A DNA stretch of 64,000 nt from Magnetospirillum sulfuroxidans. GTDB lineage: Bacteria; Pseudomonadota; Alphaproteobacteria; Rhodospirillales; Magnetospirillaceae. The notes beneath the pieces were generated by a model. It worked only from the letters and a program-made list of their open reading frames with translations, made no database searches and was not told where the DNA came from. A program made the translations under genes and the position numbers. Location of the stretch: positions 62,001 through 126,000 of the forward strand of contig NZ_JAGTUF010000002.1 in assembly GCF_018224925.1 (NCBI RefSeq), given 5' to 3'. Shown here in pieces: positions 1 to 64,000 of the stretch (position 1 is its first letter; each line of letters begins with the position of its first letter).

Positions 1-390
1 GGGCCAGCCGATCAGGTCCTGCAAAGCCACGAACAATAGCAGCATGGCCAGCCCCAAGATGATTTCCGGCATCACCAGGGGGGCGGTGATCAGACCGTTG
101 AACAACAGCCGGCCGCGAAAGCGGCCATAGCGCACCAGCACCAGCGCCGCCAGCGTCCCCAGAATCAAAGCGCCGGTGGCGCTGGTGGCGGCAATCTTCA
201 ACGACAGCCATCCGGCATCCAGATAGGCCTGGTTTTGCAGCAATTCGCCATACCATTTGGTGGAAAAGCCGCCCCAGACGCTGACTTCGCGGGAAGCGTT
301 GAAGGAATAGACCATCAGCAGCGCGATGGGCGCGTAAAGAAAGGCATAGCCGAACAACAGCGCCGTCGTCAGGGCGGAAGACCGGCGCAT
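1..390 (-). CDS. potI: Polyamine ABC transporter permease PotI (5' part, cut by window edge)
   Basis: First 130 codons of an inner-membrane permease of the spermidine/putrescine importer family. The start (MRRSSALTTALL...) overlaps the potH stop by one base (TGATG), so the two are translationally coupled. A first membrane segment lies near residues 8-28. It is followed by the periplasmic stretch with FNASREVSVWGGFSTKWY, typical of PotI/YdcV-type permeases, and further membrane segments from about residue 65. The cytoplasmic EAA loop would lie beyond the window. It is the last visible gene of potFGHI and would pair with PotH to form the channel. Family assignment is firm; the exact polyamine is not shown by the sequence. 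Confidence 0.9.
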   Translation of the reverse strand, partial: MRRSSALTTALLFGYAFLYAPIALLMVYSFNASREVSVWGGFSTKWYGELLQNQAYLDAGWLSLKIAATSATGALILGTLAALVLVRYGRFRGRLLFNGLITAPLVMPEIILGLAMLLLFVALQDLIGWP

Positions 391-1298
391 CAGCGGCGCT
401 CCTCTTCTTCCAGGCGGGTTTGCAACCGCTGGAACAAAGCGATGGGAATGACCAGGGCGACCAGCATGGCCACCGCCAGCGCCGAGGCCGACGGCCAGTC
501 GCGGGTCTGGGCGAACACGTCCCACAACGCCTTGCCCAACATCTGGGTGTCGCCGCCGCCCAACAGGTTGGGGATGACGTATTCCCCCACCGCCGGCACA
601 AACACCAGCAACGAGCCGGCGACGATGCCGGGCAGCGACAGCGGCAGCGTCACCGCCAAGAAGGCGCGAATGGGCCGTGCTCCCAAATCGGCGGCGGCTT
701 CCAGCAGCGACGGATCAAGCTTTTCCAAGGTGGCGTAAAGCGGCAACACCATGAACGGCAGATAGGAATAAACAATGCCCACATACACCGCCCAATCGGT
801 GTTGAGGATGACCAACGGCTCGTCGATCAGCCCTAACCCCATCAACGCATGGTTAAGAACGCCTTCATCCCGCAAAATGCTCATCCACGAATAAACGCGG
901 ATCAGGAACGACGTCCAGAACGGCACGATGACCAGCAACAGCAACGGCCCGCGCGACCGTTCCGGCGCCCGGGCGATGCCCAGCGCCATGGGATAGCCGA
1001 TCAACAGGCACAAAAGGGTGGAAATGCCGGCGATGGTCAGCGATTGAATATAGGCCTGGACATAAAGATCATCCTCGAACAGCAGCGCATAATTATTGAA
1101 GCTGGCCCGCACCATGGCCACGCCGCTTTGCGCCCAATCGATTAGCGGCTCATAGGGCGGAATGCCCAGCCGCATCTCCGAAAAGCTGATTTTGGCGACG
1201 ATCAACAGCGGCGTCAGAAAGAACACCACCAGCCAGATATAGGGCACCGCCAGCACCAGCCGGCGGCCCCATTCACGACGACCGCCCGCCACTCTCAT
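390..1298 (-). CDS. potH: Polyamine ABC transporter permease PotH
   Basis: Inner-membrane permease of about 302 residues, partner of PotI in ATP-driven polyamine uptake. I place the start at the ATG at 1298 (MRVAGGRREW...) because it overlaps the potG stop as ATGA; a longer in-frame ORF runs back into potG. A membrane segment at about residues 17-39 is followed by a periplasmic loop, then a cluster of membrane segments. The ABC-permease EAA loop is visible as LEAAADLGARP about 90 residues from the C-terminus. Length and order (after potG, before potI) match the E. coli potFGHI layout. Confidence 0.93.
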   Translation of the reverse strand: MRVAGGRREWGRRLVLAVPYIWLVVFFLTPLLIVAKISFSEMRLGIPPYEPLIDWAQSGVAMVRASFNNYALLFEDDLYVQAYIQSLTIAGISTLLCLLIGYPMALGIARAPERSRGPLLLLVIVPFWTSFLIRVYSWMSILRDEGVLNHALMGLGLIDEPLVILNTDWAVYVGIVYSYLPFMVLPLYATLEKLDPSLLEAAADLGARPIRAFLAVTLPLSLPGIVAGSLLVFVPAVGEYVIPNLLGGGDTQMLGKALWDVFAQTRDWPSASALAVAMLVALVIPIALFQRLQTRLEEEERR

Positions 1299-2407
1299 GG
1301 CAGAACCACGGCGTTGCCGGGATGCCAGGACAGGTGGACACGGTCTTCCCAAGTCACCGCCGGTTCGGCCGAATGGCGCAAATTGGCGTTGGTCACCATG
1401 ATCATGACGCCCGAATCCAGGCGAACATGATAGATCGACACGTCGCCCAGATAGGCGATTTCCTTGATCATCCCCGACACCGAATTGGCGGCGCCGGCCG
1501 GGGCCTCGCGCCCCATCAGGATTTTTTCCGGCCGCACCATCACCGCTGCCGCGCTGCCCGGCGCCAAGGCGCCAGCCACCGTCAAGGGCGCTTCGATGCC
1601 GGCGGCGCGGAAGGTCACCAAACCATTGGCGGCGCTTTCCACCGTTCCGGCGAAGAAATTGGCGGTGCCGATGAAATCGGCGACCATGCGGCTGGTGGGG
1701 TATTCATAAATCTCGTGCGGGCGGCCCACTTGCAAAATGCGGCCGGCATCCATCACCGCGATGCGGGTGGACATGGTCATCGCCTCTTCCTGGTCGTGGG
1801 TGACCATGACGAAGGTGATGCCGACTTTTTCTTGGATATTGACCAGTTCGAACTGGGTTTTTTCCCGCAGCTTCTTGTCCAGCGCCGATAACGGCTCGTC
1901 CAGCAGAACCACCTTGGGGCGCTTGACCAGGCAACGGGCCAGGGCGACGCGCTGGCGCTGGCCGCCCGACATCTGGTGCGGCTTGCGTTTGGCGAAATCG
2001 CCCATCTGCACCAGATCCAAGGCCTCGGCCACCCTTTTGGGGATCTCCGCCTTGGCCACACCATCTTGTTTCAAGCCGAACGCCACGTTGTCGGCGACAT
2101 TCATGTGTGGAAACAAGGCATAAGACTGAAACATCATGTTCACCGGCCGCTCATAGGGCGGCGCCGACGTCATGTCGGCCCCGGCGATCAGCACCTTGCC
2201 GGCGGTGGGGGTTTCGAATCCGGCCATCATGCGCAGCAGCGTGGTCTTGCCGCAGCCAGACGGGCCCAGGAGGGAGAAGAACTCCCCCTCCTGGATATCC
2301 AGATCAATCCCGGCGACGGCGACGGCGTCGCCGAACCGTTTTTCCACCCCTCGGATTTGAATGGCCGGGGGACGGGCTTCACGTTCCGGACGAACCGCAA
2401 GACTCAC
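1295..2407 (-). CDS. potG: Polyamine ABC transporter ATPase PotG
   Basis: ATP-binding subunit of 370 residues energising PotHI. Visible motifs are Walker A GPSGCGKTT (about residues 48-56), the ABC signature MSGGQRQRVALARCL, Walker B VVLLDEP and the switch histidine in MVTHDQEEA. A C-terminal TOBE-type domain contains VMVRPEKI. I chose a GTG start at 2407 because it lies just after the potF stop with an AGGA about 8 bases upstream; an in-frame ORF reaches 2449 but would run into potF. The gene overlaps potH by 4 bases. Confidence in family and role is high; confidence in the start is moderate. Confidence 0.93.
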   Translation of the reverse strand: MSLAVRPEREARPPAIQIRGVEKRFGDAVAVAGIDLDIQEGEFFSLLGPSGCGKTTLLRMMAGFETPTAGKVLIAGADMTSAPPYERPVNMMFQSYALFPHMNVADNVAFGLKQDGVAKAEIPKRVAEALDLVQMGDFAKRKPHQMSGGQRQRVALARCLVKRPKVVLLDEPLSALDKKLREKTQFELVNIQEKVGITFVMVTHDQEEAMTMSTRIAVMDAGRILQVGRPHEIYEYPTSRMVADFIGTANFFAGTVESAANGLVTFRAAGIEAPLTVAGALAPGSAAAVMVRPEKILMGREAPAGAANSVSGMIKEIAYLGDVSIYHVRLDSGVMIMVTNANLRHSAEPAVTWEDRVHLSWHPGNAVVLP

Positions 2408-2418
2408 CGGGATCGTCC

Positions 2419-3522
2419 TTATTTCTTGGCGGCGCGGAACTTCGCCCAAGCGCGCGAACGGGCCCGGTCATAGTCCTTGCCGGCCGGCAACGGTGGGGTG
2501 ATCATCTTGGCGCGCACGCTATCGGGCGGGAAGATCACCGGGTCAGCGGCCATTTCCGGCTCCACCTTGGCAAGCGAGGCGGGAACGGCGTTGGCATAAC
2601 CGGTTTCGTTGGTGATCTCGGCGACGATGTCGGGGCGCAAGATGAAGTTGATGAAGGCATGCGCCGCATCGGGATGCGGGGCATCGGCCGGAATGGCCAT
2701 CATGTCGATATTGACCAAGGCGCCTTCCTTGGGGATGACGATCTGGATGTTCTGCTTCTTTTTGGCCGCGGCGGCGCGGGTGCGCGACTGCACCAAATCG
2801 CCGACATAGCCCAAAGTCAGACAGATATCGCCGTTGGCCAGATCGGCGCGGTACTTTTCCGAATGGATGTACCGGAAGCTGGAGCGCACGGCCATCAGCC
2901 CATCCATGGCCGCCTTCAGGTTTTCCTCGGTCTGGACATTGGGGTCCTTGCCCTGGAACATCTGAATGGCCGGCACCGCCTCGGACGGCGTGTCGAGCAA
3001 GGCGATTCCGCACGACTTCAGCTTGGACACCACCGCCGGGTCAAACAGCATGGCCCAGGAATCGGTGGGCGCATCCGGCAGCAATTTCTTGACGGCATCG
3101 ACGTTAAACCCGAACCCGGTCGCCGCCATCATATACGGCACGCCATGCGCATTGCCCGGATCGGACACGGTCAGGCTTTTCATCACCGCCTTGTCCAGAC
3201 CGGCGGCATTGGGGATCTTGGCCAAATCCAGTTTCTGGAACACACCGGCCTTGATCTGTTGAGCAAAGAACGGCGAGGCCGACGGAAACACCACATCATA
3301 ACCGGACTTGCCGGTCATCAGCTTGTTGTCCAACACCTCGTTGTCGCCATAAGTGTCGTATTTGACCTTGATGCCGGTTTCCTTGGTGAATTTCTCCAAG
3401 GTGTCCTTGGCGATGTAGTCAGACCAGTTGTAGACGTTCAAAACCTTGTCTTCGGCCTGGGCGGAAACAGCCGCCAAACCAACCACCGCGAAAGCGGCGA
3501 AGCGAGACAGACGAGCGAACAT
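2419..3522 (-). CDS. potF: Periplasmic polyamine-binding protein PotF
   Basis: Extracytoplasmic solute-binding protein that delivers putrescine/spermidine to PotGHI. With the ATG at 3522 the protein is 367 residues and begins with a clean signal peptide (MFARLSRFAAFAVVGLAAVSAQA, cleavage about residue 23). It is followed by EDKVLNVYNWSDYI, the hallmark N-terminus of PotD/PotF proteins. A GGGGG run 6 bases upstream favours this ATG over the ATG two codons earlier. A longer in-frame ORF extends to 3705 but adds sequence without signal-peptide character. First gene of the operon; the intergenic region upstream contains strong inverted repeats that may be operators. Confidence 0.93.
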   Translation of the reverse strand: MFARLSRFAAFAVVGLAAVSAQAEDKVLNVYNWSDYIAKDTLEKFTKETGIKVKYDTYGDNEVLDNKLMTGKSGYDVVFPSASPFFAQQIKAGVFQKLDLAKIPNAAGLDKAVMKSLTVSDPGNAHGVPYMMAATGFGFNVDAVKKLLPDAPTDSWAMLFDPAVVSKLKSCGIALLDTPSEAVPAIQMFQGKDPNVQTEENLKAAMDGLMAVRSSFRYIHSEKYRADLANGDICLTLGYVGDLVQSRTRAAAAKKKQNIQIVIPKEGALVNIDMMAIPADAPHPDAAHAFINFILRPDIVAEITNETGYANAVPASLAKVEPEMAADPVIFPPDSVRAKMITPPLPAGKDYDRARSRAWAKFRAAKK

Positions 3523-3615
3523 GGGCATCCCCCGTACGGATGTGGAATGGCGGATATTCAGATCACAAAGCCGGCGAGTCAACAGCGCTTGCCGCATTGC
3601 GATGAAATCTTCGCC

Positions 3616-3656
3616 AAGTGGCGCAACACTGCCACTTGTTGCGACATCGCAACAAG
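3616..3656. promoter_or_regulatory. Nested inverted repeats upstream of potF
   Basis: CTTGTTGCG (3635-3643) and CGCAACAAG (3648-3656) form a perfect 9-bp dyad with a 4-base spacer. AAGTGGC (3616-3622) and GCCACTT (3631-3637) form an overlapping 7-bp dyad. A third small dyad, ATTGC-N3-GCAAT, lies at 3699-3711. They sit about 95-190 bases upstream of potF in the region divergent from the gene at 3780, a suitable place for repressor sites controlling potFGHI. There is no T-run, so a terminator is unlikely. The binding protein is unknown. Confidence 0.45.
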
Positions 3657-3779
3657 GCCAACTGCGAAAGCAGTCAAACCATGCGTCCGGCAACAGGTAT
3701 TGCATTGCAATCCCCGATGACCCACAGTGGCGGCCAGCAAGCGCACATCTCGATTTTTCATTCTGGCCCGGCGGATTTC

Positions 3780-4379
3780 ATGAGTTTTTCCACCGTTCTC
3801 ATCATTTCCTTGGCAGCCGGAGTGGTTTTGATCATCGGCGGCGGCCTGATGATGTACATGGCCAATCTGGTCAAATCGGCCTATGAAATCAAAGTCCAGA
3901 TCAATTCCGAAGTGGAAGATCGCCTGAACAAGATGGGCGACGAACTGGACAAGAAATCCAAATGGATCAAGCGCGACCTGTTGGAAGAGATCGAAAAGAT
4001 CAAGGCCAACATGCACACCGAAGCCCAAAGCAAGGTCAGTGAGCTGACCCATCCCTTCACCGCGCGCCTGGACGCCCTGGATGCGGCGCTGAAGGCGGAA
4101 CGGGCCGAATGGGTCAAGGCGGTGGATTCCGACCGCGCCGCCATTACCAATATCGACAACCGGGTGAAAAACCTGACCAAGACGGCGAAGAAAAGCGAAA
4201 GCAAGGATGCCGCCGTCCCGACCCTGGACGATGTCGCCATCGGCGGCGACGAACCATCGACAGCGGAAGCGCCGAAAGCGCCGCCGCCACCGTCGCCCTC
4301 CGGTCCGGCCAAGCCGACCTCGCCGCCGCAAGGATCGGGCACCGCGACCTGGCTGCCCGAACTGGGGAATGGCCGCTGA
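3780..4379 (+). CDS. Membrane-anchored coiled-coil protein of unknown function
   Basis: A 199-residue protein starting at the ATG at 3780 (MSFSTVLIISLAAGV...), with GGCGGA just upstream; the in-frame ORF opening at 3618 overlaps probable regulatory sequence. One membrane segment spans about residues 5-27. It is followed by about 120 charged residues rich in K, E and D with heptad-like spacing, probably a cytoplasmic coiled coil, then a Pro/Ala-rich tail (KAPPPPSPSGPAKP). This shape resembles bitopic scaffold proteins, but I recognise no named family. It stands alone, between potF (divergent) and a small convergent gene, and is followed directly by a terminator. Confidence 0.75.
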   Translation: MSFSTVLIISLAAGVVLIIGGGLMMYMANLVKSAYEIKVQINSEVEDRLNKMGDELDKKSKWIKRDLLEEIEKIKANMHTEAQSKVSELTHPFTARLDALDAALKAERAEWVKAVDSDRAAITNIDNRVKNLTKTAKKSESKDAAVPTLDDVAIGGDEPSTAEAPKAPPPPSPSGPAKPTSPPQGSGTATWLPELGNGR

Positions 4380-4562
4380 TTATTCCGATTTCGGAATATT
4401 TTTTTCGTCCGCCGACGGCTTCTTCGCCGGGCGATTCTTGTCATCGTTGGAAAAGCGAAAGCGCCCGGCCAGCACGCAGCCCTTCATTCCGGGATCACAG
4501 GGACGACCGGCGACGCGGGTGCAGGTTTCGTTGACTTCGTGAACACAGCCCCAGCCGCTCAT
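4380..4562 (-). CDS. Small four-cysteine protein
   Basis: A 60-residue ORF (MSGWGCVHEVNETCTRVAGR...) with four cysteines at about positions 6, 14, 22 and 29, spaced 7-8 residues apart, then a basic tail ending KNIPKSE. The spacing suggests metal binding or disulfides; no signal peptide is seen. AAAGG lies about 8 bases before the ATG. It ends base-to-base against the stop of the convergent gene. I do not recognise a named family; the regular cysteines and Shine-Dalgarno are the only support that it is real. Confidence 0.55.
   Translation of the reverse strand: MSGWGCVHEVNETCTRVAGRPCDPGMKGCVLAGRFRFSNDDKNRPAKKPSADEKNIPKSE
4382..4405 (+). terminator. Intrinsic terminator of the 3780-4379 gene
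   Basis: ATTCCG (4382-4387) pairs with CGGAAT (4392-4397) around a four-base loop, followed by a run of seven T (4399-4405). It begins three bases after the stop codon of the plus-strand gene and lies inside the last codons of the small convergent gene. Confidence 0.7.
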
Positions 4563-4691
4563 GCGTCAGCCTTTCCCGCCTCGTGCGTGGATGGTGGCGC
4601 AGTTTAGCAAATCTCCGATACGGATTCCCAGCTTGCCGTAAGCCGGAACAGGCCACACCATGGGCACAGGTCAACCGACGAGACTGGGTTC

Positions 4692-6626
4692 ATGATCCCG
4701 ACGCGCATCATCCACCCCATCAGCGAACCGGCCCAGGCGCCGCGTGAATGGCTGATTGCCAACGGCCTGGGCGGCTATGCCTGCGGCCCGTTGGCGGGTC
4801 CCCCCATCCGCCGCTATCACGGATGGCTGGTGGCGGCATTGCCGCCGCCCTGGGGCCGGACCATGCTGGTCAACCGCATGATCGAAACCATCCATCTGAC
4901 CGATGATCGCCAGTTCACCCTGGGGGCCGGCACCGATGCTGACGCCTTGCTGACCGAATTCCGACTTGAATGGGGCTTGCCGGTATGGCGGTTTCAGTGG
5001 GCTGAATGCGTGATCGAGCGCCGTTTGGTGATGGAATACGGCCACAACGTCACCCATGCGCGTTGGCAGGTTCTGGCCGGACCCTGCCGCGGCCTGACCC
5101 TTCAGCCGTGGATCCAGGCCCGCCCGCACGGCCTTGCGGTGGATGCCGCCCCGGCCTGGGGCGAAGCCGTGGCCTGGGGGCCGTGCCTGACCGCCAACAT
5201 TCCCGATTTGCCGCCGCTCCGCTTTGTTCTTGCGGCCGAAGACGTCAGCGCCGCCGCCGAGCCGCTGACCACTACCATGTTCTACGCCAACGAGGCCGAG
5301 GGTGGCGACCCGGCGCAAGGCCCCTTGTGGTCGCCCGGTCATCTGCTGTGCCGGCTGGATGGCGACCATCCGGCGGCACTGACCTTGGGCTGCGAAATAC
5401 CCGCCGCCGGGGATGCCTTCGCCGCCGAGATCCTGCGGCGCCGCGCCTTGCTGGACCGCGCCCATCCGTCCTGCCGCGATGGCGTGGCGGCAGAGCTGGT
5501 GCTGGCCGCCGATTCCTTTGTCGTCCAGCCGCGCCACCGCACCAGCGCCCCCCAAGCGCGCACGATCATGGCCGGCTATCACTGGTTCGCCGATTGGGGC
5601 CGCGACACCATGATCGCGCTGGAAGGCCTGACCCTGGTGACCGGCCGCATCGACGAAGCCAAGGCCATCTTGCACGGCTTCGCCGGCCATGTGCGCCATG
5701 GGCTGATCCCCAATATGTTTCCGGATGGGCACGAAGACGGCTTGTACAATACCGCCGATGCCAGCTTGTGGTTTTTTCATGCCGTCGATCGCGTCGTCGC
5801 CGCCAGTGGCGACCTGAACTTCCTGCGCAGCCTGATGCCGGTTTTGACCGACATCTTGGACCATCATCGCGCCGGCACCCGCTTTGGCATCGCCATGGAC
5901 CCCGCCGACGGTCTGTTGCGCCAAGGCCAAGCCGGGCTGCAACTGACCTGGATGGACGCCAAGGTGCAAGATTGGGTAGTCACCCCCCGTCGCGGCAAGG
6001 CGGTGGAAATCAATGCGCTGTGGCACAATGCGGTCGCCTGTATGGGCGATTGGCAGCGGCTTTTGGGGCAGGACGCCACAGAAACAGACAACCTGGCCGG
6101 CCGTATCCGGGCGGCGTTCAACCACCGTTTCTGGTCGGAAGAACGGGGGTATCTTTACGACGTCGTCGATGGCGAGGACGGCGATGACCCGACCTTGCGG
6201 CCCAATCAATTACTGGCCATCTCGTTGCCGCATCCGGTGCTGGCCCCCGCCGCCTGGCCGATAATGCTGGCCACGGTGCGCCGCGCCCTGTTGACGCCGG
6301 TGGGGCTGCGCTCGCTCGCCCCCGACCACCCGGCCTATCGACCGCATTTTACCGGTGACCGCTGGGCACGTGACGGCGCCTATCATCAAGGCACGGTGTG
6401 GGCATGGCTGATCGGGCCATTTGCCCAAGCCTGGCTGAAAGCGCATCCCAACGACACGGAAACCGTCGCCGCCGATCTGGCTGGCTTTGTCCCTCACCTC
6501 AGTCAATTCGGCTTAGGCACCATCGCCGAAGTCTTCGATGGCGCCCCACCGCACACTCCGCGCGGTTGCATTTCCCAGGCATGGAGTGTCGCCGAATGGC
6601 TGAGAACCTGGACCCTTTTGCCGTGA
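4692..6626 (+). CDS. Glycogen-debranching enzyme (amylo-alpha-1,6-glucosidase type)
   Basis: A 644-residue cytoplasmic glycoside hydrolase expected to release alpha-1,6-linked branch glucose from glycogen. The N-terminal domain has NGLGGYACGPLAG and RRYHGWLVA, typical of the archaeal/bacterial amylo-alpha-1,6-glucosidase family (GH133). The C-terminal (alpha/alpha)6 region carries WFADWGRDTMIAL at about residues 297-309 and WMDAKVQDWVVTPRRGKAVE from about 420, which hold the conserved acidic catalytic residues of the family. Length is normal. There are no glycogen synthesis genes nearby; it is a single-gene unit between unrelated neighbours. Confidence 0.9.
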   Translation: MIPTRIIHPISEPAQAPREWLIANGLGGYACGPLAGPPIRRYHGWLVAALPPPWGRTMLVNRMIETIHLTDDRQFTLGAGTDADALLTEFRLEWGLPVWRFQWAECVIERRLVMEYGHNVTHARWQVLAGPCRGLTLQPWIQARPHGLAVDAAPAWGEAVAWGPCLTANIPDLPPLRFVLAAEDVSAAAEPLTTTMFYANEAEGGDPAQGPLWSPGHLLCRLDGDHPAALTLGCEIPAAGDAFAAEILRRRALLDRAHPSCRDGVAAELVLAADSFVVQPRHRTSAPQARTIMAGYHWFADWGRDTMIALEGLTLVTGRIDEAKAILHGFAGHVRHGLIPNMFPDGHEDGLYNTADASLWFFHAVDRVVAASGDLNFLRSLMPVLTDILDHHRAGTRFGIAMDPADGLLRQGQAGLQLTWMDAKVQDWVVTPRRGKAVEINALWHNAVACMGDWQRLLGQDATETDNLAGRIRAAFNHRFWSEERGYLYDVVDGEDGDDPTLRPNQLLAISLPHPVLAPAAWPIMLATVRRALLTPVGLRSLAPDHPAYRPHFTGDRWARDGAYHQGTVWAWLIGPFAQAWLKAHPNDTETVAADLAGFVPHLSQFGLGTIAEVFDGAPPHTPRGCISQAWSVAEWLRTWTLLP

Positions 6627-6761
6627 CCATAGGTATTAGAAAAGATACCTTTAGAAGCAATCCAAGTGCGTATCTCCCATATTTATTTCACGCCGACTGA
6701 AATTGGCACAGGGAAAGTAAGCTCATACTTCCATGCCAGCCTCGCTAATCCTGTGTGACGA

Positions 6762-6790
6762 TTGACCCGGCGTCCGCCGTTTGTTTAACT
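6762..6790 (+). promoter_or_regulatory. Candidate sigma-70-type promoter for the first chemoreceptor
   Basis: TTGACC (6762-6767), a 17-base spacer, then TTAACT (6785-6790), 68 bases before the chemoreceptor start. The -35 is close to consensus and the -10 is moderate. It lies in the 231-base gap after the debranching enzyme; the rest of that gap shows only a weak hairpin (AGGTAT/ATACCT, 6631-6650). Confidence 0.35.
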
Positions 6791-6857
6791 AGCTCCAAGC
6801 CATAAGGGACAAAAAGTCCTCGGGGTTAAAATAAGAACGCCTCAAGGGAGGGCATGG

Positions 6858-8276
6858 ATGACAGTGCATGTGGGCGAGGTCCGTCCGGATTCCGATAAAG
6901 CGGATCAATTCGCCTCGGAAGTCCTGGAAAAAATCGAAAATCTGAGCCTGGAGGTCGCCGATATCGCCGGCACCATCGACGGCTTGGCTAAATTCGTCAA
7001 ACACCAGGAAGAACTGTTCGGCCATCTCAAGGGCATCGCCCATACCATGGCCGAAGCGATCCGCCGTATCGACACCGCCGGCCGCGAGACCCGTGACGTC
7101 ACCAGCCAAGCGGGCCAGCAATCCAGCGAATCGCTTGGCACCATCGGCGCCGCCCTGGGCGACATCAACCGCCTGGTCGGATCGGTCCAGGGCATCGAGG
7201 AGCGACTCGAGGAACTGGAAGGCGCGCTGGGCGAAGTCTCAACCATGTCGCGCGACATTCAAAAAATCGCCCGCCAGACCAATCTGTTGGCGCTCAACGC
7301 CACCATTGAGGCCGCCCGCGCCGGCGAGGCCGGCAAGGGTTTCGCCGTTGTCGCCACCGAGGTCAAGACCCTGGCCCGGCAAACCGCCGACGTCACCGCC
7401 GGCATCGACGACACCGTCGGCAAATTATCGGGTTCGGTCACCGATCTGATTTCCTCTTCCACCGACACCTTGCGAATGGCCGATTCGGTCAATTCCGGCG
7501 TCGGCGTCATCAATCAGGCCGTATCGGTTTTCGGCCAAGCCATCGACACGGTGGAATCCCGCGTCAGCGACATTTCCGCCGCGGCCACCACCTCGCTCAC
7601 TCAATGTTCGGACGTCATCACCGAGATCGACAAGTTCTTCGAAGGCATCTCGATGACCAGCGAAAGCCTGCGCCGTGCCGATGAGCGCATCACCTCGCTG
7701 CTCTCCCATTCCGAAGACCTGATCGGCTATATCGCCGATTCCGGTTTTCGCACCGGCGACACCCCGTTCATCTTGCTGGTGCAAGAAATCGCCGGCAAAG
7801 TCTCGACTTTGTTCACCCAGGCGGTGGAGGGCGGCCAAATCACCTTGGAGGCCCTGTTTGACGAGGCCTATCAAGAAATCGCCGGCAGCAATCCAGCCCA
7901 GCACATGACCAAATTCGTGGCGCTGACCGACAAGGCCTTACCGGCCGTGCAGGAACCGATCCTGGATTTCGACACGCGGGTCGCCTTTTGCGTCGCCGTC
8001 GATCGCAACGGCTTTTTGCCCACCCATAACAACAAATTTTCCCACGCCCCCAGCGCGGATCCGGTGTGGAACAACGCCAATTGCCGCAACCGCCGCATCT
8101 TCAACGACCGCACCGGCCTGCGCGCCGGCCGCAATACCGAACCCTTCTTGTTGCAAACCTATCGCCGCGACATGGGCGGCGGCAAATACGTGATGATGAA
8201 GGATGTTTCGGCCCCGGTGACCGTGCGCGGACGCCATTGGGGCGGGGTTCGCATCGGCTATCGCATCACCACCTGA
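6858..8276 (+). CDS. Soluble methyl-accepting chemotaxis protein with C-terminal accessory domain
   Basis: A 472-residue chemoreceptor with no signal peptide or membrane segment, so probably cytoplasmic. The N-terminal half is helical. The signalling hairpin tip ([20 protein letters not shown]) is at about residues 138-157, followed by [12 protein letters not shown]. Unusually, about 170 residues follow the signalling domain. They contain a Cys/His/Trp-rich block ([53 protein letters not shown]) shared almost unchanged with the next gene. The domain resembles a small ligand- or cofactor-binding module; its ligand is not evident. A strong terminator follows. Confidence 0.9.
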
Positions 8277-8297
8277 CCATATCAGCATGATTTCATC

Positions 8298-8332
8298 AAA
8301 AAGGCGCACCGTGAAAGCGGTGCGCCTTTTTC
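8298..8332 (+). terminator. Strong intrinsic terminator after the first chemoreceptor
   Basis: A perfect stem: GGCGCACCG (8303-8311) pairs with CGGTGCGCC (8318-8326) around TGAAAG, flanked by A-run and T-run (8298-8302 and 8327-8331). It separates the two chemoreceptor genes transcriptionally. Confidence 0.9.
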
Positions 8333-8563
8333 ATGTTAAAATAACGTTTCGTCACACTATGAATACAAATGGAAACATCGGAAACATTTCGAAATTTTCT
8401 ATACTTTTGATCAGTAACAGTGCAACGCACATGCATTGACGCACACACATTCAGATTGCTCTACTCCGCCCTATAAATGACGGGAACAATCCCGCACTCA
8501 GACGTCCTTATCGCCACGAGCAAAATTATAATTTCCATTCATGGCGATCCTCTGGGAGGAAAC

Positions 8564-11143
8564 ATGAGCAAGCGTTTTCTTTTGCGCCACAGCATTCCCG
8601 CGGCTTTGGTGGCGGCCTGCGTCGTCACCGCCCTGTGCCTGGGCATTTTCGCCTATATCACCGCCGCCGATCGCCTGCGTATGGCGGCTCAGGAGCGGCT
8701 GACCGCGCTGGCGCAGGCACGCGCCGGCGCCGTTGACACCTTGTTGGAGGGTCTGGTCGGCGATCTGGCCCTGACCGCCAACACCCGCTCTCTTCGCGAC
8801 GGGGTCATCGGCTTGGCCAATGGCTGGCGCTTGGAAGCGGCCAATGGCGACATCACCGCCACCTTGCGGCATCGCTATGTCGATACCAATCCATACGGCC
8901 CCGACACTCTGCATAAACTGGAAAAGCCGGACAGCAACAGCCTGTACGACATGGCGCATCAACGCCTCCAGGCTTGGCTCGATGATTTGCGCCAACGCCG
9001 CCAACTGGCCGACGTCTTGATTGTGTCGCCCAAGGGCGAGGTGCTGTACAGCGTCGCCAAAGCCGAGGATTTCGCCCGCCCCCTGCCCGCCGGAGCCTTG
9101 GCCGATCTGGTCGCCGCCATTGCCTCCGCCCCTCAAGGCGGACAGGTGCGAGCCAGCGATTACGCCCGCCATGGCGATACCAGCGCCGCTTTCCTGGCCG
9201 CGCCGATCCTGCTCGCCCCCAACGCCCCCACCGTTCTGGCGGTTATCGCCTTTCGCCTGCGAGCCGAGGCCTTGGACGCCACCATCGGCAACCCGCAAGG
9301 ATTGGGACAAACCGGCGACGCCTATGTGTTGGGCGCCGATGGCGCCCCGCGCAGCAAGCCGCGTTTCGACCGAGCCACCGCGCCCAAGACCAACATGAGC
9401 GCCAGCGCCGAAGCCGGGCAGTCCTTGGGCCTGAACTGGCGGGTTGTTGCCGACGCCGCCATGGACGAGGTCCTGGCCCCGGTGGACGCCATGCGCAATC
9501 ACATGCTGCTGGCCGGCATCGGCGTGCTGAGCTTGGTCAGCGCCATCGGCGTGCTGTTCGCCCGCGGCATCACCGGACCGTTGGCAGCCATGAGCGGAGC
9601 CATGCAACGTCTGGCCCAGGGCGACCGCGACCTGACCATTCCCGCCACCGATCGCAACGACGAAATCGGCGCCATGGCCCAGGCCATGGCCGTGTTTCGC
9701 CAAGCCCTGGCCCAGGCCGACCAGTTGCGGCACGAACAAGATCAGCAGAACCAGAAGCGGGAATTGCGCAGCCGCGATCTCGACAAGGCCATGCGCGACT
9801 TCGAAACCCAGGTCGGCACCATCGTCCACGCGGTCACCCTGGCCGCGGGAAAATTGCAGACCGACGCCCAAGCCATGTCCCGTGACGCCGAGCACACCCG
9901 CCAGCAGACCGAAAGCGGTGGGGCCGAAGCCGACCGCACCGCCGGCAGCGTCAACACGATGGCGGCGGCGGCAACCCAATTGGCGGCCTCTATCGACGAG
10001 ATCGACCGCCGCATGCGCGACACCGGCCGGGTCACCGGAACCGCGGTCGAACACGCCGCCCAAGCCGGCGAGGCCATGCACAAAGTGGTGGAAAATTCGA
10101 AAGAAATCGAAGGCGTCTTGCGCACCATCGCGCTGATCGCCAATCAAACCAACCTGTTGGCCCTGAACGCCACCATCGAGGCGGCACGCGCCGGCGAAGC
10201 CGGTAAGGGCTTCGCCGTGGTGGCCGAAGAAGTCAAGCATCTGGCCCAACAAACCGCCCAGGCCACTGATGAAATATCCGGCCAAATCAACGCCATGCGG
10301 GCGGTGACCGACGGCGCCGCCAGCGCCATGGACGGCATCATCGAGGTTGTCGGCGATATCGGCCGGCTGGCCACGGAAATGACCACGGCAATCGAGGAAC
10401 AGGGCAACGCCACCCGCGAAATCGCCCACGGCGCCGAACTGGCGGCACAGGCCACCCACGCCGTCAACGCCATCATCGGCAGCGTCGGCAAGGCCAGCCT
10501 GTCGACTCAGAGCACGGCGCAATCCGTGCTGGATTCATCACACCACTTGGCCCAGCAAGCCGAACATCTGCGCGGCGAGATCGAATCTTTTCTCGCCCAT
10601 GTGGCCGACACCGGCTTTCATTCCGACGACGAACCGTTCATCACCCTGGCGCAGCAAAAGGCGGCCGCCATCGCCGCCGCCTTCGAGAACGCGCTCGACC
10701 ACGGCCGGATCAGTCTCGATGCTTTATTCGACCAGGATTATCAGCCCGTCCCGGCGACGGCTCCGCAACAGCACCTGACCGCTTTCGTCGCCCTGACCGA
10801 TCAGTTGTTGCCGCCGCATCAAGATCCGGTGCTGGATTTCGATGCTCGCGTCGCTTTTTGCACCGCCGTCGACCGCAACGGCTTTCTTCCCACCCACAAC
10901 CCGGACTTTTCCCAACCGCAAAGCCAAGATCCCGATTGGAACAACGCCCATTGCCGCAACCGCCGCCTGTTTGACGACCAAACCGGACTGGACGCCGCCC
11001 GCAACACCGAACCGTTCTTGCTGCAATCTTATCGTCGCAACATGGGCGGGGGGAAATACGTGATGATGAAGGATGCCTCGGCCCCGATCATGGTGCGCGG
11101 CCGCCATTGGGGGGCCTTGCGCATTGGCTACCGCATCAGCTGA
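8564..11143 (+). CDS. Transmembrane methyl-accepting chemotaxis protein with C-terminal accessory domain
   Basis: An 859-residue chemoreceptor. The start at 8564 ([12 protein letters not shown]...) has GGGAGGA at 8554-8560; an in-frame ORF opens at 8477 without such a site. A first membrane segment (about 12-34) and a second (about 310-332) enclose a periplasmic sensor region of about 275 residues, probably dCache type. HAMP follows (about 335-390), then the signalling hairpin with [20 protein letters not shown] near residue 527. The last 170 residues repeat the Cys/His/Trp-rich domain of the preceding chemoreceptor ([17 protein letters not shown] ... [11 protein letters not shown]) at roughly three-quarters identity, which indicates duplication. 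Confidence 0.92.
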
Positions 11144-11178
11144 TTCCAGACGGCGGTGCGGGATGCTAAAGTGGCGCC

Positions 11179-11700
11179 ATGCTTATCCGCCCCTCCACCA
11201 CCGCCGACATCGCCGCCGCCCAGGCCATCTATGCCCATCATGTGCTGACCGGCAGCGCCAGTTTCGAACTTGATCCGCCGGCGATGGAGGAAATGGCCCG
11301 TCGCCGCGCCGCCTTGACCGACAAGGGATTGCCCTGGCTGGTGGCCGAGACTGGCGGGATCGTGCGCGGCTATGCCTATGCCGGCCCCTATCGGACCCGG
11401 CCAGCCTATGACTGGACGCTGGAGGATTCCATCTACATTCATGCCGATGCCCGTGGCCAAGGCATCGGCAAGGCCTTGTTGACCCGCCTGTTGGACGAAT
11501 GCACCGCCTTGGGCTATCGCCAGATGATCGCGGTCATCGGCGATTCCGCCAACACCGGCTCCATATGCCTGCATCGTTCCTGCGGCTTCAACGATGCTGG
11601 AATCCTTAAAGCGGTCGGCTGGAAATTCGGCCGCTGGATCGACAGCGTCCTGATGCAAAAACCGTTGGGCGACGGCGATACGCAGCCGATCAAAGACTGA
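11179..11700 (+). CDS. GNAT family N-acetyltransferase (phosphinothricin-acetyltransferase-like)
   Basis: A 173-residue acetyl-CoA-dependent N-acetyltransferase. It has the GNAT N-terminus MLIRPSTTADIAAAQAIYAH, the central FELDPPAMEEMARR typical of the Pat/Bar subgroup, and the acetyl-CoA loop DARGQGIGKALL at about residues 94-105. A C-terminal GWKFGRWIDSVLMQK is typical of the same subgroup. Subgroup members acetylate phosphinothricin or methionine sulfoximine; the natural substrate here is unknown. Monocistronic, 35 bases after the chemoreceptor gene. Confidence 0.88.
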   Translation: MLIRPSTTADIAAAQAIYAHHVLTGSASFELDPPAMEEMARRRAALTDKGLPWLVAETGGIVRGYAYAGPYRTRPAYDWTLEDSIYIHADARGQGIGKALLTRLLDECTALGYRQMIAVIGDSANTGSICLHRSCGFNDAGILKAVGWKFGRWIDSVLMQKPLGDGDTQPIKD

Positions 11701-11795
11701 AGCTCAGCCATGCGCACAAGCCCCTGGTAAACAAGCCCCACCGATCGCAGATTAATGATTGATCCATGGCAAATCCCAAAGCAAAGGAGGTCGCC

Positions 11796-12311
11796 ATGCG
11801 CCCGTTCATACTTTCCCTGGCGGTTGCCGTCCTGGCCTTGACCGCCCCATTGTCGGCCCAGGCCGGCGATTATGGCCCCAAACCGAACATCGCCATGGCC
11901 GCCAAGGGCGGTTGGTGGGACGCCGACGTCAACGGCTTCAGTGGTGGTCCGGCTTATGGCCTGGAACTCTCCGCCGATGATATCTGGAGCGAAATGCCTG
12001 CCGGCAAGCTCCGCCACATGCTGTCATGGAACCATGCCGACAGCGACGGCTTGAAACTCGACAGCGCCGAATGGAACCTGCATTGGGTGTTTCAATCCAA
12101 TTCCGGCGTGTGGATCGGGGCCGGCCCCGGCCTGGGCTATGTCTGGGCCGACGGCAAGGATCTGGATGACGGTATCGGTGTCCAATTCGGCGTTTCCGCC
12201 ACCTATATCCAAGGGCACGCCTTGTTTGGGATCGAAAGCCGCTATCAGTGGACCGAGGCCGAAAGCGCCAACAATTGGCTGACCATGGCCAAAATCGGCT
12301 ACGCCTTTTAA
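11796..12311 (+). CDS. Small outer-membrane beta-barrel protein
   Basis: A 171-residue exported protein. The start at 11796 has a near-perfect Shine-Dalgarno (AAAGGAGG at 11783-11790) and gives a signal peptide MRPFILSLAVAVLALTAPLSAQA. The mature part alternates hydrophobic and polar residues and is rich in Gly, Trp and Tyr (GPAYGLELS, WIGAGPGLGYVWADG). It ends in aromatic Phe (MAKIGYAF), the usual outer-membrane assembly signal. About eight strands fit an OmpW/opacity-like barrel. The specific role is unknown. Confidence 0.75.
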   Translation: MRPFILSLAVAVLALTAPLSAQAGDYGPKPNIAMAAKGGWWDADVNGFSGGPAYGLELSADDIWSEMPAGKLRHMLSWNHADSDGLKLDSAEWNLHWVFQSNSGVWIGAGPGLGYVWADGKDLDDGIGVQFGVSATYIQGHALFGIESRYQWTEAESANNWLTMAKIGYAF

Positions 12312-12320
12312 AACACAGTT

Positions 12321-12355
12321 TCAAGCTGCGGTATATAGAGCCTATCGCAGCTTGA
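12321..12355. repeat. 10-bp inverted repeat between barrel gene and hemerythrin gene
   Basis: TCAAGCTGCG (12321-12330) and CGCAGCTTGA (12346-12355) are perfect inverse complements with a 15-base loop. It lies 10 bases after the barrel stop, so it may be an mRNA-stabilising or rho-assisted terminator hairpin; no T-run follows. Its right arm runs into the FNR-like box. Confidence 0.5.
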
Positions 12356-12365
12356 TAAAGGTCAA
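12352..12365 (+). promoter_or_regulatory. FNR/FixK-type binding box upstream of the hemerythrin gene
   Basis: TTGAT-AAAG-GTCAA matches the FNR/FixK consensus TTGAT-N4-ATCAA with one mismatch. It is centred 65 bases before the ATG of the hemerythrin-domain gene, a usual distance for activation by an oxygen-responsive Crp/FNR regulator. The match is seen in sequence; regulation is inferred. Confidence 0.5.
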
Positions 12366-12423
12366 ATACCATATTGTTTTTGTCGGGTATTAAGGCGGCA
12401 TTCCCAGCACAGGAAAGACCGCC

Positions 12424-12843
12424 ATGCGCCCGACCGAAACCTATCGCAAACACCACCAGGAACTCCGCGCCATCGCCAGCCGCATCGAAGCGGTTCTGGA
12501 CGCCGCCGCCATCACCGCCGATCCCAGCGCGGCGGTCGTGGCGGTGCGTGAATTGTTCGGCAAGTTCTCCATCCATTTGGCCTTGGAAGATAACAGCCTG
12601 TACCCGCGTTGCCTGCGTCACGACGATCTTGACCTGCGCCAGATCGCCACCCGGTTTCAAACCGAAATGGGCGATTTGGGAACCCGCTTCGATTCCTACA
12701 AGCGATCCTGGCCCGGCCCCTTGGCCATTGCCCGCAATCCCCCCCAATTCGTCGCCGACACCATCACGGTGCTGGCCCTGCTCAAGACCAGGGTCGCGCG
12801 GGAGGAAAGCGAATTCTACGATATTGTCGATAAAGTCGCGTGA
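12424..12843 (+). CDS. Hemerythrin-domain (HHE) protein
   Basis: A 139-residue all-helical protein of the hemerythrin HHE cation-binding type. Candidate di-iron ligands are H10/H11 and E13 in KHHQELR, then H and E in FSIHLALEDNSLYPR (about residues 54-60). There is a late acidic motif near the C-terminus (REESEFYDIV). Such proteins bind O2 or NO or repair iron clusters. The FNR-like box upstream suggests induction at low oxygen. It is an atypical single-domain member; one or two ligands of a classical hemerythrin are not obvious, so O2 binding is not certain. Confidence 0.75.
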   Translation: MRPTETYRKHHQELRAIASRIEAVLDAAAITADPSAAVVAVRELFGKFSIHLALEDNSLYPRCLRHDDLDLRQIATRFQTEMGDLGTRFDSYKRSWPGPLAIARNPPQFVADTITVLALLKTRVAREESEFYDIVDKVA

Positions 12844-12886
12844 AAGCCTTGCATGCCGGGCGCAGGGATGATGTGATCCGCCCCCC

Positions 12887-14095
12887 ATGCGAAAACTCAT
12901 CCTTGCCCTGCCCGTCCTGCTGGCCAGCGCAGCCGCCGGCGCTGGCGAAGCGCCGCCGCCGGCCTCTATCGTCATCGACGCCGTCTCTGGCGCCATCTTG
13001 CAGCAAAGCCAAGCCGGCCAGCCCCGCCATCCGGCTTCCTTGACCAAGATGATGACGGTTTACCTTGCCTTCCAAGCCATGGCCGCCGGCAAGGCCGATG
13101 CCGCCACCCGCATCACCGTCTCGGATAAGGCGGCAAGCCAAGGCGGCTCGGTTCTTGGCTTGAAAGCCGGCTCCACCATCGGTCTGGCCGAAGCGCTGAA
13201 ATCCCTGGTGGTCCGTTCCGCCAATGATTCGGCGGTGGCGGTGGCCGAGCATCTGGCCGGCAGCGAGGCGGCCTTTGCCCAGCGCATGAGCGAACAGGCC
13301 CAACGCTTGGGCATGAATGCCAGTCATTTCCTCAATGCCACCGGCCTGACCGCCCCCGGCCACCTCACCACCGCCCGCGACATGGCGGTGCTGGCCTTGG
13401 CGCTGAGGCGCGATTTCCCGCAGCGTTGGCCGCTGTTCGCCAGCACCTCCATGCACTGGGGCAAGGCCAATCTGCCCACCGTCAACGGCTTCGTCGCCTC
13501 GTATCCGGGGGCCGAGGGCCTCAAGACCGGCTTCACCTGCCCGGCCGGATATAATCTGGCCGCCGCCGCCACCCGCAACGGCCACAGCGCCATCGCGATC
13601 GTCATGGGCGCGGCGGCCAAGGGCCAGCGTCTGACCCTGACATCGGGACTGATGAACAAGGCCTTCACCGCCCCGGCCGGCGGCAATTTGTTGCAATTGG
13701 CCAATGATGATCGCAGCCCCCCGGATCTGTCGGCCCAGGTCTGTGCCGGCGGGACCATGCCCGGCGACATCGCCTCGGCCGCCCGCATGCCCCCCGGTTG
13801 GGCCATCGAAGTGGCCTTTGGTCGCGATGAAGCCGCCGTGCGCCGGAAATTGGCCCAGCGCCAGCGGGAAGTTTCCCCGGCCTTGGGCGGCGGCAAGCCG
13901 ATCGTGACCATCAAACCGTTCGACGGCGTACGCTATCGCGGCCTGATCGCCGGCCTGAAAGAGGACAAGGCGATCAGCGTTTGCCTGAAATTGCGTCAGA
14001 CCGACGAAAATAACTGCCTGGTTCTGCCCCCCGCCGCCGTAGCAGGAGCGGTCGAGGCGGAACGCCGCTGGCGTATGCTCTCGGCCCGCGAATAA
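12887..14095 (+). CDS. D-alanyl-D-alanine carboxypeptidase (PBP5/6-type, peptidase S11)
   Basis: A 402-residue periplasmic penicillin-binding protein that trims the terminal D-Ala of peptidoglycan stem peptides. Signal peptide at residues 1-20. All three active-site motifs are present: S51-L-T-K54, S110-A-N112 and K212-T-G214. The C-terminal 70 residues (YRGLIAGLKEDKAIS...CLVL) look like a SPOR-type peptidoglycan-binding domain instead of the membrane-anchor helix of classical PBP5. It follows the hemerythrin gene by 43 bases and may be co-transcribed with it. Confidence 0.9.
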   Translation: MRKLILALPVLLASAAAGAGEAPPPASIVIDAVSGAILQQSQAGQPRHPASLTKMMTVYLAFQAMAAGKADAATRITVSDKAASQGGSVLGLKAGSTIGLAEALKSLVVRSANDSAVAVAEHLAGSEAAFAQRMSEQAQRLGMNASHFLNATGLTAPGHLTTARDMAVLALALRRDFPQRWPLFASTSMHWGKANLPTVNGFVASYPGAEGLKTGFTCPAGYNLAAAATRNGHSAIAIVMGAAAKGQRLTLTSGLMNKAFTAPAGGNLLQLANDDRSPPDLSAQVCAGGTMPGDIASAARMPPGWAIEVAFGRDEAAVRRKLAQRQREVSPALGGGKPIVTIKPFDGVRYRGLIAGLKEDKAISVCLKLRQTDENNCLVLPPAAVAGAVEAERRWRMLSARE

Positions 14096-14180
14096 TCACT
14101 TGATGATTGCCGAAAGAACGACAAAACGCGCATAATGGCCCCGACAAGACCACTCCACCCGTCGGCAGAAGGCTAGGCAC

Positions 14181-14540
14181 GTGGACAGACGCCACCGCAA
14201 TCCGTTGGAAACACTGAGTCACCGCCTGCACATCATGGGAAATGTGCTGGGGTTTTTGTGTTGCGCCTGGATCGCCGTGGTCGGCACCACCTTGCTGGCC
14301 GAAATCAACGCCGACAATGTCGGCAACCACCGTTCCCCCGCCATGGTTGAGCGGATGAAGGAATGTGACGGCGCCTTCGCCCAGCGCTTTGCCTGCACCG
14401 ACGACATCTTGTTGCGCGGCGAACGCGGCGGCGCCACCGAAGTCTTCTTACGACTGCTCGCCACCGTGATGCTGCCGGCGGTGGCGTGGTCCATGTGGCG
14501 CGCGGTGCTGGACAAGACAGATCGCCTTTGCCGACATTAA
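14181..14540 (+). CDS. Small membrane protein of unknown function
   Basis: A 119-residue protein with a GTG start at 14181. Two hydrophobic segments are seen, about residues 19-40 (GNVLGFLCCAWIAVVGTTLL) and 90-107 (LLATVMLPAVAWSMWRAV). The loop between them has two cysteines (KECDGAFAQRFACTDD). No recognised family. It sits between the carboxypeptidase and the binding-protein/kinase pair. Confidence 0.6.
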   Translation: MDRRHRNPLETLSHRLHIMGNVLGFLCCAWIAVVGTTLLAEINADNVGNHRSPAMVERMKECDGAFAQRFACTDDILLRGERGGATEVFLRLLATVMLPAVAWSMWRAVLDKTDRLCRH

Positions 14541-14602
14541 TCCGTTGACCGCTCCGGCAAGGTGGTTTTCTCTGGTCTGGATTTTACTTGCGGGTCCAAC
14601 CG

Positions 14603-15358
14603 ATGATACGCGCCATCCTAAGTCTTTGCCTGATCATCGGCCTTGCCGCCCCGTCGGCACGGGCACAAGATGTCGTGATCGGCATCACCACGACGGCCCA
14701 ACCCTTCATCATCACCGATCCCAGCGGCCGGCTTGACGGTTTCAATGTCGAATTGGCCAAGCTGTTGTGTCAACGCATGGCGCGGCGCTGTTCGTTGGAA
14801 CCAACGACATTCCCCCTGCTCCTCGCCGGCATCGAGGAAGGCACCTTCCAGATCGGCATCGGCAACACCTTGAAAACCGCCGAACGCGAAAACAAGATGT
14901 TGTTCTCGGCCCCGATCTGGCGATCCACCAGCAGCTTCGTCGGCGCCGCCGGCATGGCGGTCGTCGATCCATCCCAGGCCCGCGCCCAACACCCTGTCTG
15001 CGTCGTGCGCAAAAGCATCCAGGAGACATTTCTGGCCGAGCAGCCCGGTCCGGCGGAAAATCTCATGGCCGTCTCGACCTTTCGCGAGCTTTTCGACCGG
15101 TTGACCGCCGGAACCTGCCGCCTGGCCCTGCTGCCCACCGTCAGCGTCCTGGAATTCCTGAGCCGCAACCAAGGCCGCGGCTTTGATTATATCGGCCCCC
15201 CCTTGCGCGATCCGCGCCTGTCGGGAACGGTCCACATCGTCGTCACCAAAGGTCGACCGGAAGTGCTGGAAGCGCTGGACGCCGCCATCAGCACCATCTT
15301 GCGCGACGGCAGCTATCGCCCGCTGATTGCCCGCTACTTCCCCTTCGACATTTTGTAA
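14603..15358 (+). CDS. Periplasmic solute-binding protein (SBP_bac_3) paired with a histidine kinase
   Basis: A 251-residue periplasmic binding protein. The ATG at 14603 gives a signal peptide (MIRAILSLCLIIGLAAPSARA); the ORF also extends upstream to a TTG at 14588. The fold signature of family 3 amino-acid-type binding proteins is seen in FIITDPSGRLDGFNVELAKLL and in EEGTFQIGIGNTLKTAER. No transporter subunits are nearby. Its stop is 5 bases before the GTG of a membrane histidine kinase, so it more likely serves as a sensory component, as in BvgS-like systems, than in uptake. Ligand unknown. Confidence 0.85.
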   Translation: MIRAILSLCLIIGLAAPSARAQDVVIGITTTAQPFIITDPSGRLDGFNVELAKLLCQRMARRCSLEPTTFPLLLAGIEEGTFQIGIGNTLKTAERENKMLFSAPIWRSTSSFVGAAGMAVVDPSQARAQHPVCVVRKSIQETFLAEQPGPAENLMAVSTFRELFDRLTAGTCRLALLPTVSVLEFLSRNQGRGFDYIGPPLRDPRLSGTVHIVVTKGRPEVLEALDAAISTILRDGSYRPLIARYFPFDIL

Positions 15359-15363
15359 ATTCC

Positions 15364-17616
15364 GTGACGACGACCACCGCCCAAGAACACCTGCCGTCAT
15401 TACGGCGCCGTTTGGCCGCCGTGGGGCTGGCCTTGACCATTGCCGTGCTGGCGGCGCTGGTGGCCATGACGATTTCAGGCGCCAGCACCCATGCCTTGAT
15501 CGAGGCCAGCCGGGAAGAAACGCTTCCGCGCATTTTGGAACGCCAGCGCGCCACCGCCAATCTGGAGCGCCTGATCCGCTTCGGCTGGGTCGCCGCCACC
15601 GCCAACGCGCCCAATGATTGGCGGCAAGCTTCGATTACCGCTCAGGCTTTGGCTTTTCATCCGTCCCTGACCTTCGATGAGGATTTGCGCAATCAGGTCA
15701 TGGCGGTGCACGGGACCATCCGCCAGGTGGTGGCGCAGCGGGAACGGGCCTATGCCTTGCGCGCCCAGGCCGACGCCGCCCCCCGGATGGCGGAGTTGGA
15801 CAAGATCGCCCGCGATTTGTGGATGCCCCAGGAAAGCATCCTGGTCAACCTGCAAGGAAGGCTGGCCGACGACGCCACCCGGTTGATGATCGAGCGATTC
15901 GACCGTCTTTCAGCCATTTCCGACCTGACCCGACGCTCTGGCATCGCCGTTGGGGTATTCATCTTGCTGATCTTGGCGGCGGCGGCGCTGATTATCCGCA
16001 GCAATCTGTTAATTCCGGTTTTGCGGGTGGCGCAATCCATGCGCAACACCCTTGACGGCGCCACTCAAGCCCAGCCCTTGCCTCATCCGGCCACCGCCGA
16101 GATGGCGGTCATGCAAGACGCGGCGATGCAATTGCGCGATGCCCTGCACCGGGCCAGCCTGCGTGAATTCGCCCTAAGCGCCAGCGAACAGCGTCTCAGT
16201 TCGATCTTTGCCACCTCGGAAGCGGCGATCGTCTTGTCCGATTCGCTGGGCCAGGTGATGCAGGCCAATGATGCCTTCCTGCGCCTGATCGGCGCCGACG
16301 AGGCCTTGGACCTCCACATGCGGACCTTGACCCATGCCGACGACCGCCTGCGTGAAAGTCTGCTGCAAGAGCCCATGATAAATGGGCAGGTCAATCGCTA
16401 TCGCTTGGACAAACGCTTTGTCCGCCACGATGGCAGCTGCATCTGGGTCGACGCGTCGGTGCGCGCGATCCGCAACGGCAATAACCCGCCACACCAATTC
16501 GTCACCGTGGCCATCGACATCTCCGAACGCGTCCGGGCAGAGCAGGATTTGCGCTTCATTCGCGCCCTGGTCGATCAAAGCGCCGACCCGATCTATTGCA
16601 TGGACCCGCATGACGGTGGCCGCATGGTTTGGGTCAACGCCGCCACCTGCCGCCATTTCGGCAAATCAGCGGCCGAGCTGATGGCCATGCGCATCCCCGA
16701 TTGGGACCCCAATTTCAACTCAATAACGGCCGAAACTCTGTGGAATACGCCAGAGCTTCACAACACCCGCATTCTCGAAACCACGCACCGCGCCGCCGGC
16801 GGCGACATTATTGCGGTGGAAGTCTCGGCCTCGTGGCTGGAACATGACGGCCGCAGCTACATCGCCGGCTATATTCGTGATATCCGCGACCGTAACCGCA
16901 TGCTGGCGGCGGTGCGCCGCTCGAACGAGGATTTGCAGCAATTCGCCTATGTCGCCTCGCATGACCTGCAAGAGCCCTTGCGCATGGTCGCCAGCTTCCT
17001 GCAATTGCTGGAACGCCGCTATGGCGAACGGCTGGACGCGGCGGGACGCGAATACATCCAATTCGCCGTCGATGGCGCCATCCGCATGAAACAGCTGATC
17101 GAGGATCTGCTGGCCTATTCCCGGATCGATTCCCGCGGCATGCAGCCCAAATCCGTTGATTTGACCAAGATCATCCAAGCCGCCTGCGACAATCTGGTTT
17201 CGGCCTTTGCCGATAGCGGTGGCCGGATCAGCTATCCCCCAGACCTGCCGCACATCATGGGCGACGAAACCCAGCTGGTGCGTCTGCTGCAAAACCTGAT
17301 CGGCAATGCCCTGAAATACCGCGCGGCCGACCGCTTCCCCGAAATCACCGTATCGGCCCATCGTCAGGCGGACACCTGGATCATTTCAATACAAGACAAC
17401 GGAATCGGCATCTCGCCCGAGTATCACGACAGAATTTTCATGATCTTCCAACGTCTGCACGGAATCGGCGCATACGAAGGAACGGGGATCGGCCTTGCCA
17501 TATGCAAACGAATTGTCGAGCGCCATGGTGGGGAAATATGGGTCCAATCCCAAGAAAACACGGGATCGACCTTCAATTTTACCGTTTCAGCCGTAGATAC
17601 CGAACCCCATCAATAG
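15364..17616 (+). CDS. Membrane PAS sensor histidine kinase
   Basis: A 750-residue kinase with GTG start. Membrane segments at about 17-39 and 193-215 enclose a periplasmic helical region of about 150 residues. Two PAS domains follow (about 275-395 and 395-515), then a phytochrome-type HisKA box with the phospho-accepting H533 in YVASHDLQEPLRM. The C-terminal ATPase domain has NLIGNALKYR, DNGIGISPEYHDRIF and GTGIGLAICKRIVERHGG. No receiver gene is adjacent. It probably receives input from the co-transcribed binding protein (5-base gap) as well as through its PAS domains. Confidence 0.9.
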   Translation: MTTTTAQEHLPSLRRRLAAVGLALTIAVLAALVAMTISGASTHALIEASREETLPRILERQRATANLERLIRFGWVAATANAPNDWRQASITAQALAFHPSLTFDEDLRNQVMAVHGTIRQVVAQRERAYALRAQADAAPRMAELDKIARDLWMPQESILVNLQGRLADDATRLMIERFDRLSAISDLTRRSGIAVGVFILLILAAAALIIRSNLLIPVLRVAQSMRNTLDGATQAQPLPHPATAEMAVMQDAAMQLRDALHRASLREFALSASEQRLSSIFATSEAAIVLSDSLGQVMQANDAFLRLIGADEALDLHMRTLTHADDRLRESLLQEPMINGQVNRYRLDKRFVRHDGSCIWVDASVRAIRNGNNPPHQFVTVAIDISERVRAEQDLRFIRALVDQSADPIYCMDPHDGGRMVWVNAATCRHFGKSAAELMAMRIPDWDPNFNSITAETLWNTPELHNTRILETTHRAAGGDIIAVEVSASWLEHDGRSYIAGYIRDIRDRNRMLAAVRRSNEDLQQFAYVASHDLQEPLRMVASFLQLLERRYGERLDAAGREYIQFAVDGAIRMKQLIEDLLAYSRIDSRGMQPKSVDLTKIIQAACDNLVSAFADSGGRISYPPDLPHIMGDETQLVRLLQNLIGNALKYRAADRFPEITVSAHRQADTWIISIQDNGIGISPEYHDRIFMIFQRLHGIGAYEGTGIGLAICKRIVERHGGEIWVQSQENTGSTFNFTVSAVDTEPHQ

Positions 17617-17648
17617 TACCGATGACTTCCTTCTAATCACGACTCAAA

Positions 17649-17671
17649 TGGGCAAGAATGCCCACCTATTT
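17649..17671 (+). terminator. Weak candidate terminator after the histidine kinase
   Basis: TGGGCA (17649-17654) pairs with TGCCCA (17659-17664) around AGAA, followed by CCTATTT. The T-tract is poor, so termination may be partial. Confidence 0.35.
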
Positions 17672-17777
17672 GCAAACCGTTTACAATACCGATGCCCTTG
17701 TCTTCTCTTAAAGTGATGACAGTCCCGCGTGGTGACGGTATCTTCCGGCCAATCGCCAGACCATCGGGGCATGACTA

Positions 17778-18299
17778 ATGGATCGTATTGTCACCGGAAC
17801 CGAACGTACCTTTCCGACAGACGAAATCATCGTCAGCAAGACCGATACGACCGGGCGGATCATCTATGCCAACGATGTGTTTATCGACATCAGCGGCTAT
17901 CGCCCGGAAGAAGTGCTGGGACAGCCACACAGCATGATCCGTCACCCCGACATGCCGCGTGCCGTGTTCAAGCTTTTGTGGGACCGCATCAGTCAAGGAC
18001 ACGAAGTCTTTGCCTATGTGGTCAACCGCAGCAAGAACGGCGATCATTATTGGGTTCTGGCCCACGTCACCCCCAGCGTCGATGCCGAAGGCAAGATCAT
18101 CGGCTACCATTCCTGCCGCCGCGCGCCCAAGCGGAGCGCGGTTGACACCATCAGCGCCTTGTATGCCCGCCTGCGTCAGGTCGAAAGCACGGATGATCGC
18201 AAGGCCGGCCTGGAAAAATCATCAGCCATGCTGCTGGAGGCGGTGACGGCGCTGGGCTTTTCCAGCTACGACCGCTTCGTGTTGAGCCTGGGCCGTTAG
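17778..18299 (+). CDS. Aer-type PAS-domain sensory protein
   Basis: A 173-residue cytoplasmic protein. Residues about 20-118 form a PAS domain closely matching the FAD-binding redox PAS of the aerotaxis receptor Aer: [39 protein letters not shown] and [13 protein letters not shown] are the family signatures. The remaining helical tail (to 173) has no recognised domain. Its stop codon is part of the TAGGAG that serves as Shine-Dalgarno for the chemoreceptor downstream, so the two are translationally linked. Together they look like a split aerotaxis/energy-taxis receptor. Confidence 0.85.
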
Positions 18300-18310
18300 G
18301 AGCATCCGCC

Positions 18311-20107
18311 ATGAACGTCAAAACATCGATCCGCAAGCAGGCGCGTGTGGTCACCGGCGGCTTCCTGGCCGTGGTTGCCCTGCTGGCCCTGTTCAGCTTC
18401 GGCGGCATCTTGCAAAGCCTGCAACAGGCCAATTCCCAAGATCAGGTGCTTGACCGTTTTCACACCCTGATGTCGCCCCTGGCTTTGACCACCCGGCAGA
18501 TACAAATGGACATCATCCAGGTCCAGCAATATCTGAGCGACGTTTCCGCCACCCGAGGCGAAAACGGTCTGGATGACGGTTTCGACAATGCCGCCCGCTA
18601 TCGCGCATCCTTCCTTAAGGACCTGCAACAAGCCCGCGATCTGGGGCGGCAATTGCAAGCCGAGGCGCTGCTCAAATCCTTAGATGCCGTTGACGCCGCC
18701 TTCCCGCCCTATTACGACACCGGGATACGCATGGCCAATGCCTATGTGGCGGAAGGAACCCGTGCCGGGAACCGCCACATGGAAGAATTCGACCAGCAGG
18801 CCCGCAACTTGACTCAGTCGCTGGAAAGCCTGATCGATAGTGCCGACACGTTGATGGCCGCCGACCGCGCCGCCGCCGCCGCCGCCACTGCCGCCGGCCG
18901 AACCCGAGCTTGGGTGATCAGTGCGATTCTGGTCATTGTCGCCACCTTGGGGCTGACTTTGTCCGTCTTCCTGGGCCGCCACATCAACAAGGTCGCCGTC
19001 CTCTTGCAAGAAGCCGGCGAAGTGATGAACAAGGCCGCCAAGGGCGACCTGAATGCCCGTATGATCCGCATCGGCCGCGACGATGAAATCGGCCAATTGT
19101 TGGTATCCACGAACCGGGTGCTGGACCTGACCGAGACCTTTGCCAAGGAAATCGGCGCGGCCATGGCGGCGGCTCAACGCAAGGAATATTTCCGCTACAT
19201 CCCCGAGGAAGGGCTGCGCGGCGACTTCCTGCGCTTTGTCCGTTCCATCAACGTCATCTTGGCTTCCATGGAAAGCCGCGACGCCAAAACCATTGAATTC
19301 GAGATGACCGTCAAGGGCATGGTCGATAATGTGGCGACTTCAACCCGAGGCATCAGCGACACCGCCAACATGATGGCCCAACGCTCGGAAGCCACCGGCG
19401 GCCGTTCGCTTGATGTCGGCGAGGCAGCCCAGGCCACCACCGCGCGGGCGGAAATCGTGTCGGAAGCCACCCGCCAACTGGTTTCCTCGATCAACGAAAT
19501 TGCCAGTCAAGCGACACAATCAAGCGCGGTCGCCCGCCAGGCGACCACCCAGATCAGCGCCACCTCCGCCCGCATGGATGAACTGGCTCAGGCCATTTCC
19601 CAGATCGGCCAAGTGGTCGGCTTGATCAACACGATTGCCGGTCAGACCAATCTTTTGGCACTGAACGCCACCATCGAGGCGGCACGCGCCGGAGAGGCCG
19701 GGCGCGGCTTCGCCGTGGTCGCCAACGAAGTCAAAAAGCTGGCCAATCAAACCGCCACCGCCACCGGCACCATCACCGACCAGGTGGAATCGGTGCAATC
19801 GGCAGCCCGCGAAGCCATCGACGCCATCGCCGACATCGTTCACACCATCGAAAGCATCGAAGGCATCGCCGCCGCCATTGCCGGTGCCGTGCAGCAACAA
19901 GAAGCGTCGACGCAAGAGATTTCACGCAATATCGAAGGGGTGGTGCAAGAAGCCGAACACGTGTCGCTTTCGGTGTCGCAGCTGTCGCAATCCTCGGCCC
20001 ATTCCTGTGCCGGGACCGTGCGCGTGATCTGGAGCGCCCGCAAGCTGGCCTCGGTGGTCAATTCCATGCATGGGCAGGTGACCAGCTATATTCAGTCAGT
20101 GAGCTAA
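18311..20107 (+). CDS. Methyl-accepting chemotaxis protein with four-helix-bundle sensor
   Basis: A 598-residue transmembrane chemoreceptor. Membrane segments at about 14-36 and 200-222 enclose a helical periplasmic domain of about 165 residues (4HB_MCP-like). HAMP spans about 222-275. A second region with [18 protein letters not shown] precedes the signalling domain, whose tip [20 protein letters not shown] lies near residue 445. The C-terminus lacks a CheR/CheB pentapeptide. It is co-transcribed with the Aer-type PAS protein, 11 bases downstream of it. Confidence 0.92.
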
Positions 20108-20154
20108 CAAAGACGGAACCGGCCACCGGAACCGGCGGCCGGGACAGGTGTTGG

Positions 20155-20454
20155 TCAGCGTTCGATCTGGAACATCTTGGCGGCGTCGGTCAGCTCCAAC
20201 AGGCGGGCGACATACCCTTGCGGATTGCGCAACACGACCGGAACGCCTTCCAAATCTTCGCTGGCAATATACAAAAGACCAAGACCGACAGAATCAATAG
20301 TGGAAAGAGCGCTCAGGTCAAATATAAGCTTCGACGGCGGAGCAGACTTAAGCCCATCCAGCAATTTCTCAAAGGTATCATTAGCGGAAAAATCAAGCTG
20401 CCCTTCAAGGGTGACCAGGGCGGTGCTTCCGTCATTCTGAACCTTGTACTGCAT
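20155..20454 (-). CDS. STAS-domain anti-sigma factor antagonist
   Basis: A 99-residue single-domain STAS protein; the ATG at 20454 gives MQYKVQNDGS..., and an in-frame ORF reaches 20496 without a better start. The motif LIFDLSALSTIDSVGLGLLY holds the expected phosphorylatable Ser in DSVG. In partner-switching systems such a protein is phosphorylated by a kinase/anti-sigma factor and dephosphorylated by a PP2C phosphatase. The divergent neighbour encodes both activities in one protein, an arrangement like HsbA/HsbR of Pseudomonas. The output target is not evident here. Confidence 0.85.
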   Translation of the reverse strand: MQYKVQNDGSTALVTLEGQLDFSANDTFEKLLDGLKSAPPSKLIFDLSALSTIDSVGLGLLYIASEDLEGVPVVLRNPQGYVARLLELTDAAKMFQIER

Positions 20455-20612
20455 TACTCTCACCCTTACTTCGCGCGACCTTGAAGGGAACACCATTCTG
20501 GCCTATGCTTTCAGCAGCATATGGCCCGGATGGTGACAGGACCGCCCGGCCCGAACAAGTCTTTTGTCATGTCTTTCCCAAACCTTCCTCGCCGCCCCAT
20601 CGGAGTGCCGCA

Positions 20613-22547
20613 ATGGCCCAACCCGAGACTTCATTGACCGCCACCGTCACGCCCCAAGATTGGTCCTGGGCCACGGTCATGGTCGTCGATGACGAGGAAA
20701 TCAATCGTGACTTGCTGGCCGCGATCGCCCGCCGCAACGGCATCGGCACCATCGTTGAGGCCCGTGATGGTCTGGATTGCCTGCGCAAACTGGAAACGGT
20801 GCATCCCGATCTGATCATCCTTGATATCGTCATGCCTAATCTGGATGGTTTCGCCACCTGTGCCCGCATTCGCGCCATCCCCGCCTGGGTTGACATCCCC
20901 ATCTTGGTACAAACGGCGCTGACCACCCCCCAAGACGTGCTGGCCTGTTTCGAAGCCGGGGCCTCGGACGTGGTGGCCAAGCCGATCCGGCCGGCGGAAT
21001 TGTCGGCGCGCTTGCGCGTGCATCTGGAAAACCGCCGCATGGTCCGCACCCTGCGCGACACCAACCAGCGGATACACAAGGAAATGCAGGGCGCGCGCGA
21101 AATGCAGCGCACCTTGTTCCCGGCACCGGCGCTGCTTGAGCAACTGCGCGGCAACCATGGCTTGGCCATCGAGGGTCGGGTCGAGCCCTTGGACGGCGTC
21201 GGCGGCGATATCTGGACCGTCCACTCCCTCAGCGACACCTTGGTCGCGGTGATGATGGCCGATTTTTCCGGCCACGGCCTGATGCCGGCGCTCAACACCT
21301 TTTGGCTCCACGCCTTCATCAGCAAGCAAAGCACCGCCATGCGTGAACCGGCGGATTTCCTGAAGCTCCTCAACGGGGCCTTGCGCAGCAATTTGATGCG
21401 GGGGCATTTCGCCACCTTGTTCTTCGGCCTGATTGACCTGGAACGCGATGAATTGCGTTGGTCTGGTGCCGGCGCCCCCAAGCCGGTCCTGGTGCTGAAC
21501 GGCGACTTTCACCAATTGGACACCACCGGCTTACCGCTCGGACTGACCGAGCGCGCCAGCTATACCAATCATTCCATAGCCTTCCCACCCGGCGCCAAGC
21601 TGCTGCTGTTCAGCGACGGTCTGACCGACATCGCAACCGATGACGGCACCCGCCTGGAATCCCATGGCTTACTCGAGCGCTTGCAGCCCCTTTTGACGCG
21701 CTTTCCCGATGCCGACCTCAACAGCATTCTGGATGCGGTGGTGCCGCCGGGACGGGCACAGCTGAGTGACGACACCACCGCCGTGTGGATTCGTCGCCAG
21801 CACCAGCACAGCAGCGCCCGCCCCGACCAACGCCACCTCACTCTGGTCGGGGTGGATTTCGCCGCTCTGACCTCTTGGATCGCCTGGCTGGCATTGCCGA
21901 CACGTCAGCAGCCCCTTCCCGATCAATCCCAGCGCCCGATTCACTTGATCGCCAGTGGCGACGATGCCGCGCTGACCGCAGCCTTTGGCAGCAGCTTTGC
22001 CGCCATTATTGAAGTCGTCACGTCGCAATTGAATCAAACTCCAGCGGAAGAATTGGCGTTGCCGCCGGTCGATCATCACCTGCTGGTTTCGATGACGACC
22101 AGCACCGCCTATCGCCTGCCCCTCGCCATGCTGTTTTGCGATTCCCTGCTTGCCCGCGGCATGATCGGCGAGGCCGCCAAGGGCAACATCTTGCTGGCCC
22201 TGCAAGAAGCCATCGCCAATGGTGTGGTCCACGGCAATTTGGAGTTGCACTCCCCCCGCCGCGCCTTCGAGAACATGCGCGCCTATTGGGCGGAAATACG
22301 CCGCCGGCTGGCCGACCCGATCAAGGCCGAACGCCGCATCACCCTTGATGCCCGCCTGCGCGATAACACGGTCCTGGTCACCATCACCGACCAGGGCCGC
22401 GGCTATAACCCCGACACCGTCCAGATCCGCGATGCTTCCCGTCCGCACGGCAAGGGGCTAAAGCTGATCGGCCAATTGGCCCTGGCGCGCGAGATTGCCC
22501 GTGGCGGCCGCCAGCACACCCTGACCTTCACCCGCGAGATTGATTAG
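20613..22547 (+). CDS. Response regulator with PP2C phosphatase and HATPase domains (HsbR-like)
   Basis: A 644-residue cytoplasmic protein; the ATG at 20613 follows CGGAG and excludes an upstream extension that overlaps the divergent promoter region. REC domain at about 20-140 with acidic D26/D27 and phospho-acceptor D71 (LIILDIVMPNLDGF). A SpoIIE/PP2C phosphatase spans about 195-400 (GVGGDIW, MMADFSGHG, LSDDTTAVW). A C-terminal RsbW-like ATPase spans about 500-640 (LALQEAIANGVVHGNLEL, DQGRGYNP, HGKGLKLI). It probably switches the phosphorylation state of the divergent STAS protein according to input from a kinase, which is not identified here. Confidence 0.88.
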   Translation: MAQPETSLTATVTPQDWSWATVMVVDDEEINRDLLAAIARRNGIGTIVEARDGLDCLRKLETVHPDLIILDIVMPNLDGFATCARIRAIPAWVDIPILVQTALTTPQDVLACFEAGASDVVAKPIRPAELSARLRVHLENRRMVRTLRDTNQRIHKEMQGAREMQRTLFPAPALLEQLRGNHGLAIEGRVEPLDGVGGDIWTVHSLSDTLVAVMMADFSGHGLMPALNTFWLHAFISKQSTAMREPADFLKLLNGALRSNLMRGHFATLFFGLIDLERDELRWSGAGAPKPVLVLNGDFHQLDTTGLPLGLTERASYTNHSIAFPPGAKLLLFSDGLTDIATDDGTRLESHGLLERLQPLLTRFPDADLNSILDAVVPPGRAQLSDDTTAVWIRRQHQHSSARPDQRHLTLVGVDFAALTSWIAWLALPTRQQPLPDQSQRPIHLIASGDDAALTAAFGSSFAAIIEVVTSQLNQTPAEELALPPVDHHLLVSMTTSTAYRLPLAMLFCDSLLARGMIGEAAKGNILLALQEAIANGVVHGNLELHSPRRAFENMRAYWAEIRRRLADPIKAERRITLDARLRDNTVLVTITDQGRGYNPDTVQIRDASRPHGKGLKLIGQLALAREIARGGRQHTLTFTREID

Positions 22548-22693
22548 CCGTCGGAGCTGTCGCCGCCGCCGATGCCGCATCAGTTGCGAATCCACCTTAG
22601 AATTGTTATTGACTAGCCGCGCCGAATAGCTTAGCGTTCTGGTCAGATGTTGGCCTCTCCGAGGTCAGCCTCCCTCTCTAAGACAACTCCTCC

Positions 22694-22728
22694 GCCGCCC
22701 GCCTCCCCCCCTTGGCGGGCGGCTTTTT
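22694..22728 (+). terminator. Intrinsic terminator upstream of the ugpB-like gene
   Basis: GCCGCCCGCC (22694-22703) pairs with GGCGGGCGGC (22714-22723), followed by TTTTT (22724-22728). It lies about 150 bases after the HsbR-like gene and ends that transcript. Confidence 0.85.
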
Positions 22729-22767
22729 GTCTGCCCCCCTGAAACACAAATGTAACCATTGGTCGAT

Positions 22768-22796
22768 TTGCCTTCCCCCAGTAACTCTGCTATGCA
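22768..22796 (+). promoter_or_regulatory. Candidate promoter of the ugpB-like gene
   Basis: TTGCCT (22768-22773), a 17-base spacer, TATGCA (22791-22796), 24 bases before the ATG. It sits just downstream of the preceding terminator. No clear Pho box is visible upstream. Confidence 0.4.
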
Positions 22797-22819
22797 AGAC
22801 GTGGGGTGGAGGAGACTTG

Positions 22820-24151
22820 ATGAATCCATTTGTCCGCATTGGTTGCATCCTCACCTGTTGCGCGGCTCTCCTGACCGCCGGCGACGAGGCCAAGGCCAAG
22901 ACCGATCTCGTCTTGTGGCATTCCATGCCCGGCACCCTGGCGGCGTGGATCGACGATCTGGCCCAGGGGTTCAACAGCCAAAACTCGCAATACCGCGTCG
23001 TGCCCCAATACAAGGGCAGCTACGATTTCAGCATGCAGGAAGCCCTTGCCGCCCATGCCAGCGGCAAGGCTCCGCACATGGTGCAGGTCTTCGAAGTCGG
23101 GACCGCCACCATGATGGCGGCACGCGACGTTATCCGCCCGGTCCACGAGGTGATGACCCAAGCCGGCATTGATTTTATGGACAATGCCTATTTGCCGGCG
23201 GTGACATTGTATTATTCCAGCCTGGACGGGAAATTGCTGTCCTTGCCATTGAACAGCTCGACCCCGGTGCTGGTGGTCAATCGCAAGGCGCTGGCCCAGG
23301 CCGGACTTGATCCCAAGCAATTGCCGACCACTTGGCCCGAGGTGGAAACCGCCGCCCGTTCCCTGCTCAAGGCCGGCTATGCCTGTGGCTTCACCAGCCA
23401 GTGGCAATCGTGGATCTTGCTGGAAAATATGTCGGCCTGGCATGACGTCCCGTTCGCCAGCAAACAGAACGGCATCGGCGGCATCGATATCGAACTGAAA
23501 TTCAATTCGCCATTCCATGTCCGCCACATCGACCGTCTGGCCGGCTGGGTCAAGGACAAGGTGTTTGTCCCCGACAGCCACCGCGACGAAGCCCTGACCA
23601 AGTTCCTTGATGGCACCTGCCCCATGCTGTTGGCCACCTCCGCCGCGTATGGCGAGCTCAAGGCGGCGCAAAACCTGGATTTTGGCATCGGCATGCTGCC
23701 CTATTGGCCGGAAATCCAATGGGCGCCGCGCAATTCCATCATCGGCGGCGCCACCCTTTGGGTGATGAACGGCCACCCGCCCACCGATTACATCGGCATC
23801 GCCCAGTTCTTCCAGTATCTCTCGACGCCCGAGGTTCAGGCGGCGTCGCATCAGCGCACCGGCTATCTACCCATCACCCGCGCCGCTTATTCGCTGTCGC
23901 GGCGGCAGGGCTTTTATGAAAGCAATCCGGAAACCGAAACGGCGATCAAGCAGATCACCTTGCACTGGCCAACGGAAAATTCCCGTGGCGTGCGCTTGGG
24001 CAATTTCATCGCCATTCGCAGCATCATCGACACCCAGCTTGACGCCATCTGGGCCGGCACGGTCAGCGCCCAACAAGGGCTGGACGAAGCCGTGCGCCAA
24101 GGCAACGCCTTACTGAAAAGCTTCGCCCACGACAGCACCGTCAAGCGCTGA
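22820..24151 (+). CDS. UgpB-like periplasmic glycerol-3-phosphate-binding protein
   Basis: A 443-residue periplasmic binding protein (ABC family 1). The ATG at 22820 has GGAGGAG about 4-9 bases upstream and gives a signal peptide ending near residue 26. The start of the mature protein (KTDLVLWHSMPGTLAAWIDDL) and GSYDFSMQEALAAHASGKAPHMVQVFEVGTA (given here only as a landmark, residues about 69-99) match UgpB. Unlike the usual ugpBAEC operon, no permease or ATPase genes are next to it, so it must work with subunits encoded elsewhere or act in sensing. It overlaps the next, convergent gene by 11 bases. Confidence 0.82.
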   Translation: MNPFVRIGCILTCCAALLTAGDEAKAKTDLVLWHSMPGTLAAWIDDLAQGFNSQNSQYRVVPQYKGSYDFSMQEALAAHASGKAPHMVQVFEVGTATMMAARDVIRPVHEVMTQAGIDFMDNAYLPAVTLYYSSLDGKLLSLPLNSSTPVLVVNRKALAQAGLDPKQLPTTWPEVETAARSLLKAGYACGFTSQWQSWILLENMSAWHDVPFASKQNGIGGIDIELKFNSPFHVRHIDRLAGWVKDKVFVPDSHRDEALTKFLDGTCPMLLATSAAYGELKAAQNLDFGIGMLPYWPEIQWAPRNSIIGGATLWVMNGHPPTDYIGIAQFFQYLSTPEVQAASHQRTGYLPITRAAYSLSRRQGFYESNPETETAIKQITLHWPTENSRGVRLGNFIAIRSIIDTQLDAIWAGTVSAQQGLDEAVRQGNALLKSFAHDSTVKR

Positions 24152-24908
24152 GAAAAGCACCGACGATTTCGCTGAATTCGGCCGGCTTATCGGCGTGGAG
24201 CCAATGTCCGGCCCCCTCCACCGCCCGCCATTGCGCCTGGGGGAACAAGGCGGCGATGATGTCTTCATGGCTGGGCAGCACGTAATCGGATGCGGCGCCA
24301 TGCAGGAACAGCGCCGGACCGTCATAGCAAACGCCGTCGGCCAGATGGGGAAAGCCCAAGATATCGTCCATGGCCGCGCCCAGCACCGCCAGATTGGGCC
24401 GCCAGCGATATGATCCGGGCTGGCCATCCAGATTTTGCATCAGAAAGGCGCGCACCCGGGGATCGTCGATCACCCCATGCATGGCCAGTTCCACGTCACC
24501 GCGCCGTTGCGCCGTGCTGATCGGGGCGGCGCGCATGGCCTTGATATAGGGGGCGAAGGTGTGGGTATAACTGACGGGGGCAATGTCGACCACCACCAGT
24601 TTCTCCACCATCTCGGGATGGGTCAACGCCAGCATCATCGCCGCCTTGCCGCCCATGGAATGGCCGACCACCGCCGCCCGACCGCCGCAATGGGCCTTGA
24701 TGAAATCGGCGACTTGGCGGGCCATGAACGGGTAATCCATGCATTCCGACCACGGCGAAGCGCCGTGATTGGGCATGTCCAGCGCCATCACCTTGTGAGT
24801 TTCACCCAACTTGGCGGCGATGCCGCCCCAGTTCCGGGCCGACCCCAGCAATCCATGCAAAATGACCAGCGGCTTGCCGCAACCGGCTTCGACGACGTTA
24901 AGGTTCAT
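24141..24908 (-). CDS. Alpha/beta-hydrolase (YbfF-type esterase)
   Basis: A 255-residue cytoplasmic esterase-like hydrolase. HGLLGSARNWGG gives the oxyanion region (about residues 17-28), GHSMGG holds the nucleophile Ser near residue 90, and HWLHADKP near the C-terminus holds the catalytic His. I chose the ATG at 24908, 6 bases after the aapP stop; a TTG at 24917 overlapping that stop is an alternative. It is the last gene of the aapJQMP transcript, but a link to amino-acid transport is not obvious. Substrate unknown. Confidence 0.85.
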   Translation of the reverse strand: MNLNVVEAGCGKPLVILHGLLGSARNWGGIAAKLGETHKVMALDMPNHGASPWSECMDYPFMARQVADFIKAHCGGRAAVVGHSMGGKAAMMLALTHPEMVEKLVVVDIAPVSYTHTFAPYIKAMRAAPISTAQRRGDVELAMHGVIDDPRVRAFLMQNLDGQPGSYRWRPNLAVLGAAMDDILGFPHLADGVCYDGPALFLHGAASDYVLPSHEDIIAALFPQAQWRAVEGAGHWLHADKPAEFSEIVGAFLSA

Positions 24909-24913
24909 AGCGG

Positions 24914-25660
24914 TCAATGCCCGATGATTTGGCCCAGGAATTGGCGGGTTCGCTCGCTTTTCGGATCGGAAAAGAACTGTTCCGGCGGCGAGGTTTCAAT
25001 CACCCGCCCCTCGGCCATGAACACCATGGTGTCGGCGACGGCGCGGGCAAAGCCCATTTCGTGGGTGACGCAAATCATGGTCATGCCTTCACCCGCCAAT
25101 TCGATCATCACGTCCAAAACCTCCTTGACCATTTCCGGGTCAAGGGCGCTGGTCGGTTCGTCGAACAACATGATCGACGGCTTCATGGCCAAGGCGCGGG
25201 CGATGGCCACACGCTGTTGCTGGCCGCCCGACAACTGACCGGGAAATTTTTTCGCCTGATCGGGAATGCGCACGCGCTGAAGCAATTGCATGGCCAGATC
25301 CTCGGCCTCGGCCTTGGGCACATGCTTGACCCACAAGGGGGCCAAGGTCAGATTTTCCAACACCGTCAAATGCGGAAACAGATTAAAGCTTTGAAAGACC
25401 ATGCCGACATCCTTGCGGATGGCTTCGATGGCTTTCAGATCATCGGCCAGTTCGATGCCGTTGACGATGATACGGCCGCCCTGGTGTTCCTCCAGCCGGT
25501 TGACGCAGCGGATCATGGTTGATTTGCCCGAGCCCGACGGCCCGCACACCACCACCTTTTCGCCTTTGCGCACGGACAAGGACACATCCTTGAGCACATG
25601 GAAGGCGCCATACCATTTCTGCACATCGATCAATTCGACTACGGGCGCGTCGTCGGTCAT
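24914..25660 (-). CDS. aapP: Amino-acid ABC transporter ATPase AapP
   Basis: A 248-residue ATPase of the polar amino-acid uptake family. Walker A GPSGSGKST, Q-loop FQSFNLFPHLTVLEN, signature LSGGQQQRVAIARAL, Walker B IMLFDEPTSALDPE and the His switch VTHEMGFARAVAD are all present. AGGAG lies 6 bases before the ATG at 25660. It follows aapM by 8 bases in the order J-Q-M-P known from Rhizobium, where the system takes up a broad range of L-amino acids. Confidence 0.93.
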   Translation of the reverse strand: MTDDAPVVELIDVQKWYGAFHVLKDVSLSVRKGEKVVVCGPSGSGKSTMIRCVNRLEEHQGGRIIVNGIELADDLKAIEAIRKDVGMVFQSFNLFPHLTVLENLTLAPLWVKHVPKAEAEDLAMQLLQRVRIPDQAKKFPGQLSGGQQQRVAIARALAMKPSIMLFDEPTSALDPEMVKEVLDVMIELAGEGMTMICVTHEMGFARAVADTMVFMAEGRVIETSPPEQFFSDPKSERTRQFLGQIIGH

Positions 25661-25668
25661 GCGGACTC

Positions 25669-26817
25669 CTATCGACGGGTGCCGGTGGCGAGCTCGCGCT
25701 CCAACCACTGGCTATAACGGGACATGCTGAAACAAAAGACCCAATAGACCAAGGCGGCGGCGATGTAACCCTCGACGAAAAAGGGGCGCCAGTCAGGATC
25801 GGCCAGGGATGCCTTGGTCGCCGCCAGCAGATCGTACAGACCGACGATGGTCACCAGCGAGGTGTCCTTGAAGCAGGAAATGAATTGATTGACGATGGGC
25901 GGAATCACCAGCCGCAATGCCTGCGGCAACACGATCAGCCGCATCTTGCGCCAATAAGGCAGGCCCAGGGCATCGGCCGCTTCCTCTTGGCCGCGCGGAA
26001 TGGCCTGAAGCCCCCCGCGCACCGCCTCGGCCAGATACGCGGCCGTAAACAAGGTCATGCCGACCAAGGCGCGCAACAGCTTGTCGATGGTCACGCCTTC
26101 GGGCAGGAACAGCGGAAACATGACCGAGGCCATGAACAGCACGCTGACCAGCGGCACGCCGCGCACCAATTCGATATAGCCGGTGCAGACGGCGCGGATG
26201 GCCGGCAGGTTGGAACGCCGCCCCAAGGCCAGAACGATAGAGAGCGGAAAGGCCAGCACGATCCCCAGCAGGGCCAAGCCCAGGGTCAAGGGCAGACCGC
26301 CCCATTGCGGCGTTTCCACATAGCGCAGGCCAAGAATACCGCCCCACATCAACCACGCCACCACCAACACCACGCCCAGCCAGGCATAAGCCAGGGCTGG
26401 CACCCAAAAGCGGCGCAGCGCACTGGTCGCCAGCATGGCGATGACCAGGGCGGTGGCCAAGGCCGGGCGCCAATGCTGGTCATAGGGATAAACGCCGAAC
26501 AGCATCAGCCGGTTCTTTTCCCCCATCAGCGCCCAACAGGCGCCGGTGCCGTCGCGGCAAGCGGCGGCGGTGCCGTCGGCGGAAAACCATGTGGCGTTAA
26601 ACACCCCCCATGACAGCAAGGGCGGCACCACCTCCCACAGCAGCAACACGGCCAGCAAGGTCATGATGGCGTTGGGCACGCTGTCGAACAGATTGCTTTT
26701 GGCCCAGTTCAGCGGCTTCCACACCACCGCCGAAGGCGCGGCCAGCACCGCCGAGGACGGTTCCTCGACATCGGCGGCGGCGGTGGCGTTGTGGATATCG
26801 TCTTGCGGTCTGATCAT
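25669..26817 (-). CDS. aapM: Amino-acid ABC transporter permease AapM
   Basis: A 382-residue inner-membrane permease. The ATG at 26817 overlaps the aapQ stop as ATGA; a longer ORF in the same frame extends into aapQ and is not coding there. An N-terminal membrane segment is followed by a periplasmic insert with two cysteines (AACRDGTGACW) and several membrane spans. The HisM-type core has RGVPLVSVLFMAS and the EAA loop EAADALGLPYWRKM. Long N-terminal extensions are normal for AapQ/AapM compared with HisQ/HisM. Confidence 0.92.
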   Translation of the reverse strand: MIRPQDDIHNATAAADVEEPSSAVLAAPSAVVWKPLNWAKSNLFDSVPNAIMTLLAVLLLWEVVPPLLSWGVFNATWFSADGTAAACRDGTGACWALMGEKNRLMLFGVYPYDQHWRPALATALVIAMLATSALRRFWVPALAYAWLGVVLVVAWLMWGGILGLRYVETPQWGGLPLTLGLALLGIVLAFPLSIVLALGRRSNLPAIRAVCTGYIELVRGVPLVSVLFMASVMFPLFLPEGVTIDKLLRALVGMTLFTAAYLAEAVRGGLQAIPRGQEEAADALGLPYWRKMRLIVLPQALRLVIPPIVNQFISCFKDTSLVTIVGLYDLLAATKASLADPDWRPFFVEGYIAAALVYWVFCFSMSRYSQWLERELATGTRR

Positions 26818-27995
26818 CGGCTCACCAATGCCACCTTGGTGTTGTACCAGTTCATCAACAACGACAGCGCCAACGAGATGACCAGGAACACGCCCATGGT
26901 CACGGCAACGCCTTCCACCGCCTGTCCGGTCTGGTTGATGGCGGTATTGGCGACGCTGACCAGATCGGGATAGCCGATGGCCACCGCCAGGGATGAATTC
27001 TTCAGCAGATTGAGATACTGGCTGGTCAGGGGCGGCACGATCACCCGCAACGCCTGCGGCAGCACCACCAGACGCAGGGTCTTGGCCCGCGACAGGCCCA
27101 AGGACAGCGCCGCCTCGGTTTGGCCGTGCGGCACGGCGAGAATGCCCGAGCGCACGATCTCGGCGATAAAGCTGGCGGTATAGACGGTCAGGCCGGCCAG
27201 CAAAGCGGCGAATTCCGGCGACAGATCGACACCACCTTGGAAATTGAAGCCGCGCAGTTCCGGCACGCTCCATACCAGCGGCGCGCCAAACAAGGCGAAA
27301 GCCACAAGCGGCAAGCCAATCACCCCGGCAAGCCCGCTGAGAATCCAGGGAAACGGCCGCCCGGTGCGGTACAGCCGGTTAATGGCCCACCGGCGCAAAA
27401 AGACCATGCCGATCACGGCGATGACCAGCATGGCCACGACCGAACCATAGGATGAATGCCATTCCGGCACCGGCATCTTCAGGCCGCGATTGGACAAGAA
27501 GACACCTAAACCGACATCAATGGCCTGACGCGGCACCGGCAACGAGGTGACCAAGCCGTACCAGACGAACAATTGCAGCAGCAGCGGGACGTTGCGCACG
27601 CCCTCGACATAAAGGGTGGCCAAACGGGCGATCAGCCAGTTGCGCGACAGCCGGGAAATCCCGACCACCAGCCCGACCACCGAGGCCAGGGCGATGCCCA
27701 AAACCGCGACTTTCAGCGTATTGAAGACGCCGACCACCAAAGCCCGCAAATAGGTGTCGGCAGAGGAATAAGCGATCACCCCTTCGCCGATATCGAAACC
27801 GGCCTCCTGGCCCATGAAGCCGAAACCGGTGGCGATACCGCGCGCCGCCAGATTGGCCAGGGTGTTTTGCACCAGATACCAGCCCAGCGCCAACACCCCG
27901 GCAACCACCAGCACCTGATAGACGATGCCGCGGAAGCGAGCGCTGTAAACCAGCGCTCGCAGGGTTTTCGGCCGTGTCGTCCGCAGCCCGCCCAT
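26814..27995 (-). CDS. aapQ: Amino-acid ABC transporter permease AapQ
   Basis: A 393-residue inner-membrane permease, partner of AapM. First membrane segment at about 25-45, then a periplasmic stretch. The permease core has NTLKVAVLGIALASVVG, the family motif EGVRNVPLLLQLFVWY and the EAA loop EAALSLGLSRAKTLR. The start is at 27995, 17 bases after the aapJ stop at 28012. Confidence 0.92.
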   Translation of the reverse strand: MGGLRTTRPKTLRALVYSARFRGIVYQVLVVAGVLALGWYLVQNTLANLAARGIATGFGFMGQEAGFDIGEGVIAYSSADTYLRALVVGVFNTLKVAVLGIALASVVGLVVGISRLSRNWLIARLATLYVEGVRNVPLLLQLFVWYGLVTSLPVPRQAIDVGLGVFLSNRGLKMPVPEWHSSYGSVVAMLVIAVIGMVFLRRWAINRLYRTGRPFPWILSGLAGVIGLPLVAFALFGAPLVWSVPELRGFNFQGGVDLSPEFAALLAGLTVYTASFIAEIVRSGILAVPHGQTEAALSLGLSRAKTLRLVVLPQALRVIVPPLTSQYLNLLKNSSLAVAIGYPDLVSVANTAINQTGQAVEGVAVTMGVFLVISLALSLLMNWYNTKVALVSR

Positions 27996-28011
27996 GGGGA
28001 ACGACCCGTTC

Positions 28012-29034
28012 TTACTTGAACGGCGGCGCGTACATCAGACCGCCCTGATTATAAAGGGCGTTCTGGCCACGGGCGATCTTCAGCTTCGAGCCCATGCCGA
28101 CATTGCGTTCAAAGCTTTCACCGTAATTGCCGACCTGCTTGATAATGGTCTTGGCCCAAGCCTCATCCAGGCCCAAGGCCTTGCCGTTGCCGGCGGTCAC
28201 GCCCAACAGGCGCTTGACCTCGGGATCGGCGGAGGTTGCGGCCATCTGATCGACATTGGCCATGCTGACGCCCTTTTCCTCGGCCGCGATCATGGCGAAG
28301 ATGGACCACCGCACAACGTCGAGCCATTGGTCGTCGCCATGACGCACGGCGGGAGCCAGCGGCTCTTTCGAGACGAGTTCCGGCAAGATGGTGTAATCGG
28401 CCGGATTGGGGGCTTCGTTGGCCCGCACCGCGGCCAATTGCGACGCATCCGAGCTGAACGAGTCACAGCGGCCCGAGAAAAAGGCCGAGGTCAGTTCTTC
28501 GTTCTTTTCGATCACCACCGGCTTGAAGGTCATCTTGTTGGCGCGGAACCAATCGGCAAGATTTTGTTCGGTGGTGGTGCCCGGCAACACGCAGATGGTG
28601 GCGCCGTTCAGTTCCTTGGCCGATTTGACCCCCAGCTTGGTGGGAACCATGAAGCCCTGGCCGTCGTAATAATTGGTGACGGTAAAGTTCAGGCCGTTGG
28701 CGGTGTCGCGCGACAGCGTATGCGTGGTGTTGCGGGCCAGCATGTCGATTTCGCCCGATTGCAGGGCCGGCAGGCGTTGCTGCGCCGACAGCGGCGTGTA
28801 CTTCACCTTGGTGGAATCACCGAAAACGGCGGCGGCGACGGCGCGGCAGACATCGACGTCAAGACCGCTCCAATTGCCTTTTTCGTCGGGGGCGGAGAAA
28901 CCATAAAGGCCCAGATTAACGCCGCATTGGACGAAACCCTTGGCCTTGACCGCATCCAATGTCGATCCGGCAAAAGCCGGGCTCGAGCCTACGATTACGG
29001 CAGCGATCGTGGCGAGTGTCTTCAACGCTTTCAT
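28012..29034 (-). CDS. aapJ: Periplasmic general L-amino-acid-binding protein AapJ
   Basis: A 340-residue binding protein with signal peptide MKALKTLATIAAVIVGSSPAFA. The mature protein starts GSTLDAVKAKGFVQCGVNLG and has GLDVDVCRAVAAAVFGD and MLARNTTHTLSRD, hallmarks of AapJ/BztA proteins. First gene of the operon, preceded by GGGGGAG. The 221 bases between it and the divergent gene at 29256 hold both promoters; I see no clear consensus there. Confidence 0.93.
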   Translation of the reverse strand: MKALKTLATIAAVIVGSSPAFAGSTLDAVKAKGFVQCGVNLGLYGFSAPDEKGNWSGLDVDVCRAVAAAVFGDSTKVKYTPLSAQQRLPALQSGEIDMLARNTTHTLSRDTANGLNFTVTNYYDGQGFMVPTKLGVKSAKELNGATICVLPGTTTEQNLADWFRANKMTFKPVVIEKNEELTSAFFSGRCDSFSSDASQLAAVRANEAPNPADYTILPELVSKEPLAPAVRHGDDQWLDVVRWSIFAMIAAEEKGVSMANVDQMAATSADPEVKRLLGVTAGNGKALGLDEAWAKTIIKQVGNYGESFERNVGMGSKLKIARGQNALYNQGGLMYAPPFK

Positions 29035-29255
29035 CGGTTCTCCCCCATATGACTGTTGGAATGATCAGGCTATGCTGGAAATCGGCCGAGGTCTAGCTGG
29101 TATCACCAGGGCAAAACAACTTTTGCCATATCTGGGAAGCTATTCCCCCCATTTCCAGAGTCATTTCAGCATTTGATCGACGTCACGGAATTGACTTGGC
29201 GATCCGGCCATCGTTATGGTCCACCAACACCTGAACAAGGTATGCAATCCGCATC

Positions 29256-29666
29256 ATGGCAATGCACCGCCGGGGATTTCTAAAGTTGTTTCGCACCGAC
29301 GGCTCGACCGTGCGGGCGTTGCTGCTTGCCCTGGCCGTGCAAATCCTGCTGCCGTTGCTCGGCGTGCTGCCGGCCCAGGCCGCCCCCTCCGCCGATACCA
29401 TGGTCATCTGCACCGCCCATGGCATGGTCACCTTGGTCGCTGACGGCCAGGGCGGCTGGGAACAAACGCAACAATCCGCCGAAACCGGCATTTCCTGCTC
29501 CTTCTGCCTGCCCCTGCTGGCGGTGGCGACGGCGCCCTCGGTCGCCCCCGGCATACTGTTGCCGGTTGTCACCACCCTTGCGTCGCCACGCTATCGCGAC
29601 GAAGCCGCCCCACGTCCGGTCCTTACCCTGTCGGCGCGGCCTCGCGGCCCGCCAATCCTGGTCTAG
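29256..29666 (+). CDS. DUF2946-like small exported protein
   Basis: A 136-residue protein with one N-terminal membrane segment or signal sequence (about 19-43, ALLLALAVQILLPLLG). It has a short Cys-containing region, VICTAHGM and ISCSFCLPLL, as in the DUF2946 family often found beside TonB receptors for metals. It opens the plus-strand operon that continues with the receptor 45 bases later. Its exact job is unknown; the cysteine/histidine pattern fits metal handling. Confidence 0.65.
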   Translation: MAMHRRGFLKLFRTDGSTVRALLLALAVQILLPLLGVLPAQAAPSADTMVICTAHGMVTLVADGQGGWEQTQQSAETGISCSFCLPLLAVATAPSVAPGILLPVVTTLASPRYRDEAAPRPVLTLSARPRGPPILV

Positions 29667-29711
29667 CCCCCTTTCCTTTCCTTTTTTTTCGGCTAGACGA
29701 GGTTTTCTTTC

Positions 29712-31826
29712 ATGTCCTCCGCATCCTTGCGGCGGCGCGTCTGCGCATCCGCCATCACTTTCGTTGCCCTTATTCCGCCGGCCTTGGCCGAAGACGACCC
29801 CACCGTGCTGGACGAAATCAGCGTCACCGCCACCCGCAGCGAACGGGCCACCAAGGACGTCCCGCAATCCATCAGCGTCATCGGTTCCGAACGGATCGAA
29901 GCCGAGCGCATGTTCAACATCAAGGACGCGCTGTCGGGCACGGCGGGGGTGCAGGTCGACAGCAAGAACGGCGGCTCGGACGTGCGCCTGTCCATTCGCG
30001 GCGCCGGCATCAAGGCGGCCTATGGCGTGCGCGAGATCATGGTCTTGCGCGACGGCGTGCCGATGAGCGACCCCGACAGCTTTACCCGTTTCGATTTTAT
30101 CGACACCCAAGACATCGACCGCATCGAGGTGGCCAAGGGGCCTGGGTCAATTTTCTCCACCGGTTCGGCCGGCGGAACGATCCAGATCTTGTCGAAATCG
30201 GTCTTCGACCAAACCGCCAATCGCGCCCGCATCGGCCTGGGCACGCAAGGGGCGCAGAATCTGCACATGCGCTGGGGCGGCATGATTGACGACACTCAGG
30301 CGGTAGCGGTAACCGCTTCGCGCCGGGTGCTGGAGAATGGCTGGCGCCATTGGAACAATTTCGAGACCAATCAGGCTGGGTTCAAATACGGCCGGATCAT
30401 GCCCTCGGGCGGGACGTGGGATTCGGAAATCAGCTTTTCCAACAGCTTCACCCAATTGCCCGGCACCATGAACACCTCGCAGTTCAATGAATACCGGACG
30501 ACCGGACGGCAAAACGACAATTCCGACGCATTCAAGAATTCCGGCCGCGATGCCTGGACGCTGTTCGGCAACACCCGTTATGAACAAGATTTCGGCGATT
30601 TCACCTTTCGCCCACGCGTCTACGCCAATCACTGGGAGCATTATCACCCGGTAACCGGCGTCATCAACGTGTCCGAAGGCAATTACATCTTCGGCACCGA
30701 TATCGAAGGCGAATACCGCCATAATCTGGCCGGCATGAATTCCACCTTGGTCGGCGGCGTTACCTTGCGCGCCGATCTGTCGCTGGATGCGCGCAAATAC
30801 GCCTATCGCGATTACACCACCGCCGGCACCCGCATCAAATCCACCTTGTCCGACCGTCAGGGCGGCCTGCTTGAAACCCAGGACACCAAGAACTATCTGG
30901 CCGGCGTCTTCGCCCAGGAAACCCTTACCCCCACCGATCGTCTGTCCGTCGATCTGGGCGGCCGCGTCGATCGCAGCATGTTCGAGATCGATACCGATAA
31001 ACGCGGCGAATACAATTACGCCACCGGCAATTACACCTGGGGCGCCAGCCAGTCACAGGCGACGCCGTCCTTTACCCTGGTATCGCCCAAGATCGGCGCC
31101 AGCTACAAATTAACCCCGACGCTGACCGCCTATGCCTCGCTGGCCCAGGGCGATCAGATACCGTCATCGTCGGAACTGACCAGCAACCCTGGCCTGACCA
31201 CGGCCCAGTCCCGCAATTATGAAATTGGCCTTAAGCATCGTTCGAACCAATGGCAGTTCGACGCGGCGCTGTACTACAACCCGGTCAAGGACGACATCGT
31301 CCAGGTCTATGAAAACGGCCAATCGGTTTATCAGAATGCCGGCCAGACCGAGAAAAAGGGCTTTGACGGCACCTTGACCTACCGCCCGTTGCCGGGCCTG
31401 AGCATCGGCGGCAGCTACACCTATAGCGACTATACCTATGACCGCTTCGCCGAAATCACCGGCAGCGGCGCCGCCAAGACCACCACCAGCCGCGCCGGCA
31501 ACCGGGTGCCGCTGATCCCCATGCACCAATATTCGCTGTTCGCCCAATATCGCCACGACAGCGGCCTGAACGCGCGGATCCAGACCATCAGCTGGGGCGA
31601 ATACTGGATGGACAACGCCAACACCGAGAAATACGGCGGCTATTCCTTTGTCACCAACGTCTCGTTGGGCTGGGACATCACGCCGGAACACGCCATCGCC
31701 CTGAACATCGACAACGTGTTCGACCAGCATTACGCCACCGAAGCAAAAAAGGACACCAACGGCAGCAAGACCTTTGGCGGAGCGGCGCCGCGCAGCTTCC
31801 TTGCCACTTACACCTTGAAATTCTAA
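29712..31826 (+). CDS. TonB-dependent outer-membrane receptor
   Basis: A 704-residue outer-membrane receptor with a signal peptide (about 1-26). TonB box region DEISVTATRSE. A plug domain spans about 50-170 (VPQSISVIGSERIEAER, RLSIRGAG, LRDGVPMSDPDS, IEVAKGPGSIFSTG). A 22-strand barrel ends in the aromatic residue of LATYTLKF. It imports an iron complex or another metal chelate using the TonB encoded five genes later. The substrate cannot be read from the sequence; the operon partners suggest reductive metal release. Confidence 0.92.
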   Translation: MSSASLRRRVCASAITFVALIPPALAEDDPTVLDEISVTATRSERATKDVPQSISVIGSERIEAERMFNIKDALSGTAGVQVDSKNGGSDVRLSIRGAGIKAAYGVREIMVLRDGVPMSDPDSFTRFDFIDTQDIDRIEVAKGPGSIFSTGSAGGTIQILSKSVFDQTANRARIGLGTQGAQNLHMRWGGMIDDTQAVAVTASRRVLENGWRHWNNFETNQAGFKYGRIMPSGGTWDSEISFSNSFTQLPGTMNTSQFNEYRTTGRQNDNSDAFKNSGRDAWTLFGNTRYEQDFGDFTFRPRVYANHWEHYHPVTGVINVSEGNYIFGTDIEGEYRHNLAGMNSTLVGGVTLRADLSLDARKYAYRDYTTAGTRIKSTLSDRQGGLLETQDTKNYLAGVFAQETLTPTDRLSVDLGGRVDRSMFEIDTDKRGEYNYATGNYTWGASQSQATPSFTLVSPKIGASYKLTPTLTAYASLAQGDQIPSSSELTSNPGLTTAQSRNYEIGLKHRSNQWQFDAALYYNPVKDDIVQVYENGQSVYQNAGQTEKKGFDGTLTYRPLPGLSIGGSYTYSDYTYDRFAEITGSGAAKTTTSRAGNRVPLIPMHQYSLFAQYRHDSGLNARIQTISWGEYWMDNANTEKYGGYSFVTNVSLGWDITPEHAIALNIDNVFDQHYATEAKKDTNGSKTFGGAAPRSFLATYTLKF

Positions 31827-31840
31827 GACGGAGGTCATCC

Positions 31841-32656
31841 ATGCGCATTTTCCTGATGGCCGCCATCGCCGTGGCGACGGCGTCTCCCGCCCTGGCTCAA
31901 CATGACCACGCCAGCCCCTCTGCCCAAGCCGCCGCCCAAGGATGGACCGCGACCCCGATCGTGACGGCGCGGCCGGCCGGACGGCTGGAAGCGGTGGCGA
32001 CGCCGCTGAACATGACCGCCGACGCGGTGCGCGTCGTGCCGCCGCAAGGCCCGACCCGGTCGCTGAGTCTGAATGACGGCAAGGCCCGGATCACCCCTGA
32101 AATCGGAAACTACCATCTGGTGCTGGCCTCCAGCGACCACGATGGCAGCTTCATCACGGCCGCCACGGCCATCTATTTCAGCAATCCCGGCCCCGGCCCC
32201 GGCGATCTGTTGGCGGCAGCGCGCCCCGGCTTGCTTTTGCTGCCGGAACGCTTGCCGCGCGAACATTCCAGCTATCGGTCGGGGGAAAGCGTGCGCTTCC
32301 GCCTGATGGCCGATGGCCAGCCCCTGCCGGGGGCGGTGGTAAACCTGGAAACGGCCAATGGCACCCACCAGCGCCTGTACAGTGATCTTGACGGTTGGGT
32401 TTTGGTGACATTTCCCGCCGATTTCCCACCCATCGACCAACGCCCGCCACAAGTCCATGGCCGCCCCAACGGCAGCGCCTTCGCCCTGTCGGCACGGCTC
32501 GGCAGCGGGGCCATCCCGCGTCTGGCCAGCTTTGCCTACACCTATGGTCCCGACCAATTGGACGGAACCTCGCCCTGGGCTGGCTTCGCCCTGGCCGTGC
32601 TCGGCATGGTTTTAGCCGCCCCCCTGGTCATCCGCCGCACCGGAGCCGCCAAATGA
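31841..32656 (+). CDS. Periplasmic/membrane-anchored protein of the TonB-receptor operon (DUF4198-like)
   Basis: A 271-residue exported protein. Signal peptide MRIFLMAAIAVATASPALA, then a His-containing start (QHDHASPS). The central part is beta-rich and resembles carboxypeptidase-regulatory or DUF4198 folds (LMADGQPLPGAVVNLETANG, YSDLDGWVLVTFP). A C-terminal membrane segment lies at about 245-264. Its stop overlaps the next start as ATGA. Related proteins are found with metal-uptake receptors; the role is inferred only. Confidence 0.6.
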   Translation: MRIFLMAAIAVATASPALAQHDHASPSAQAAAQGWTATPIVTARPAGRLEAVATPLNMTADAVRVVPPQGPTRSLSLNDGKARITPEIGNYHLVLASSDHDGSFITAATAIYFSNPGPGPGDLLAAARPGLLLLPERLPREHSSYRSGESVRFRLMADGQPLPGAVVNLETANGTHQRLYSDLDGWVLVTFPADFPPIDQRPPQVHGRPNGSAFALSARLGSGAIPRLASFAYTYGPDQLDGTSPWAGFALAVLGMVLAAPLVIRRTGAAK

Positions 32657-33675
32657 ATGCCCTGACCCTGATGCGTCTGCGCCCCTGGGTGCAAGCCTTT
32701 AGCCTGATTGTGCTGGTCTATGGCGCCGGCGCCGTCGGCCATTATTCCGCCGACAAATTGTCGGGTGCGCTGCCCGCCTTGTCGTGCGCCTATGACCAGG
32801 AAAACGCCGCCTATTGCGTGCTGGTGCCGTTGCAGCACCAATTGCATCACCGGGTCGGAGAAGGCTTGGTGAAGCTGCACGGCATCACCATGACCTTGTT
32901 CCTGCCGTTGATGTTCACCGTGTTGTCGTTCCTGGCCTTTTTTGTTGTCCTCAACAAGGCGTTTTGCGGCTGGATCTGTCCGCTGGGAACGGTGCAAGAA
33001 GCCCTGCACCGGATCGGGCAACGCTTCGATTTGGCCTTCCGCCGGGTTCCGCCGGCATGGCGGCCCCGAGTTTCCTCGATAAAATGGATCGTGCTGGTTT
33101 TGGCCATCTTCGCCTTGCCGCTGATTTCCGGCATGGGCGTGTTGCCCCATTCGTTCCGTGATCCGTGGTGTCAGGTCTGCCCGTCGCGCATCGTCACGAC
33201 TTTGGCCACCGGCGATGTCAACCAATTGGCCTTGCCGTTGGCCGGCACCTGGAGCGAGATCATCTTCGTCGTTCTGCGTGATCTCGGCTTCGGCTTCGGC
33301 GCCGTCTTCGCCCTGTCGTTCCGCCAACCGTTCTGCCGGGTCTGCCCCATGCTGGCCCTGCACGCCATGTTGCGGCGGTTCGCCCCGTTGCGGCTGGTCA
33401 AACGGGCCAGTGCGCGCTGTGACCGCTGCGGCCTGTGCGCCAAGGCCTGCCCCATGGATATCACCGCCATCCATACCGCCAGCGGCGCCACGGCCTTTGA
33501 TGCCGATTGCACCTTGTGCGGCCGCTGCATCGCCTTTTGTCCCGAAGACGGCACCTTGTCGCTGCGCTTGGGACCGCTGCCGCTGGTAAAATCGTCGGCG
33601 GCGGCCTTTAACGCCATGACCCGGCGGGAAAGCCCCGAAGGCAAGCCCAAGCCCGTCGCCAAGGCAGGACGTTAG
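32653..33675 (+). CDS. Membrane-bound 4Fe-4S ferredoxin (NapH/NosR/CcoG-like)
   Basis: A 340-residue polytopic membrane protein with electron-transfer motifs. Membrane spans at about 12-32, 78-102, 143-163 and 205-222. CxxxCP motifs C105-G-W-I-C109-P, C173-Q-V-C176-P and C228-R-V-C231-P sit at the membrane faces. Two classical 4Fe-4S sites follow (C256, C259, C262, C266 and C286, C289, C292, C296). The start overlaps the preceding stop (ATGA). In this operon it may pass electrons across the membrane to reduce imported metal, as proposed for related proteins; that is inference. Confidence 0.85.
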   Translation: MNALTLMRLRPWVQAFSLIVLVYGAGAVGHYSADKLSGALPALSCAYDQENAAYCVLVPLQHQLHHRVGEGLVKLHGITMTLFLPLMFTVLSFLAFFVVLNKAFCGWICPLGTVQEALHRIGQRFDLAFRRVPPAWRPRVSSIKWIVLVLAIFALPLISGMGVLPHSFRDPWCQVCPSRIVTTLATGDVNQLALPLAGTWSEIIFVVLRDLGFGFGAVFALSFRQPFCRVCPMLALHAMLRRFAPLRLVKRASARCDRCGLCAKACPMDITAIHTASGATAFDADCTLCGRCIAFCPEDGTLSLRLGPLPLVKSSAAAFNAMTRRESPEGKPKPVAKAGR

Positions 33676-33677
33676 CC

Positions 33678-34304
33678 ATGGATCTGGTGGCGCTGGGCGG
33701 AATCTTCGTGCTGGGGGTATCGGTGGGCCTGACCGCCTGCGCCGCCTCGTGCCTGCCCTTCATCGGCACTTGGGCGCTGGCACGCGGCAAGGGCGGCTGG
33801 GACGCGGCCGAGGATCTGGCCGCGTTTCTCGCCGGACGGTTGGCCGGCTATGGCTTGTTGGGGGGCATCGCCGGCTGGGCCGGCGAAAGCCTGGGTCGCA
33901 TCCTGGCTGGGCCGTTGGGACATGGGGCCATCGGGCTGGCCGGAATCGCCGCCGGGCTGGCCCTGGTCTGGCGGCCCCGCCGCCCCACCGGCTGCGCCGT
34001 CAGCCGTGCACCATTGCCGCCGCTGCTGTTGGGGGCCGCTCTTAGCTTGACCCCCTGTGCACCGCTGGCATCGTTGCTGGCGGCGGCGGCATTGGCGGCA
34101 CAACCGCTGCAAGGGGGGATCATGGGAATCGTATTCGGCTTGGGCGCGGCGGTAACACCGCTGGCGCTGGTGGTTCCGGTTCTTGGCCTGCTGGGCCGCA
34201 ACCTGCGTCTTCAGGGCGGAGTGGAAAACTGGTTGCGCTGGTCCGGCGCCGGCGTGCTGGTCGCCCTGGGTCTGCGCCGTCTCAGCCTGTTGGTGGGGAT
34301 ATGA
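33678..34304 (+). CDS. Six-helix membrane protein (CcdA/SafE-like)
   Basis: A 208-residue polytopic protein with about six hydrophobic segments. Cys-Pro features TACAASCLPFIGTW (about 15-28) and LTPCAPLAS (about 120) resemble the redox cysteines of CcdA/DsbD-type thiol transporters. It also resembles TauE/SafE-like or UreH-type membrane proteins in overall shape. It lies 2 bases after the ferredoxin gene and overlaps tonB by 4 bases, so it belongs to the same unit. A redox or metal-transport role is plausible but not proven. Confidence 0.7.
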   Translation: MDLVALGGIFVLGVSVGLTACAASCLPFIGTWALARGKGGWDAAEDLAAFLAGRLAGYGLLGGIAGWAGESLGRILAGPLGHGAIGLAGIAAGLALVWRPRRPTGCAVSRAPLPPLLLGAALSLTPCAPLASLLAAAALAAQPLQGGIMGIVFGLGAAVTPLALVVPVLGLLGRNLRLQGGVENWLRWSGAGVLVALGLRRLSLLVGI

Positions 34305-35053
34305 TGATCGCCGGCCCCCGCCTGTGCGTGCGCGCCGATCCCGGTGGCCGCCGCCGCGGCCCCGTGGCGGCGGCGGTTCTGCATGGCGCCGCGGCCCTCG
34401 CCTTATTGGGAATCGCGCCGCCCTTGGCGCCCCAGCCGCCCCAGCCGCTGTTGATGGTGGAATTCGTCACCCTGCCCCCCCCAGCCCCAACACCGACGGC
34501 CCCAACACCGATCGCCGCCGCCCCGATCCAAAAGCCGCCGTCCAAGCCCGTGGCCACGATCCCGCGTCCGCCCCCCGCCCCCAAAACCATCGCGGCCAAG
34601 ACAATTGCCGTGCAAAACACAACACCCGTGGCTGAAACCGAGGTAGAGACGAAAGCGGACAATAAGACGGTCGATCAAGGGGTTGAACCGGCAGCGGCGG
34701 CCCCCACGGCTGCCATTGCCGCCGCGACAGCCGGAAACGGAACCAAAAGCGGCGACGAAGCCGACAGCTTGCCGAATGCCCATGCCGCTTACCTCAACAA
34801 CCCCAAACCGCCTTATCCGACATTGGCCCGACGGCGCGGTTTGGAAGGCGTGGTCATCTTGATGGTGCGTGTCGATGAATTAGGCCACGTCGCCACACTG
34901 AATGTTCAGCGGTCATCGGGACATTCGGTGCTGGATCAATCAGCTTTGGAGACGGTCAAGTCCTGGCGCTTCGTGCCGGCCAGACGGGCCGGGCATACGG
35001 TAGAAGCCGCCATCGAAATCCCCATCCGCTTTGCCCTGACCGGAACAAGCTGA
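34301..35053 (+). CDS. tonB: TonB energy-transducing protein
   Basis: A 250-residue TonB family protein. Membrane anchor at about residues 22-44, a long Pro/Ala-rich periplasmic spacer at about 45-160, and a C-terminal TonB domain (about 165-250) with PPYPTLARRRGLEGVVILMV and SGHSVLDQSALETVKSWRF. It is probably dedicated to the receptor in the same operon. ExbB/ExbD are not in this window. A terminator follows 30 bases later. Confidence 0.9.
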   Translation: MMIAGPRLCVRADPGGRRRGPVAAAVLHGAAALALLGIAPPLAPQPPQPLLMVEFVTLPPPAPTPTAPTPIAAAPIQKPPSKPVATIPRPPPAPKTIAAKTIAVQNTTPVAETEVETKADNKTVDQGVEPAAAAPTAAIAAATAGNGTKSGDEADSLPNAHAAYLNNPKPPYPTLARRRGLEGVVILMVRVDELGHVATLNVQRSSGHSVLDQSALETVKSWRFVPARRAGHTVEAAIEIPIRFALTGTS

Positions 35054-35084
35054 CATGCGGGGCAACAAACGACAAAGCCAAGGA

Positions 35085-35110
35085 CGGGGCCGACAAAGCG
35101 GCCCCGTTTT
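35085..35110. terminator. Terminator between tonB and a convergent small gene
   Basis: CGGGGCCG (35085-35092) pairs with CGGCCCCG (35099-35106) around ACAAAG, followed by TTTT on the plus strand. It ends the TonB operon. On the minus strand the same stem follows the small gene at 35113 but has only TCCTT after it. Confidence 0.75.
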
Positions 35111-35112
35111 CC

Positions 35113-35256
35113 TCACGCGGCCAAAGCGGCCTGATTTTGACGCAACAGCAATTCGACCACGGCCAATTGCCAGATGCGGCTGCCTTCCACCTTGGCGTCT
35201 TCGGCAATCTGCCGAAGCATTTCGATGGACAGATTGCGGATCCATTCTTCCAACAT
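35113..35256 (-). CDS. Small helical protein of 47 residues
   Basis: Minus-strand ORF beginning MLEEWIRNLSIEMLRQIAED and ending in LLLRQNQAALAA. It is amphipathic and probably two helices. GGAGG lies 10 bases before the ATG, and codon use is like that of the surrounding chromosomal genes (GAA, GCC, CTG, CGC). It reads in the same direction as tRNA-Arg. If the mobile element is removed it would lie about 140 bases downstream of that tRNA. Function unknown; support is the Shine-Dalgarno, codon use and the terminator stem after its stop. Confidence 0.5.
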   Translation of the reverse strand: MLEEWIRNLSIEMLRQIAEDAKVEGSRIWQLAVVELLLRQNQAALAA

Positions 35257-35388
35257 AATGCAACAACCTCCATGTTGTTGCGGCGCAGCATATCTGAAAA
35301 TGCAGCGGTCTTACCACCGCAGCCAATGCATCGGAGGCATGTGTGGAATGCAAGAGATTGTGGTTTTCCGATAGCCGTGGCGGAACGG

Positions 35389-35396
35389 AGAATATG
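35389..35396. repeat. Left 8-bp target-site duplication of the element
   Basis: AGAATATG directly outside the left terminal inverted repeat. It matches AAAATATG outside the right repeat at seven of eight positions, with the last six identical. This is the expected trace of transposition with an 8-bp staggered cut. Confidence 0.7.
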
Positions 35397-35421
35397 CGGA
35401 ATTATGTAGCAAACGCCACCA
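35397..35421 (+). repeat. Left terminal inverted repeat
   Basis: 25 bases starting CGGAATTATGTAGC and ending GCCACCA. It is the exact inverse complement of 46747-46771. Similarity stops abruptly after base 25 on the inside and before base 1 on the outside. Confidence 0.9.
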
Positions 35422-35489
35422 AACCCAATTCGTTTTGGGAAACTGGGCGCTTAAGCTCGGCTCCAGACTGATATGGAGCGGATCGAGCG

Positions 35490-35933
35490 ATGAGCCGGGC
35501 CAGCGTGGAAAGTGTGGTGAAAGTGCTTCTCCGGAAGCGGACAGTTCTCGCCAAAGCCGTTGCCCTGGCCGAGGCGGTCGTGGAGGTCAGGCGCCAGGAA
35601 GTGGCGCACCTCGATGCGACCATTCGACTTTTGACCACGGACACCCCTCCCGATAAGAAAAGGCCTGGGCGCCGGAGCGGCAGCCTTAGCCGCACCCTGG
35701 TCGGCATCCTCCGGTCAACCAGGCAGGCCCTGCCTATTCAGGCCATCGTCGAGAAATATCTCGCCGTCTCGGGCATGCCTGCCGACGATCGCTCAGCCCT
35801 CACCACCGCGATCCGGCGCTCCCTCATCAATCTGCGGAACCGGGGCGCCGTTACTACGGCGCCCGGCCCCAAGGGAGGTTACCTATGGCGCATCAACGCC
35901 GAGGTTTCCGAACTCGCCGCTGATACCCCCTGA
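35490..35933 (+). CDS. Coiled-coil/winged-helix protein at the left end of the element
   Basis: A 147-residue protein reading inward from the left repeat, starting 69 bases from it. Residues about 5-50 form a probable coiled coil (KRTVLAKAVALAEAVVEVRR, HLDATIRLL). After a basic linker (DKKRPGRRS), residues about 68-135 look like a winged-helix domain (ALPIQAIVEKYL, RRSLINLRNRGAVTTA, GYLWRI). The protein encoded at the other end has the same layout and matching key positions (KR, DA-RL, LR--GAV, W-R). This suggests DNA binding, perhaps of the element ends or in regulation. It overlaps the transposase tail-to-tail by 41 bases. Confidence 0.75.
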   Translation: MSRASVESVVKVLLRKRTVLAKAVALAEAVVEVRRQEVAHLDATIRLLTTDTPPDKKRPGRRSGSLSRTLVGILRSTRQALPIQAIVEKYLAVSGMPADDRSALTTAIRRSLINLRNRGAVTTAPGPKGGYLWRINAEVSELAADTP

Positions 35934-36876
35934 ACTCGGGATCTGGTCCGCAGTTGAGCGCCAAGTGCAGGATGAGCATCACCAATTCCAGCGCAGAAAG
36001 GCGGCGGTGATCCTCGCGAAAGGCCGCCTCCACAGCGTAGCGGTGCAGATGGTGGCCGGATATCCGGTGGTGCTGACCGCGCTCCAGTTTGCGAAGCCGA
36101 GAGAAGAAGCTTTCCGCCTGGTTGCTACAAGCAACCCCATCCGAATAAACCTCCTCGTGGTTGATGCGATAAATCTCGTGCGTGGCATGCAAATCGTTCC
36201 ACGAGGGCGCTTCATCGCCATAGCCGATAGTGCCTGGGCGCATTCGGCGCGCCAGGAACGGCACTCCTCCAGCCTCTGTCGGAGCAACGGTCACAATTGT
36301 CCGTCCCGTCGGCTTTCGCTCCCTGCCCACGATCACGACCCTGCGCTTTGGGCTCTTGTTTCTGGCCTTCCGGCGGTCTCGCCGGTTTTTGCGCCAATTG
36401 GCCTTGCGGACGTGACCGCCGATATAACAGCCGTCGAATTCGACCTCCTCTCCTTCACCGCCAATTTGGCGGTCGGAGCACTCGACCAAGAAGCTGTGCC
36501 GAAGCTTGTGGAATAGGGCAAACGTTGTTCGGTGATTGACGTCCAGTTGCCGCGACAGTTGCGCTGCCGACGTTCCTTTCGCTGCGGTTGCCCACAAGGT
36601 GACGACCACCAACAACTGGCGCAGTGATAGCTTTCGGCCATGAAAGGCCGTCCGGCTGGTCAGGCTAAAATTTCGAGCGCACCACTTGCATTTGAAGCGT
36701 TTGCGGGCATCCGGACCAGTAGCCGGCATATTGCAGTCAGGGCAGATCGCCGCCCCTTGGGTCGAAGGCCATCGTGCTCGGCAGAAGAGAGCGAAGATGT
36801 CGGCATCCGACATTTGCATGATGTGAAGCAGGCCAAATCCGCGGCTGGCCGCAGATAGCAAGAAATGGATCGACAT
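35893..36876 (-). CDS. IS1595-family transposase (ISXO2-like), copy 1
   Basis: A 327-residue transposase. The ATG at 36876 (MSIHFLLSAAS...) has GGGGA 6 bases upstream; an ORF extends to 36942 without support. The zinc ribbon is C45-x2-C48 ... C63-x2-C66. The DDE-type core has D149 (VEFDGCYIGGH), D221 (GYGDEAPSWND) and the N252/E255 motif (ACSNQAESFFSRLR), then HHRISGHHLHRYAVEAAFRE, all hallmarks of the family. It appears intact. It is the candidate enzyme for moving the whole element. No separate inverted repeats flank this gene, so it is probably not an independent nested IS. Confidence 0.9.
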   Translation of the reverse strand: MSIHFLLSAASRGFGLLHIMQMSDADIFALFCRARWPSTQGAAICPDCNMPATGPDARKRFKCKWCARNFSLTSRTAFHGRKLSLRQLLVVVTLWATAAKGTSAAQLSRQLDVNHRTTFALFHKLRHSFLVECSDRQIGGEGEEVEFDGCYIGGHVRKANWRKNRRDRRKARNKSPKRRVVIVGRERKPTGRTIVTVAPTEAGGVPFLARRMRPGTIGYGDEAPSWNDLHATHEIYRINHEEVYSDGVACSNQAESFFSRLRKLERGQHHRISGHHLHRYAVEAAFREDHRRLSALELVMLILHLALNCGPDPEFRGYQRRVRKPRR

Positions 36877-37606
36877 GAGTTTCCCCGTTTGCGCCCCGAA
36901 AGAGGGCGCAGCATGGTTGTGCTGGGCCGTGCGATCTGGCATGCTGCGAGGTGCGTATGCTCACGCATGCTCAGATTGTCGGTGTTGGCTTAGGCTGGCA
37001 GCGACATCCGCATCAAAGCCCCGCCGCGTCAACGGCGGGGTTTTTCGTTTCGATGGGGTCTCCGCGCCTCTATAAATGTCTCTGCGTGATAAGCGTGTCT
37101 ACATGCACAGAACCTCCATGGAGTAGGTTCGGCAAATATCCGTGACGAACCACCCCGTTGGCAATCCGAAAATGGAAGGCGGGGGCGTGGTGTGAGAAGG
37201 TGTCGTGTGCGAACAACGCCGCCGTTCCATTTCTCCATTACATCATTTTCACGCGACCACATTTTCTCCACTGAGGGTGGTGACTACAAAATTCGCAGTT
37301 TTCTGCGGTATTTGCACCCAGTGGTGCGGAGCTGCAATGTTTTGTCTGCGCGAATTGCGGCCCCTTCTTCCCGTTTTCTCCTCACCGCGCCCTGACAGCG
37401 TTGCCGTGCTCCGCCGAGTTGGCAGCCAGAGGGTCTTTAGGGAATGAGCTTCGGCCCGGTCTTCAGCCACACTCGGCGATACCGCCCCCATTCCAGGGCA
37501 ATGCCAATGGTGCAGCAGGGTGTCCTTCGAACCCAAGAACCCAAGGTAGCGGTCTGGACATCTGCTTCCCTCGCATGGAGACTGGCCGGATGAAGGGGAG
37601 GTGAAA
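36877..37606. other. 730-bp region without a convincing gene; contains an orphan terminator
   Basis: Only short ORFs without family resemblance occur on either strand. CCCCGCCG (37019-37026) pairs with CGGCGGGG (37033-37040), followed by TTTTT (37041-37045), a strong plus-strand terminator with no plus-strand gene before it. This could end a small RNA starting after about 36,900 or simply insulate the downstream genes. The right half (37.3-37.6 kb) leads into the Shine-Dalgarno of the next gene (AGGGGAGG). Confidence 0.5.
37019..37045 (+). terminator. Orphan intrinsic terminator inside the element
   Basis: A perfect 8-bp GC stem with a six-base loop and five T. There is no coding sequence upstream on the same strand, as the transposase gene is divergent. 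Confidence 0.75.
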
Positions 37607-38002
37607 ATGCCAATGGATGAGCAATGCCAACCCAGGCGTACAGCCATGACGCGCGAAGTCTGGATGGCGATTTGCCAAGCGCATCCGAGCAATACCGCGG
37701 CCCTCGAAGGAGAGGCGTGTCTATGCGACGGCGCATGGCCTGACGCGATGTCGGCCACCGTCCATTGGCAAGCCTGGCGGACGCTAAACGCCACTCGGAC
37801 AGACGCTCTGTCGCAACGCTTCGTCGTGGTTGCCGATCAAGCGTTGGCATTCCGCGCTACGCTGGCGCCAGAGCAGTACGTCTGGGCACCGGACGCCGCC
37901 GCACGCGTGCCCAAGCATTGGCGGAAGGCACACCCGGAGGTAGATGCGCTCGCGCGACGCCTTGAGGCGTCAGAAGCGCACATCGCTCCAGCATTTTCCT
38001 GA
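37607..38002 (+). CDS. Hypothetical cargo protein (131 residues), first of a pair
   Basis: Starts MPMDEQCQPRRTAMTREVW at 37607 with a strong Shine-Dalgarno (AGGGGAGG, 6 bases spacing). The sequence is Ala- and Trp-rich, with ACLCDGAWPDAMSATVHWQAW and PEQYVWAPDAAARVPKHWRKAHPEVDAL as landmarks (residues about 38-58 and about 90-115). No membrane segment, signal peptide or known motif. The next gene starts 20 bases later, so they are probably co-transcribed. I do not recognise a family. Confidence 0.65.
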   Translation: MPMDEQCQPRRTAMTREVWMAICQAHPSNTAALEGEACLCDGAWPDAMSATVHWQAWRTLNATRTDALSQRFVVVADQALAFRATLAPEQYVWAPDAAARVPKHWRKAHPEVDALARRLEASEAHIAPAFS

Positions 38003-38021
38003 ACAACGGCCAATAATAACC

Positions 38022-38846
38022 ATGGTTTCGGCTCCGCCCGTGGTCTCGACGATTGATTTATCCAAGCCCCAAACTTGGCCCTTTTCGATTTGCGCTCATT
38101 TCGATCGGTTCGGCGATGTCTACCGTGCCTGGGACGCTGGCCAGGGGAGCGCGGCATCTTTTGACCTGGCCGTCAGCGACCTAGTCGACCGGATGCAGCC
38201 CTTTTCCCTGAGGGGCTGGCATTGTACCCGCCTGACCGAGGACGAAATGGCCGAAATTCTAGCCAACGGCATGCGTCTGCCAAACCAGCTCTTTTTGCAC
38301 CAGCGGGTTGACCAGTTGGAAAGTGCCTGCCTGATATCGGCACAGACGGCCAAGCTTCTGAGGGAGTGCAACAGCGCTGCGGATTCCGGTCGGGCTGAAA
38401 TGCTGTGGTTTTGCTTCTTCCGCCCCGGCAAGGCTGGTGAAGGTGGGATCGGGAGATTTTTCAAACATTGGGGCGGCGAGGCCCTGTATGTGCACCACGA
38501 AGGCAATCTTTCCACTTCACCCGAGCTGCGCCGGATCGGCACCCCTTGCATCGTTGAAGCAGAGGTTCCGATTTCGTTTCTTAGATCCCAGACCAGCCTC
38601 GCTCTGAAACTGATCGAGCGGAAGCTGTGCAGTATCGGCCGAGCTGCCCGACGCGGGGTCGATCACGAAGGCGCCATCAACGTGCCGCTGCCGGCGGAGA
38701 ACATCCACCGTCTCATCACCTATCCACATTACGAGTTCCGGCGCATGACAGGGTGCGACAGGTGGCGCGAGCCAATCCTATTGGCTGACCGGGACGCCAA
38801 CCCAATGCGACCACTTCGTCGCAGGCTTGCCTCGTCAGAAGCATAG
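38022..38846 (+). CDS. Hypothetical cargo protein (274 residues), second of a pair
   Basis: I use the ATG at 38022 (MVSAPPVVSTIDLSKPQ...); an in-frame ATG at 37944, inside the preceding gene, follows GGAGG by only 3 bases. Notable blocks are FSLRGWHCTRLTEDEMAEIL, ILANGMRLP, MLWFCFFRPGKAGEGGIGRF, FKHWGGEALYVHHE, GTPCIVEAEVPISFL and FRRMTGCDRW. The H-C-T-R-L...EI...GM pattern followed by a Gly/Trp/His block faintly resembles ADP-ribosyltransferase-like toxins, but this is weak. No membrane segments. Position among the cargo genes suggests defence or toxin function; unproven. Confidence 0.65.
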   Translation: MVSAPPVVSTIDLSKPQTWPFSICAHFDRFGDVYRAWDAGQGSAASFDLAVSDLVDRMQPFSLRGWHCTRLTEDEMAEILANGMRLPNQLFLHQRVDQLESACLISAQTAKLLRECNSAADSGRAEMLWFCFFRPGKAGEGGIGRFFKHWGGEALYVHHEGNLSTSPELRRIGTPCIVEAEVPISFLRSQTSLALKLIERKLCSIGRAARRGVDHEGAINVPLPAENIHRLITYPHYEFRRMTGCDRWREPILLADRDANPMRPLRRRLASSEA

Positions 38847-38924
38847 GTCATCGCGTCGAGTATCGTGGGCAGCAGATCGGGAACCTCCGCTCCTACAGAA
38901 GGAGCCGGGATCGCGCGTCCGCAG

Positions 38925-39179
38925 CTATCGGTTCTCACTCAGCCGAAGCCGCGCACCTGGCCCCATCGTTTCGTCGGCATCGAGAAAGACGACGCCGGCA
39001 GCTTCCATGGCGACGCGCATGGCCAGGACGTTGTTGTAGGTCTGCGCCCCGCGCCGTTTCTCGAAGTTGCGGACGGTGCTTTCCCCTAGGTGCGCTTTCT
39101 CGGCAAGATCCCGTTGGGACCAGCCAAGCAACGCGCGCCCGGCAGCGGATTGTTCGATCGTCAATGGCCTATCAGTCAT
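38925..39179 (-). CDS. Xre-type helix-turn-helix repressor next to transposase 2
   Basis: An 84-residue regulator, MTDRPLTIEQSAAGRALLGW..., start at 39179; an ORF reaches 39449 but would overlap the divergent transposase. Helix-turn-helix at about 16-45 (SQRDLAEKAHLGESTVRNFE), then AMRVAMEAAGVVF, typical of small Xre regulators. It is divergent from transposase 2. The 117-base gap contains three copies of an AATAACGA-type element, so it probably represses both genes. Confidence 0.85.
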   Translation of the reverse strand: MTDRPLTIEQSAAGRALLGWSQRDLAEKAHLGESTVRNFEKRRGAQTYNNVLAMRVAMEAAGVVFLDADETMGPGARLRLSENR

Positions 39180-39197
39180 GCGGCATCTTAGACGGTG

Positions 39198-39214
39198 ATA
39201 ACGATTTTCGTCAA
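39198..39214. promoter_or_regulatory. Operator-like site 1 (repressor-proximal)
   Basis: ATAACGA-TTT-TCGTCAA, an imperfect copy of the dyad at 39264-39282, lying 19 bases before the repressor start. A suitable autoregulation site. Confidence 0.5.
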
Positions 39215-39230
39215 TGGTGCTCGAGATGCG

Positions 39231-39257
39231 TTGACCGCGCACGAATAACGCTATACA
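39231..39257 (+). promoter_or_regulatory. Candidate promoter of transposase 2
   Basis: TTGACC (39231-39236), a 15-base spacer and TATACA (39252-39257). A half-site AATAACG (39244-39250) lies between the two boxes, so a bound repressor would block polymerase. Confidence 0.45.
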
Positions 39258-39263
39258 CTTCCA

Positions 39264-39282
39264 AATAACGAAAATCGTTATT
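39264..39282. promoter_or_regulatory. Operator-like site 2 (transposase-proximal), perfect dyad
   Basis: AATAACGA-AAA-TCGTTATT, an 8-3-8 perfect dyad placed between the candidate -10 box and the transposase start at 39297. Likely the main operator of the divergent helix-turn-helix protein. Confidence 0.6.
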
Positions 39283-39296
39283 TTTGAGGTGCTCGA

Positions 39297-40304
39297 ATGC
39301 CCAGGCCGTCCGGCCAACACTTCCTTCTTTCCGCAAAGGCGCGCACGTTGTCGCTCGCCCAGGTGTTCGGACTGACCGACGCCGCTGCGGAGGAAGTGTT
39401 TCGCGGCATTCGCTGGGCCGATACGGAAGGCAATCCAGTATGTCCGCATTGCGGATGCCCGATCTGCTATGAATGTCGGCGTCCCAGCGGCGCCAGCCGG
39501 TGGCGCTGTAAGGCTTGCCGAAAGGACTTCTCCGTCACCTCCGGCACACTATTCGCTTCTCACAAGCTGCCGCTCCGCATCTACCTAGCGGCGATAGTGA
39601 TCTTTGTGAACGAGGTGAAAGGAAAGTCCGCACTGGCCTTGGGGCGCGACCTGGGTGTCCAGTATAAGACGGCCTTCGTCCTGGCCCACAAGCTGCGCGA
39701 AGCCATGGCGATCGAGGCTCGTGAGAATCGCCTCGGTGGCGAGGGCACAGTAACCGAGATTGATGGCGCTTACTTCGGTGGCCATGTCCGACCGGAAAAC
39801 CTTAAGAAGGATCGCAAGGATCTGCGGCGGACGGAGAACAGGTCTGGGAAGCGCCGCTGCGTCGTCGTCGTTCGTGAGCGCCAAGGCCGCAGCCTAGCCC
39901 GGAGCTTTGCCACCGAAGATGCCGCCACCGGCTTCATCCGTGCCCATGTCGCCAGAGGCGGCGTCATGCATGCCGACGAAGCAAGTTCTTGGAACCGGTT
40001 GCATGCGCATTACGACCTGCGTCGGGTCAACCACATTCACGGCTACAGTATCGACGGTGCCTGCACCAATCAGGCCGAAAGCTGGTTTTCCCGCCTGCGC
40101 CGAGCAGAGATCGGTATCCACCACCATATCAGCGGCGACTACCTCGATCGCTATGCCCAGGAAGCGGCCTTCCGTGAAGACAACCGTCGGCAGCCGAACG
40201 GCGAACTCTTCCGCTTGGTCACCAGCTTGGTCTGCGCCACCAAGCCCTCTATCGACTTCTGCGGCTATTGGCAGCGAGCTCAACTGGCCGGGAAAGGGGC
40301 GTAA
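39297..40304 (+). CDS. IS1595-family transposase, copy 2
   Basis: A 335-residue transposase with GAGGTG 6 bases before the ATG. The Cys-rich zinc-binding region has C49-x2-C52, C57, C60 and C71-x2-C74. The DDE-type core has D156 (VTEIDGAYFGGHV), D227 (VMHADEASSWN) and N258/E261 (GACTNQAESWFSRLR), then GIHHHISGDYLDRYAQEAAF. It is clearly related to copy 1 but diverged, so not a recent duplicate. Controlled expression by a divergent repressor is unusual for a simple IS. It is followed 2 bases later by a small gene. Confidence 0.9.
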   Translation: MPRPSGQHFLLSAKARTLSLAQVFGLTDAAAEEVFRGIRWADTEGNPVCPHCGCPICYECRRPSGASRWRCKACRKDFSVTSGTLFASHKLPLRIYLAAIVIFVNEVKGKSALALGRDLGVQYKTAFVLAHKLREAMAIEARENRLGGEGTVTEIDGAYFGGHVRPENLKKDRKDLRRTENRSGKRRCVVVVRERQGRSLARSFATEDAATGFIRAHVARGGVMHADEASSWNRLHAHYDLRRVNHIHGYSIDGACTNQAESWFSRLRRAEIGIHHHISGDYLDRYAQEAAFREDNRRQPNGELFRLVTSLVCATKPSIDFCGYWQRAQLAGKGA

Positions 40305-40306
40305 AG

Positions 40307-40516
40307 ATGCCTGAACCACTTCGCCACAACGGCTTCTTGTGCGTCACCGACATCAACGGTATCCGCCACGCCCTGAGGCTCAGTTCCATTTGTGGGCTGC
40401 GCGATGCCGATAGTGACCGCACCGAGGCGATCATCGTCGTCAATGGTGGCCGGGATGCGATCATTGTCGCACATGACCTCGATCAGCTATTTGGCGCGAT
40501 CGCCAGTCCGCAGTGA
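40307..40516 (+). CDS. Small protein coupled to transposase 2
   Basis: A 69-residue ORF, MPEPLRHNGFLCVTDINGIR..., starting 2 bases after the transposase stop with GGGGC just upstream. It is predicted to be a small alpha/beta protein (ALRLSSICGLRDAD, TEAIIVVNGG, IIVAHDLDQLFGAI). No family recognised. Tight coupling suggests it works with the transposase or its repressor. Confidence 0.6.
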   Translation: MPEPLRHNGFLCVTDINGIRHALRLSSICGLRDADSDRTEAIIVVNGGRDAIIVAHDLDQLFGAIASPQ

Positions 40517-40688
40517 TTGCAATGGCGATCGGAGTTGTACGCCCCCCCCAAAAAATCCGAAGCAAGAAAGCCCGTCGAGTATCTTGACGAACGCACACAA
40601 TGGATGATGATTAAAGTGATGGTGCAATCAATACACGGCCTCATTGCCGCCTACAGCACCAAAATATCTTTGATCTACTAGGTGAGAA

Positions 40689-41768
40689 ATGCCTGATATA
40701 GAAGATAATGACAATATATTCGAAAGAATAATTAATAATATCATTCAATTTCATGCATACATTGAGCCCGCGCTAAGGATGGCGACGATGGCGTGGGCAT
40801 TTTCCCTGACAAGCATACTCTACATTATTATCATAGCATTCTACTGCAATGATCGGGAAATACCATTTTTTGATTTCGCCGCCACGACAGGGGTATACAT
40901 ATGGATTGTCGGCGCCTTGGTCGTGTTCTTTTCCGCGATCCTATCAGTGTACAGTCTTGCCCCGGTCTTTATGAAAGTCGCAATTCTTAAACGCGTACAG
41001 ATTAGCAATGCGACTGCAATAGGGTTAACGTTGGCCCCTGCTGTTATCGCCATCAGCATTATATTCATGAGAACGCTGTTTCTGAAAGACAGGGAGTTCA
41101 TATTTGCTGCTACAATCATTGTAGCAACATCAATATTTACCTGTATTGTCTGCTTCTATCGCTATCTAACAGCTCCACTAGTTGAAGGTGCGACGAGTCG
41201 GGCTGGAGATGCAGTGCTTGCGGCAAACCTATTTGTAGTCCCTGTATTTATGCTGGTATCGAAGCTATCTCTGATGGGAATCCACCACCTGGAATCATCA
41301 GAGGGTTTACAGAACATCGATTTTTCCAGTTATGCATGGATAATATATGCCGCCTCTTTTCTCGTTATTCCCATTATAGTTGTTGTATTTTTCAATGCCG
41401 CACCGGGATTAAAGACGCGGAAAGGCATTTTTTTATTCGGTGCGCTCGCCATTGTAGCTCCGCTCATGCTAGCTCCATTTGCTATATTTGATAGAGTCCT
41501 GACCTTCTTGAGTGTCGGTGGCGATGTGCCTTTCGCATTTTCTCTTCAAAAGGGGGAGAATGTGTGGGGGCAGCAAGAAGTGCGTGGCTATATGCGATTT
41601 ATAACCACTGACAACGTCCATATCTCTTGCGGGAAGGGAACCCCTGTGGCGACCCTAAATTTGCGCCATGTAACGGGTATTCGGCGGATATTGGATGGTG
41701 AGGATGTCAACTGTAGTGCGATCTACCCGGCTGGGCAAAAGAACAGAGCGGACGCTCAGTCTCCGTAA
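40689..41768 (+). CDS. AT-rich polytopic membrane protein of unknown function
   Basis: A 359-residue protein, MPDIEDNDNIFERIINN..., with about eight hydrophobic segments between residues 30 and 280 (for example SILYIIIIAFYC, IWIVGALVVFFSAIL, AAPFAIFDRVLTF-type stretches). A soluble C-terminal 80 residues contain HISCGKGTPVATLNLRH. Codon use is AT-rich (ATA, ATT, AAT frequent), unlike flanking genes, which points to recent acquisition. It lies beside the CBASS genes, convergent with the Cap15-like effector. No family recognised; an accessory membrane role is possible. Confidence 0.75.
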   Translation: MPDIEDNDNIFERIINNIIQFHAYIEPALRMATMAWAFSLTSILYIIIIAFYCNDREIPFFDFAATTGVYIWIVGALVVFFSAILSVYSLAPVFMKVAILKRVQISNATAIGLTLAPAVIAISIIFMRTLFLKDREFIFAATIIVATSIFTCIVCFYRYLTAPLVEGATSRAGDAVLAANLFVVPVFMLVSKLSLMGIHHLESSEGLQNIDFSSYAWIIYAASFLVIPIIVVVFFNAAPGLKTRKGIFLFGALAIVAPLMLAPFAIFDRVLTFLSVGGDVPFAFSLQKGENVWGQQEVRGYMRFITTDNVHISCGKGTPVATLNLRHVTGIRRILDGEDVNCSAIYPAGQKNRADAQSP

Positions 41769-41928
41769 ATATAGCGTTTTCTGCTTGCTCGTCAGGGCAC
41801 AGACCTTTGGCCGCAACTTATCCCGGCGCGATATCCTCACCCATTATGACGATCTTACTACCTGTTGCTGAACTGTCGGGGCCTCGTCACTAGCGCAGTC
41901 TCGAATCCGTTAGCTGCACTGTTACGCT

Positions 41929-42624
41929 TCAAATCGCACGAACGAAACGAAGCGAGGCAGCAGTATTCATGCCCCGCCGCCACATGCGGTTAGACCACAT
42001 AGTTCCTTCCATCACGTTGTAGCCAGGCTGAATTTCCAATCTGGCGGCCCCATGAAACATGGGGGCGTCGCTAACGACATCAGTCTCGTTCCTCTGGCTG
42101 AACATGTAGCTCATCGCGGGGCGCGCATTCTCGCCCCCTCTGATCGGTTCCACGAGGAAGGTGTCTGAGTCCTTGATGGGAGTGTCCTGATTGGGGTTCC
42201 AAAGATGAATGTGGATGTGCCCCCAAGTCTGAGTTATTCGTGCACGCATCTTTAGCGGAGTGAGGGAAGGCAGTTCTTCGCCGTCGCAAACCCGAAAATC
42301 AATCGATGGCTCCTTCCCGCAAGCAGATTTCAACAGCCTCTCGATGCGCGGCCAATTGCTGCAAATCTCCACTTCCCATTCGCCATTCAGATCCGGAAAG
42401 ACCCAATCATTCATTTTTGGGAATGCTTTCCAGAATAAGCGCCAGATTGGGGTGACAAAGAAGATCGCGATGACAACCTGGACCCAAAACACAACTTTTC
42501 CGAATGACGGCTCCACACCGATTTCGGGAAGATATTCGTCCAGCAAACCGAATGCGAAATTCGTCGCGAGCACGACATAGCTGATCGCCGTGATCCAAAA
42601 TTTAGGCCCAAAAATCCGATACAT
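41929..42624 (-). CDS. cap15: Cap15-like CBASS effector (two membrane helices plus beta-barrel)
   Basis: A 231-residue membrane protein. Two membrane helices at about 9-28 and 43-65 are followed from about residue 74 by a beta-rich domain opening with DWVFPDLNGEWEVEI, which matches the SMODS-associated 2TM beta-strand-rich effectors named Cap15. In known systems, cyclic-dinucleotide binding to the barrel drives oligomerisation and disrupts the inner membrane, killing the infected cell. Here it is transcribed divergently from the CD-NTase rather than inside its operon. Identification rests on topology and the LNGxW start of the barrel. Confidence 0.82.
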   Translation of the reverse strand: MYRIFGPKFWITAISYVVLATNFAFGLLDEYLPEIGVEPSFGKVVFWVQVVIAIFFVTPIWRLFWKAFPKMNDWVFPDLNGEWEVEICSNWPRIERLLKSACGKEPSIDFRVCDGEELPSLTPLKMRARITQTWGHIHIHLWNPNQDTPIKDSDTFLVEPIRGGENARPAMSYMFSQRNETDVVSDAPMFHGAARLEIQPGYNVMEGTMWSNRMWRRGMNTAASLRFVRAI

Positions 42625-42740
42625 TCGTCACCATCGATGCATGAGCTTCTTGGCGCCGCGTTCCAGCTGATATGCGGACACGGCTCCTATCTTCTAGCGC
42701 GGGGCGCGATTCGCATTCAATGTTTTTACGTCAATCCGGC

Positions 42741-42768
42741 TTGCGGCTGGAAAATAAGCCACTATATC
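42741..42768 (+). promoter_or_regulatory. Candidate promoter of the CBASS operon
   Basis: TTGCGG (42741-42746), a 16-base spacer and TATATC (42763-42768), 56 bases before the CD-NTase start, within the 199-base divergent gap shared with the effector gene. Confidence 0.4.
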
Positions 42769-42823
42769 GTCAGGACATGCCCAATATGTGGTAGAACCCC
42801 ATGACTTGGAGGGTCGCTTTCCT

Positions 42824-44023
42824 ATGGCCGCATCCGTAAACGCCCACTCTTTGTTCGCGGGTCGAGATCCGGCCGCGTTCCTGAAAGCCATCACCCCCTC
42901 TGATGCCCAGCGTAGGCAGTTGTTAGAGGCGCGTAAAACCATCCGCGCCCACCTCAAGGCCGGTTTCCATATGCTGAGCCAGGATGTGACCACCCAGCAA
43001 CAATTGGGATTGATCGACCGGCAGACCATGAAGCCGTTGCGGCTCAGCCCCAAATTCGCCTCTCAGGGCTCGTTCGTCTACGGCACCTTGAACAATCCCG
43101 CGCATCAGCCGCCGCAGGAGATGGATCTCGACGACGGCATGTATTTGCCGTTAGAGGTTATTGACAAGGTACCGCCAAAGGTTGCCAGCAACCTGCTGTT
43201 CAAGGTGGTCGGTGACATTTTGGCGCATTTGTGCTCCCTGAATCCAGGCTGGGAAATGGAGCGTAAATCGACGTGTTGCCGTGTTTCCCTGCCATTTGGC
43301 GCCCACATTGACGTTCCGCTGTACGCCTATCCCGATGAGTACGAGGAGTACTTGGAAAAGGCGGCCGTCGCCTTTGCCGAGTCGTTTTTTGCCCAGGATT
43401 CTGTTATGCGCCAGAAACCATTGGAGAGCGACAAGGTCTGGCTTGCGCACAGGGACAACGGCTGGCAACAATCCGACCCTAAGAAGATCAAGGACTGGTT
43501 TGAAGAGAAGGTGGACCTGCACGGCGAGCAGTTGCGTCGGGTTTGTCGTTATCTGAAGGTTTGGCGCGATCAGCACTTCCCGACTGGTGGTGTGCCCTCG
43601 ATTGCCCTGATGGCCCATACTGTTGCCATCTTCGATACCACTTGGATGGATCCTGATCGGGACGACCTCGCATTGTTGCGCGTGGCTGAGCAATTGCCGG
43701 GCTTACTGACGGAGAAGGTCGCCAATCCCACCATCGACGTGCCCGAAGGTGATCCGAGCAAGTATCTGGATGGAGGTCTGGAGCCCAAGGATCGGCGTGA
43801 TGTCGTCCAAAAGGCCTGGGATCTGAAGCAATTTCTTTCCGAAGCGCTTGAGGACCATTGCCAGCGCCAACGGGCGCTGAAGAACCTTCGGCATGCGTTC
43901 GGCCCACGTATGCCTGATCGCCCCGACCTCCTCCACGTAGATGCGGCTGAAGCCGTGGTTACCAGCGTGGAGCCACGTGTTCTGGCACCGGCAATCATCC
44001 CCAACCACTCGCATTCCGCCTGA
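42824..44023 (+). CDS. cdnA: CBASS CD-NTase, DncV-like (clade A)
   Basis: A 399-residue nucleotidyltransferase that makes a cyclic di- or trinucleotide second messenger on phage infection. I chose the ATG at 42824 (MAASVNAHS...), preceded by GGAGGG; a GTG at 42788 is an alternative. The catalytic set is QGSFVYGT (G82-S83), D101 and D103 in EMDLDDGMYLPLEV, and D163 in AHIDVPLYAYP. The spacing D101-D163 equals that of D131-D193 in Vibrio DncV, and GWEMERKSTCCRVSL matches the DncV region between them. The C-terminus ends HSHSA, the end on which Cap2 would act. It overlaps cap2 by one base. Confidence 0.92.
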   Translation: MAASVNAHSLFAGRDPAAFLKAITPSDAQRRQLLEARKTIRAHLKAGFHMLSQDVTTQQQLGLIDRQTMKPLRLSPKFASQGSFVYGTLNNPAHQPPQEMDLDDGMYLPLEVIDKVPPKVASNLLFKVVGDILAHLCSLNPGWEMERKSTCCRVSLPFGAHIDVPLYAYPDEYEEYLEKAAVAFAESFFAQDSVMRQKPLESDKVWLAHRDNGWQQSDPKKIKDWFEEKVDLHGEQLRRVCRYLKVWRDQHFPTGGVPSIALMAHTVAIFDTTWMDPDRDDLALLRVAEQLPGLLTEKVANPTIDVPEGDPSKYLDGGLEPKDRRDVVQKAWDLKQFLSEALEDHCQRQRALKNLRHAFGPRMPDRPDLLHVDAAEAVVTSVEPRVLAPAIIPNHSHSA

Positions 44024-45708
44024 TGGCCGATTGGCATCGAGAGGTCCATCGGGCGCTCGTCGAGGCCGGATATAAACCGGTCTCGCATGCCAAGGCTCGG
44101 CTCGCGTACCAGGGGGCTATGCGCGCGGGCTCATTTGACGTCCCGATTCTCCTGCAACTTGACGAAGATATGGTCCGACGACCATCAATCACGTTGCTGG
44201 ACCGGCCTGGGGTTCTCTCAAATCCGCTGCCACATATCGATCCCGACAACGGCCTATGCTACCTAGACCCACAACTTTCAAGGATGGACCCGCTCAATCC
44301 GATGGGTATGGTGGGGGCCTGCCTGAACAAGGCGCAGGCGCTGTTGGAAAAGCTCGTCTCCGGGCAAAACGACGCGGAGGCAGAACGCGAGTTTCCATTG
44401 CTTTGGGACCCGGACTACCCAGCATTCAGCACACTCCCGCAGGGATTTTCCGGAGCGGCGACACTCTTTAATTTTGAGGGAAAAAACACCATTAGTGTGC
44501 TTGTGGCCTCAGAGGACCAAGCGCAGGATTATGGGCGGGCTTGGCCAGCTGGCGGGGTAGAAATAAAATCAATTTGGCCTGCTTATGTATTGAACTGGCG
44601 CCATCCGGTAAAACCGACCCAACCTTGGCCGGTCAAGACAGTCCAGAATTTTTTGGATTTTCTAGCATGGATCTCTCCTGTTATTGCCGCAGAGGCAAGA
44701 AAACACATTGATCTCCGAAACGGTCATAAGTTTTTGTTAGTCTTGGATGCGCCAAACGCGTGTGTCGGGGGCTTTTTTGAGGTGCCAAAACAATATCGGC
44801 GCCCAGAGTTCAAGACGCGGCAACAAGCGCTTCTACACGCATTCGATCGAGAAGATTGGCCCCTGAAGAGAATGACGTTTCAAAAGCTCGACCAGGACCA
44901 CCTCGTCCGACGAAATCTCGGGGAAAACGGCCTCGCCGGCAAGAAGGTGATGCTAATCGGTTGCGGCACGATCGGCGGCTTTCTCGCCGAAATGCTGCTC
45001 AAAATCGGCGCCGGAATTGATGGGGGGCGATTGACGCTGGTGGACAGCGACGTGCTCATGCCGGGAAACTTGGGGCGCCATATCCTTGGTCTGCGTTACC
45101 TCATGCAAAATAAGGCTGCTGCATGTAAGGAATATCTCGGCCAACCACTCGGACCGGCCCTGGTGGATGTCTGGACCGAGGATGTGCGAAATCTTCGCAA
45201 GGATATGTGGCGCTACGACCTAATCATCGAGGCAACCGGTGATGAAGCTATTTCAGAATGGCTGAATGCCTGGAGACTGTCGCAGTTGCCATCATCCAGT
45301 AAGTTCCCGCCAATTCTCCATAGTTGGATTGAAGGGCCAGGAGCGGCTGGCGTCGCATTTCTGAACGCTTGGCCAGAAACCGGATGTTACCGGTGCCTCA
45401 AGACGCCAGATGGCACGCCTCGCTTTCAGGTTCTTTTCAAGGCGGCCCCCGATGCGGGCGTGGTTGTAGCCTCGTGCGCAGAAGCTTCCTACGTTCGATA
45501 TCCTGTTTCAGCATCAACACAGGCGGCGGCTCTAGCGCTTCAAAGCGTTATCGATTGGCTGCGGGACGGAACCAGACGGCCATTCAGACATAATCAAATT
45601 GATTCGGATTTCGCTCGTGCCAGCGGATCCCATAACGTCGCCCACCAGAAAGGCTGTCGCGCATGCTCGAATCAATCCACGCCCCAACAGGCGACGAGCG
45701 CGGCCTAA
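44023..45708 (+). CDS. cap2: CBASS Cap2, fused E2/E1 ubiquitin-like conjugating enzyme
   Basis: A 561-residue protein. The N-terminal E2-like domain (about 1-140) has the candidate catalytic C79 in DPDNGLCYLDP. The C-terminal E1-like adenylation domain (about 300-540) has the nucleotide loop LIGCGTIGGFLAEM (311-324) and the acidic D341/D343 after it. Cysteines C455, C458 (TGCYRCLK) and C485 (VASCAEASY) are candidates for the E1 thioester and zinc sites. Cap2 ligates the C-terminus of the CD-NTase to cellular targets and primes it. The start overlaps cdnA by one base (TGATG), and the 3' end overlaps cap3 by 46 bases. Confidence 0.92.
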   Translation: MADWHREVHRALVEAGYKPVSHAKARLAYQGAMRAGSFDVPILLQLDEDMVRRPSITLLDRPGVLSNPLPHIDPDNGLCYLDPQLSRMDPLNPMGMVGACLNKAQALLEKLVSGQNDAEAEREFPLLWDPDYPAFSTLPQGFSGAATLFNFEGKNTISVLVASEDQAQDYGRAWPAGGVEIKSIWPAYVLNWRHPVKPTQPWPVKTVQNFLDFLAWISPVIAAEARKHIDLRNGHKFLLVLDAPNACVGGFFEVPKQYRRPEFKTRQQALLHAFDREDWPLKRMTFQKLDQDHLVRRNLGENGLAGKKVMLIGCGTIGGFLAEMLLKIGAGIDGGRLTLVDSDVLMPGNLGRHILGLRYLMQNKAAACKEYLGQPLGPALVDVWTEDVRNLRKDMWRYDLIIEATGDEAISEWLNAWRLSQLPSSSKFPPILHSWIEGPGAAGVAFLNAWPETGCYRCLKTPDGTPRFQVLFKAAPDAGVVVASCAEASYVRYPVSASTQAAALALQSVIDWLRDGTRRPFRHNQIDSDFARASGSHNVAHQKGCRACSNQSTPQQATSAA

Positions 45709-46190
45709 TTCTTCTGCGGCCCCGTGTGTTCCAACTCATGATGGCCTTTCGCCAGACCGGACCTGTGGCTACTGAAGCAGGGGGGGTGCTGATTGGCAGC
45801 TTGCGCGGGCCTCATATCGAGGTCATTGACTGTACCCAACCCATGCAAAACGACCTAAGGCGCAGCCATGCGTTCGACCGTCGAGATGCGGGGCACGTGG
45901 CCGCGATACACGCGGCTATGAAGGGCAGTGCAGGAACCATTGGATACGTTGGAGAGTGGCACACACATCCTGAACCCGTGCCGTCCCCTTCGGGGCAGGA
46001 TAGCGCAAATTGGCGCAATCTCGTCCGTCAGACGAAACATTCATTGGCTTTCGTGATCTTGGGAACGGATGGGCTGTTCATGAATTCACTGGACGAACGC
46101 GGCAAAGGTTCTGCCGGCTGGAAGTTGTGCTTTCCCGAGAGCTGCAATGAGGTGCTACGCAAAAATCCGACAATTAACCTCACCCCCTAA
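45663..46190 (+). CDS. cap3: CBASS Cap3, JAMM/JAB-type isopeptidase
   Basis: A 175-residue metalloprotease. The JAMM motif is complete: E38 (TEAGGVLIG), H100-x-H102 (GEWHTHPEP), S110 and D113. In type II CBASS, Cap3 cleaves CD-NTase conjugates made by Cap2 and so limits activation. It starts inside the end of cap2 in another frame and ends the operon; no terminator is obvious. Confidence 0.92.
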   Translation: MLESIHAPTGDERGLILLRPRVFQLMMAFRQTGPVATEAGGVLIGSLRGPHIEVIDCTQPMQNDLRRSHAFDRRDAGHVAAIHAAMKGSAGTIGYVGEWHTHPEPVPSPSGQDSANWRNLVRQTKHSLAFVILGTDGLFMNSLDERGKGSAGWKLCFPESCNEVLRKNPTINLTP

Positions 46191-46239
46191 GCCCACCCCA
46201 TGTGATCATCCTCCCGTTTTTTTTGCTCACGAGCACCGC

Positions 46240-46701
46240 TCAAGCGGCACCGTCATTTTCTGGTTCATCATCGAGGATTAGGCGCCATTTAACGTTCCGG
46301 GCGTGCCCGATCTTTTCCACCGCTCCAATTTTGCGAAGATCGTGGAGGGAAACCAGGATGCGCTTAACGAAATCCAATCGCTGCCGGCGATCTGCCTTAG
46401 GGTCCAGCCCCTTGTCCAGCATCGCCCGCTCCGCGATGTCATTGGCACAGACGATCTCCCTTTCGCGGAGCATGTCGTAGCAGCGCCTCGTGATCTCGTT
46501 CCGGCCGAAATAGGTTGATCGTTTTGGTATTCGACCCTTGGTCGGAATGTCTTCGGGTAACAGGCCGAACAGTCGCAGTACGGCATCGACGTGGAATAGA
46601 TCCGCCTGAAGGCGATCCAGTTCCTGCTGGAGGTCTATGATCCGGCCAGCGATTGCCGACCGCTTGTCGCGTAGGCTGGAGAGAGTGGTGGTGTCGCTCA
46701 T
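46240..46701 (-). CDS. Coiled-coil/winged-helix protein at the right end of the element
   Basis: A 153-residue protein reading inward from the right repeat, 46 bases from it. The N-terminal coiled coil spans about 5-45 (KRSAIAGRIIDLQQELDRLQ, HVDAVLRLF). A linker with basic residues (TKGRIPKRS) precedes a winged-helix-like domain (about 70-140; RRCYDMLREREIVCANDIAE, VKRILVSLHDLRKIGAVEK, VKWRL). Same layout and matching positions as the left-end protein, so they are paralogues. Similar proteins are, from memory, common beside ISXO2-like transposases in Alphaproteobacteria; that would need checking. A role in transposition or in silencing the element is inferred. Confidence 0.78.
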   Translation of the reverse strand: MSDTTTLSSLRDKRSAIAGRIIDLQQELDRLQADLFHVDAVLRLFGLLPEDIPTKGRIPKRSTYFGRNEITRRCYDMLREREIVCANDIAERAMLDKGLDPKADRRQRLDFVKRILVSLHDLRKIGAVEKIGHARNVKWRLILDDEPENDGAA

Positions 46702-46746
46702 GTCCCCGAATCTACGGGAAACCGGCTCCGCCCGTCATTTTCCGGG

Positions 46747-46771
46747 TGGTGGCGTTTGCTACATAATTCCG
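46747..46771 (-). repeat. Right terminal inverted repeat
   Basis: Exact inverse complement of 35397-35421 over 25 bases, beginning TGGTGGCGTTTGC on the plus strand and ending ATAATTCCG. Confidence 0.9.
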
Positions 46772-46779
46772 AAAATATG
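46772..46779. repeat. Right 8-bp target-site duplication
   Basis: AAAATATG, one mismatch from the left copy AGAATATG. Its last two bases are the complement of the CA of the tRNA-Arg CCA end, so the tRNA is left intact. Confidence 0.7.
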
Positions 46780-46854
46780 GCGCGCCCTGTTGGATTCGAA
46801 CCAACGACCTGCCGCTTAGAAGGCGGCTGCTCTATCCAACTGAGCTAAGGGCGC
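46778..46854 (-). tRNA. tRNA-Arg (anticodon UCU)
   Basis: A 77-base gene on the minus strand with full cloverleaf: acceptor GCGCCCT/AGGGCGC, D arm GCTC...GAGC, anticodon stem GCCGC/GCGGC with loop CTTCTAA (UCU), T arm GTTGG-TTCGAAT-CCAAC, discriminator G and encoded CCA. The mobile element abuts its 3' end. Confidence 0.95.
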
Positions 46855-46981
46855 GCAATTGATTCGGGCCGGCATGTCAACGGGGTGACCGACGGCATAC
46901 ATTTCGCGCGGATGTCGGGGAAACACCAAGGATCAAGCCCGGCAAAGCCCCGCCGACGGCGAAATCGTGTGCCGGCGAGGG

Positions 46982-47290
46982 TTAGAAGCGGCCGAATTCC
47001 AGCTTATCAAAGCGGAAATTGTCGGAATAGTTCTTGGCCGGCACCGGCTTTTTCGTCGCTTCCTCGAATACCTGGAAATCCAGGCCCTTGCGCTTGGCAT
47101 AGGCCACGGCTTCATCCTTGCTGGCGAACTTGATGCGCACCTGCTGGGTCATGTCATCCGAACCCAGCCAGCCCATCAGCGGATCGGCCGCCTTTGGCGA
47201 CGCCGGTTCGTATTCCAGCACCCAAGCCTTGGTATTGCCCTTGCCCGATTGCATGGCGGTCTTGGCCGGACGATAGATGCGAACCTGCAT
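46982..47290 (-). CDS. NADH dehydrogenase accessory subunit (NDUFS4-like)
   Basis: A 102-residue protein, MQVRIYRPAKTAMQSGKGNT..., with GGAGAG before the ATG. The core W-VLEYEP, DPLMGWLGSDDMTQQVRIKF and FASKDEAVAYAKRKG is the signature of the complex I 18-kDa subunit NDUFS4, found in Alphaproteobacteria and mitochondria. It supports assembly or stability of the NADH-binding arm. It lies between the two tRNA genes; an ORF extending upstream merely translates through tRNA-Pro. Confidence 0.92.
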   Translation of the reverse strand: MQVRIYRPAKTAMQSGKGNTKAWVLEYEPASPKAADPLMGWLGSDDMTQQVRIKFASKDEAVAYAKRKGLDFQVFEEATKKPVPAKNYSDNFRFDKLEFGRF

Positions 47291-47329
47291 GGACACTCTC
47301 CTTGGGATAGTCTTGGAATCCAACCCTTT

Positions 47330-47406
47330 TGGTCGGGGAGACAAGATTCGAACTTGCGACCCTGGCGTCCCAAACGCCATGCTCTACCAGGCTGAGCTAC
47401 TCCCCG
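47330..47406 (-). tRNA. tRNA-Pro (anticodon UGG)
   Basis: A 77-base gene on the minus strand: acceptor CGGGGAG/CTCCCCG, D arm GCTC...GAGC, anticodon stem TGGCG/CGCCA with loop TTTGGGA (UGG), T arm GCAAG-TTCGAAT-CTTGT, discriminator A and encoded CCA. Confidence 0.95.
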
Positions 47407-47455
47407 AGTGGGCTGTTTCTAAGGCGTTTTGCCGCTTAAGGCAAGCCTCGCTTCA

Positions 47456-48385
47456 TCATCCATTCGGCTGAATCAACGGTTGCCAGCGCAGTCTCTGAGC
47501 ATGATCGCACACCAATTGAATAATGGCCTGCTCCAACGCCAAGCCAGCCGGCGACAACGGCTTTTCCGTCGGTCGGGCCAAGGCCATCCGCCGCGTCGCC
47601 AACGGCGTGTCGATTTCGGCCACCGTCAATTCGCCCCGCTGAACCATGGATTCGACCGAGGCATAAGGCAAGACCGTGTAAACCCGTCCCAGCCGAACTG
47701 CCTCGATCAACGCCGGCAGAGCGTCGATTTCGATCACCGGATCAATCGCACACTGACTGGTCAAAGCCAAAGAATCAATCATCAGCCGCAACCGGTGCGG
47801 CCGCGCCGGCAGCACCAGCGGCACTTGCGCCAGCCTTTGCGGCGAAACCCGAGTCCCTGGGGCGAAACATCCTGCCGGGCCGACCAACATGGTCGCCTCT
47901 TCCAGCAATGGCGTCACTACCAGATGACCCATGGACGACATCTCGTACAAGATCGCCATATCCAGCCGCCCTGCTAAAATCCATTCATGGATCGAGGCGC
48001 TAAAGCCTTCGACCAGATGCAGCCGGACCTTGGGAAAACGTTCTTGGAACCCCAGCCCCAACAAGGGCAGCAAGCTGATGCCCAAGGATGGCGGAACCCC
48101 CAACGACAACGCCCCCGATGGCTGCCCCCCTTCGGCATGGACGGCTTCACGCAGGGCTTGGGCCGCCTGCAACAGCCGCCGGGCATGATCCGCCACGATC
48201 TCGCCGGCCGCATTGGCCACCACTCCCCGTCCCGTCCGCACCAAAAGCGGCACACCCAAATCCTCTTCCAGCATCTTAATCTGACGCGACAATGCCGGCT
48301 GGGCGATGCGCAGCAGCGATGCCGCCTTGGAAAAGCTGCGTTGGTCGACGATGCAGATGAAGCTGCGAAGTTTATGCAGATCCAC
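47456..48385 (-). CDS. LysR-type transcriptional regulator of the itaconate-like operon
   Basis: A 309-residue LysR regulator. I place a GTG start at 48385 (VDLHKLRSFICIVDQ...), the usual LysR N-terminus; the ORF continues to 48421. Helix-turn-helix at about residues 18-45 (RSFSKAASLLRIAQPALSRQ), then the effector domain from about 90. It is divergent from the CoA-transferase operon across a 103-base gap that would hold its binding sites. This parallels the LysR gene beside the itaconate genes of Pseudomonas aeruginosa. The inducer is probably itaconate or a CoA derivative, inferred. Confidence 0.88.
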   Translation of the reverse strand: MDLHKLRSFICIVDQRSFSKAASLLRIAQPALSRQIKMLEEDLGVPLLVRTGRGVVANAAGEIVADHARRLLQAAQALREAVHAEGGQPSGALSLGVPPSLGISLLPLLGLGFQERFPKVRLHLVEGFSASIHEWILAGRLDMAILYEMSSMGHLVVTPLLEEATMLVGPAGCFAPGTRVSPQRLAQVPLVLPARPHRLRLMIDSLALTSQCAIDPVIEIDALPALIEAVRLGRVYTVLPYASVESMVQRGELTVAEIDTPLATRRMALARPTEKPLSPAGLALEQAIIQLVCDHAQRLRWQPLIQPNG

Positions 48386-48488
48386 GATATACCTAAATGC
48401 GATATCTAATATGAGAACCATATCTTAGACGCATAGCAATCGACAAGCTAAGCTGGCCCAGGTTTGAATTGGCACGGCACGCAATAAT

Positions 48489-49613
48489 ATGAACGCAGCG
48501 TTGGACGGAATCCTGGTCATCGCCTTGGAACAGGCGGTGGCGGCACCTTTATGCACGTCGCGGCTGGCCGATGCTGGCGCCCGCGTCATCAAGATCGAAC
48601 GGGCCGATGGCGATTTCGCCCGTGGCTACGACCACGTCGCCCATGGCGAAAGCGCCTATTTCGTCTGGATCAACCGTGGCAAGCAATCCCTGGTGCTGGA
48701 TATCAAGCACGCCGAAGACGCCGCGTTGTTGGAGCGGATGTTAGGCCAGGCGGACGTGTTCATTCAAAACCTTGCCCCCGGCGCGGCGGAACGTGCCGGT
48801 TTTGGCTCGGCCGCACTCCGCCGCCGTCATCCGCGCCTGATCACCTGCGATATCAGCGGCTATGGCGAGGACGGTCCTTATCGCGACATGAAGGCCTATG
48901 ACCTGCTGGTTCAAAGCGAGGTCGGTCTGGCCGCCATCACCGGTGCGCCCGAAGGGCCGGGACGCGTCGGCGTCTCGGTCGCGGACATCGCCTGCGGCCT
49001 ATATGCCCATGCCGCCATCCTGCAAGCCCTGTTCGAACGCGAACGCAGCGGCCAAGGCAGCGCCATCGCCTTGTCGCTGTTCGATGCGGTCGCTGATTGG
49101 ATGGCGGTTCCGTTGATGCATTACGATTACACCGGCACGGCGCCGCAACGGGTTGGGCTGAATCACCCCAGCATCGCCCCCTATGGCGCCTATGCCGCCG
49201 GCGACGGGCGGCAGGTGGTCTTGTCGATTCAGAACGAACGGGAATGGCAACGCTTTTGTGACGAGGTGCTGCGCCGCCCCGAAATGGCCACCGACCCGCG
49301 CTTTGTCTCCAATCCCCAACGGGTGGCCCATCGCCCCGCCTTGGACGCCATCATCACCGCCGTGTTTTTGCCGTTGACCCAGGCGCAGGTGATCGAACGC
49401 CTGACCACCGCCCGCATCGCCTTTGGCCGTCTTAACGGCGTCGACGATCTGTCGGTTCATCAACAATTGCGCCGCATCACCGTCGAAACGCCATCGGGAC
49501 CAGTATCCACCGTGGCGCCGCCGATCCGTTGGCACGACCACGACCAACAGCCCGGACCGGTCCCAGGCTTGGGCCAACACAGCCGCTCTATCCGCGAAGA
49601 GTTCACGCCATGA
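48489..49613 (+). CDS. Family III CoA-transferase (probable itaconate/mesaconate CoA-transferase)
   Basis: A 374-residue CaiB/BaiF-type CoA-transferase. The fold signature is seen in LADAGARVIKIERADGDFAR and NRGKQSLVLDIK. The catalytic Asp is D138 in MKAYDLLVQSEVGL, where the family forms an acyl-anhydride with its acid substrate. It is the first gene of a tightly packed operon whose other products fit conversion of a C5 dicarboxylate: hydratase and citramalyl-CoA lyase. By context it should activate itaconate or mesaconate to the CoA ester; substrate not proven. Confidence 0.85.
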   Translation: MNAALDGILVIALEQAVAAPLCTSRLADAGARVIKIERADGDFARGYDHVAHGESAYFVWINRGKQSLVLDIKHAEDAALLERMLGQADVFIQNLAPGAAERAGFGSAALRRRHPRLITCDISGYGEDGPYRDMKAYDLLVQSEVGLAAITGAPEGPGRVGVSVADIACGLYAHAAILQALFERERSGQGSAIALSLFDAVADWMAVPLMHYDYTGTAPQRVGLNHPSIAPYGAYAAGDGRQVVLSIQNEREWQRFCDEVLRRPEMATDPRFVSNPQRVAHRPALDAIITAVFLPLTQAQVIERLTTARIAFGRLNGVDDLSVHQQLRRITVETPSGPVSTVAPPIRWHDHDQQPGPVPGLGQHSRSIREEFTP

Positions 49614-50449
49614 CCTTGGATCACCTCAAAACCTGGATCGGAACCCACGAGGAAGTCACCGACACGCTGTGCGCCGCGCCGCTGGCCGGGCTGGCGGCTT
49701 GCCTGGATCACGACACGCCGCCTTGGGCCGTCGGCACGGTACCGCCCTTGGGACATTGGCTATATTTCCTGCCCCGTGCCTTGCACCGCGACATCGCCGC
49801 CGACGGCCACCCCCATCGCGGCGGCTTTTTGCCGCCGGTACCGCTTCCCCGGCGCATGTGGGCAGGGGGCGATCTGTCGTTCCCGCAGCCGCTGCACGTC
49901 GGCGACACCGTCCGCCGCATCTCCCGCATCAAGGATGTCAGCCATAAATCTGGCCGCTCTGGCCCCATGGTCTTCGTTGCCGTCGAACATGAAGTGCACA
50001 GCGAAACCGGCATCGTCTTGCGCGAAATCCACGACATCGTCTATCGCCAGCCGGCCCAACCGGGCGATGCACCGCCGCCGCCGGTCGCGCCGCCAATGCC
50101 GGCGCGGTGGCAACGCGCCATCACCCCCGACGCGGTCCTGCTGTTCCGCTATTCGGCCTTGACCTTCAACGGTCACCGTATCCATTACGACCGCGATTAT
50201 TGCCGCCAAAGGGAAGGCTATCCCGGATTGATCGTCCACGGCCCGCTTACCGCCACCTTGCTGGCCGATTTGTTCCTGCGCCACAATCCCGGCGCGCGGG
50301 TTACCGGTTTTCGCTTCCGCGCCAAGCGGCCATTATTCGACACTCACCCGTTCAGCCTATGCGGCGCCCCCATCGTCGGCGGAGCCGCCTTGTGGGCGCT
50401 TGACCACAGCGGCGCCGTCGCCATGAGCGCAGAACTGAAGGCCGCATGA
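49610..50449 (+). CDS. MaoC-type hydratase (itaconyl-/mesaconyl-CoA hydratase-like)
   Basis: A 279-residue hot-dog fold hydratase. The ATG at 49610 overlaps the previous stop (ATGA); the ORF opening at 49529 runs inside that gene. The N-terminal half has GGFLPPVPLPRRMWAGGDL, shared with mesaconyl-C4-CoA hydratase/HTD2 proteins. The C-terminal hot-dog has FRYSALTFNGHRIHYDRDY, with the catalytic Asn/His region, and YPGLIVHGPLTATLL. In itaconate degradation this enzyme hydrates itaconyl-CoA to citramalyl-CoA. Confidence 0.85.
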   Translation: MTLDHLKTWIGTHEEVTDTLCAAPLAGLAACLDHDTPPWAVGTVPPLGHWLYFLPRALHRDIAADGHPHRGGFLPPVPLPRRMWAGGDLSFPQPLHVGDTVRRISRIKDVSHKSGRSGPMVFVAVEHEVHSETGIVLREIHDIVYRQPAQPGDAPPPPVAPPMPARWQRAITPDAVLLFRYSALTFNGHRIHYDRDYCRQREGYPGLIVHGPLTATLLADLFLRHNPGARVTGFRFRAKRPLFDTHPFSLCGAPIVGGAALWALDHSGAVAMSAELKAA

Positions 50450-51315
50450 TCCCCCCCTTCACCCCGCGCTGGCGTTCGTTGCTGTTCGCCCCTGCCGACA
50501 ACGCCAAGCTGTTGGCCAAGCTGCATGAAAGAGGGGCAGATGCCGTCATTTTAGATCTGGAAGACGCCATTCCCTGCGCAGGTAAAGCCGCCGCCCGCGC
50601 CGGCATCGCCGCCTGGATAGAGCGTCTTAACGGATACAACATCCCCGTGGTGGTGCGCATCAATGCCGGCTGGCTGGACCTTTACGCCGATTTGAACGCG
50701 GTCGTTCGCCCCGGTCTTACGGCCCTGATGCTGCCCCAGGTCAAGGATGATCTGCAAGTGCGCGCCGTCGATGCCATCCTTGACGCGATGGAGCAGCAGC
50801 GCGGGCTTGCCCGCCGGGGAATCGGCCTGATCGCCCTGATCGAATCGCCCGCCACCTTGCCCCATCTGCCGGTCATCGCCGCCCTGCCCCGGATCATCGG
50901 TCTAGCCTTGGGCAGCGAGGATTTTTCCCTGGCGTTGCGCGCCCCGCCCAGTCGCGCCTCCTTGACCTTGCCGTGTCAGATGATTGCCCTGGCTGCCGCC
51001 GGGCAGGGCCTGATGGCCCTAGGCCTGCCTGATACATTGGCCAATTTCCAGCACCTCGACATTTATGGCGCCAGCATCGCCCAGGCTCAAGCCATGGGCA
51101 TGACCGGGGCGCTGTGCATTCATCCGGCTCAGGTCGCGCTGGTCAACCAAGCTTTCGCCGCCAGTCCCGAACAACGCCAATGGGCCGAGCGGGTTGTCAC
51201 CGCCTGGACCGAGGCCGAGGCCGTCGGCAGCGCCGTCTGTTCGGTTGATGGCCAGATGGTTGATCGCCCCGTGGTCGAACGCGCCCGCGCCCTTTTGACC
51301 CAACCCCGCGGTTGA
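50446..51315 (+). CDS. CitE-like lyase (probable (S)-citramalyl-CoA lyase)
   Basis: A 289-residue HpcH/HpaI-CitE superfamily protein overlapping the hydratase gene by 4 bases. Landmarks are LFAPADNAKLLAKLHERGAD, VILDLEDAIP with the metal/CoA-binding acidic residues, VVVRINAGW, LIALIESPA and LALGSEDFSLAL. Without citrate lyase alpha and gamma genes nearby, it is a stand-alone CitE-like enzyme. In context it would cleave citramalyl-CoA into pyruvate and acetyl-CoA. Confidence 0.87.
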   Translation: MIPPFTPRWRSLLFAPADNAKLLAKLHERGADAVILDLEDAIPCAGKAAARAGIAAWIERLNGYNIPVVVRINAGWLDLYADLNAVVRPGLTALMLPQVKDDLQVRAVDAILDAMEQQRGLARRGIGLIALIESPATLPHLPVIAALPRIIGLALGSEDFSLALRAPPSRASLTLPCQMIALAAAGQGLMALGLPDTLANFQHLDIYGASIAQAQAMGMTGALCIHPAQVALVNQAFAASPEQRQWAERVVTAWTEAEAVGSAVCSVDGQMVDRPVVERARALLTQPRG

Positions 51316-51320
51316 CCCCC

Positions 51321-52478
51321 ATGCTCACGCCCGAAACCTTCCCCGAAATTCGCGATTCCGTGCGCCGCTTGTGTGCAGGCTTCCCGGGCCGATATTGGCG
51401 TCAATTGGACGCCGAGCGCGCTTATCCGACCGCTTTCGTCAACGCCTTGACTCGCGCCGGCTTTTTGTCGGTGCTGATCCCCGAGGAATATGGCGGTTCT
51501 GGCTTGGGGTTGGCGGCGGCCGCCGCCATCTTGGAAGAAATGCACAAGATGGGCTGCAACGGCGCCGCCTGCCACGCCCAGATGTACACCATGGGCACAG
51601 TGCTGCGGCACGGCAGCCCCGGACAAAAGCAAAAACTTCTGCCCGGCATCGCCAATGGCTCCATCCGTCTTCAGGCATTTGGCGTCACCGAGCCGACCAG
51701 CGGTACCGACACCACCCGGATCAGCACCTTTGCCCGTCGGGTCGGCGACAAATACGTCGTCAATGGTCAGAAGGTCTTCATCTCGCGGGCGGAGCATTCC
51801 GATTGGATGGTGTTGCTGGTGCGCACCACCCCACGCGATCAGGTGGACAAGCCATCGCAGGGAATGAGTGTGTTGCTGGTTGATCTGCGTCAGGCGGTCG
51901 GCAAGGGGCTGACCATCACCCCGATCCGCACCATGCTGAACCACGCCACCACCGAAATCTTCCTTGATGACCTGGAAGTGCCGGTGGAAAACTTGGTGGG
52001 GGAAGAAGGCAAAGGCTTTTCCTATGTCCTTGACGGCATGAACGCCGAACGTCTGCTGATCGCCGCCGAATGCCTGGGCGACGCCCGCTTTTTCATCGAC
52101 CGGGCCAGCGCCTACGCCAAAACCCGCGCAGTGTTCGGCCGCCCCATCGGTGCCAATCAAGGCGTCCAATTCCCCATCGCCCGCGCTTATGTGGAAAGCG
52201 AAGCGGCCGCCTTGATGGTGCAAAAGGCCATCGCCTTGTTCGATGCCGGCCAACCCTGCGGATCGCAAGCCAACATGGCCAAGCTGATGGCGTCGGAGGC
52301 ATCGTGGCACGCCGCCGATACCTGCTTGCAGACCCATGGCGGTTTTGGCTTTGCCGAGGAATACGACATTGAACGCAAATTCCGTGAAACCCGGCTGTAT
52401 CAGGTGGCCCCGATCTCCACCAACCTGATCCTGTCGCACGTCGCCACCCACGTTTTGGGGTTGCCGAAAAGCTTTTGA
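51321..52478 (+). CDS. Acyl-CoA dehydrogenase of the itaconate-like operon
   Basis: A 385-residue FAD-dependent dehydrogenase; ATG at 51321, 5 bases after the lyase stop (a TTG at 51312 overlapping that stop is possible). Family motifs are LIPEEYGGSGLG, AFGVTEPTSGTDTT (flavin-binding), NGQKVFISRAEHSDW, RAVFGRPIGANQGVQFPIA and QTHGGFGFAEEYDIERKFRE with the catalytic Glu region. The Pseudomonas itaconate cluster also has an acyl-CoA dehydrogenase whose substrate is unclear; methylsuccinyl-CoA oxidation is one possibility here. Confidence 0.88.
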   Translation: MLTPETFPEIRDSVRRLCAGFPGRYWRQLDAERAYPTAFVNALTRAGFLSVLIPEEYGGSGLGLAAAAAILEEMHKMGCNGAACHAQMYTMGTVLRHGSPGQKQKLLPGIANGSIRLQAFGVTEPTSGTDTTRISTFARRVGDKYVVNGQKVFISRAEHSDWMVLLVRTTPRDQVDKPSQGMSVLLVDLRQAVGKGLTITPIRTMLNHATTEIFLDDLEVPVENLVGEEGKGFSYVLDGMNAERLLIAAECLGDARFFIDRASAYAKTRAVFGRPIGANQGVQFPIARAYVESEAAALMVQKAIALFDAGQPCGSQANMAKLMASEASWHAADTCLQTHGGFGFAEEYDIERKFRETRLYQVAPISTNLILSHVATHVLGLPKSF

Positions 52479-52500
52479 GCGTCGGGCCTTTGATCCCGCC

Positions 52501-55191
52501 TTAAATTGCAGCGGCCTTGGGCAAGGCGACATGGAAGGTCGCCCCCTGGCCCAATTCCGATTCGACCCAAACCCGGCCACGGTGGTGCTCGGCGATCTTG
52601 CGGACCGATGCCAAGCCGATGCCGGTCCCTTCGTATTGCTCCTGCGGCACCAGACGCTGGAAAATGGCAAACAGACGCGGATGATCTTTAGGGGCGATAC
52701 CAATCCCGTTATCACGCACCGACAACACCCAAAAATCGCCGTCCTCGGCACAGCCGACACTGATTTCAGGGACGATTTCCGGGCGGCGGAACTTGATGGC
52801 ATTGGCGATCAGATTGCTGAACAAACGTTCAAGTTCCGAACCGATCCCGGTCACCATCGGCAAGCCGGACGCCACCGTGACCACCGCCCCGGATTCGCCG
52901 ATGGCGGCGGCCATATTGTCGATGGCCGTGCTCAGCACCGCCCCCAGGTCCACCGGCTCCATGTCGCGGCTGCGGCCGATGCGGGAATAATCCAGCAAAT
53001 CGCAGATCATCCGATCCATGCGCCGGGCGCCATCGGTGGCAAAGTTGAAAAAGGTCTCTTCGTCCGTCCCCAGCTTATCGGCCAAACGCTTTTTGATCAG
53101 CGACATATAGCCGTTGATCATGCGCAGCGGCTGACGCAGATCATGCGACGCCACATAGGCGAAACGTTCCAATTCCGTATTCGATCGCTTCAATTCCGCC
53201 AGCAACGAACCGATTTCGGCTTCCGCCGAAAGCCGGGCGCGTATATCGCGGAAAATCACCACCGCGCCGCGCACCAGATCTTTTTCAATCAAGGGATTGA
53301 CGCTGAATTCCACCGGCAAGGGCGAACCGTCCTTGCACCAAAATACGTCTTGGTCGCAATGACGGGCGATGCCGTCGGCCAGGGTCTGCCATATGGGGCA
53401 TTCCGCCATGGGATGCGCCGTTCCATCGGTATGGGTGTGGTGCAGCACCTGATGCTGGGGCAATCCGATCAGTTCCTCCACATCCCAGCCGGTCATACGG
53501 CTGGCGGCGCGATTGAAAAAAATGGTCCGCCCCTCGGCATCGATACCGGTAATGCCCTCGCCCGCGCATTCCAAAATCAGCAGGTTCTGGTGGGCGAGAC
53601 GCGCTGCCGCCGTCTCGGCCCGTCGGTGGTCGGTGACGTTGCGGCCAATGATGGCTTGGCCGCGCCGCGTTCCATCGGCATGAAACAACGGAATGCGCAT
53701 GACCTGAAAGAATGCCGGCTCACCCTGTATCCCGGCGATCACCTCTTCGCGGGTGACGGGGGCGGCACTCTTCCACATCACCATGTCGCCGGCGACACCG
53801 GCCTGCAACCAGAGCCGTAAATGTGGGAAAGCCTGCATAATTTCGTCATCGGTCTTGCCGCGCACATCCAGCGCCGTCAATTGCAAAGAGCGAACGGCAG
53901 CGCCATTGGCGCCGCGCCAGCGCCCGCTTTCGTCCTTCAGGCAGATCAAATCCGGCAAAGCGTCCCACAGCGCCTGGCGATCCGACAATATATTGCGAAA
54001 GGCAACCACCGCCGCGCGCATGTCGTCCAGTTCGTCACCGTTTGCCCCCCCTTCATCAATTAACGGCACTTGCCCGGCGATCAGGCTGCGCAAATCGGCG
54101 CCAATGGTCCGTAACGGCCTCAGCAAACGGTGACGCAAAATGACCAGGGCAAGCCCCCCCAGCACCAAGGCCACCACCGTCAGTGCCAGACTGACGCCCA
54201 TCAGCACAGTAGCTCGCCGCTGGATCCCCTTGACCTTCAGATCACAATGCGCCTGGGCGGCATCGAACAGCCGCATCACCCCATCAAGGACGGGAACGGC
54301 GACGCTGCTATAGGAACTGGCCGGCAGAACCATATGGTGTCCGGCTTGGGATCGGCCGATGATCTCGTCTTGCAAGGGATGTAAGCGTTCTTGCAAATCC
54401 ACCTGGACCGCGTCCAAAGCGGCCCGCAAATGGGGCTGGTTGGCGGCGTCGATGTCACTGCGAATCGCTGCCAATATCGCATCGCTTTTCCCGCGTAACC
54501 GGGCCAGATCGTACAAGGCCGCCGCATTCAACACTGCCCCTTGGGCGGCGGCGGCGCCAATTCGGGTCGATTCTTCGCCCAGGGCGTCCCGCAGGCTAAG
54601 CGTCGCCAGCTTGACCCGAGTCAGCAGGCGAAAGGACGGATCGAAACGATTGCCCCGTAAAGCCTGCAAATGCAGTATCTGCTGCAATTTTCCCAGAAAT
54701 TCCGTCGATTCGCGGTACCACAGCTCCCTGATGCGGCCGTCGCGCTGAGCCAGCGGTACGGCCAGCTGCGGATCGATGGTGGACCGTAACTCTTCGAGCG
54801 CACGCCAGCGTGCCGTCAGATCAGCCGCCATCTCGACCGCCAAACCCGGCATGGCCGCCGTCAGCTGTTCTTGCCCCGACCGCCGCAGACGGGCAATGAA
54901 ATCAACGCTGACGTCATCTTGCGGCGACACGGCCGCCAAACGCAAATTGACCCGCCCACGTTCGAAAATAAGGTTCCGCCCCACCAACAGCAGATGGTCG
55001 ACGGTTGCATTACTACCGATCAATTCCTGGGTAACCCGGTAGCGCTGGTACTGAGAGCCAAACTCCCGCAATGCCAACGCCCAGATGGCCAGAACCAAGC
55101 CTGCCACCAGCCAGAACACCACACGCATGGTCGATGACGCCAAAAACTGCGGCAAGCACGACCTCAAGAAATTCAGCACGACAGAACCCAC
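52501..55191 (-). CDS. Membrane sensor histidine kinase with two PAS domains
   Basis: An 896-residue kinase with GTG start at 55191 (no strong Shine-Dalgarno; GTG at 55179 or ATG at 55128 are alternatives). Membrane segments at about 23-42 and 328-352 enclose a large helical periplasmic sensor. Two PAS domains lie at about 405-525 and 535-655. The phytochrome-type HisKA has H683 in YVASHDLRQPLRM, and the ATPase domain has NLIANAIKFR, DNGIGIAPKDHPRLF and GTGIGLASVRKIAEHH. No receiver is adjacent. It is the same kinase class as those at 15364 and 58577. Confidence 0.9.
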   Translation of the reverse strand: MGSVVLNFLRSCLPQFLASSTMRVVFWLVAGLVLAIWALALREFGSQYQRYRVTQELIGSNATVDHLLLVGRNLIFERGRVNLRLAAVSPQDDVSVDFIARLRRSGQEQLTAAMPGLAVEMAADLTARWRALEELRSTIDPQLAVPLAQRDGRIRELWYRESTEFLGKLQQILHLQALRGNRFDPSFRLLTRVKLATLSLRDALGEESTRIGAAAAQGAVLNAAALYDLARLRGKSDAILAAIRSDIDAANQPHLRAALDAVQVDLQERLHPLQDEIIGRSQAGHHMVLPASSYSSVAVPVLDGVMRLFDAAQAHCDLKVKGIQRRATVLMGVSLALTVVALVLGGLALVILRHRLLRPLRTIGADLRSLIAGQVPLIDEGGANGDELDDMRAAVVAFRNILSDRQALWDALPDLICLKDESGRWRGANGAAVRSLQLTALDVRGKTDDEIMQAFPHLRLWLQAGVAGDMVMWKSAAPVTREEVIAGIQGEPAFFQVMRIPLFHADGTRRGQAIIGRNVTDHRRAETAAARLAHQNLLILECAGEGITGIDAEGRTIFFNRAASRMTGWDVEELIGLPQHQVLHHTHTDGTAHPMAECPIWQTLADGIARHCDQDVFWCKDGSPLPVEFSVNPLIEKDLVRGAVVIFRDIRARLSAEAEIGSLLAELKRSNTELERFAYVASHDLRQPLRMINGYMSLIKKRLADKLGTDEETFFNFATDGARRMDRMICDLLDYSRIGRSRDMEPVDLGAVLSTAIDNMAAAIGESGAVVTVASGLPMVTGIGSELERLFSNLIANAIKFRRPEIVPEISVGCAEDGDFWVLSVRDNGIGIAPKDHPRLFAIFQRLVPQEQYEGTGIGLASVRKIAEHHRGRVWVESELGQGATFHVALPKAAAI

Positions 55192-55296
55192 CGCGAAACG
55201 ACCGCACGATCAATACCAAAGAATTATAGCGGTGGCTTCACATCCTCTGTCCACCCACAAATGCATGCACCAGGAATGCGAGGGAGCGAATACAGC

Positions 55297-56625
55297 TCAG
55301 GGTAAATGCAGCCGGACCTCAAGGCCGCCCAGGGTGGAGCGGCCAAAATCAAGGCTGCCGCCATTGACGGCGACCAGATCCGCCACGATGGACAGCCCCA
55401 ATCCCCAGCCTTCGGTCATTTCGTCCAGGCGCTTTCCCCGTCGCGAAGCGGCTTCGGCCTGCTCTGGGGTCAAGCCGGGGCCGTCATCGGCGACGGTCAC
55501 AGTAATCCCGTCCGCCCCTGCCACGGCCCCCACGCGCACGTGACCTCGCGCCCATTTACAGGCGTTTTCCATCAGATTCCCCAGCATCTCGGCCAAATCC
55601 TCGGCATGACCGTGGAAACGGACATCATCGGCCACCTCGACCACCAATTGCAGATTGCGGTCGGCAAAGACCTTGTTCAAGGCATGGGCGATATCGGCGG
55701 CAATGGGGGCCACGGCAACCCGTTCGCCCACCACCCGGCCGGTCCCAGCCACCGCCGAAGCCCGCCCCAAATGATGTTCGATCAACCGACGCATGGAATC
55801 CACCTGGGCCGTCACCACCCGGCGGTTGGGTTGCGCCGACATTTCCGCCTGGATCACCGCCAACGGGGTTTTCAGCCCATGAGCCAAATTGCCCACATGG
55901 GTGCGCGCCCGTTCGATCAATTCGGCATCCTTGTCGAGAACGCCATTCATCACCGCCGCCAGCGGCGCCACCTCTTGCGGATAGCGTCCCGACAAGCGGG
56001 CGCGCTCTCCTTGGCGCACCGCTTCCAGATCCGTCATCATGCCGCGCAACGGCCGCAAGCCAAACCGGACCTGAATAAGCACCGCGACCGCCATGCCCAG
56101 ACCCAACAATCCCAAGGCCGTGCCCAGCAACAGGTGGAACCGGCGCACGCCGGCCGAAACCTCGGCCAGATCGGCGGCGATCAGCACATGGACGATGCCG
56201 CCGTCATCGGCCATGTGGATATCGCGCTCGGCCACCAAAAGATGTTCGTCCTTGGGGCCGACGGCATGGCGCAACGCGACGTCGTCAGCCCCGCCATTGG
56301 TGGTCGGCAACACCTGATCCCACAAGGAACGTGAGCGCAAGACGTGACCGTCGGGGGACGACACCTGCCAGTACCACCCCGAATAGATCTGGTCAAAGCG
56401 GGGATCGCCCAACGGCCGGTCAGCCACCGTTACGCCCTCGGCGGTGATATCGGTGGCGGCGATGGTCGCCCGCACCATGGCGTCAAGCCGCTGACCGAAT
56501 TCCCGCTCGACGCTGTCGCGAAAAGCCCAGGCCAGAACCCAGCCCCCCACCAACAGCAGAACCAGCAGCCAGATCAGCGCCGCCGCCACCAGACGGCCGG
56601 ACAGACTGGGGGCCGGCCGGGTCAT
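55297..56625 (-). CDS. Sensor histidine kinase of a PepSY-linked two-component system
   Basis: A 442-residue kinase with two membrane segments (about 11-34 and 164-187) enclosing a 130-residue periplasmic sensor. HisKA carries H249 in GNLAHGLKTPLAVIQAEM; the ATPase domain has LMENACKWARG, DDGPGLTPEQ and GWGLGLSIV. It overlaps the regulator gene upstream by 4 bases (ATGA). This PhoQ-like kinase with a PepSY protein resembles systems that sense cations or envelope stress; the signal is unproven. Confidence 0.9.
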   Translation of the reverse strand: MTRPAPSLSGRLVAAALIWLLVLLLVGGWVLAWAFRDSVEREFGQRLDAMVRATIAATDITAEGVTVADRPLGDPRFDQIYSGWYWQVSSPDGHVLRSRSLWDQVLPTTNGGADDVALRHAVGPKDEHLLVAERDIHMADDGGIVHVLIAADLAEVSAGVRRFHLLLGTALGLLGLGMAVAVLIQVRFGLRPLRGMMTDLEAVRQGERARLSGRYPQEVAPLAAVMNGVLDKDAELIERARTHVGNLAHGLKTPLAVIQAEMSAQPNRRVVTAQVDSMRRLIEHHLGRASAVAGTGRVVGERVAVAPIAADIAHALNKVFADRNLQLVVEVADDVRFHGHAEDLAEMLGNLMENACKWARGHVRVGAVAGADGITVTVADDGPGLTPEQAEAASRRGKRLDEMTEGWGLGLSIVADLVAVNGGSLDFGRSTLGGLEVRLHLP

Positions 56626-57290
56626 GGCGGCGGCGGCTCTGACAGCAGATAGCCTTGACCGCGCACGGTCTGGATCATTTCGGCGCCAATTTTCTTGCGC
56701 ACCCGGCCGATCAAGACTTCCAACACATTCGAATCATTGTCGAAATTACGGTCATAGACGTGTTCCATCAATTCCGTGCGGCTGACCACCTTGCCCGGAT
56801 GATGCATCAGATAAGACAGAATGCGAAATTCCTGCGCGGTCAATTGCACCGGCATGCCGTCAACACTGACCCGGCCGCCATTGGTATCCAGCCGCACCGG
56901 CCCACAGGCCAGTTCCGGCTGAGCATGGCCGGAAGCGCGGCGAATCAGCGCCCGCAAGCGATAGACCACCTCGTCCATCTCGAACGGCTTGGTCACATAA
57001 TCATCGGCGCCGGCATTGAAGCCTTGCATCTTTTCCGCCCAGCGGCCGCGTGCGGTCAAGATCAGCACCGGCATGCCCCTTCCGGCGTCCCGCCACCGCT
57101 GCAACACGCTGATGCCGTCCAGCTTGGGCAAACCAAGATCCAACACCACCGCGTCATAGGTTTCATTATCCCCCAGATACCAGCCTTCTTCGCCGTCATA
57201 GGCGGTATCGACGGCGAATCCCGCCGCCTCCAACACCTGTTGCAAACGAAAGGTCAGCGCCGGTTCGTCTTCGATAACCAAAATTCTCAT
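56622..57290 (-). CDS. OmpR/PhoB-family response regulator
   Basis: A 222-residue DNA-binding response regulator. Receiver at 1-115 with E7/D8, phospho-acceptor D51 (AVVLDLGLPKLDG), T78 region (LILTARG) and K101 region (VTKPFEMDE). The C-terminal winged helix lies at about 125-218 (LTAQEFRILSYLMHHPGKVV, NVLEVLIGRVRKKI, TVRGQGYLL). It overlaps the PepSY gene and the kinase gene by 4 bases each, so all three are translationally coupled. Confidence 0.94.
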   Translation of the reverse strand: MRILVIEDEPALTFRLQQVLEAAGFAVDTAYDGEEGWYLGDNETYDAVVLDLGLPKLDGISVLQRWRDAGRGMPVLILTARGRWAEKMQGFNAGADDYVTKPFEMDEVVYRLRALIRRASGHAQPELACGPVRLDTNGGRVSVDGMPVQLTAQEFRILSYLMHHPGKVVSRTELMEHVYDRNFDNDSNVLEVLIGRVRKKIGAEMIQTVRGQGYLLSEPPPP

Positions 57291-57592
57291 GGCCGGTCCC
57301 GCTGTCGAACCTTAAGAACCTCGCCGCTGGCGGCGTCATAGATCAGCTTCATCAGCCGCCCATCCTTGGTCAACAATTTGATCTCATAGATCAGCTTGCC
57401 GTGGTCGTCTTCCAGTTCAGCCTCGATCAATTGACCGGGATAGGCGGTCTCGGCCCGCGTCAGGATTTCACGCAGTGGCAGGATGCGTCCATCCTCGACG
57501 GCGCGGCGAGCCCGGTCATGGTCAGATTCCCCCGCCCAAGCGGTCGGGCAAGCCATGAAAAGGGCGATTATCGGTATGGCTTTCCAGTTCAT
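57287..57592 (-). CDS. Periplasmic PepSY-domain protein
   Basis: A 101-residue exported protein with signal peptide MNWKAIPIIALFMACPTAWA. The rest is one PepSY domain (ILPLREILTRAETAYPGQLI, GKLIYEIKLLTKDGRLMKL, YDAASGEVLKV). The ATG at 57592 is preferred to the in-frame TTG two codons earlier. PepSY proteins can inhibit proteases or modulate sensors; being first in this operon suggests it tunes the kinase signal or is a target of the system. Confidence 0.88.
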   Translation of the reverse strand: MNWKAIPIIALFMACPTAWAGESDHDRARRAVEDGRILPLREILTRAETAYPGQLIEAELEDDHGKLIYEIKLLTKDGRLMKLIYDAASGEVLKVRQRDRP

Positions 57593-57673
57593 GACCAAAA
57601 GCCTATCCCCCTTTGCCTGAACCGAGGATGAACAAGACCGCGCCCGTTGCGTCAGCTCGCGGGCGCGCCGTGA

Positions 57674-58138
57674 TCAGGGCAAGCCAAAGATCGGATGGAC
57701 CACACGATCGCCCGCCTTCAGCTTCAACCGCGAGGCGGTGCCGCCATTGAGTTCCAGCACCGCCTTGATCGGACCGGGGGACGCGATCGTGGCGGTGGAA
57801 TGCGGCACCGTCCGTTCGGCGATTCCGGCAATCACGCCATCGGCCGTAATGAAAACCATGTCCAACGGAATGAGCGTGTTCTTCATCCACATGGAGATGG
57901 CGCGCGGCGCGCCGAAATCAAACAGCATGCCGGCATCGGCGGCCATCTTGGTCCGATACATCAAGCCTTGGGCCAGTTGATCGGCCGATGTCGCCACTTC
58001 GACGGTAAAGCCGTGCCGAGCCCCGTCAACGCTGATCACCTGCAAGGGAGTTTGTGGAAATTGCGCCTGCGCCCATGCCCCATCCATAGGTAGAGCAAGG
58101 ACCAGCAACAACATCAGGCGGAGGATTGTGCGTGCCAT
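57674..58138 (-). CDS. DUF192 exported protein
   Basis: A 154-residue protein with signal peptide MARTILRLMLLLVLALPMDGAWA; the ATG at 58138 has AAGG 7 bases upstream, while the ORF extends to 58165. The DUF192 core is clear: VEVATSADQLAQGLMYRTKM, MLFDFG, ISMWMKNTLIPLDMVFI, VLELNGGTASRLKLKAGDRV. DUF192 proteins are small periplasmic beta-barrel domains of unknown role. It may lead the PepSY/two-component transcript, 81 bases upstream of the PepSY gene; a GC hairpin lies between (57640-57666). Confidence 0.9.
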   Translation of the reverse strand: MARTILRLMLLLVLALPMDGAWAQAQFPQTPLQVISVDGARHGFTVEVATSADQLAQGLMYRTKMAADAGMLFDFGAPRAISMWMKNTLIPLDMVFITADGVIAGIAERTVPHSTATIASPGPIKAVLELNGGTASRLKLKAGDRVVHPIFGLP

Positions 58139-58402
58139 GGGAAGCCTTCTTGTGAACCGCACCAATGGTGCCGCCGAACAGGTGCGAAGGCTAGGGGTAT
58201 TTAGGTAAAATTTTACCGGGTTTTACAGGTAAAACACGTAGACTTGTATGTAAGTACTCGTAATACCTATGTCCAGATATTTTTCTGTTTTCTTCTGTTC
58301 ACAGAATTGCTACATTGTATTCGTCAAACGGGGGCGAGAACTCGGCTCCATATGGCGATTTGTCGGGGGGGGCCTTCCCGCCCATCCCCACCCCCCCCGC
58401 AG
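58139..58402. other. Non-coding region, possible small-RNA locus
   Basis: Between the divergent genes at 58138 and 58577 there is no convincing ORF. The stretch contains AT-rich sequence with TAATAC at about 58261-58266, then a G-run (58367-58374) and a C-run (58391-58398) that can pair across a pyrimidine-rich loop, directly before a strong terminator. This would suit a small RNA of roughly 100-150 bases, but no RNA family is recognised. Confidence 0.3.
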
Positions 58403-58436
58403 GGAAACGCCGCTCGCAAGAGCGGCGTTTCCTTTT
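58403..58436 (+). terminator. Strong intrinsic terminator without an upstream gene
   Basis: GGAAACGCCGCTC (58403-58415) and GAGCGGCGTTTCC (58420-58432) form a perfect 13-bp stem with a GCAA tetraloop and TTTT after it. No plus-strand gene lies upstream, as the DUF192 gene is divergent. Confidence 0.85.
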
Positions 58437-58576
58437 GGCCATTGCCCATCGGCAAAAGTAGTTTTTTTGCCCCACCTCTTTACAATACCAAGGTATTATA
58501 TTCTATACTCTCGGAGGCTATGGCCGTGACGCCATCGCCCCTATGCTGATCGGCGGGATAGGGAGAGGGTATAAAC

Positions 58577-60475
58577 GTGCCGTTGATTCGCCTAAAGCAC
58601 CGCATCGCTTTGGGGTTTGTGGTCCTGCAATTATTATTGGCGGGACTGGGAGCTTTAAGCGTCGTTTTCATCGACCGTGCCGCCCAAGGCACCGCTGAAC
58701 TGCATCGTCACGCCTACACCACCAGTCACGCCCTGGGCGAGGTGCGCAACCGCATCTTTGAAATCAAAAGCGTTTTGACCCACAGCATTGCTTTTCCCGG
58801 CCAAGCCCATCGCAATGACTGGGTTGCCGAGATCAAGCGTCAGCAAGAGATCATCGCGCAAAATCTGGCCGTCGCCAGCGCCAACGATGACAGCTCCGCT
58901 GCGGATATCTTGGCGGTGCAAACGGCATGGCCACCTTTGCGCGCCTTTATCGATCAGAATATCGACGCCGTCACCAGCGGGATGATCGACACCCGTCTCC
59001 AGGCTTTTCACCGTGGCAGCTGGTTGTTCGATCACGTCGTTGAAACCATCGCCGACGCGATGATCGCCGCCAACGCCCAAGCCAGTGAGCGGGTCGGAAT
59101 TTCGCAAGATCTACGCCACCGATTGCGTGAAACGGTGATCATCGTCATTGCCGTCGCCTTGCTTTTGGGGGGAATCGTTTCCACCGCCCTGACCTTGGCC
59201 ATCACCAAGCCGTTGGCCCGGCTGCGCACCGCCATGCTTGATGTTAACGAAGGCAATCCCGACACCATCATCCCCGACACCGATCGGAGCGACGAGATCG
59301 GCGATATCGCCCGCACCTTGGAACATCTGAAGCAGGAGGCCTGGGAAAAACGCCGAACCCAACTGAAATTCGCCACCATCTTCGAAGCCAGCCCCGATAT
59401 CGTCACCATCAGCGAACGCGATACCGGCCGCTTTATCGATGTCAACGGCGGCTTTGAAAGCTATCTTGGCCACAAGCGCGAGGATGTCATCGGCCGCTCC
59501 TCTTTCAGCGTCGGCATCTGGGCCAGCCCCGATGACCGTGCCGCCCTGGTCCTGGCGCTGATGCAGCAAGGGCGGTTGACCAATTTCCACAGCCGGGCCA
59601 AACGCAAGAACGGCGAAATCTTCGACGCCCTGGTTTCGGCCGAACAATTCCGCCTTGATGACAAGGATTGCATGATCTTCGTCGCCCGCGACATCACCGT
59701 ATTCAAACAACAAGAAGAATTGCTGCGTCGTTCACTGGCCGAGTTAGAGCGTTCCAACCGCGAGCTTGAACGTTTTGCCCATGTCGCCGCCCACGACTTG
59801 CAGGAACCTTGCCGCACCATTTGCAGTTTCTCGCAATTGCTGGCACGCAGCGACGGCGACGCCTTGTCGTCGGAAGGGCGCGAATACCTGGCCTTCCTTA
59901 GCCAGGGCGCCATTCGCATGCGCGAACAAATCCAGGGATTGCTGGACTATTCCAGCATTGCCACCACCCCCGCCCCATTTCAATCCATCGACCTTAATCA
60001 CCTGCTTGATTGGGTTTTGGACGAATTGCGCGCCAGTCTGGCCCAACACAATGCCTCGATTCACCGCGCCCCCTTGCCGGTGGTTCGCGGTGATCCGGTC
60101 CAATTACGGCAATTGTTCAGCAACCTGATCAGCAATGGGCTGAAATTCCAGCCGCGCGGCAACCGGGCCGAACTATCCATCGCGGCAACCGCCGCCGAGA
60201 ATTTCTGGAAAATCACCATCGCCGATAACGGCATCGGCATCGATGTCCCGTTTCAGGATGGCGTCTTCGACCTGTTCCGCCGTCTGCATGGCCCCGAGCA
60301 ATATCCCGGCAGCGGCTTGGGCCTGACCATCGCCAAGCGCATCGTCGAACGCCACGGCGGCACCATCGGGCTGGAATCCCGATTGGGCCACGGCACCACC
60401 GTCAGCTTCACCTTGCCGGCCTGCCCCGACATCCCCGATCACAATGCCCATTGCGACAATAAGGTTGCACATTAA
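58577..60475 (+). CDS. HAMP-PAS sensor histidine kinase
   Basis: A 632-residue membrane kinase with GTG start. Membrane segments at about 10-32 and 184-207 enclose a helical periplasmic domain of about 150 residues. HAMP (about 207-260, RLRTAMLDVNEGNPDT) and a PAS domain (about 270-380, IFEASPDIVTISERDTGRFI) follow. HisKA has H406 in HVAAHDLQEPCRTICSF; the ATPase domain has NLISNGLKFQPRGN, DNGIGIDVPFQDGVF and GSGLGLTIAKRIVERHGG. The chemoreceptor downstream is 77 bases away, so a shared transcript is possible. Confidence 0.9.
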   Translation: MPLIRLKHRIALGFVVLQLLLAGLGALSVVFIDRAAQGTAELHRHAYTTSHALGEVRNRIFEIKSVLTHSIAFPGQAHRNDWVAEIKRQQEIIAQNLAVASANDDSSAADILAVQTAWPPLRAFIDQNIDAVTSGMIDTRLQAFHRGSWLFDHVVETIADAMIAANAQASERVGISQDLRHRLRETVIIVIAVALLLGGIVSTALTLAITKPLARLRTAMLDVNEGNPDTIIPDTDRSDEIGDIARTLEHLKQEAWEKRRTQLKFATIFEASPDIVTISERDTGRFIDVNGGFESYLGHKREDVIGRSSFSVGIWASPDDRAALVLALMQQGRLTNFHSRAKRKNGEIFDALVSAEQFRLDDKDCMIFVARDITVFKQQEELLRRSLAELERSNRELERFAHVAAHDLQEPCRTICSFSQLLARSDGDALSSEGREYLAFLSQGAIRMREQIQGLLDYSSIATTPAPFQSIDLNHLLDWVLDELRASLAQHNASIHRAPLPVVRGDPVQLRQLFSNLISNGLKFQPRGNRAELSIAATAAENFWKITIADNGIGIDVPFQDGVFDLFRRLHGPEQYPGSGLGLTIAKRIVERHGGTIGLESRLGHGTTVSFTLPACPDIPDHNAHCDNKVAH

Positions 60476-60552
60476 TGATCTTATGATTATGCACAATTGC
60501 TGAGCACCTTCTTTTGTATGCTCACGTTTCAGTCATAAGTCGGAGATCGCCG

Positions 60553-62256
60553 ATGCCCCGCCTGCGCATAGCCGTCCTGATGCATATCTTTGCCATCGTC
60601 ACCGTGGCGGGCATCATTGCCGTCGCCGCCACCGGCATGCGCGCCATCAGCGAGCTAAAGGTGGGCGGACCGCTGTACGAGCGGATCGTCCTGGGAAAGG
60701 ATCTGGTCGCCGACATCCTGCCGCCACCGGAATACATCATCGAATCCTATCTTGAAGCGACACTGGCGCTGAACGAGCCGGCCAGCGCCGCCGCCCGGGC
60801 CGAGCGGCTGCGGCAATTGCGCCAAGATTACGACCTGCGTCATGATTTCTGGGTTCAATCCAGCTTGGACCATGCCATCGCCGACAAGCTGACCATACGC
60901 TCGCACGGCTTCGCCCTTGCCTTCTTCACCGAGGCAGGCACGGTGTTCTTGCCGGCGCTACAAGCCGGCGAGATGGATGTGGCGCGGCAATCCTATGCCC
61001 GTCTGGCCCAGGCCTACACCGATCACCGCGCCGTCATCGACATCATCGTCAAGGAAGCCGAGGCCATGAATGCCGCCACCGAACACGAGGCGGCGGAACG
61101 CGAAGCCTGGCTGATGGCCTTGGCCTGGGGGGTCGCTGTCCTGGCCTTAGCGTTGATCGTTGCCGGCGTCGCCGCCATGTCCGTGGGGGTCATCCGCCCG
61201 ATGACGGCGATGACCGCAACCATGCGCCACTTGGCCGTGGGCGACATGACCGTCGCCATCCCTTATACCGAACGTGCCGACGAAGTGGGCGAAATGGCCC
61301 AAGCGGTGGCGATTTTCAAGAACAACGCCATCGAGGCGGATTGCCTGCGCGACCGCCAGCGGCAAATGGAAGCCAAGGCTGAACAGGAAAAGCACCAATC
61401 CCTGGCCCAAATGGCCGACACGATCGAGGCCCAGGCCGACCAAGCGGTGACGACGGTATCGCAATATACCCAGCGCCTGACCGACAATGCCGTGCGCATG
61501 ACCAACTTGGCCACCAGCGTCCATACCGATGCCCAAGGGGTTGCCGCCGCCGCCGCCCAGGCCTTGGCCAACGCTCAAACGGTCGCGGCGGCGTCCGAAC
61601 AATTAAGTGCTTCCATCAGCGAAATCCGCCATTCCATCCACAACGCCCATGATGCGGCCATCGACGCCAGCGACACCGCCAATCGGGCGCAATCCACAAT
61701 CGGCCGGCTGGCGGAAACCGTTGACAAGATTACCGAAGTGACCCAATTGATCAATGAAATCGCCAGCCAAACCAATCTGTTGGCGCTGAACGCCACCATC
61801 GAGGCCGCGCGCGCGGGCGATGCCGGCAAGGGCTTTGCCGTGGTCGCCGGCGAGGTCAAATCGCTGGCCAACCAAACCACCCGGGCCACCGACGAAATCG
61901 GCGCCCAGATCGGCCATATCCTGTCCATCACCCGCGAGGCGGTCGCCGCCGCTCAGGCCATCGTCGGCAGCATCGCCACGGTACAAGAGCTTTCCACCGC
62001 CGTGGCCTCCGCCGTTGACCAGCAAGGCGCGGCCACCGCCGAAATTGCCCGTAACGTGGCGCAAACATCGGATGCGGCGCAGGAAGTGGCCGAACGCATC
62101 GCCCAGGTTTCCGGCGAGGCATCAAATACCGGCGTTTTGGCCGGGGAAGTCAGCGATGTTTCAAGTCTGGTCGCCGACGGGGTGGCGCGGTTGCGCGAAG
62201 TTCTGCTTCATTCGGTCCGCACGTCCCTGGCCGAGGTCAGCGGCCGCTCGGCATGA
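60553..62256 (+). CDS. Methyl-accepting chemotaxis protein
   Basis: A 567-residue transmembrane chemoreceptor; the ATG at 60553 has GGAGA 7 bases upstream, favoured over the ORF opening at 60514. Membrane segments at about 8-28 and 186-212 enclose a helical sensor domain ([20 protein letters not shown] is typical of the TarH-like/DUF subgroup). HAMP at about 212-265, signalling tip [20 protein letters not shown] near residue 405. No CheR pentapeptide. It overlaps the convergent PilZ gene by 20 bases. Confidence 0.92.
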
Positions 62257-62614
62257 ACAATCCATCCAGGGACTGGCGTCGGGCATGGCGCACCACCAGC
62301 TTGGCCAGGGAATAACCAGTTCGAAGAAAAGCCAGGCGCAAGCCGGCCGGACCTGTCGCCAGCACCCGGCCTTCCACCTCGACCGCTTGCCCCAGCAACA
62401 CCACTTCGCCCTGATGCGGGATGACCCGCACCCTGATCACGGCACCGCGTTCAACCGTGCCGGGATCGGTCAGCCGCACCCCTCCCAAAGACACGTCGGC
62501 GGCCGGCAACAGCTTACCGCCCAGCATCACCATCAGCCCATCACCGGCATAGCGGGTGAAACGGCGGCGTTCCATCGTCACCTCGTCCGCTTTAATTTTC
62601 CGCCACGATGCCAT
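62237..62614 (-). CDS. PilZ-domain protein (c-di-GMP receptor)
   Basis: A 125-residue protein with both c-di-GMP-binding motifs: RRRFTR (about residues 16-21) and DVSLGGVRL (about 41-49). It could also start at the ATG at 62575 (MERRRF, 112 residues), which has GAGGTG just upstream. The rest is a single PilZ barrel. It is convergent with the chemoreceptor gene and may link cyclic-di-GMP to motility. Confidence 0.85.
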
Positions 62615-62784
62615 CACACCCTCACGTCATGCGTCAGGAGCATAATGACAAAGGTATGTGATAATCATTCGCGCCTTGCTTGAACGGGATATGAACACCT
62701 TGCCGCCAACAGCCAACGCCCCCTTGATTCGGGCGGCTTTTCCCACCCACAATACAAAACCACCCCGGACCCCAAGGCGCCCCC

Positions 62785-64000
62785 GTGACGAAACTGCCGA
62801 TCATCTTGGTTATCGACGACGAGCGGCAGTCGCAAGAGGCGTTGCGCCGCGTCCTCGCCGATGAATTCCAGGTTCTGACCGCCTCCAATGCCGAAGAGGC
62901 CGCGGGGCTGTTGGATCAGGAACTGGTGCACGCCATCTTGTGCGACCAGCGCATGCCGGGAATGCAGGGCGTCGATTTTCTCAAGCAGGTGCGCGAGCGC
63001 TGGCCCGATCCGGTGCGCATGATCATTTCCGGCTATACCGCGTCAGAAGACATCATCGCCGGCATCAACGAAGCCGGCATCTATCGCTACATCACCAAGC
63101 CGTGGGAACCGGACGAACTGATCCGCACCATCCGCGAAGGGTTGCATCTGTGGCAATTGCAAACCGCTTCGGCCCAGGCCTCCTTGGACCTCAAGGTGGC
63201 GCCGGCCATGCTGGAAAGCCAGGTGGCGAAAAAGACCGGCCAGCTGAAGCGCGCCCACCACTTCGACCGCATCACCCATGCCCCCCATTCGCCGCTGACC
63301 GAGGCTATCGGCATGGCCAGCCGCGTCGCCGCCTTCGACATCTCGGTCTTGATCACCGGCGAATCGGGCACCGGCAAGGAATTGCTGGCCCGCGCCATCC
63401 ATTACAATTCGCCCCGCGGAAGCAAGCCCTTCGTCGTCGAGAATTGCGGCGCCCTGCCCGACCAATTGCTGGAATCGGAATTGTTCGGCTGCAAGAAAGG
63501 CGCTTTCACCGGCGCCTATGAAGACCGCATCGGCCTGTTTGAGCAGGCCGATGGCGGCACCATCTTTCTGGACGAAATCGGCGAAACCTCGCCCGCCTTT
63601 CAGGTCAAGCTGCTGCGCGTATTGCAGGAAGGCGAAATCCGCCCGCTCGGCGCCCGGCTGACCCGCAAGGTTGACGTGCGCGTCATCGCCGCCACCAACC
63701 GCAACCTGGAACAAGAAGTCCACGACAAGCATTTCCGTCGCGACCTTTATTACCGTCTGGCCGCCTTCCCCATCCACATCCCGCCCTTGCGCGAACGCCC
63801 CGAAGACATCGCCGTGCTGACCACCCGATTGCTGGCCGATACCGCCCGCAATTTCGGCAAAAGCGTCACCCATCTGTCGCCGCCGGCCATGGCCCTGCTG
63901 TCGGCCTATGACTGGCCCGGCAATGTGCGGGAATTGATGAATGAGATGCAGCGCATGGTCGCCCTGGCCGAAAGCCCGGTGATCGGCCCCGAACTGGTCA
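62785..64000 (+). CDS. NtrC-family sigma-54 activator, HupR/HoxA-like (3' end beyond window)
   Basis: 405 codons of a response regulator, GTG start at 62785 with AAGG 8 bases upstream. Receiver domain at about 5-125 with D10/D11/E12 and candidate phospho-site D55 (ILCDQRMPGMQG). The sigma-54 AAA+ domain begins at about 165, with Walker A GESGTGKELL, ELFGCKKGAFTGA (the loop that contacts sigma-54) and Walker B GGTIFLDEIGE. The receiver (LPIILVIDDERQSQEALRRV, YRYITKPWEPDEL) and the ELFGC variant are like HupR/HoxA, activators of uptake hydrogenase genes. The C-terminal DNA-binding domain lies beyond the window. Confidence 0.85.
   Translation, partial: MTKLPIILVIDDERQSQEALRRVLADEFQVLTASNAEEAAGLLDQELVHAILCDQRMPGMQGVDFLKQVRERWPDPVRMIISGYTASEDIIAGINEAGIYRYITKPWEPDELIRTIREGLHLWQLQTASAQASLDLKVAPAMLESQVAKKTGQLKRAHHFDRITHAPHSPLTEAIGMASRVAAFDISVLITGESGTGKELLARAIHYNSPRGSKPFVVENCGALPDQLLESELFGCKKGAFTGAYEDRIGLFEQADGGTIFLDEIGETSPAFQVKLLRVLQEGEIRPLGARLTRKVDVRVIAATNRNLEQEVHDKHFRRDLYYRLAAFPIHIPPLRERPEDIAVLTTRLLADTARNFGKSVTHLSPPAMALLSAYDWPGNVRELMNEMQRMVALAESPVIGPELV

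What the first reader, a model, noticed from the sequence alone, without database searches (positions are those of the whole stretch)
38925..40516. Repressor-controlled transposase module with operators and a coupled small protein
A divergent Xre protein, an 8-3-8 dyad (39264-39282), a weaker copy (39198-39214) and a half-site inside the candidate promoter form a phage-like switch in front of transposase 2. A 69-residue gene follows 2 bases after it. IS elements seldom have such regulation.
Basis: partly seen in the sequence, partly recalled or inferred. Interest (0 to 1): 0.6.

Follow-up and report, generated by a model that had tools for sequence, protein, structure and literature searches.

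The report
Repressor-gated transposon carrying CBASS defence
The sequence looks like the control centre of an 11.4-kb jumping DNA element that carries an anti-phage defence system, with its jumping enzyme behind a dedicated repressor switch; related elements keep the layout but differ in repressor, binding sites and cargo.

Summary
The repeat pattern occurs only at these two places in the 4.13-Mb genome; four sister genomes have close-set flanks without the element. Of 95 distinct loci (window included), 80 have a divergent regulator: DUF6471-type 73, Xre 5, a third kind 2. Six of seven Xre-transposase pairs have a dyad at the same place. The exact trio is not conserved: the closest sister (84% identical transposase, with the small gene) has a DUF6471-type gene, and DNA similarity starts at the transposase start codon, so the control cassette was exchanged. 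The regulator is adjacent in 56 of 59 cargo elements and 0 of 6 minimal IS. Best reading: a cargo transposon held in phage-like repression. Repression and mobility of this copy were not tested. New variant of a known kind (IS1595-family tIS).

The parts
35389..35396 (.). left target-site duplication AGAATATG
   Evidence: 7 of 8 equal to the right copy
35397..35421 (.). left terminal inverted repeat, 25 bp
   Evidence: 23-base pattern at <=2 mismatches occurs only twice in the 4.13-Mb genome
35490..35933 (+). C1-type accessory gene (147 aa), inward from left end
   Evidence: C1 family in 58 of 65 elements
35893..36942 (-). TNP1, second IS1595-family transposase, 349 aa, 44% identical to TNP2; no recognised regulator beside it
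37601..38002 (+). 133-aa ORF shared with sister element L045 (61%)
37944..38846 (+). 300-aa ORF of unknown function (cargo)
   Evidence: no Pfam, NCBIfam, PADLOC or PHROGs hit at the thresholds used
38925..39179 (-). Xre repressor candidate, 84 aa
39185..39214 (-). promoter-like pair for xre, overlapped by operator 1
39197..39215 (.). operator 1 (dyad, 3 mismatches)
   Evidence: a second, often imperfect dyad further up in the other Xre loci, by eye
39231..39259 (+). promoter-like pair for TNP2 (TTGACC-17-TACACT)
39244..39250 (+). operator half-site AATAACG next to the -10
   Evidence: AACG half-site at the matching place in 4 of 5 Xre loci, by eye
39264..39282 (.). operator 2, exact 8-3-8 dyad over the predicted start of transcription
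39297..40304 (+). TNP2, IS1595-family transposase, 335 aa
40307..40516 (+). SMALL, 69 aa, predicted beta sheet + helix, unknown function
40689..41768 (+). 359-aa ORF of unknown function, hydrophobic segments by eye (cargo)
41929..42624 (-). CBASS 2TM effector
   Evidence: PADLOC PDLC00680 E=1.7e-82
42788..44023 (+). CBASS CD-NTase, DncV-like
44023..45708 (+). CBASS E1-E2 protein
45663..46190 (+). CBASS JAB protein
46240..46701 (-). C1-type accessory gene (153 aa), inward from right end
   Evidence: AF2 pLDDT 92, long helix then winged-helix-like part
46747..46771 (.). right terminal inverted repeat, 25 bp, perfect complement of the left
46772..46779 (.). right target-site duplication AAAATATG
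46778..46854 (-). tRNA-Arg(tct) next to the insertion site (host gene; the called end overlaps the duplication by 2 bases)

Best explanation
The region is the regulatory core of an 11,375-bp IS1595-family cargo transposon (35397-46771) that carries a type II CBASS. Xre binds operator 1 (over its own promoter) and operator 2 (over the start of TNP2 transcription), so it shuts off the transposase and limits its own level, as a phage repressor does. When repression lapses, for example on entry into a cell without Xre, TNP2 and the small protein behind it would be made and the element could move by its 25-bp ends, making 8-bp target duplications. The C1 proteins at both ends are probably end-binding or target-choice factors. 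Repressor, operators and promoter form one replaceable cassette. Shown by sequence: ends, near-perfect duplication, single copy, sister sites without the element, conserved operator layout, cassette difference between sisters. Inferred: binding, repression, derepression, transposition, and the roles of C1 and SMALL.
For: Perfect 25-bp inverted repeats 11.3 kb apart; two genome-wide hits to the repeat pattern at <=2 mismatches, 0 in the reversed control. 8-bp flanking repeats: 7/8 in the window; of 70 distinct loci with a repeat pair (window included) 63 match 8/8, against 22 of 4830 cross-pairings. Sister sites: flanks 61-130 bp apart in 4 of 15 relatives' loci. Divergent regulator in 80 of 95 distinct loci. 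Dyad test: 28 of 80 regulated loci at p<=0.05 against 0 of 8 minimal IS and 5 of 160 intragenic windows. Core AACGA-N3-TCGTT exact in 4 of 7 Xre-transposase pairs (window, L050, L162, L101) and one base off in L143. DUF6471-type loci have a different motif, TATCATAT-like, in 42 of 73 against 0 of 73, 0 of 73 and 0 of 13 in controls (the variants counted were chosen after looking at the sequences). In L126 and L138 the DUF6471-type gene lies 2.2 and 2.5 kb from the transposase start, with copies of that motif (<=1 mismatch) at both promoters. Window against L045: similarity begins at 39297, the TNP2 start codon. Regulator in 56 of 59 cargo elements, 0 of 6 minimal IS, Fisher p=1e-6. Recent movement of a minimal relative: 1,596 bp identical in two plasmids with different duplications.
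Against: No binding, expression or transposition was measured. The window's duplications differ at one base and no near-identical copy of this element was found, so this copy may be old or no longer mobile. 52 of 80 regulated loci were not significant singly in the dyad test, among them both loci with the third regulator type; an Xre-transposase pair in L098 shows no dyad. Three cargo elements (L126, L138, L157) lack an adjacent regulator. Of the five Xre loci only the window is among the 65 complete elements. The loci are near relatives (80 best of 562 matches, plus 20 of the best hits), not a random sample, and related elements are not independent in the Fisher and dyad counts. The repeat pair of each locus was chosen with a score that rewards matching duplications (median 2, at most 8 candidate pairs per kept locus), so 63 of 70 is slightly favoured.
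Confidence: 0.8

Rival explanations
1. Immobile relic: two broken IS fragments and an unrelated CBASS operon lie side by side, and the Xre gene is an independent neighbour.
For: Single copy in the genome; duplication 7/8; TNP1 and TNP2 only 44% identical; no inner inverted repeat at <=2 mismatches.
Against: Perfect outer repeats; both transposases have open frames and keep acidic residues that are invariant in the 17 aligned sequences (D156, D227, E261 of TNP2; that these are the catalytic ones is inferred); the layout with outer C1 genes, TNP1, TNP2 and SMALL recurs in L045 with different cargo and an 8/8 duplication.
Confidence: 0.12
2. Classical composite transposon: two complete IS copies flank and move the CBASS.
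For: A C1-transposase pair at the left end resembles a minimal IS; a C1 gene lies at the right end.
Against: Only the outermost repeats were found at <=2 mismatches; TNP2 is internal and regulated, with cargo between it and its C1; 62 of the 65 elements have one such transposase only.
Confidence: 0.08
3. Xre is an activator or only self-regulating, or it serves the CBASS rather than the transposase.
For: Operator 1 overlaps the xre promoter; Xre proteins can control neighbouring defence genes (general knowledge).
Against: Operator 2 lies over the predicted start of TNP2 transcription, a repressing position; the same layout is found in Xre loci in which none of the four CBASS proteins gave a tblastn hit at 1e-3.
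Confidence: 0.12
4. Toxin-antitoxin-like module: Xre with TNP2/SMALL maintains the element by killing cells that lose it.
For: Xre scores weakly against antitoxin models (TIGR03070 E=9e-6, 25.5 bits against a cutoff of 71.65).
Against: TNP2 is a full-length transposase in an element with ends and duplications; SMALL was found beside a transposase only in the window and L045/L083.
Confidence: 0.04

Closest known systems
IS1595 family, especially tIS elements with passenger genes (ISNha5)
   Same: Transposase domains, 8-bp duplications, passenger genes including a transcription regulator in ISNha5 (passage of PMC11891212, citing Siguier 2009, which was not read; family features from passages of PMC8101967)
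   Different: Here the regulator is divergent, has its own operators, comes in three kinds and goes with cargo; CBASS cargo, two transposases, 11.4 kb. ISNha5 itself was not compared, so it may share some of this.
Minimal IS1595-type IS of the same clade (L085, L090, L094, L095, L122, L132; Rhodovastum atsumiense plasmids)
   Same: Similar repeats, transposase and C1-like gene
   Different: 1.6 kb, no regulator, no cargo
Tn7-like transposons with defence cargo
   Same: Transposons that carry diverse defence systems (title and start of abstract of PMC8649781 in the listing)
   Different: Unrelated transposase and targeting machinery (general knowledge)
Temperate phage repressor switch
   Same: Works like it: divergent small HTH protein, paired operator-like dyads, predicted autoregulation
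   Different: Controls a transposase; a recalled comparison, not a membership claim
tISCpe8 / MTnSag1 and ISApl4-Tn7560 (IS1595-family elements with cargo)
   Same: IS1595 transposase moving passenger genes; about 25-bp repeats in the first two (passages of PMC5704250, and PMC12561309)
   Different: Those carry resistance genes or are mobilizable; no relaxase turned up among the window proteins scanned, but none was specifically sought

Membership tests
IS1595 family | DDE_Tnp_IS1595 domain and N-terminal zinc ribbon | tested here: met
   PF12762, PF12760 and NF033547 above cutoffs for TNP1 and TNP2
IS1595 family | terminal inverted repeats | tested here: met
   25 bp perfect
IS1595 family | 8-bp target duplication | tested here: met
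   7/8 in window; 63 of 70 loci 8/8
IS1595 family | demonstrated transposition | not testable with these tools
   Indirect only: identical minimal copies with different duplications
ISNha5 / tIS group | passenger genes including a transcription regulator | tested here: met
   definition from a passage of PMC11891212
ISNha5 / tIS group | sequence similarity to ISNha5 | not tested
   ISNha5 sequence not at hand; a length range of 3.45-7.9 kb for the group is recalled, not from a call
Composite transposon | two complete flanking IS with inner and outer repeats | tested here: not met
   Only outer repeats at <=2 mismatches
Type II CBASS | CD-NTase, E1-E2, JAB and effector genes | tested here: met
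Xre/Cro-like repressor switch | HTH_3 protein divergent to the target gene | tested here: met
Xre/Cro-like repressor switch | operator-like dyads in the shared intergenic region | tested here: met
   exception L098
Xre/Cro-like repressor switch | repression on binding | not testable with these tools
   needs footprint or reporter

The most novel reading that the evidence does not exclude
Alphaproteobacteria hold a large family of 'lysogeny-like' cargo transposons: IS1595-type elements whose transposase is silenced by an element-borne repressor that is swapped, with its operators, as one cassette. Swapping would change immunity groups, so that a resident element represses an incoming one with the same repressor but not one with another, as with phages. 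These elements spread defence systems (CBASS, restriction-modification, BstA and others) and often land in natural-transformation genes (dprA, comM), which would protect them from being removed by transformation.
Probability: 0.4. Interest if true: 0.8.

Novelty: new variant of a known kind. Interest (0 to 1): 0.63.

Why it matters
Defence genes move a great deal, but their vehicles are often unclear. Here exact ends and target duplications are given for one vehicle that carries CBASS and for 58 cargo-bearing relatives. The family is also a natural experiment in regulation: minimal IS without a regulator, cargo elements with one, and sister elements that differ in the whole control cassette up to the transposase start codon. 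Two questions become directly testable: does carrying cargo select for repression of the transposase, and do exchangeable repressors give transposons phage-like immunity groups?

Tried and rejected
Stationary, host-adopted transposase without ends: entertained when a first search found no convincing repeats around the regulated transposases (output partly cut); dropped when a motif scan found the ends about 0.5-8 kb away.

Conserved trio as such: rejected. SMALL as an obligatory transposase partner: weakened, since L065 has SMALL between perfect ends without a transposase hit. Fold searches of SMALL and C1 gave no PDB match at E<=0.001; many of C1's top-ranked entries are winged-helix proteins (my reading of the names).

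Phage origin: phage records gave 4 matches to TNP2, at 24.8-30.0% identity.

Cargo as always defence: not supported. Of 14 elements whose cargo I picked for single scanning, mostly large proteins, 12 had at least one PADLOC hit at <=1e-3, two of these weak (L051, L062); L049 and L146 had none. Of the 86 other cargo ORFs of 150 aa or more I scanned 73 as a group: 94 PADLOC families had hits, none matched more than one member, and the tool shows neither all families nor the number of members hit; 13 ORFs were not scanned. CBASS proteins gave no tblastn hit in any of 108 other loci. Cargo ORFs come from a mechanical longest-ORF rule, and some will be false.

Rows dropped: six duplicate loci (L083, L084, L112, L151, L153, L160) are out of the counts; partial copies L075-L082 were fetched and screened but not counted; L063 and L064 were too short for the tree. 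Elements with under 7/8 duplications are out of the anatomy table, so L050 (6/8, Ns in its flank) and L143, L150, L162 (no usable pair) are absent there. Second transposases in L089, L098, L101, L124, L137 and L144 were not classified, apart from the Xre pairs of L098 and L101 found late. The label DUF6471-type rests on a profile grown from one seed; one member was checked by Pfam (L049).

Sister-site check: 30 relatives were searched with the right flank and loci of 15 were compared: 4 had the left flank 61-130 bp away (G007, G008, G011, G012), 2 about 0.4 and 0.6 kb away (G009, G010), 9 showed no left-flank match. My notebook entry lists six as empty sites; only the four are clear.

Target genes: Pfam checked L104 (DprA), L123 and L108 (glycosyltransferase 2), L052 (Mg chelatase, the ComM family) and L114 (no family); the others were assigned by clustering of translated junctions and by eye from junction DNA. 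No test against random insertion was made.

Tree: quick method, no bootstrap, with long-branch warnings.

Literature: ten searches of an open-access library. DUF6471 is in no paper there. CBASS with transposon and IS1595 gave one paper, on Xylella, seen only as a listing. One search was useless because 'tis' matched 'tissue'. Papers seen as passages: PMC11891212, PMC8101967, PMC5704250, PMC3281130, PMC12561309, PMC4774983; none was read whole.

Full report
What was reported is there. The Xre gene, the exact 8-3-8 dyad at 39264-39282, the weaker dyad, the half-site within a promoter-like pair, the IS1595-family transposase TNP2 and the 69-aa gene two bases behind it all check out. The dyad pattern is far above chance in the window (3 hits at up to 3 mismatches against 0.07 expected).

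A motif found in relatives led to a perfect 25-bp inverted repeat at 35397-35421 and 46747-46771. Outside it lie AGAATATG and AAAATATG. The repeat pattern occurs in the whole genome only at these two places at up to 2 mismatches. The 11,375-bp element sits beside tRNA-Arg(tct). Of 15 relatives' loci compared, four have the two flanks 61-130 bp apart, two 0.4-0.6 kb apart, and nine show no left flank.

Inside are, from the left: a C1-type gene, TNP1 in the opposite direction, two ORFs, Xre, TNP2, SMALL, a 359-aa ORF, a type II CBASS (2TM effector, DncV-like CD-NTase, E1-E2, JAB), and a second C1 gene facing inward at the right end. C1 is predicted with high confidence as a long helix followed by a winged-helix-like part (pLDDT 92, pTM 0.64); SMALL as a small beta sheet with a C-terminal helix (pLDDT 94). 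Neither has a significant PDB match.

Relatives. Twenty loci from related genomes (hits, regions), the best 80 of 562 matches in genome contigs, six of them duplicates, and the window give 95 distinct loci. Eighty have a recognised regulator divergent to the transposase: 73 DUF6471-type, 5 Xre, 2 of a third kind; Pfam confirms DUF6471 (PF20075) for the one member tested and names nothing for the third kind. Fifteen have none: nine IS-like loci (L046, L047, L085, L086, L090, L094, L095, L122, L132), two cut by contig ends (L059, L063), and L126, L138, L157 and L161. A late check found two more Xre-transposase pairs at second transposases, in L098 and L101.

Ends and duplications. Of 70 distinct loci with a repeat pair, 63 have 8/8 flanking duplications and 2 have 7/8; pairing ends of different loci gives 8/8 in 22 of 4830. 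Pairs were picked with a score that includes the duplication, among a median of 2 candidates. The 65 elements with at least 7/8 are 6 minimal IS of about 1.6 kb (transposase and C1) and 59 larger ones of 2.8-15.2 kb, median 3.7 kb. The regulator is adjacent in 56 of 59 large ones and 0 of 6 minimal ones (Fisher p=1e-6; related elements are not independent). C1 is found in 58 of 65.

Operators. Regulated loci have significant dyads in the 115 bp before the transposase in 28 of 80, against 0 of 8 minimal IS and 5 of 160 intragenic windows; 52 of 80 are not significant singly. The five Xre loci of the main set each have one 7-34 bp before the transposase (individual p 0.000-0.057) and, by eye, a second, often imperfect one further up; four have an AACG half-site next to a -10-like sequence. 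The L101 pair has the same dyad (p=0.017), the L098 pair has none. The core AACGA-N3-TCGTT is exact in the window, L050, L162 and L101, one base off in L143, and different in L150, whose Xre is the least similar of those aligned (33% identity). DUF6471-type loci have another motif, TATCATAT-like, in 42 of 73 and in none of three control sets (variants chosen after inspection). In L126 and L138 the DUF6471-type gene lies next to C1 at the right end, and copies of the motif stand both there and at the transposase, which ties motif to regulator.

Exchange. On the transposase tree the Xre label needs at least four separate changes (quick method). The window (Xre) and L045 (DUF6471-type) are sisters at 84% transposase identity. 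Their DNA similarity runs from 39297, the TNP2 start codon, to 40493 near the end of SMALL, so the whole control cassette differs while the operon is shared. Cargo differs too: L045 carries DUF5131/PDC-M30-type genes and an SMC-like ATPase.

Cargo. PADLOC or Pfam name a NotI-like endonuclease with a cytosine methylase (L048), type IIG enzymes (L055, L089), a cytosine methylase with a PD-Lambda-5-like protein (L060), BstA (L102), PD-T4-5 (L114), PDC-S31 (L056) and a methylase with a weak endonuclease-like domain (L137). These were picked mainly for size; in the 73 further cargo ORFs scanned as a group no defence family recurs. CBASS itself was not found in the other loci.

Targets. Translated junctions and junction DNA group 28 of 65 elements into four genes: 14 in a family 2 glycosyltransferase, 8 in dprA, 3 in a ComM-like gene and 3 in one unknown gene (five junction proteins checked by Pfam). 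L065, without a transposase hit, is also in the ComM-like gene. Insertion into competence genes is described for other mobile elements (passages of PMC4774983).

Mechanism. The best reading is repression of TNP2 and of xre itself by Xre, with derepression on loss of repressor. Everything about binding, repression and movement of this copy is inference; the only direct sign of recent movement is a minimal relative, 1,596 bp identical in two plasmids with different duplications.

Known or new. Passenger genes, including a transcription regulator in ISNha5, are known in IS1595-family tIS elements (passage of PMC11891212; the 2009 paper it cites was not read). Defence cargo is known in Tn7-like transposons (start of abstract, PMC8649781). 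In ten searches of the open-access library I saw no paper on CBASS in such elements, on DUF6471, or on exchangeable repressor-operator cassettes in them; subscription papers are mostly missing there. Hence: new variant of a known kind.

Noticed in passing
L091, L102, L104, L110, L116, L126, L129, L138; L052, L053, L119, L065: Elements sit inside dprA (8) and a ComM-like gene (3 plus L065), in both orientations for dprA, as if competence genes were preferred targets.
   Followed up: partly
L089, L092, L097, L098, L100, L108, L121, L123, L124, L133, L137, L142, L144, L147: Fourteen elements sit in a family 2 glycosyltransferase gene, at recurrent positions.
   Followed up: partly
L065:2804-8471: A 5.7-kb element with perfect 23-bp ends and 8-bp duplication, C1-like and SMALL genes but no transposase hit: possibly a non-autonomous relative.
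   Followed up: partly
L126, L138: DUF6471-type regulator at the right end, divergent to C1, with its motif at both promoters.
   Followed up: yes
L098:2325-3581, L101:2043-3280: Second transposases with a divergent Xre; L101 has the same dyad core as the window, L098 has no dyad by the test used.
   Followed up: partly
L102:4717-5643 and 19 more (cluster C3): A family of about 310-aa proteins, many with an N-terminal hydrophobic segment by eye, fills the left cargo slot in 20 of 65 elements; no Pfam match for L102 and no PADLOC match for L102 and L049.
   Followed up: partly
window 37944-38846 and 40689-41768: Two cargo ORFs of unknown function inside the element.
   Followed up: no
L048, L064: A third regulator type, without a Pfam match in L048, divergent to the transposase.
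   Followed up: no
L181, L182 (Rhodovastum atsumiense plasmids): Identical 1,596-bp minimal IS copies with different 8-bp duplications: recently active.
   Followed up: yes
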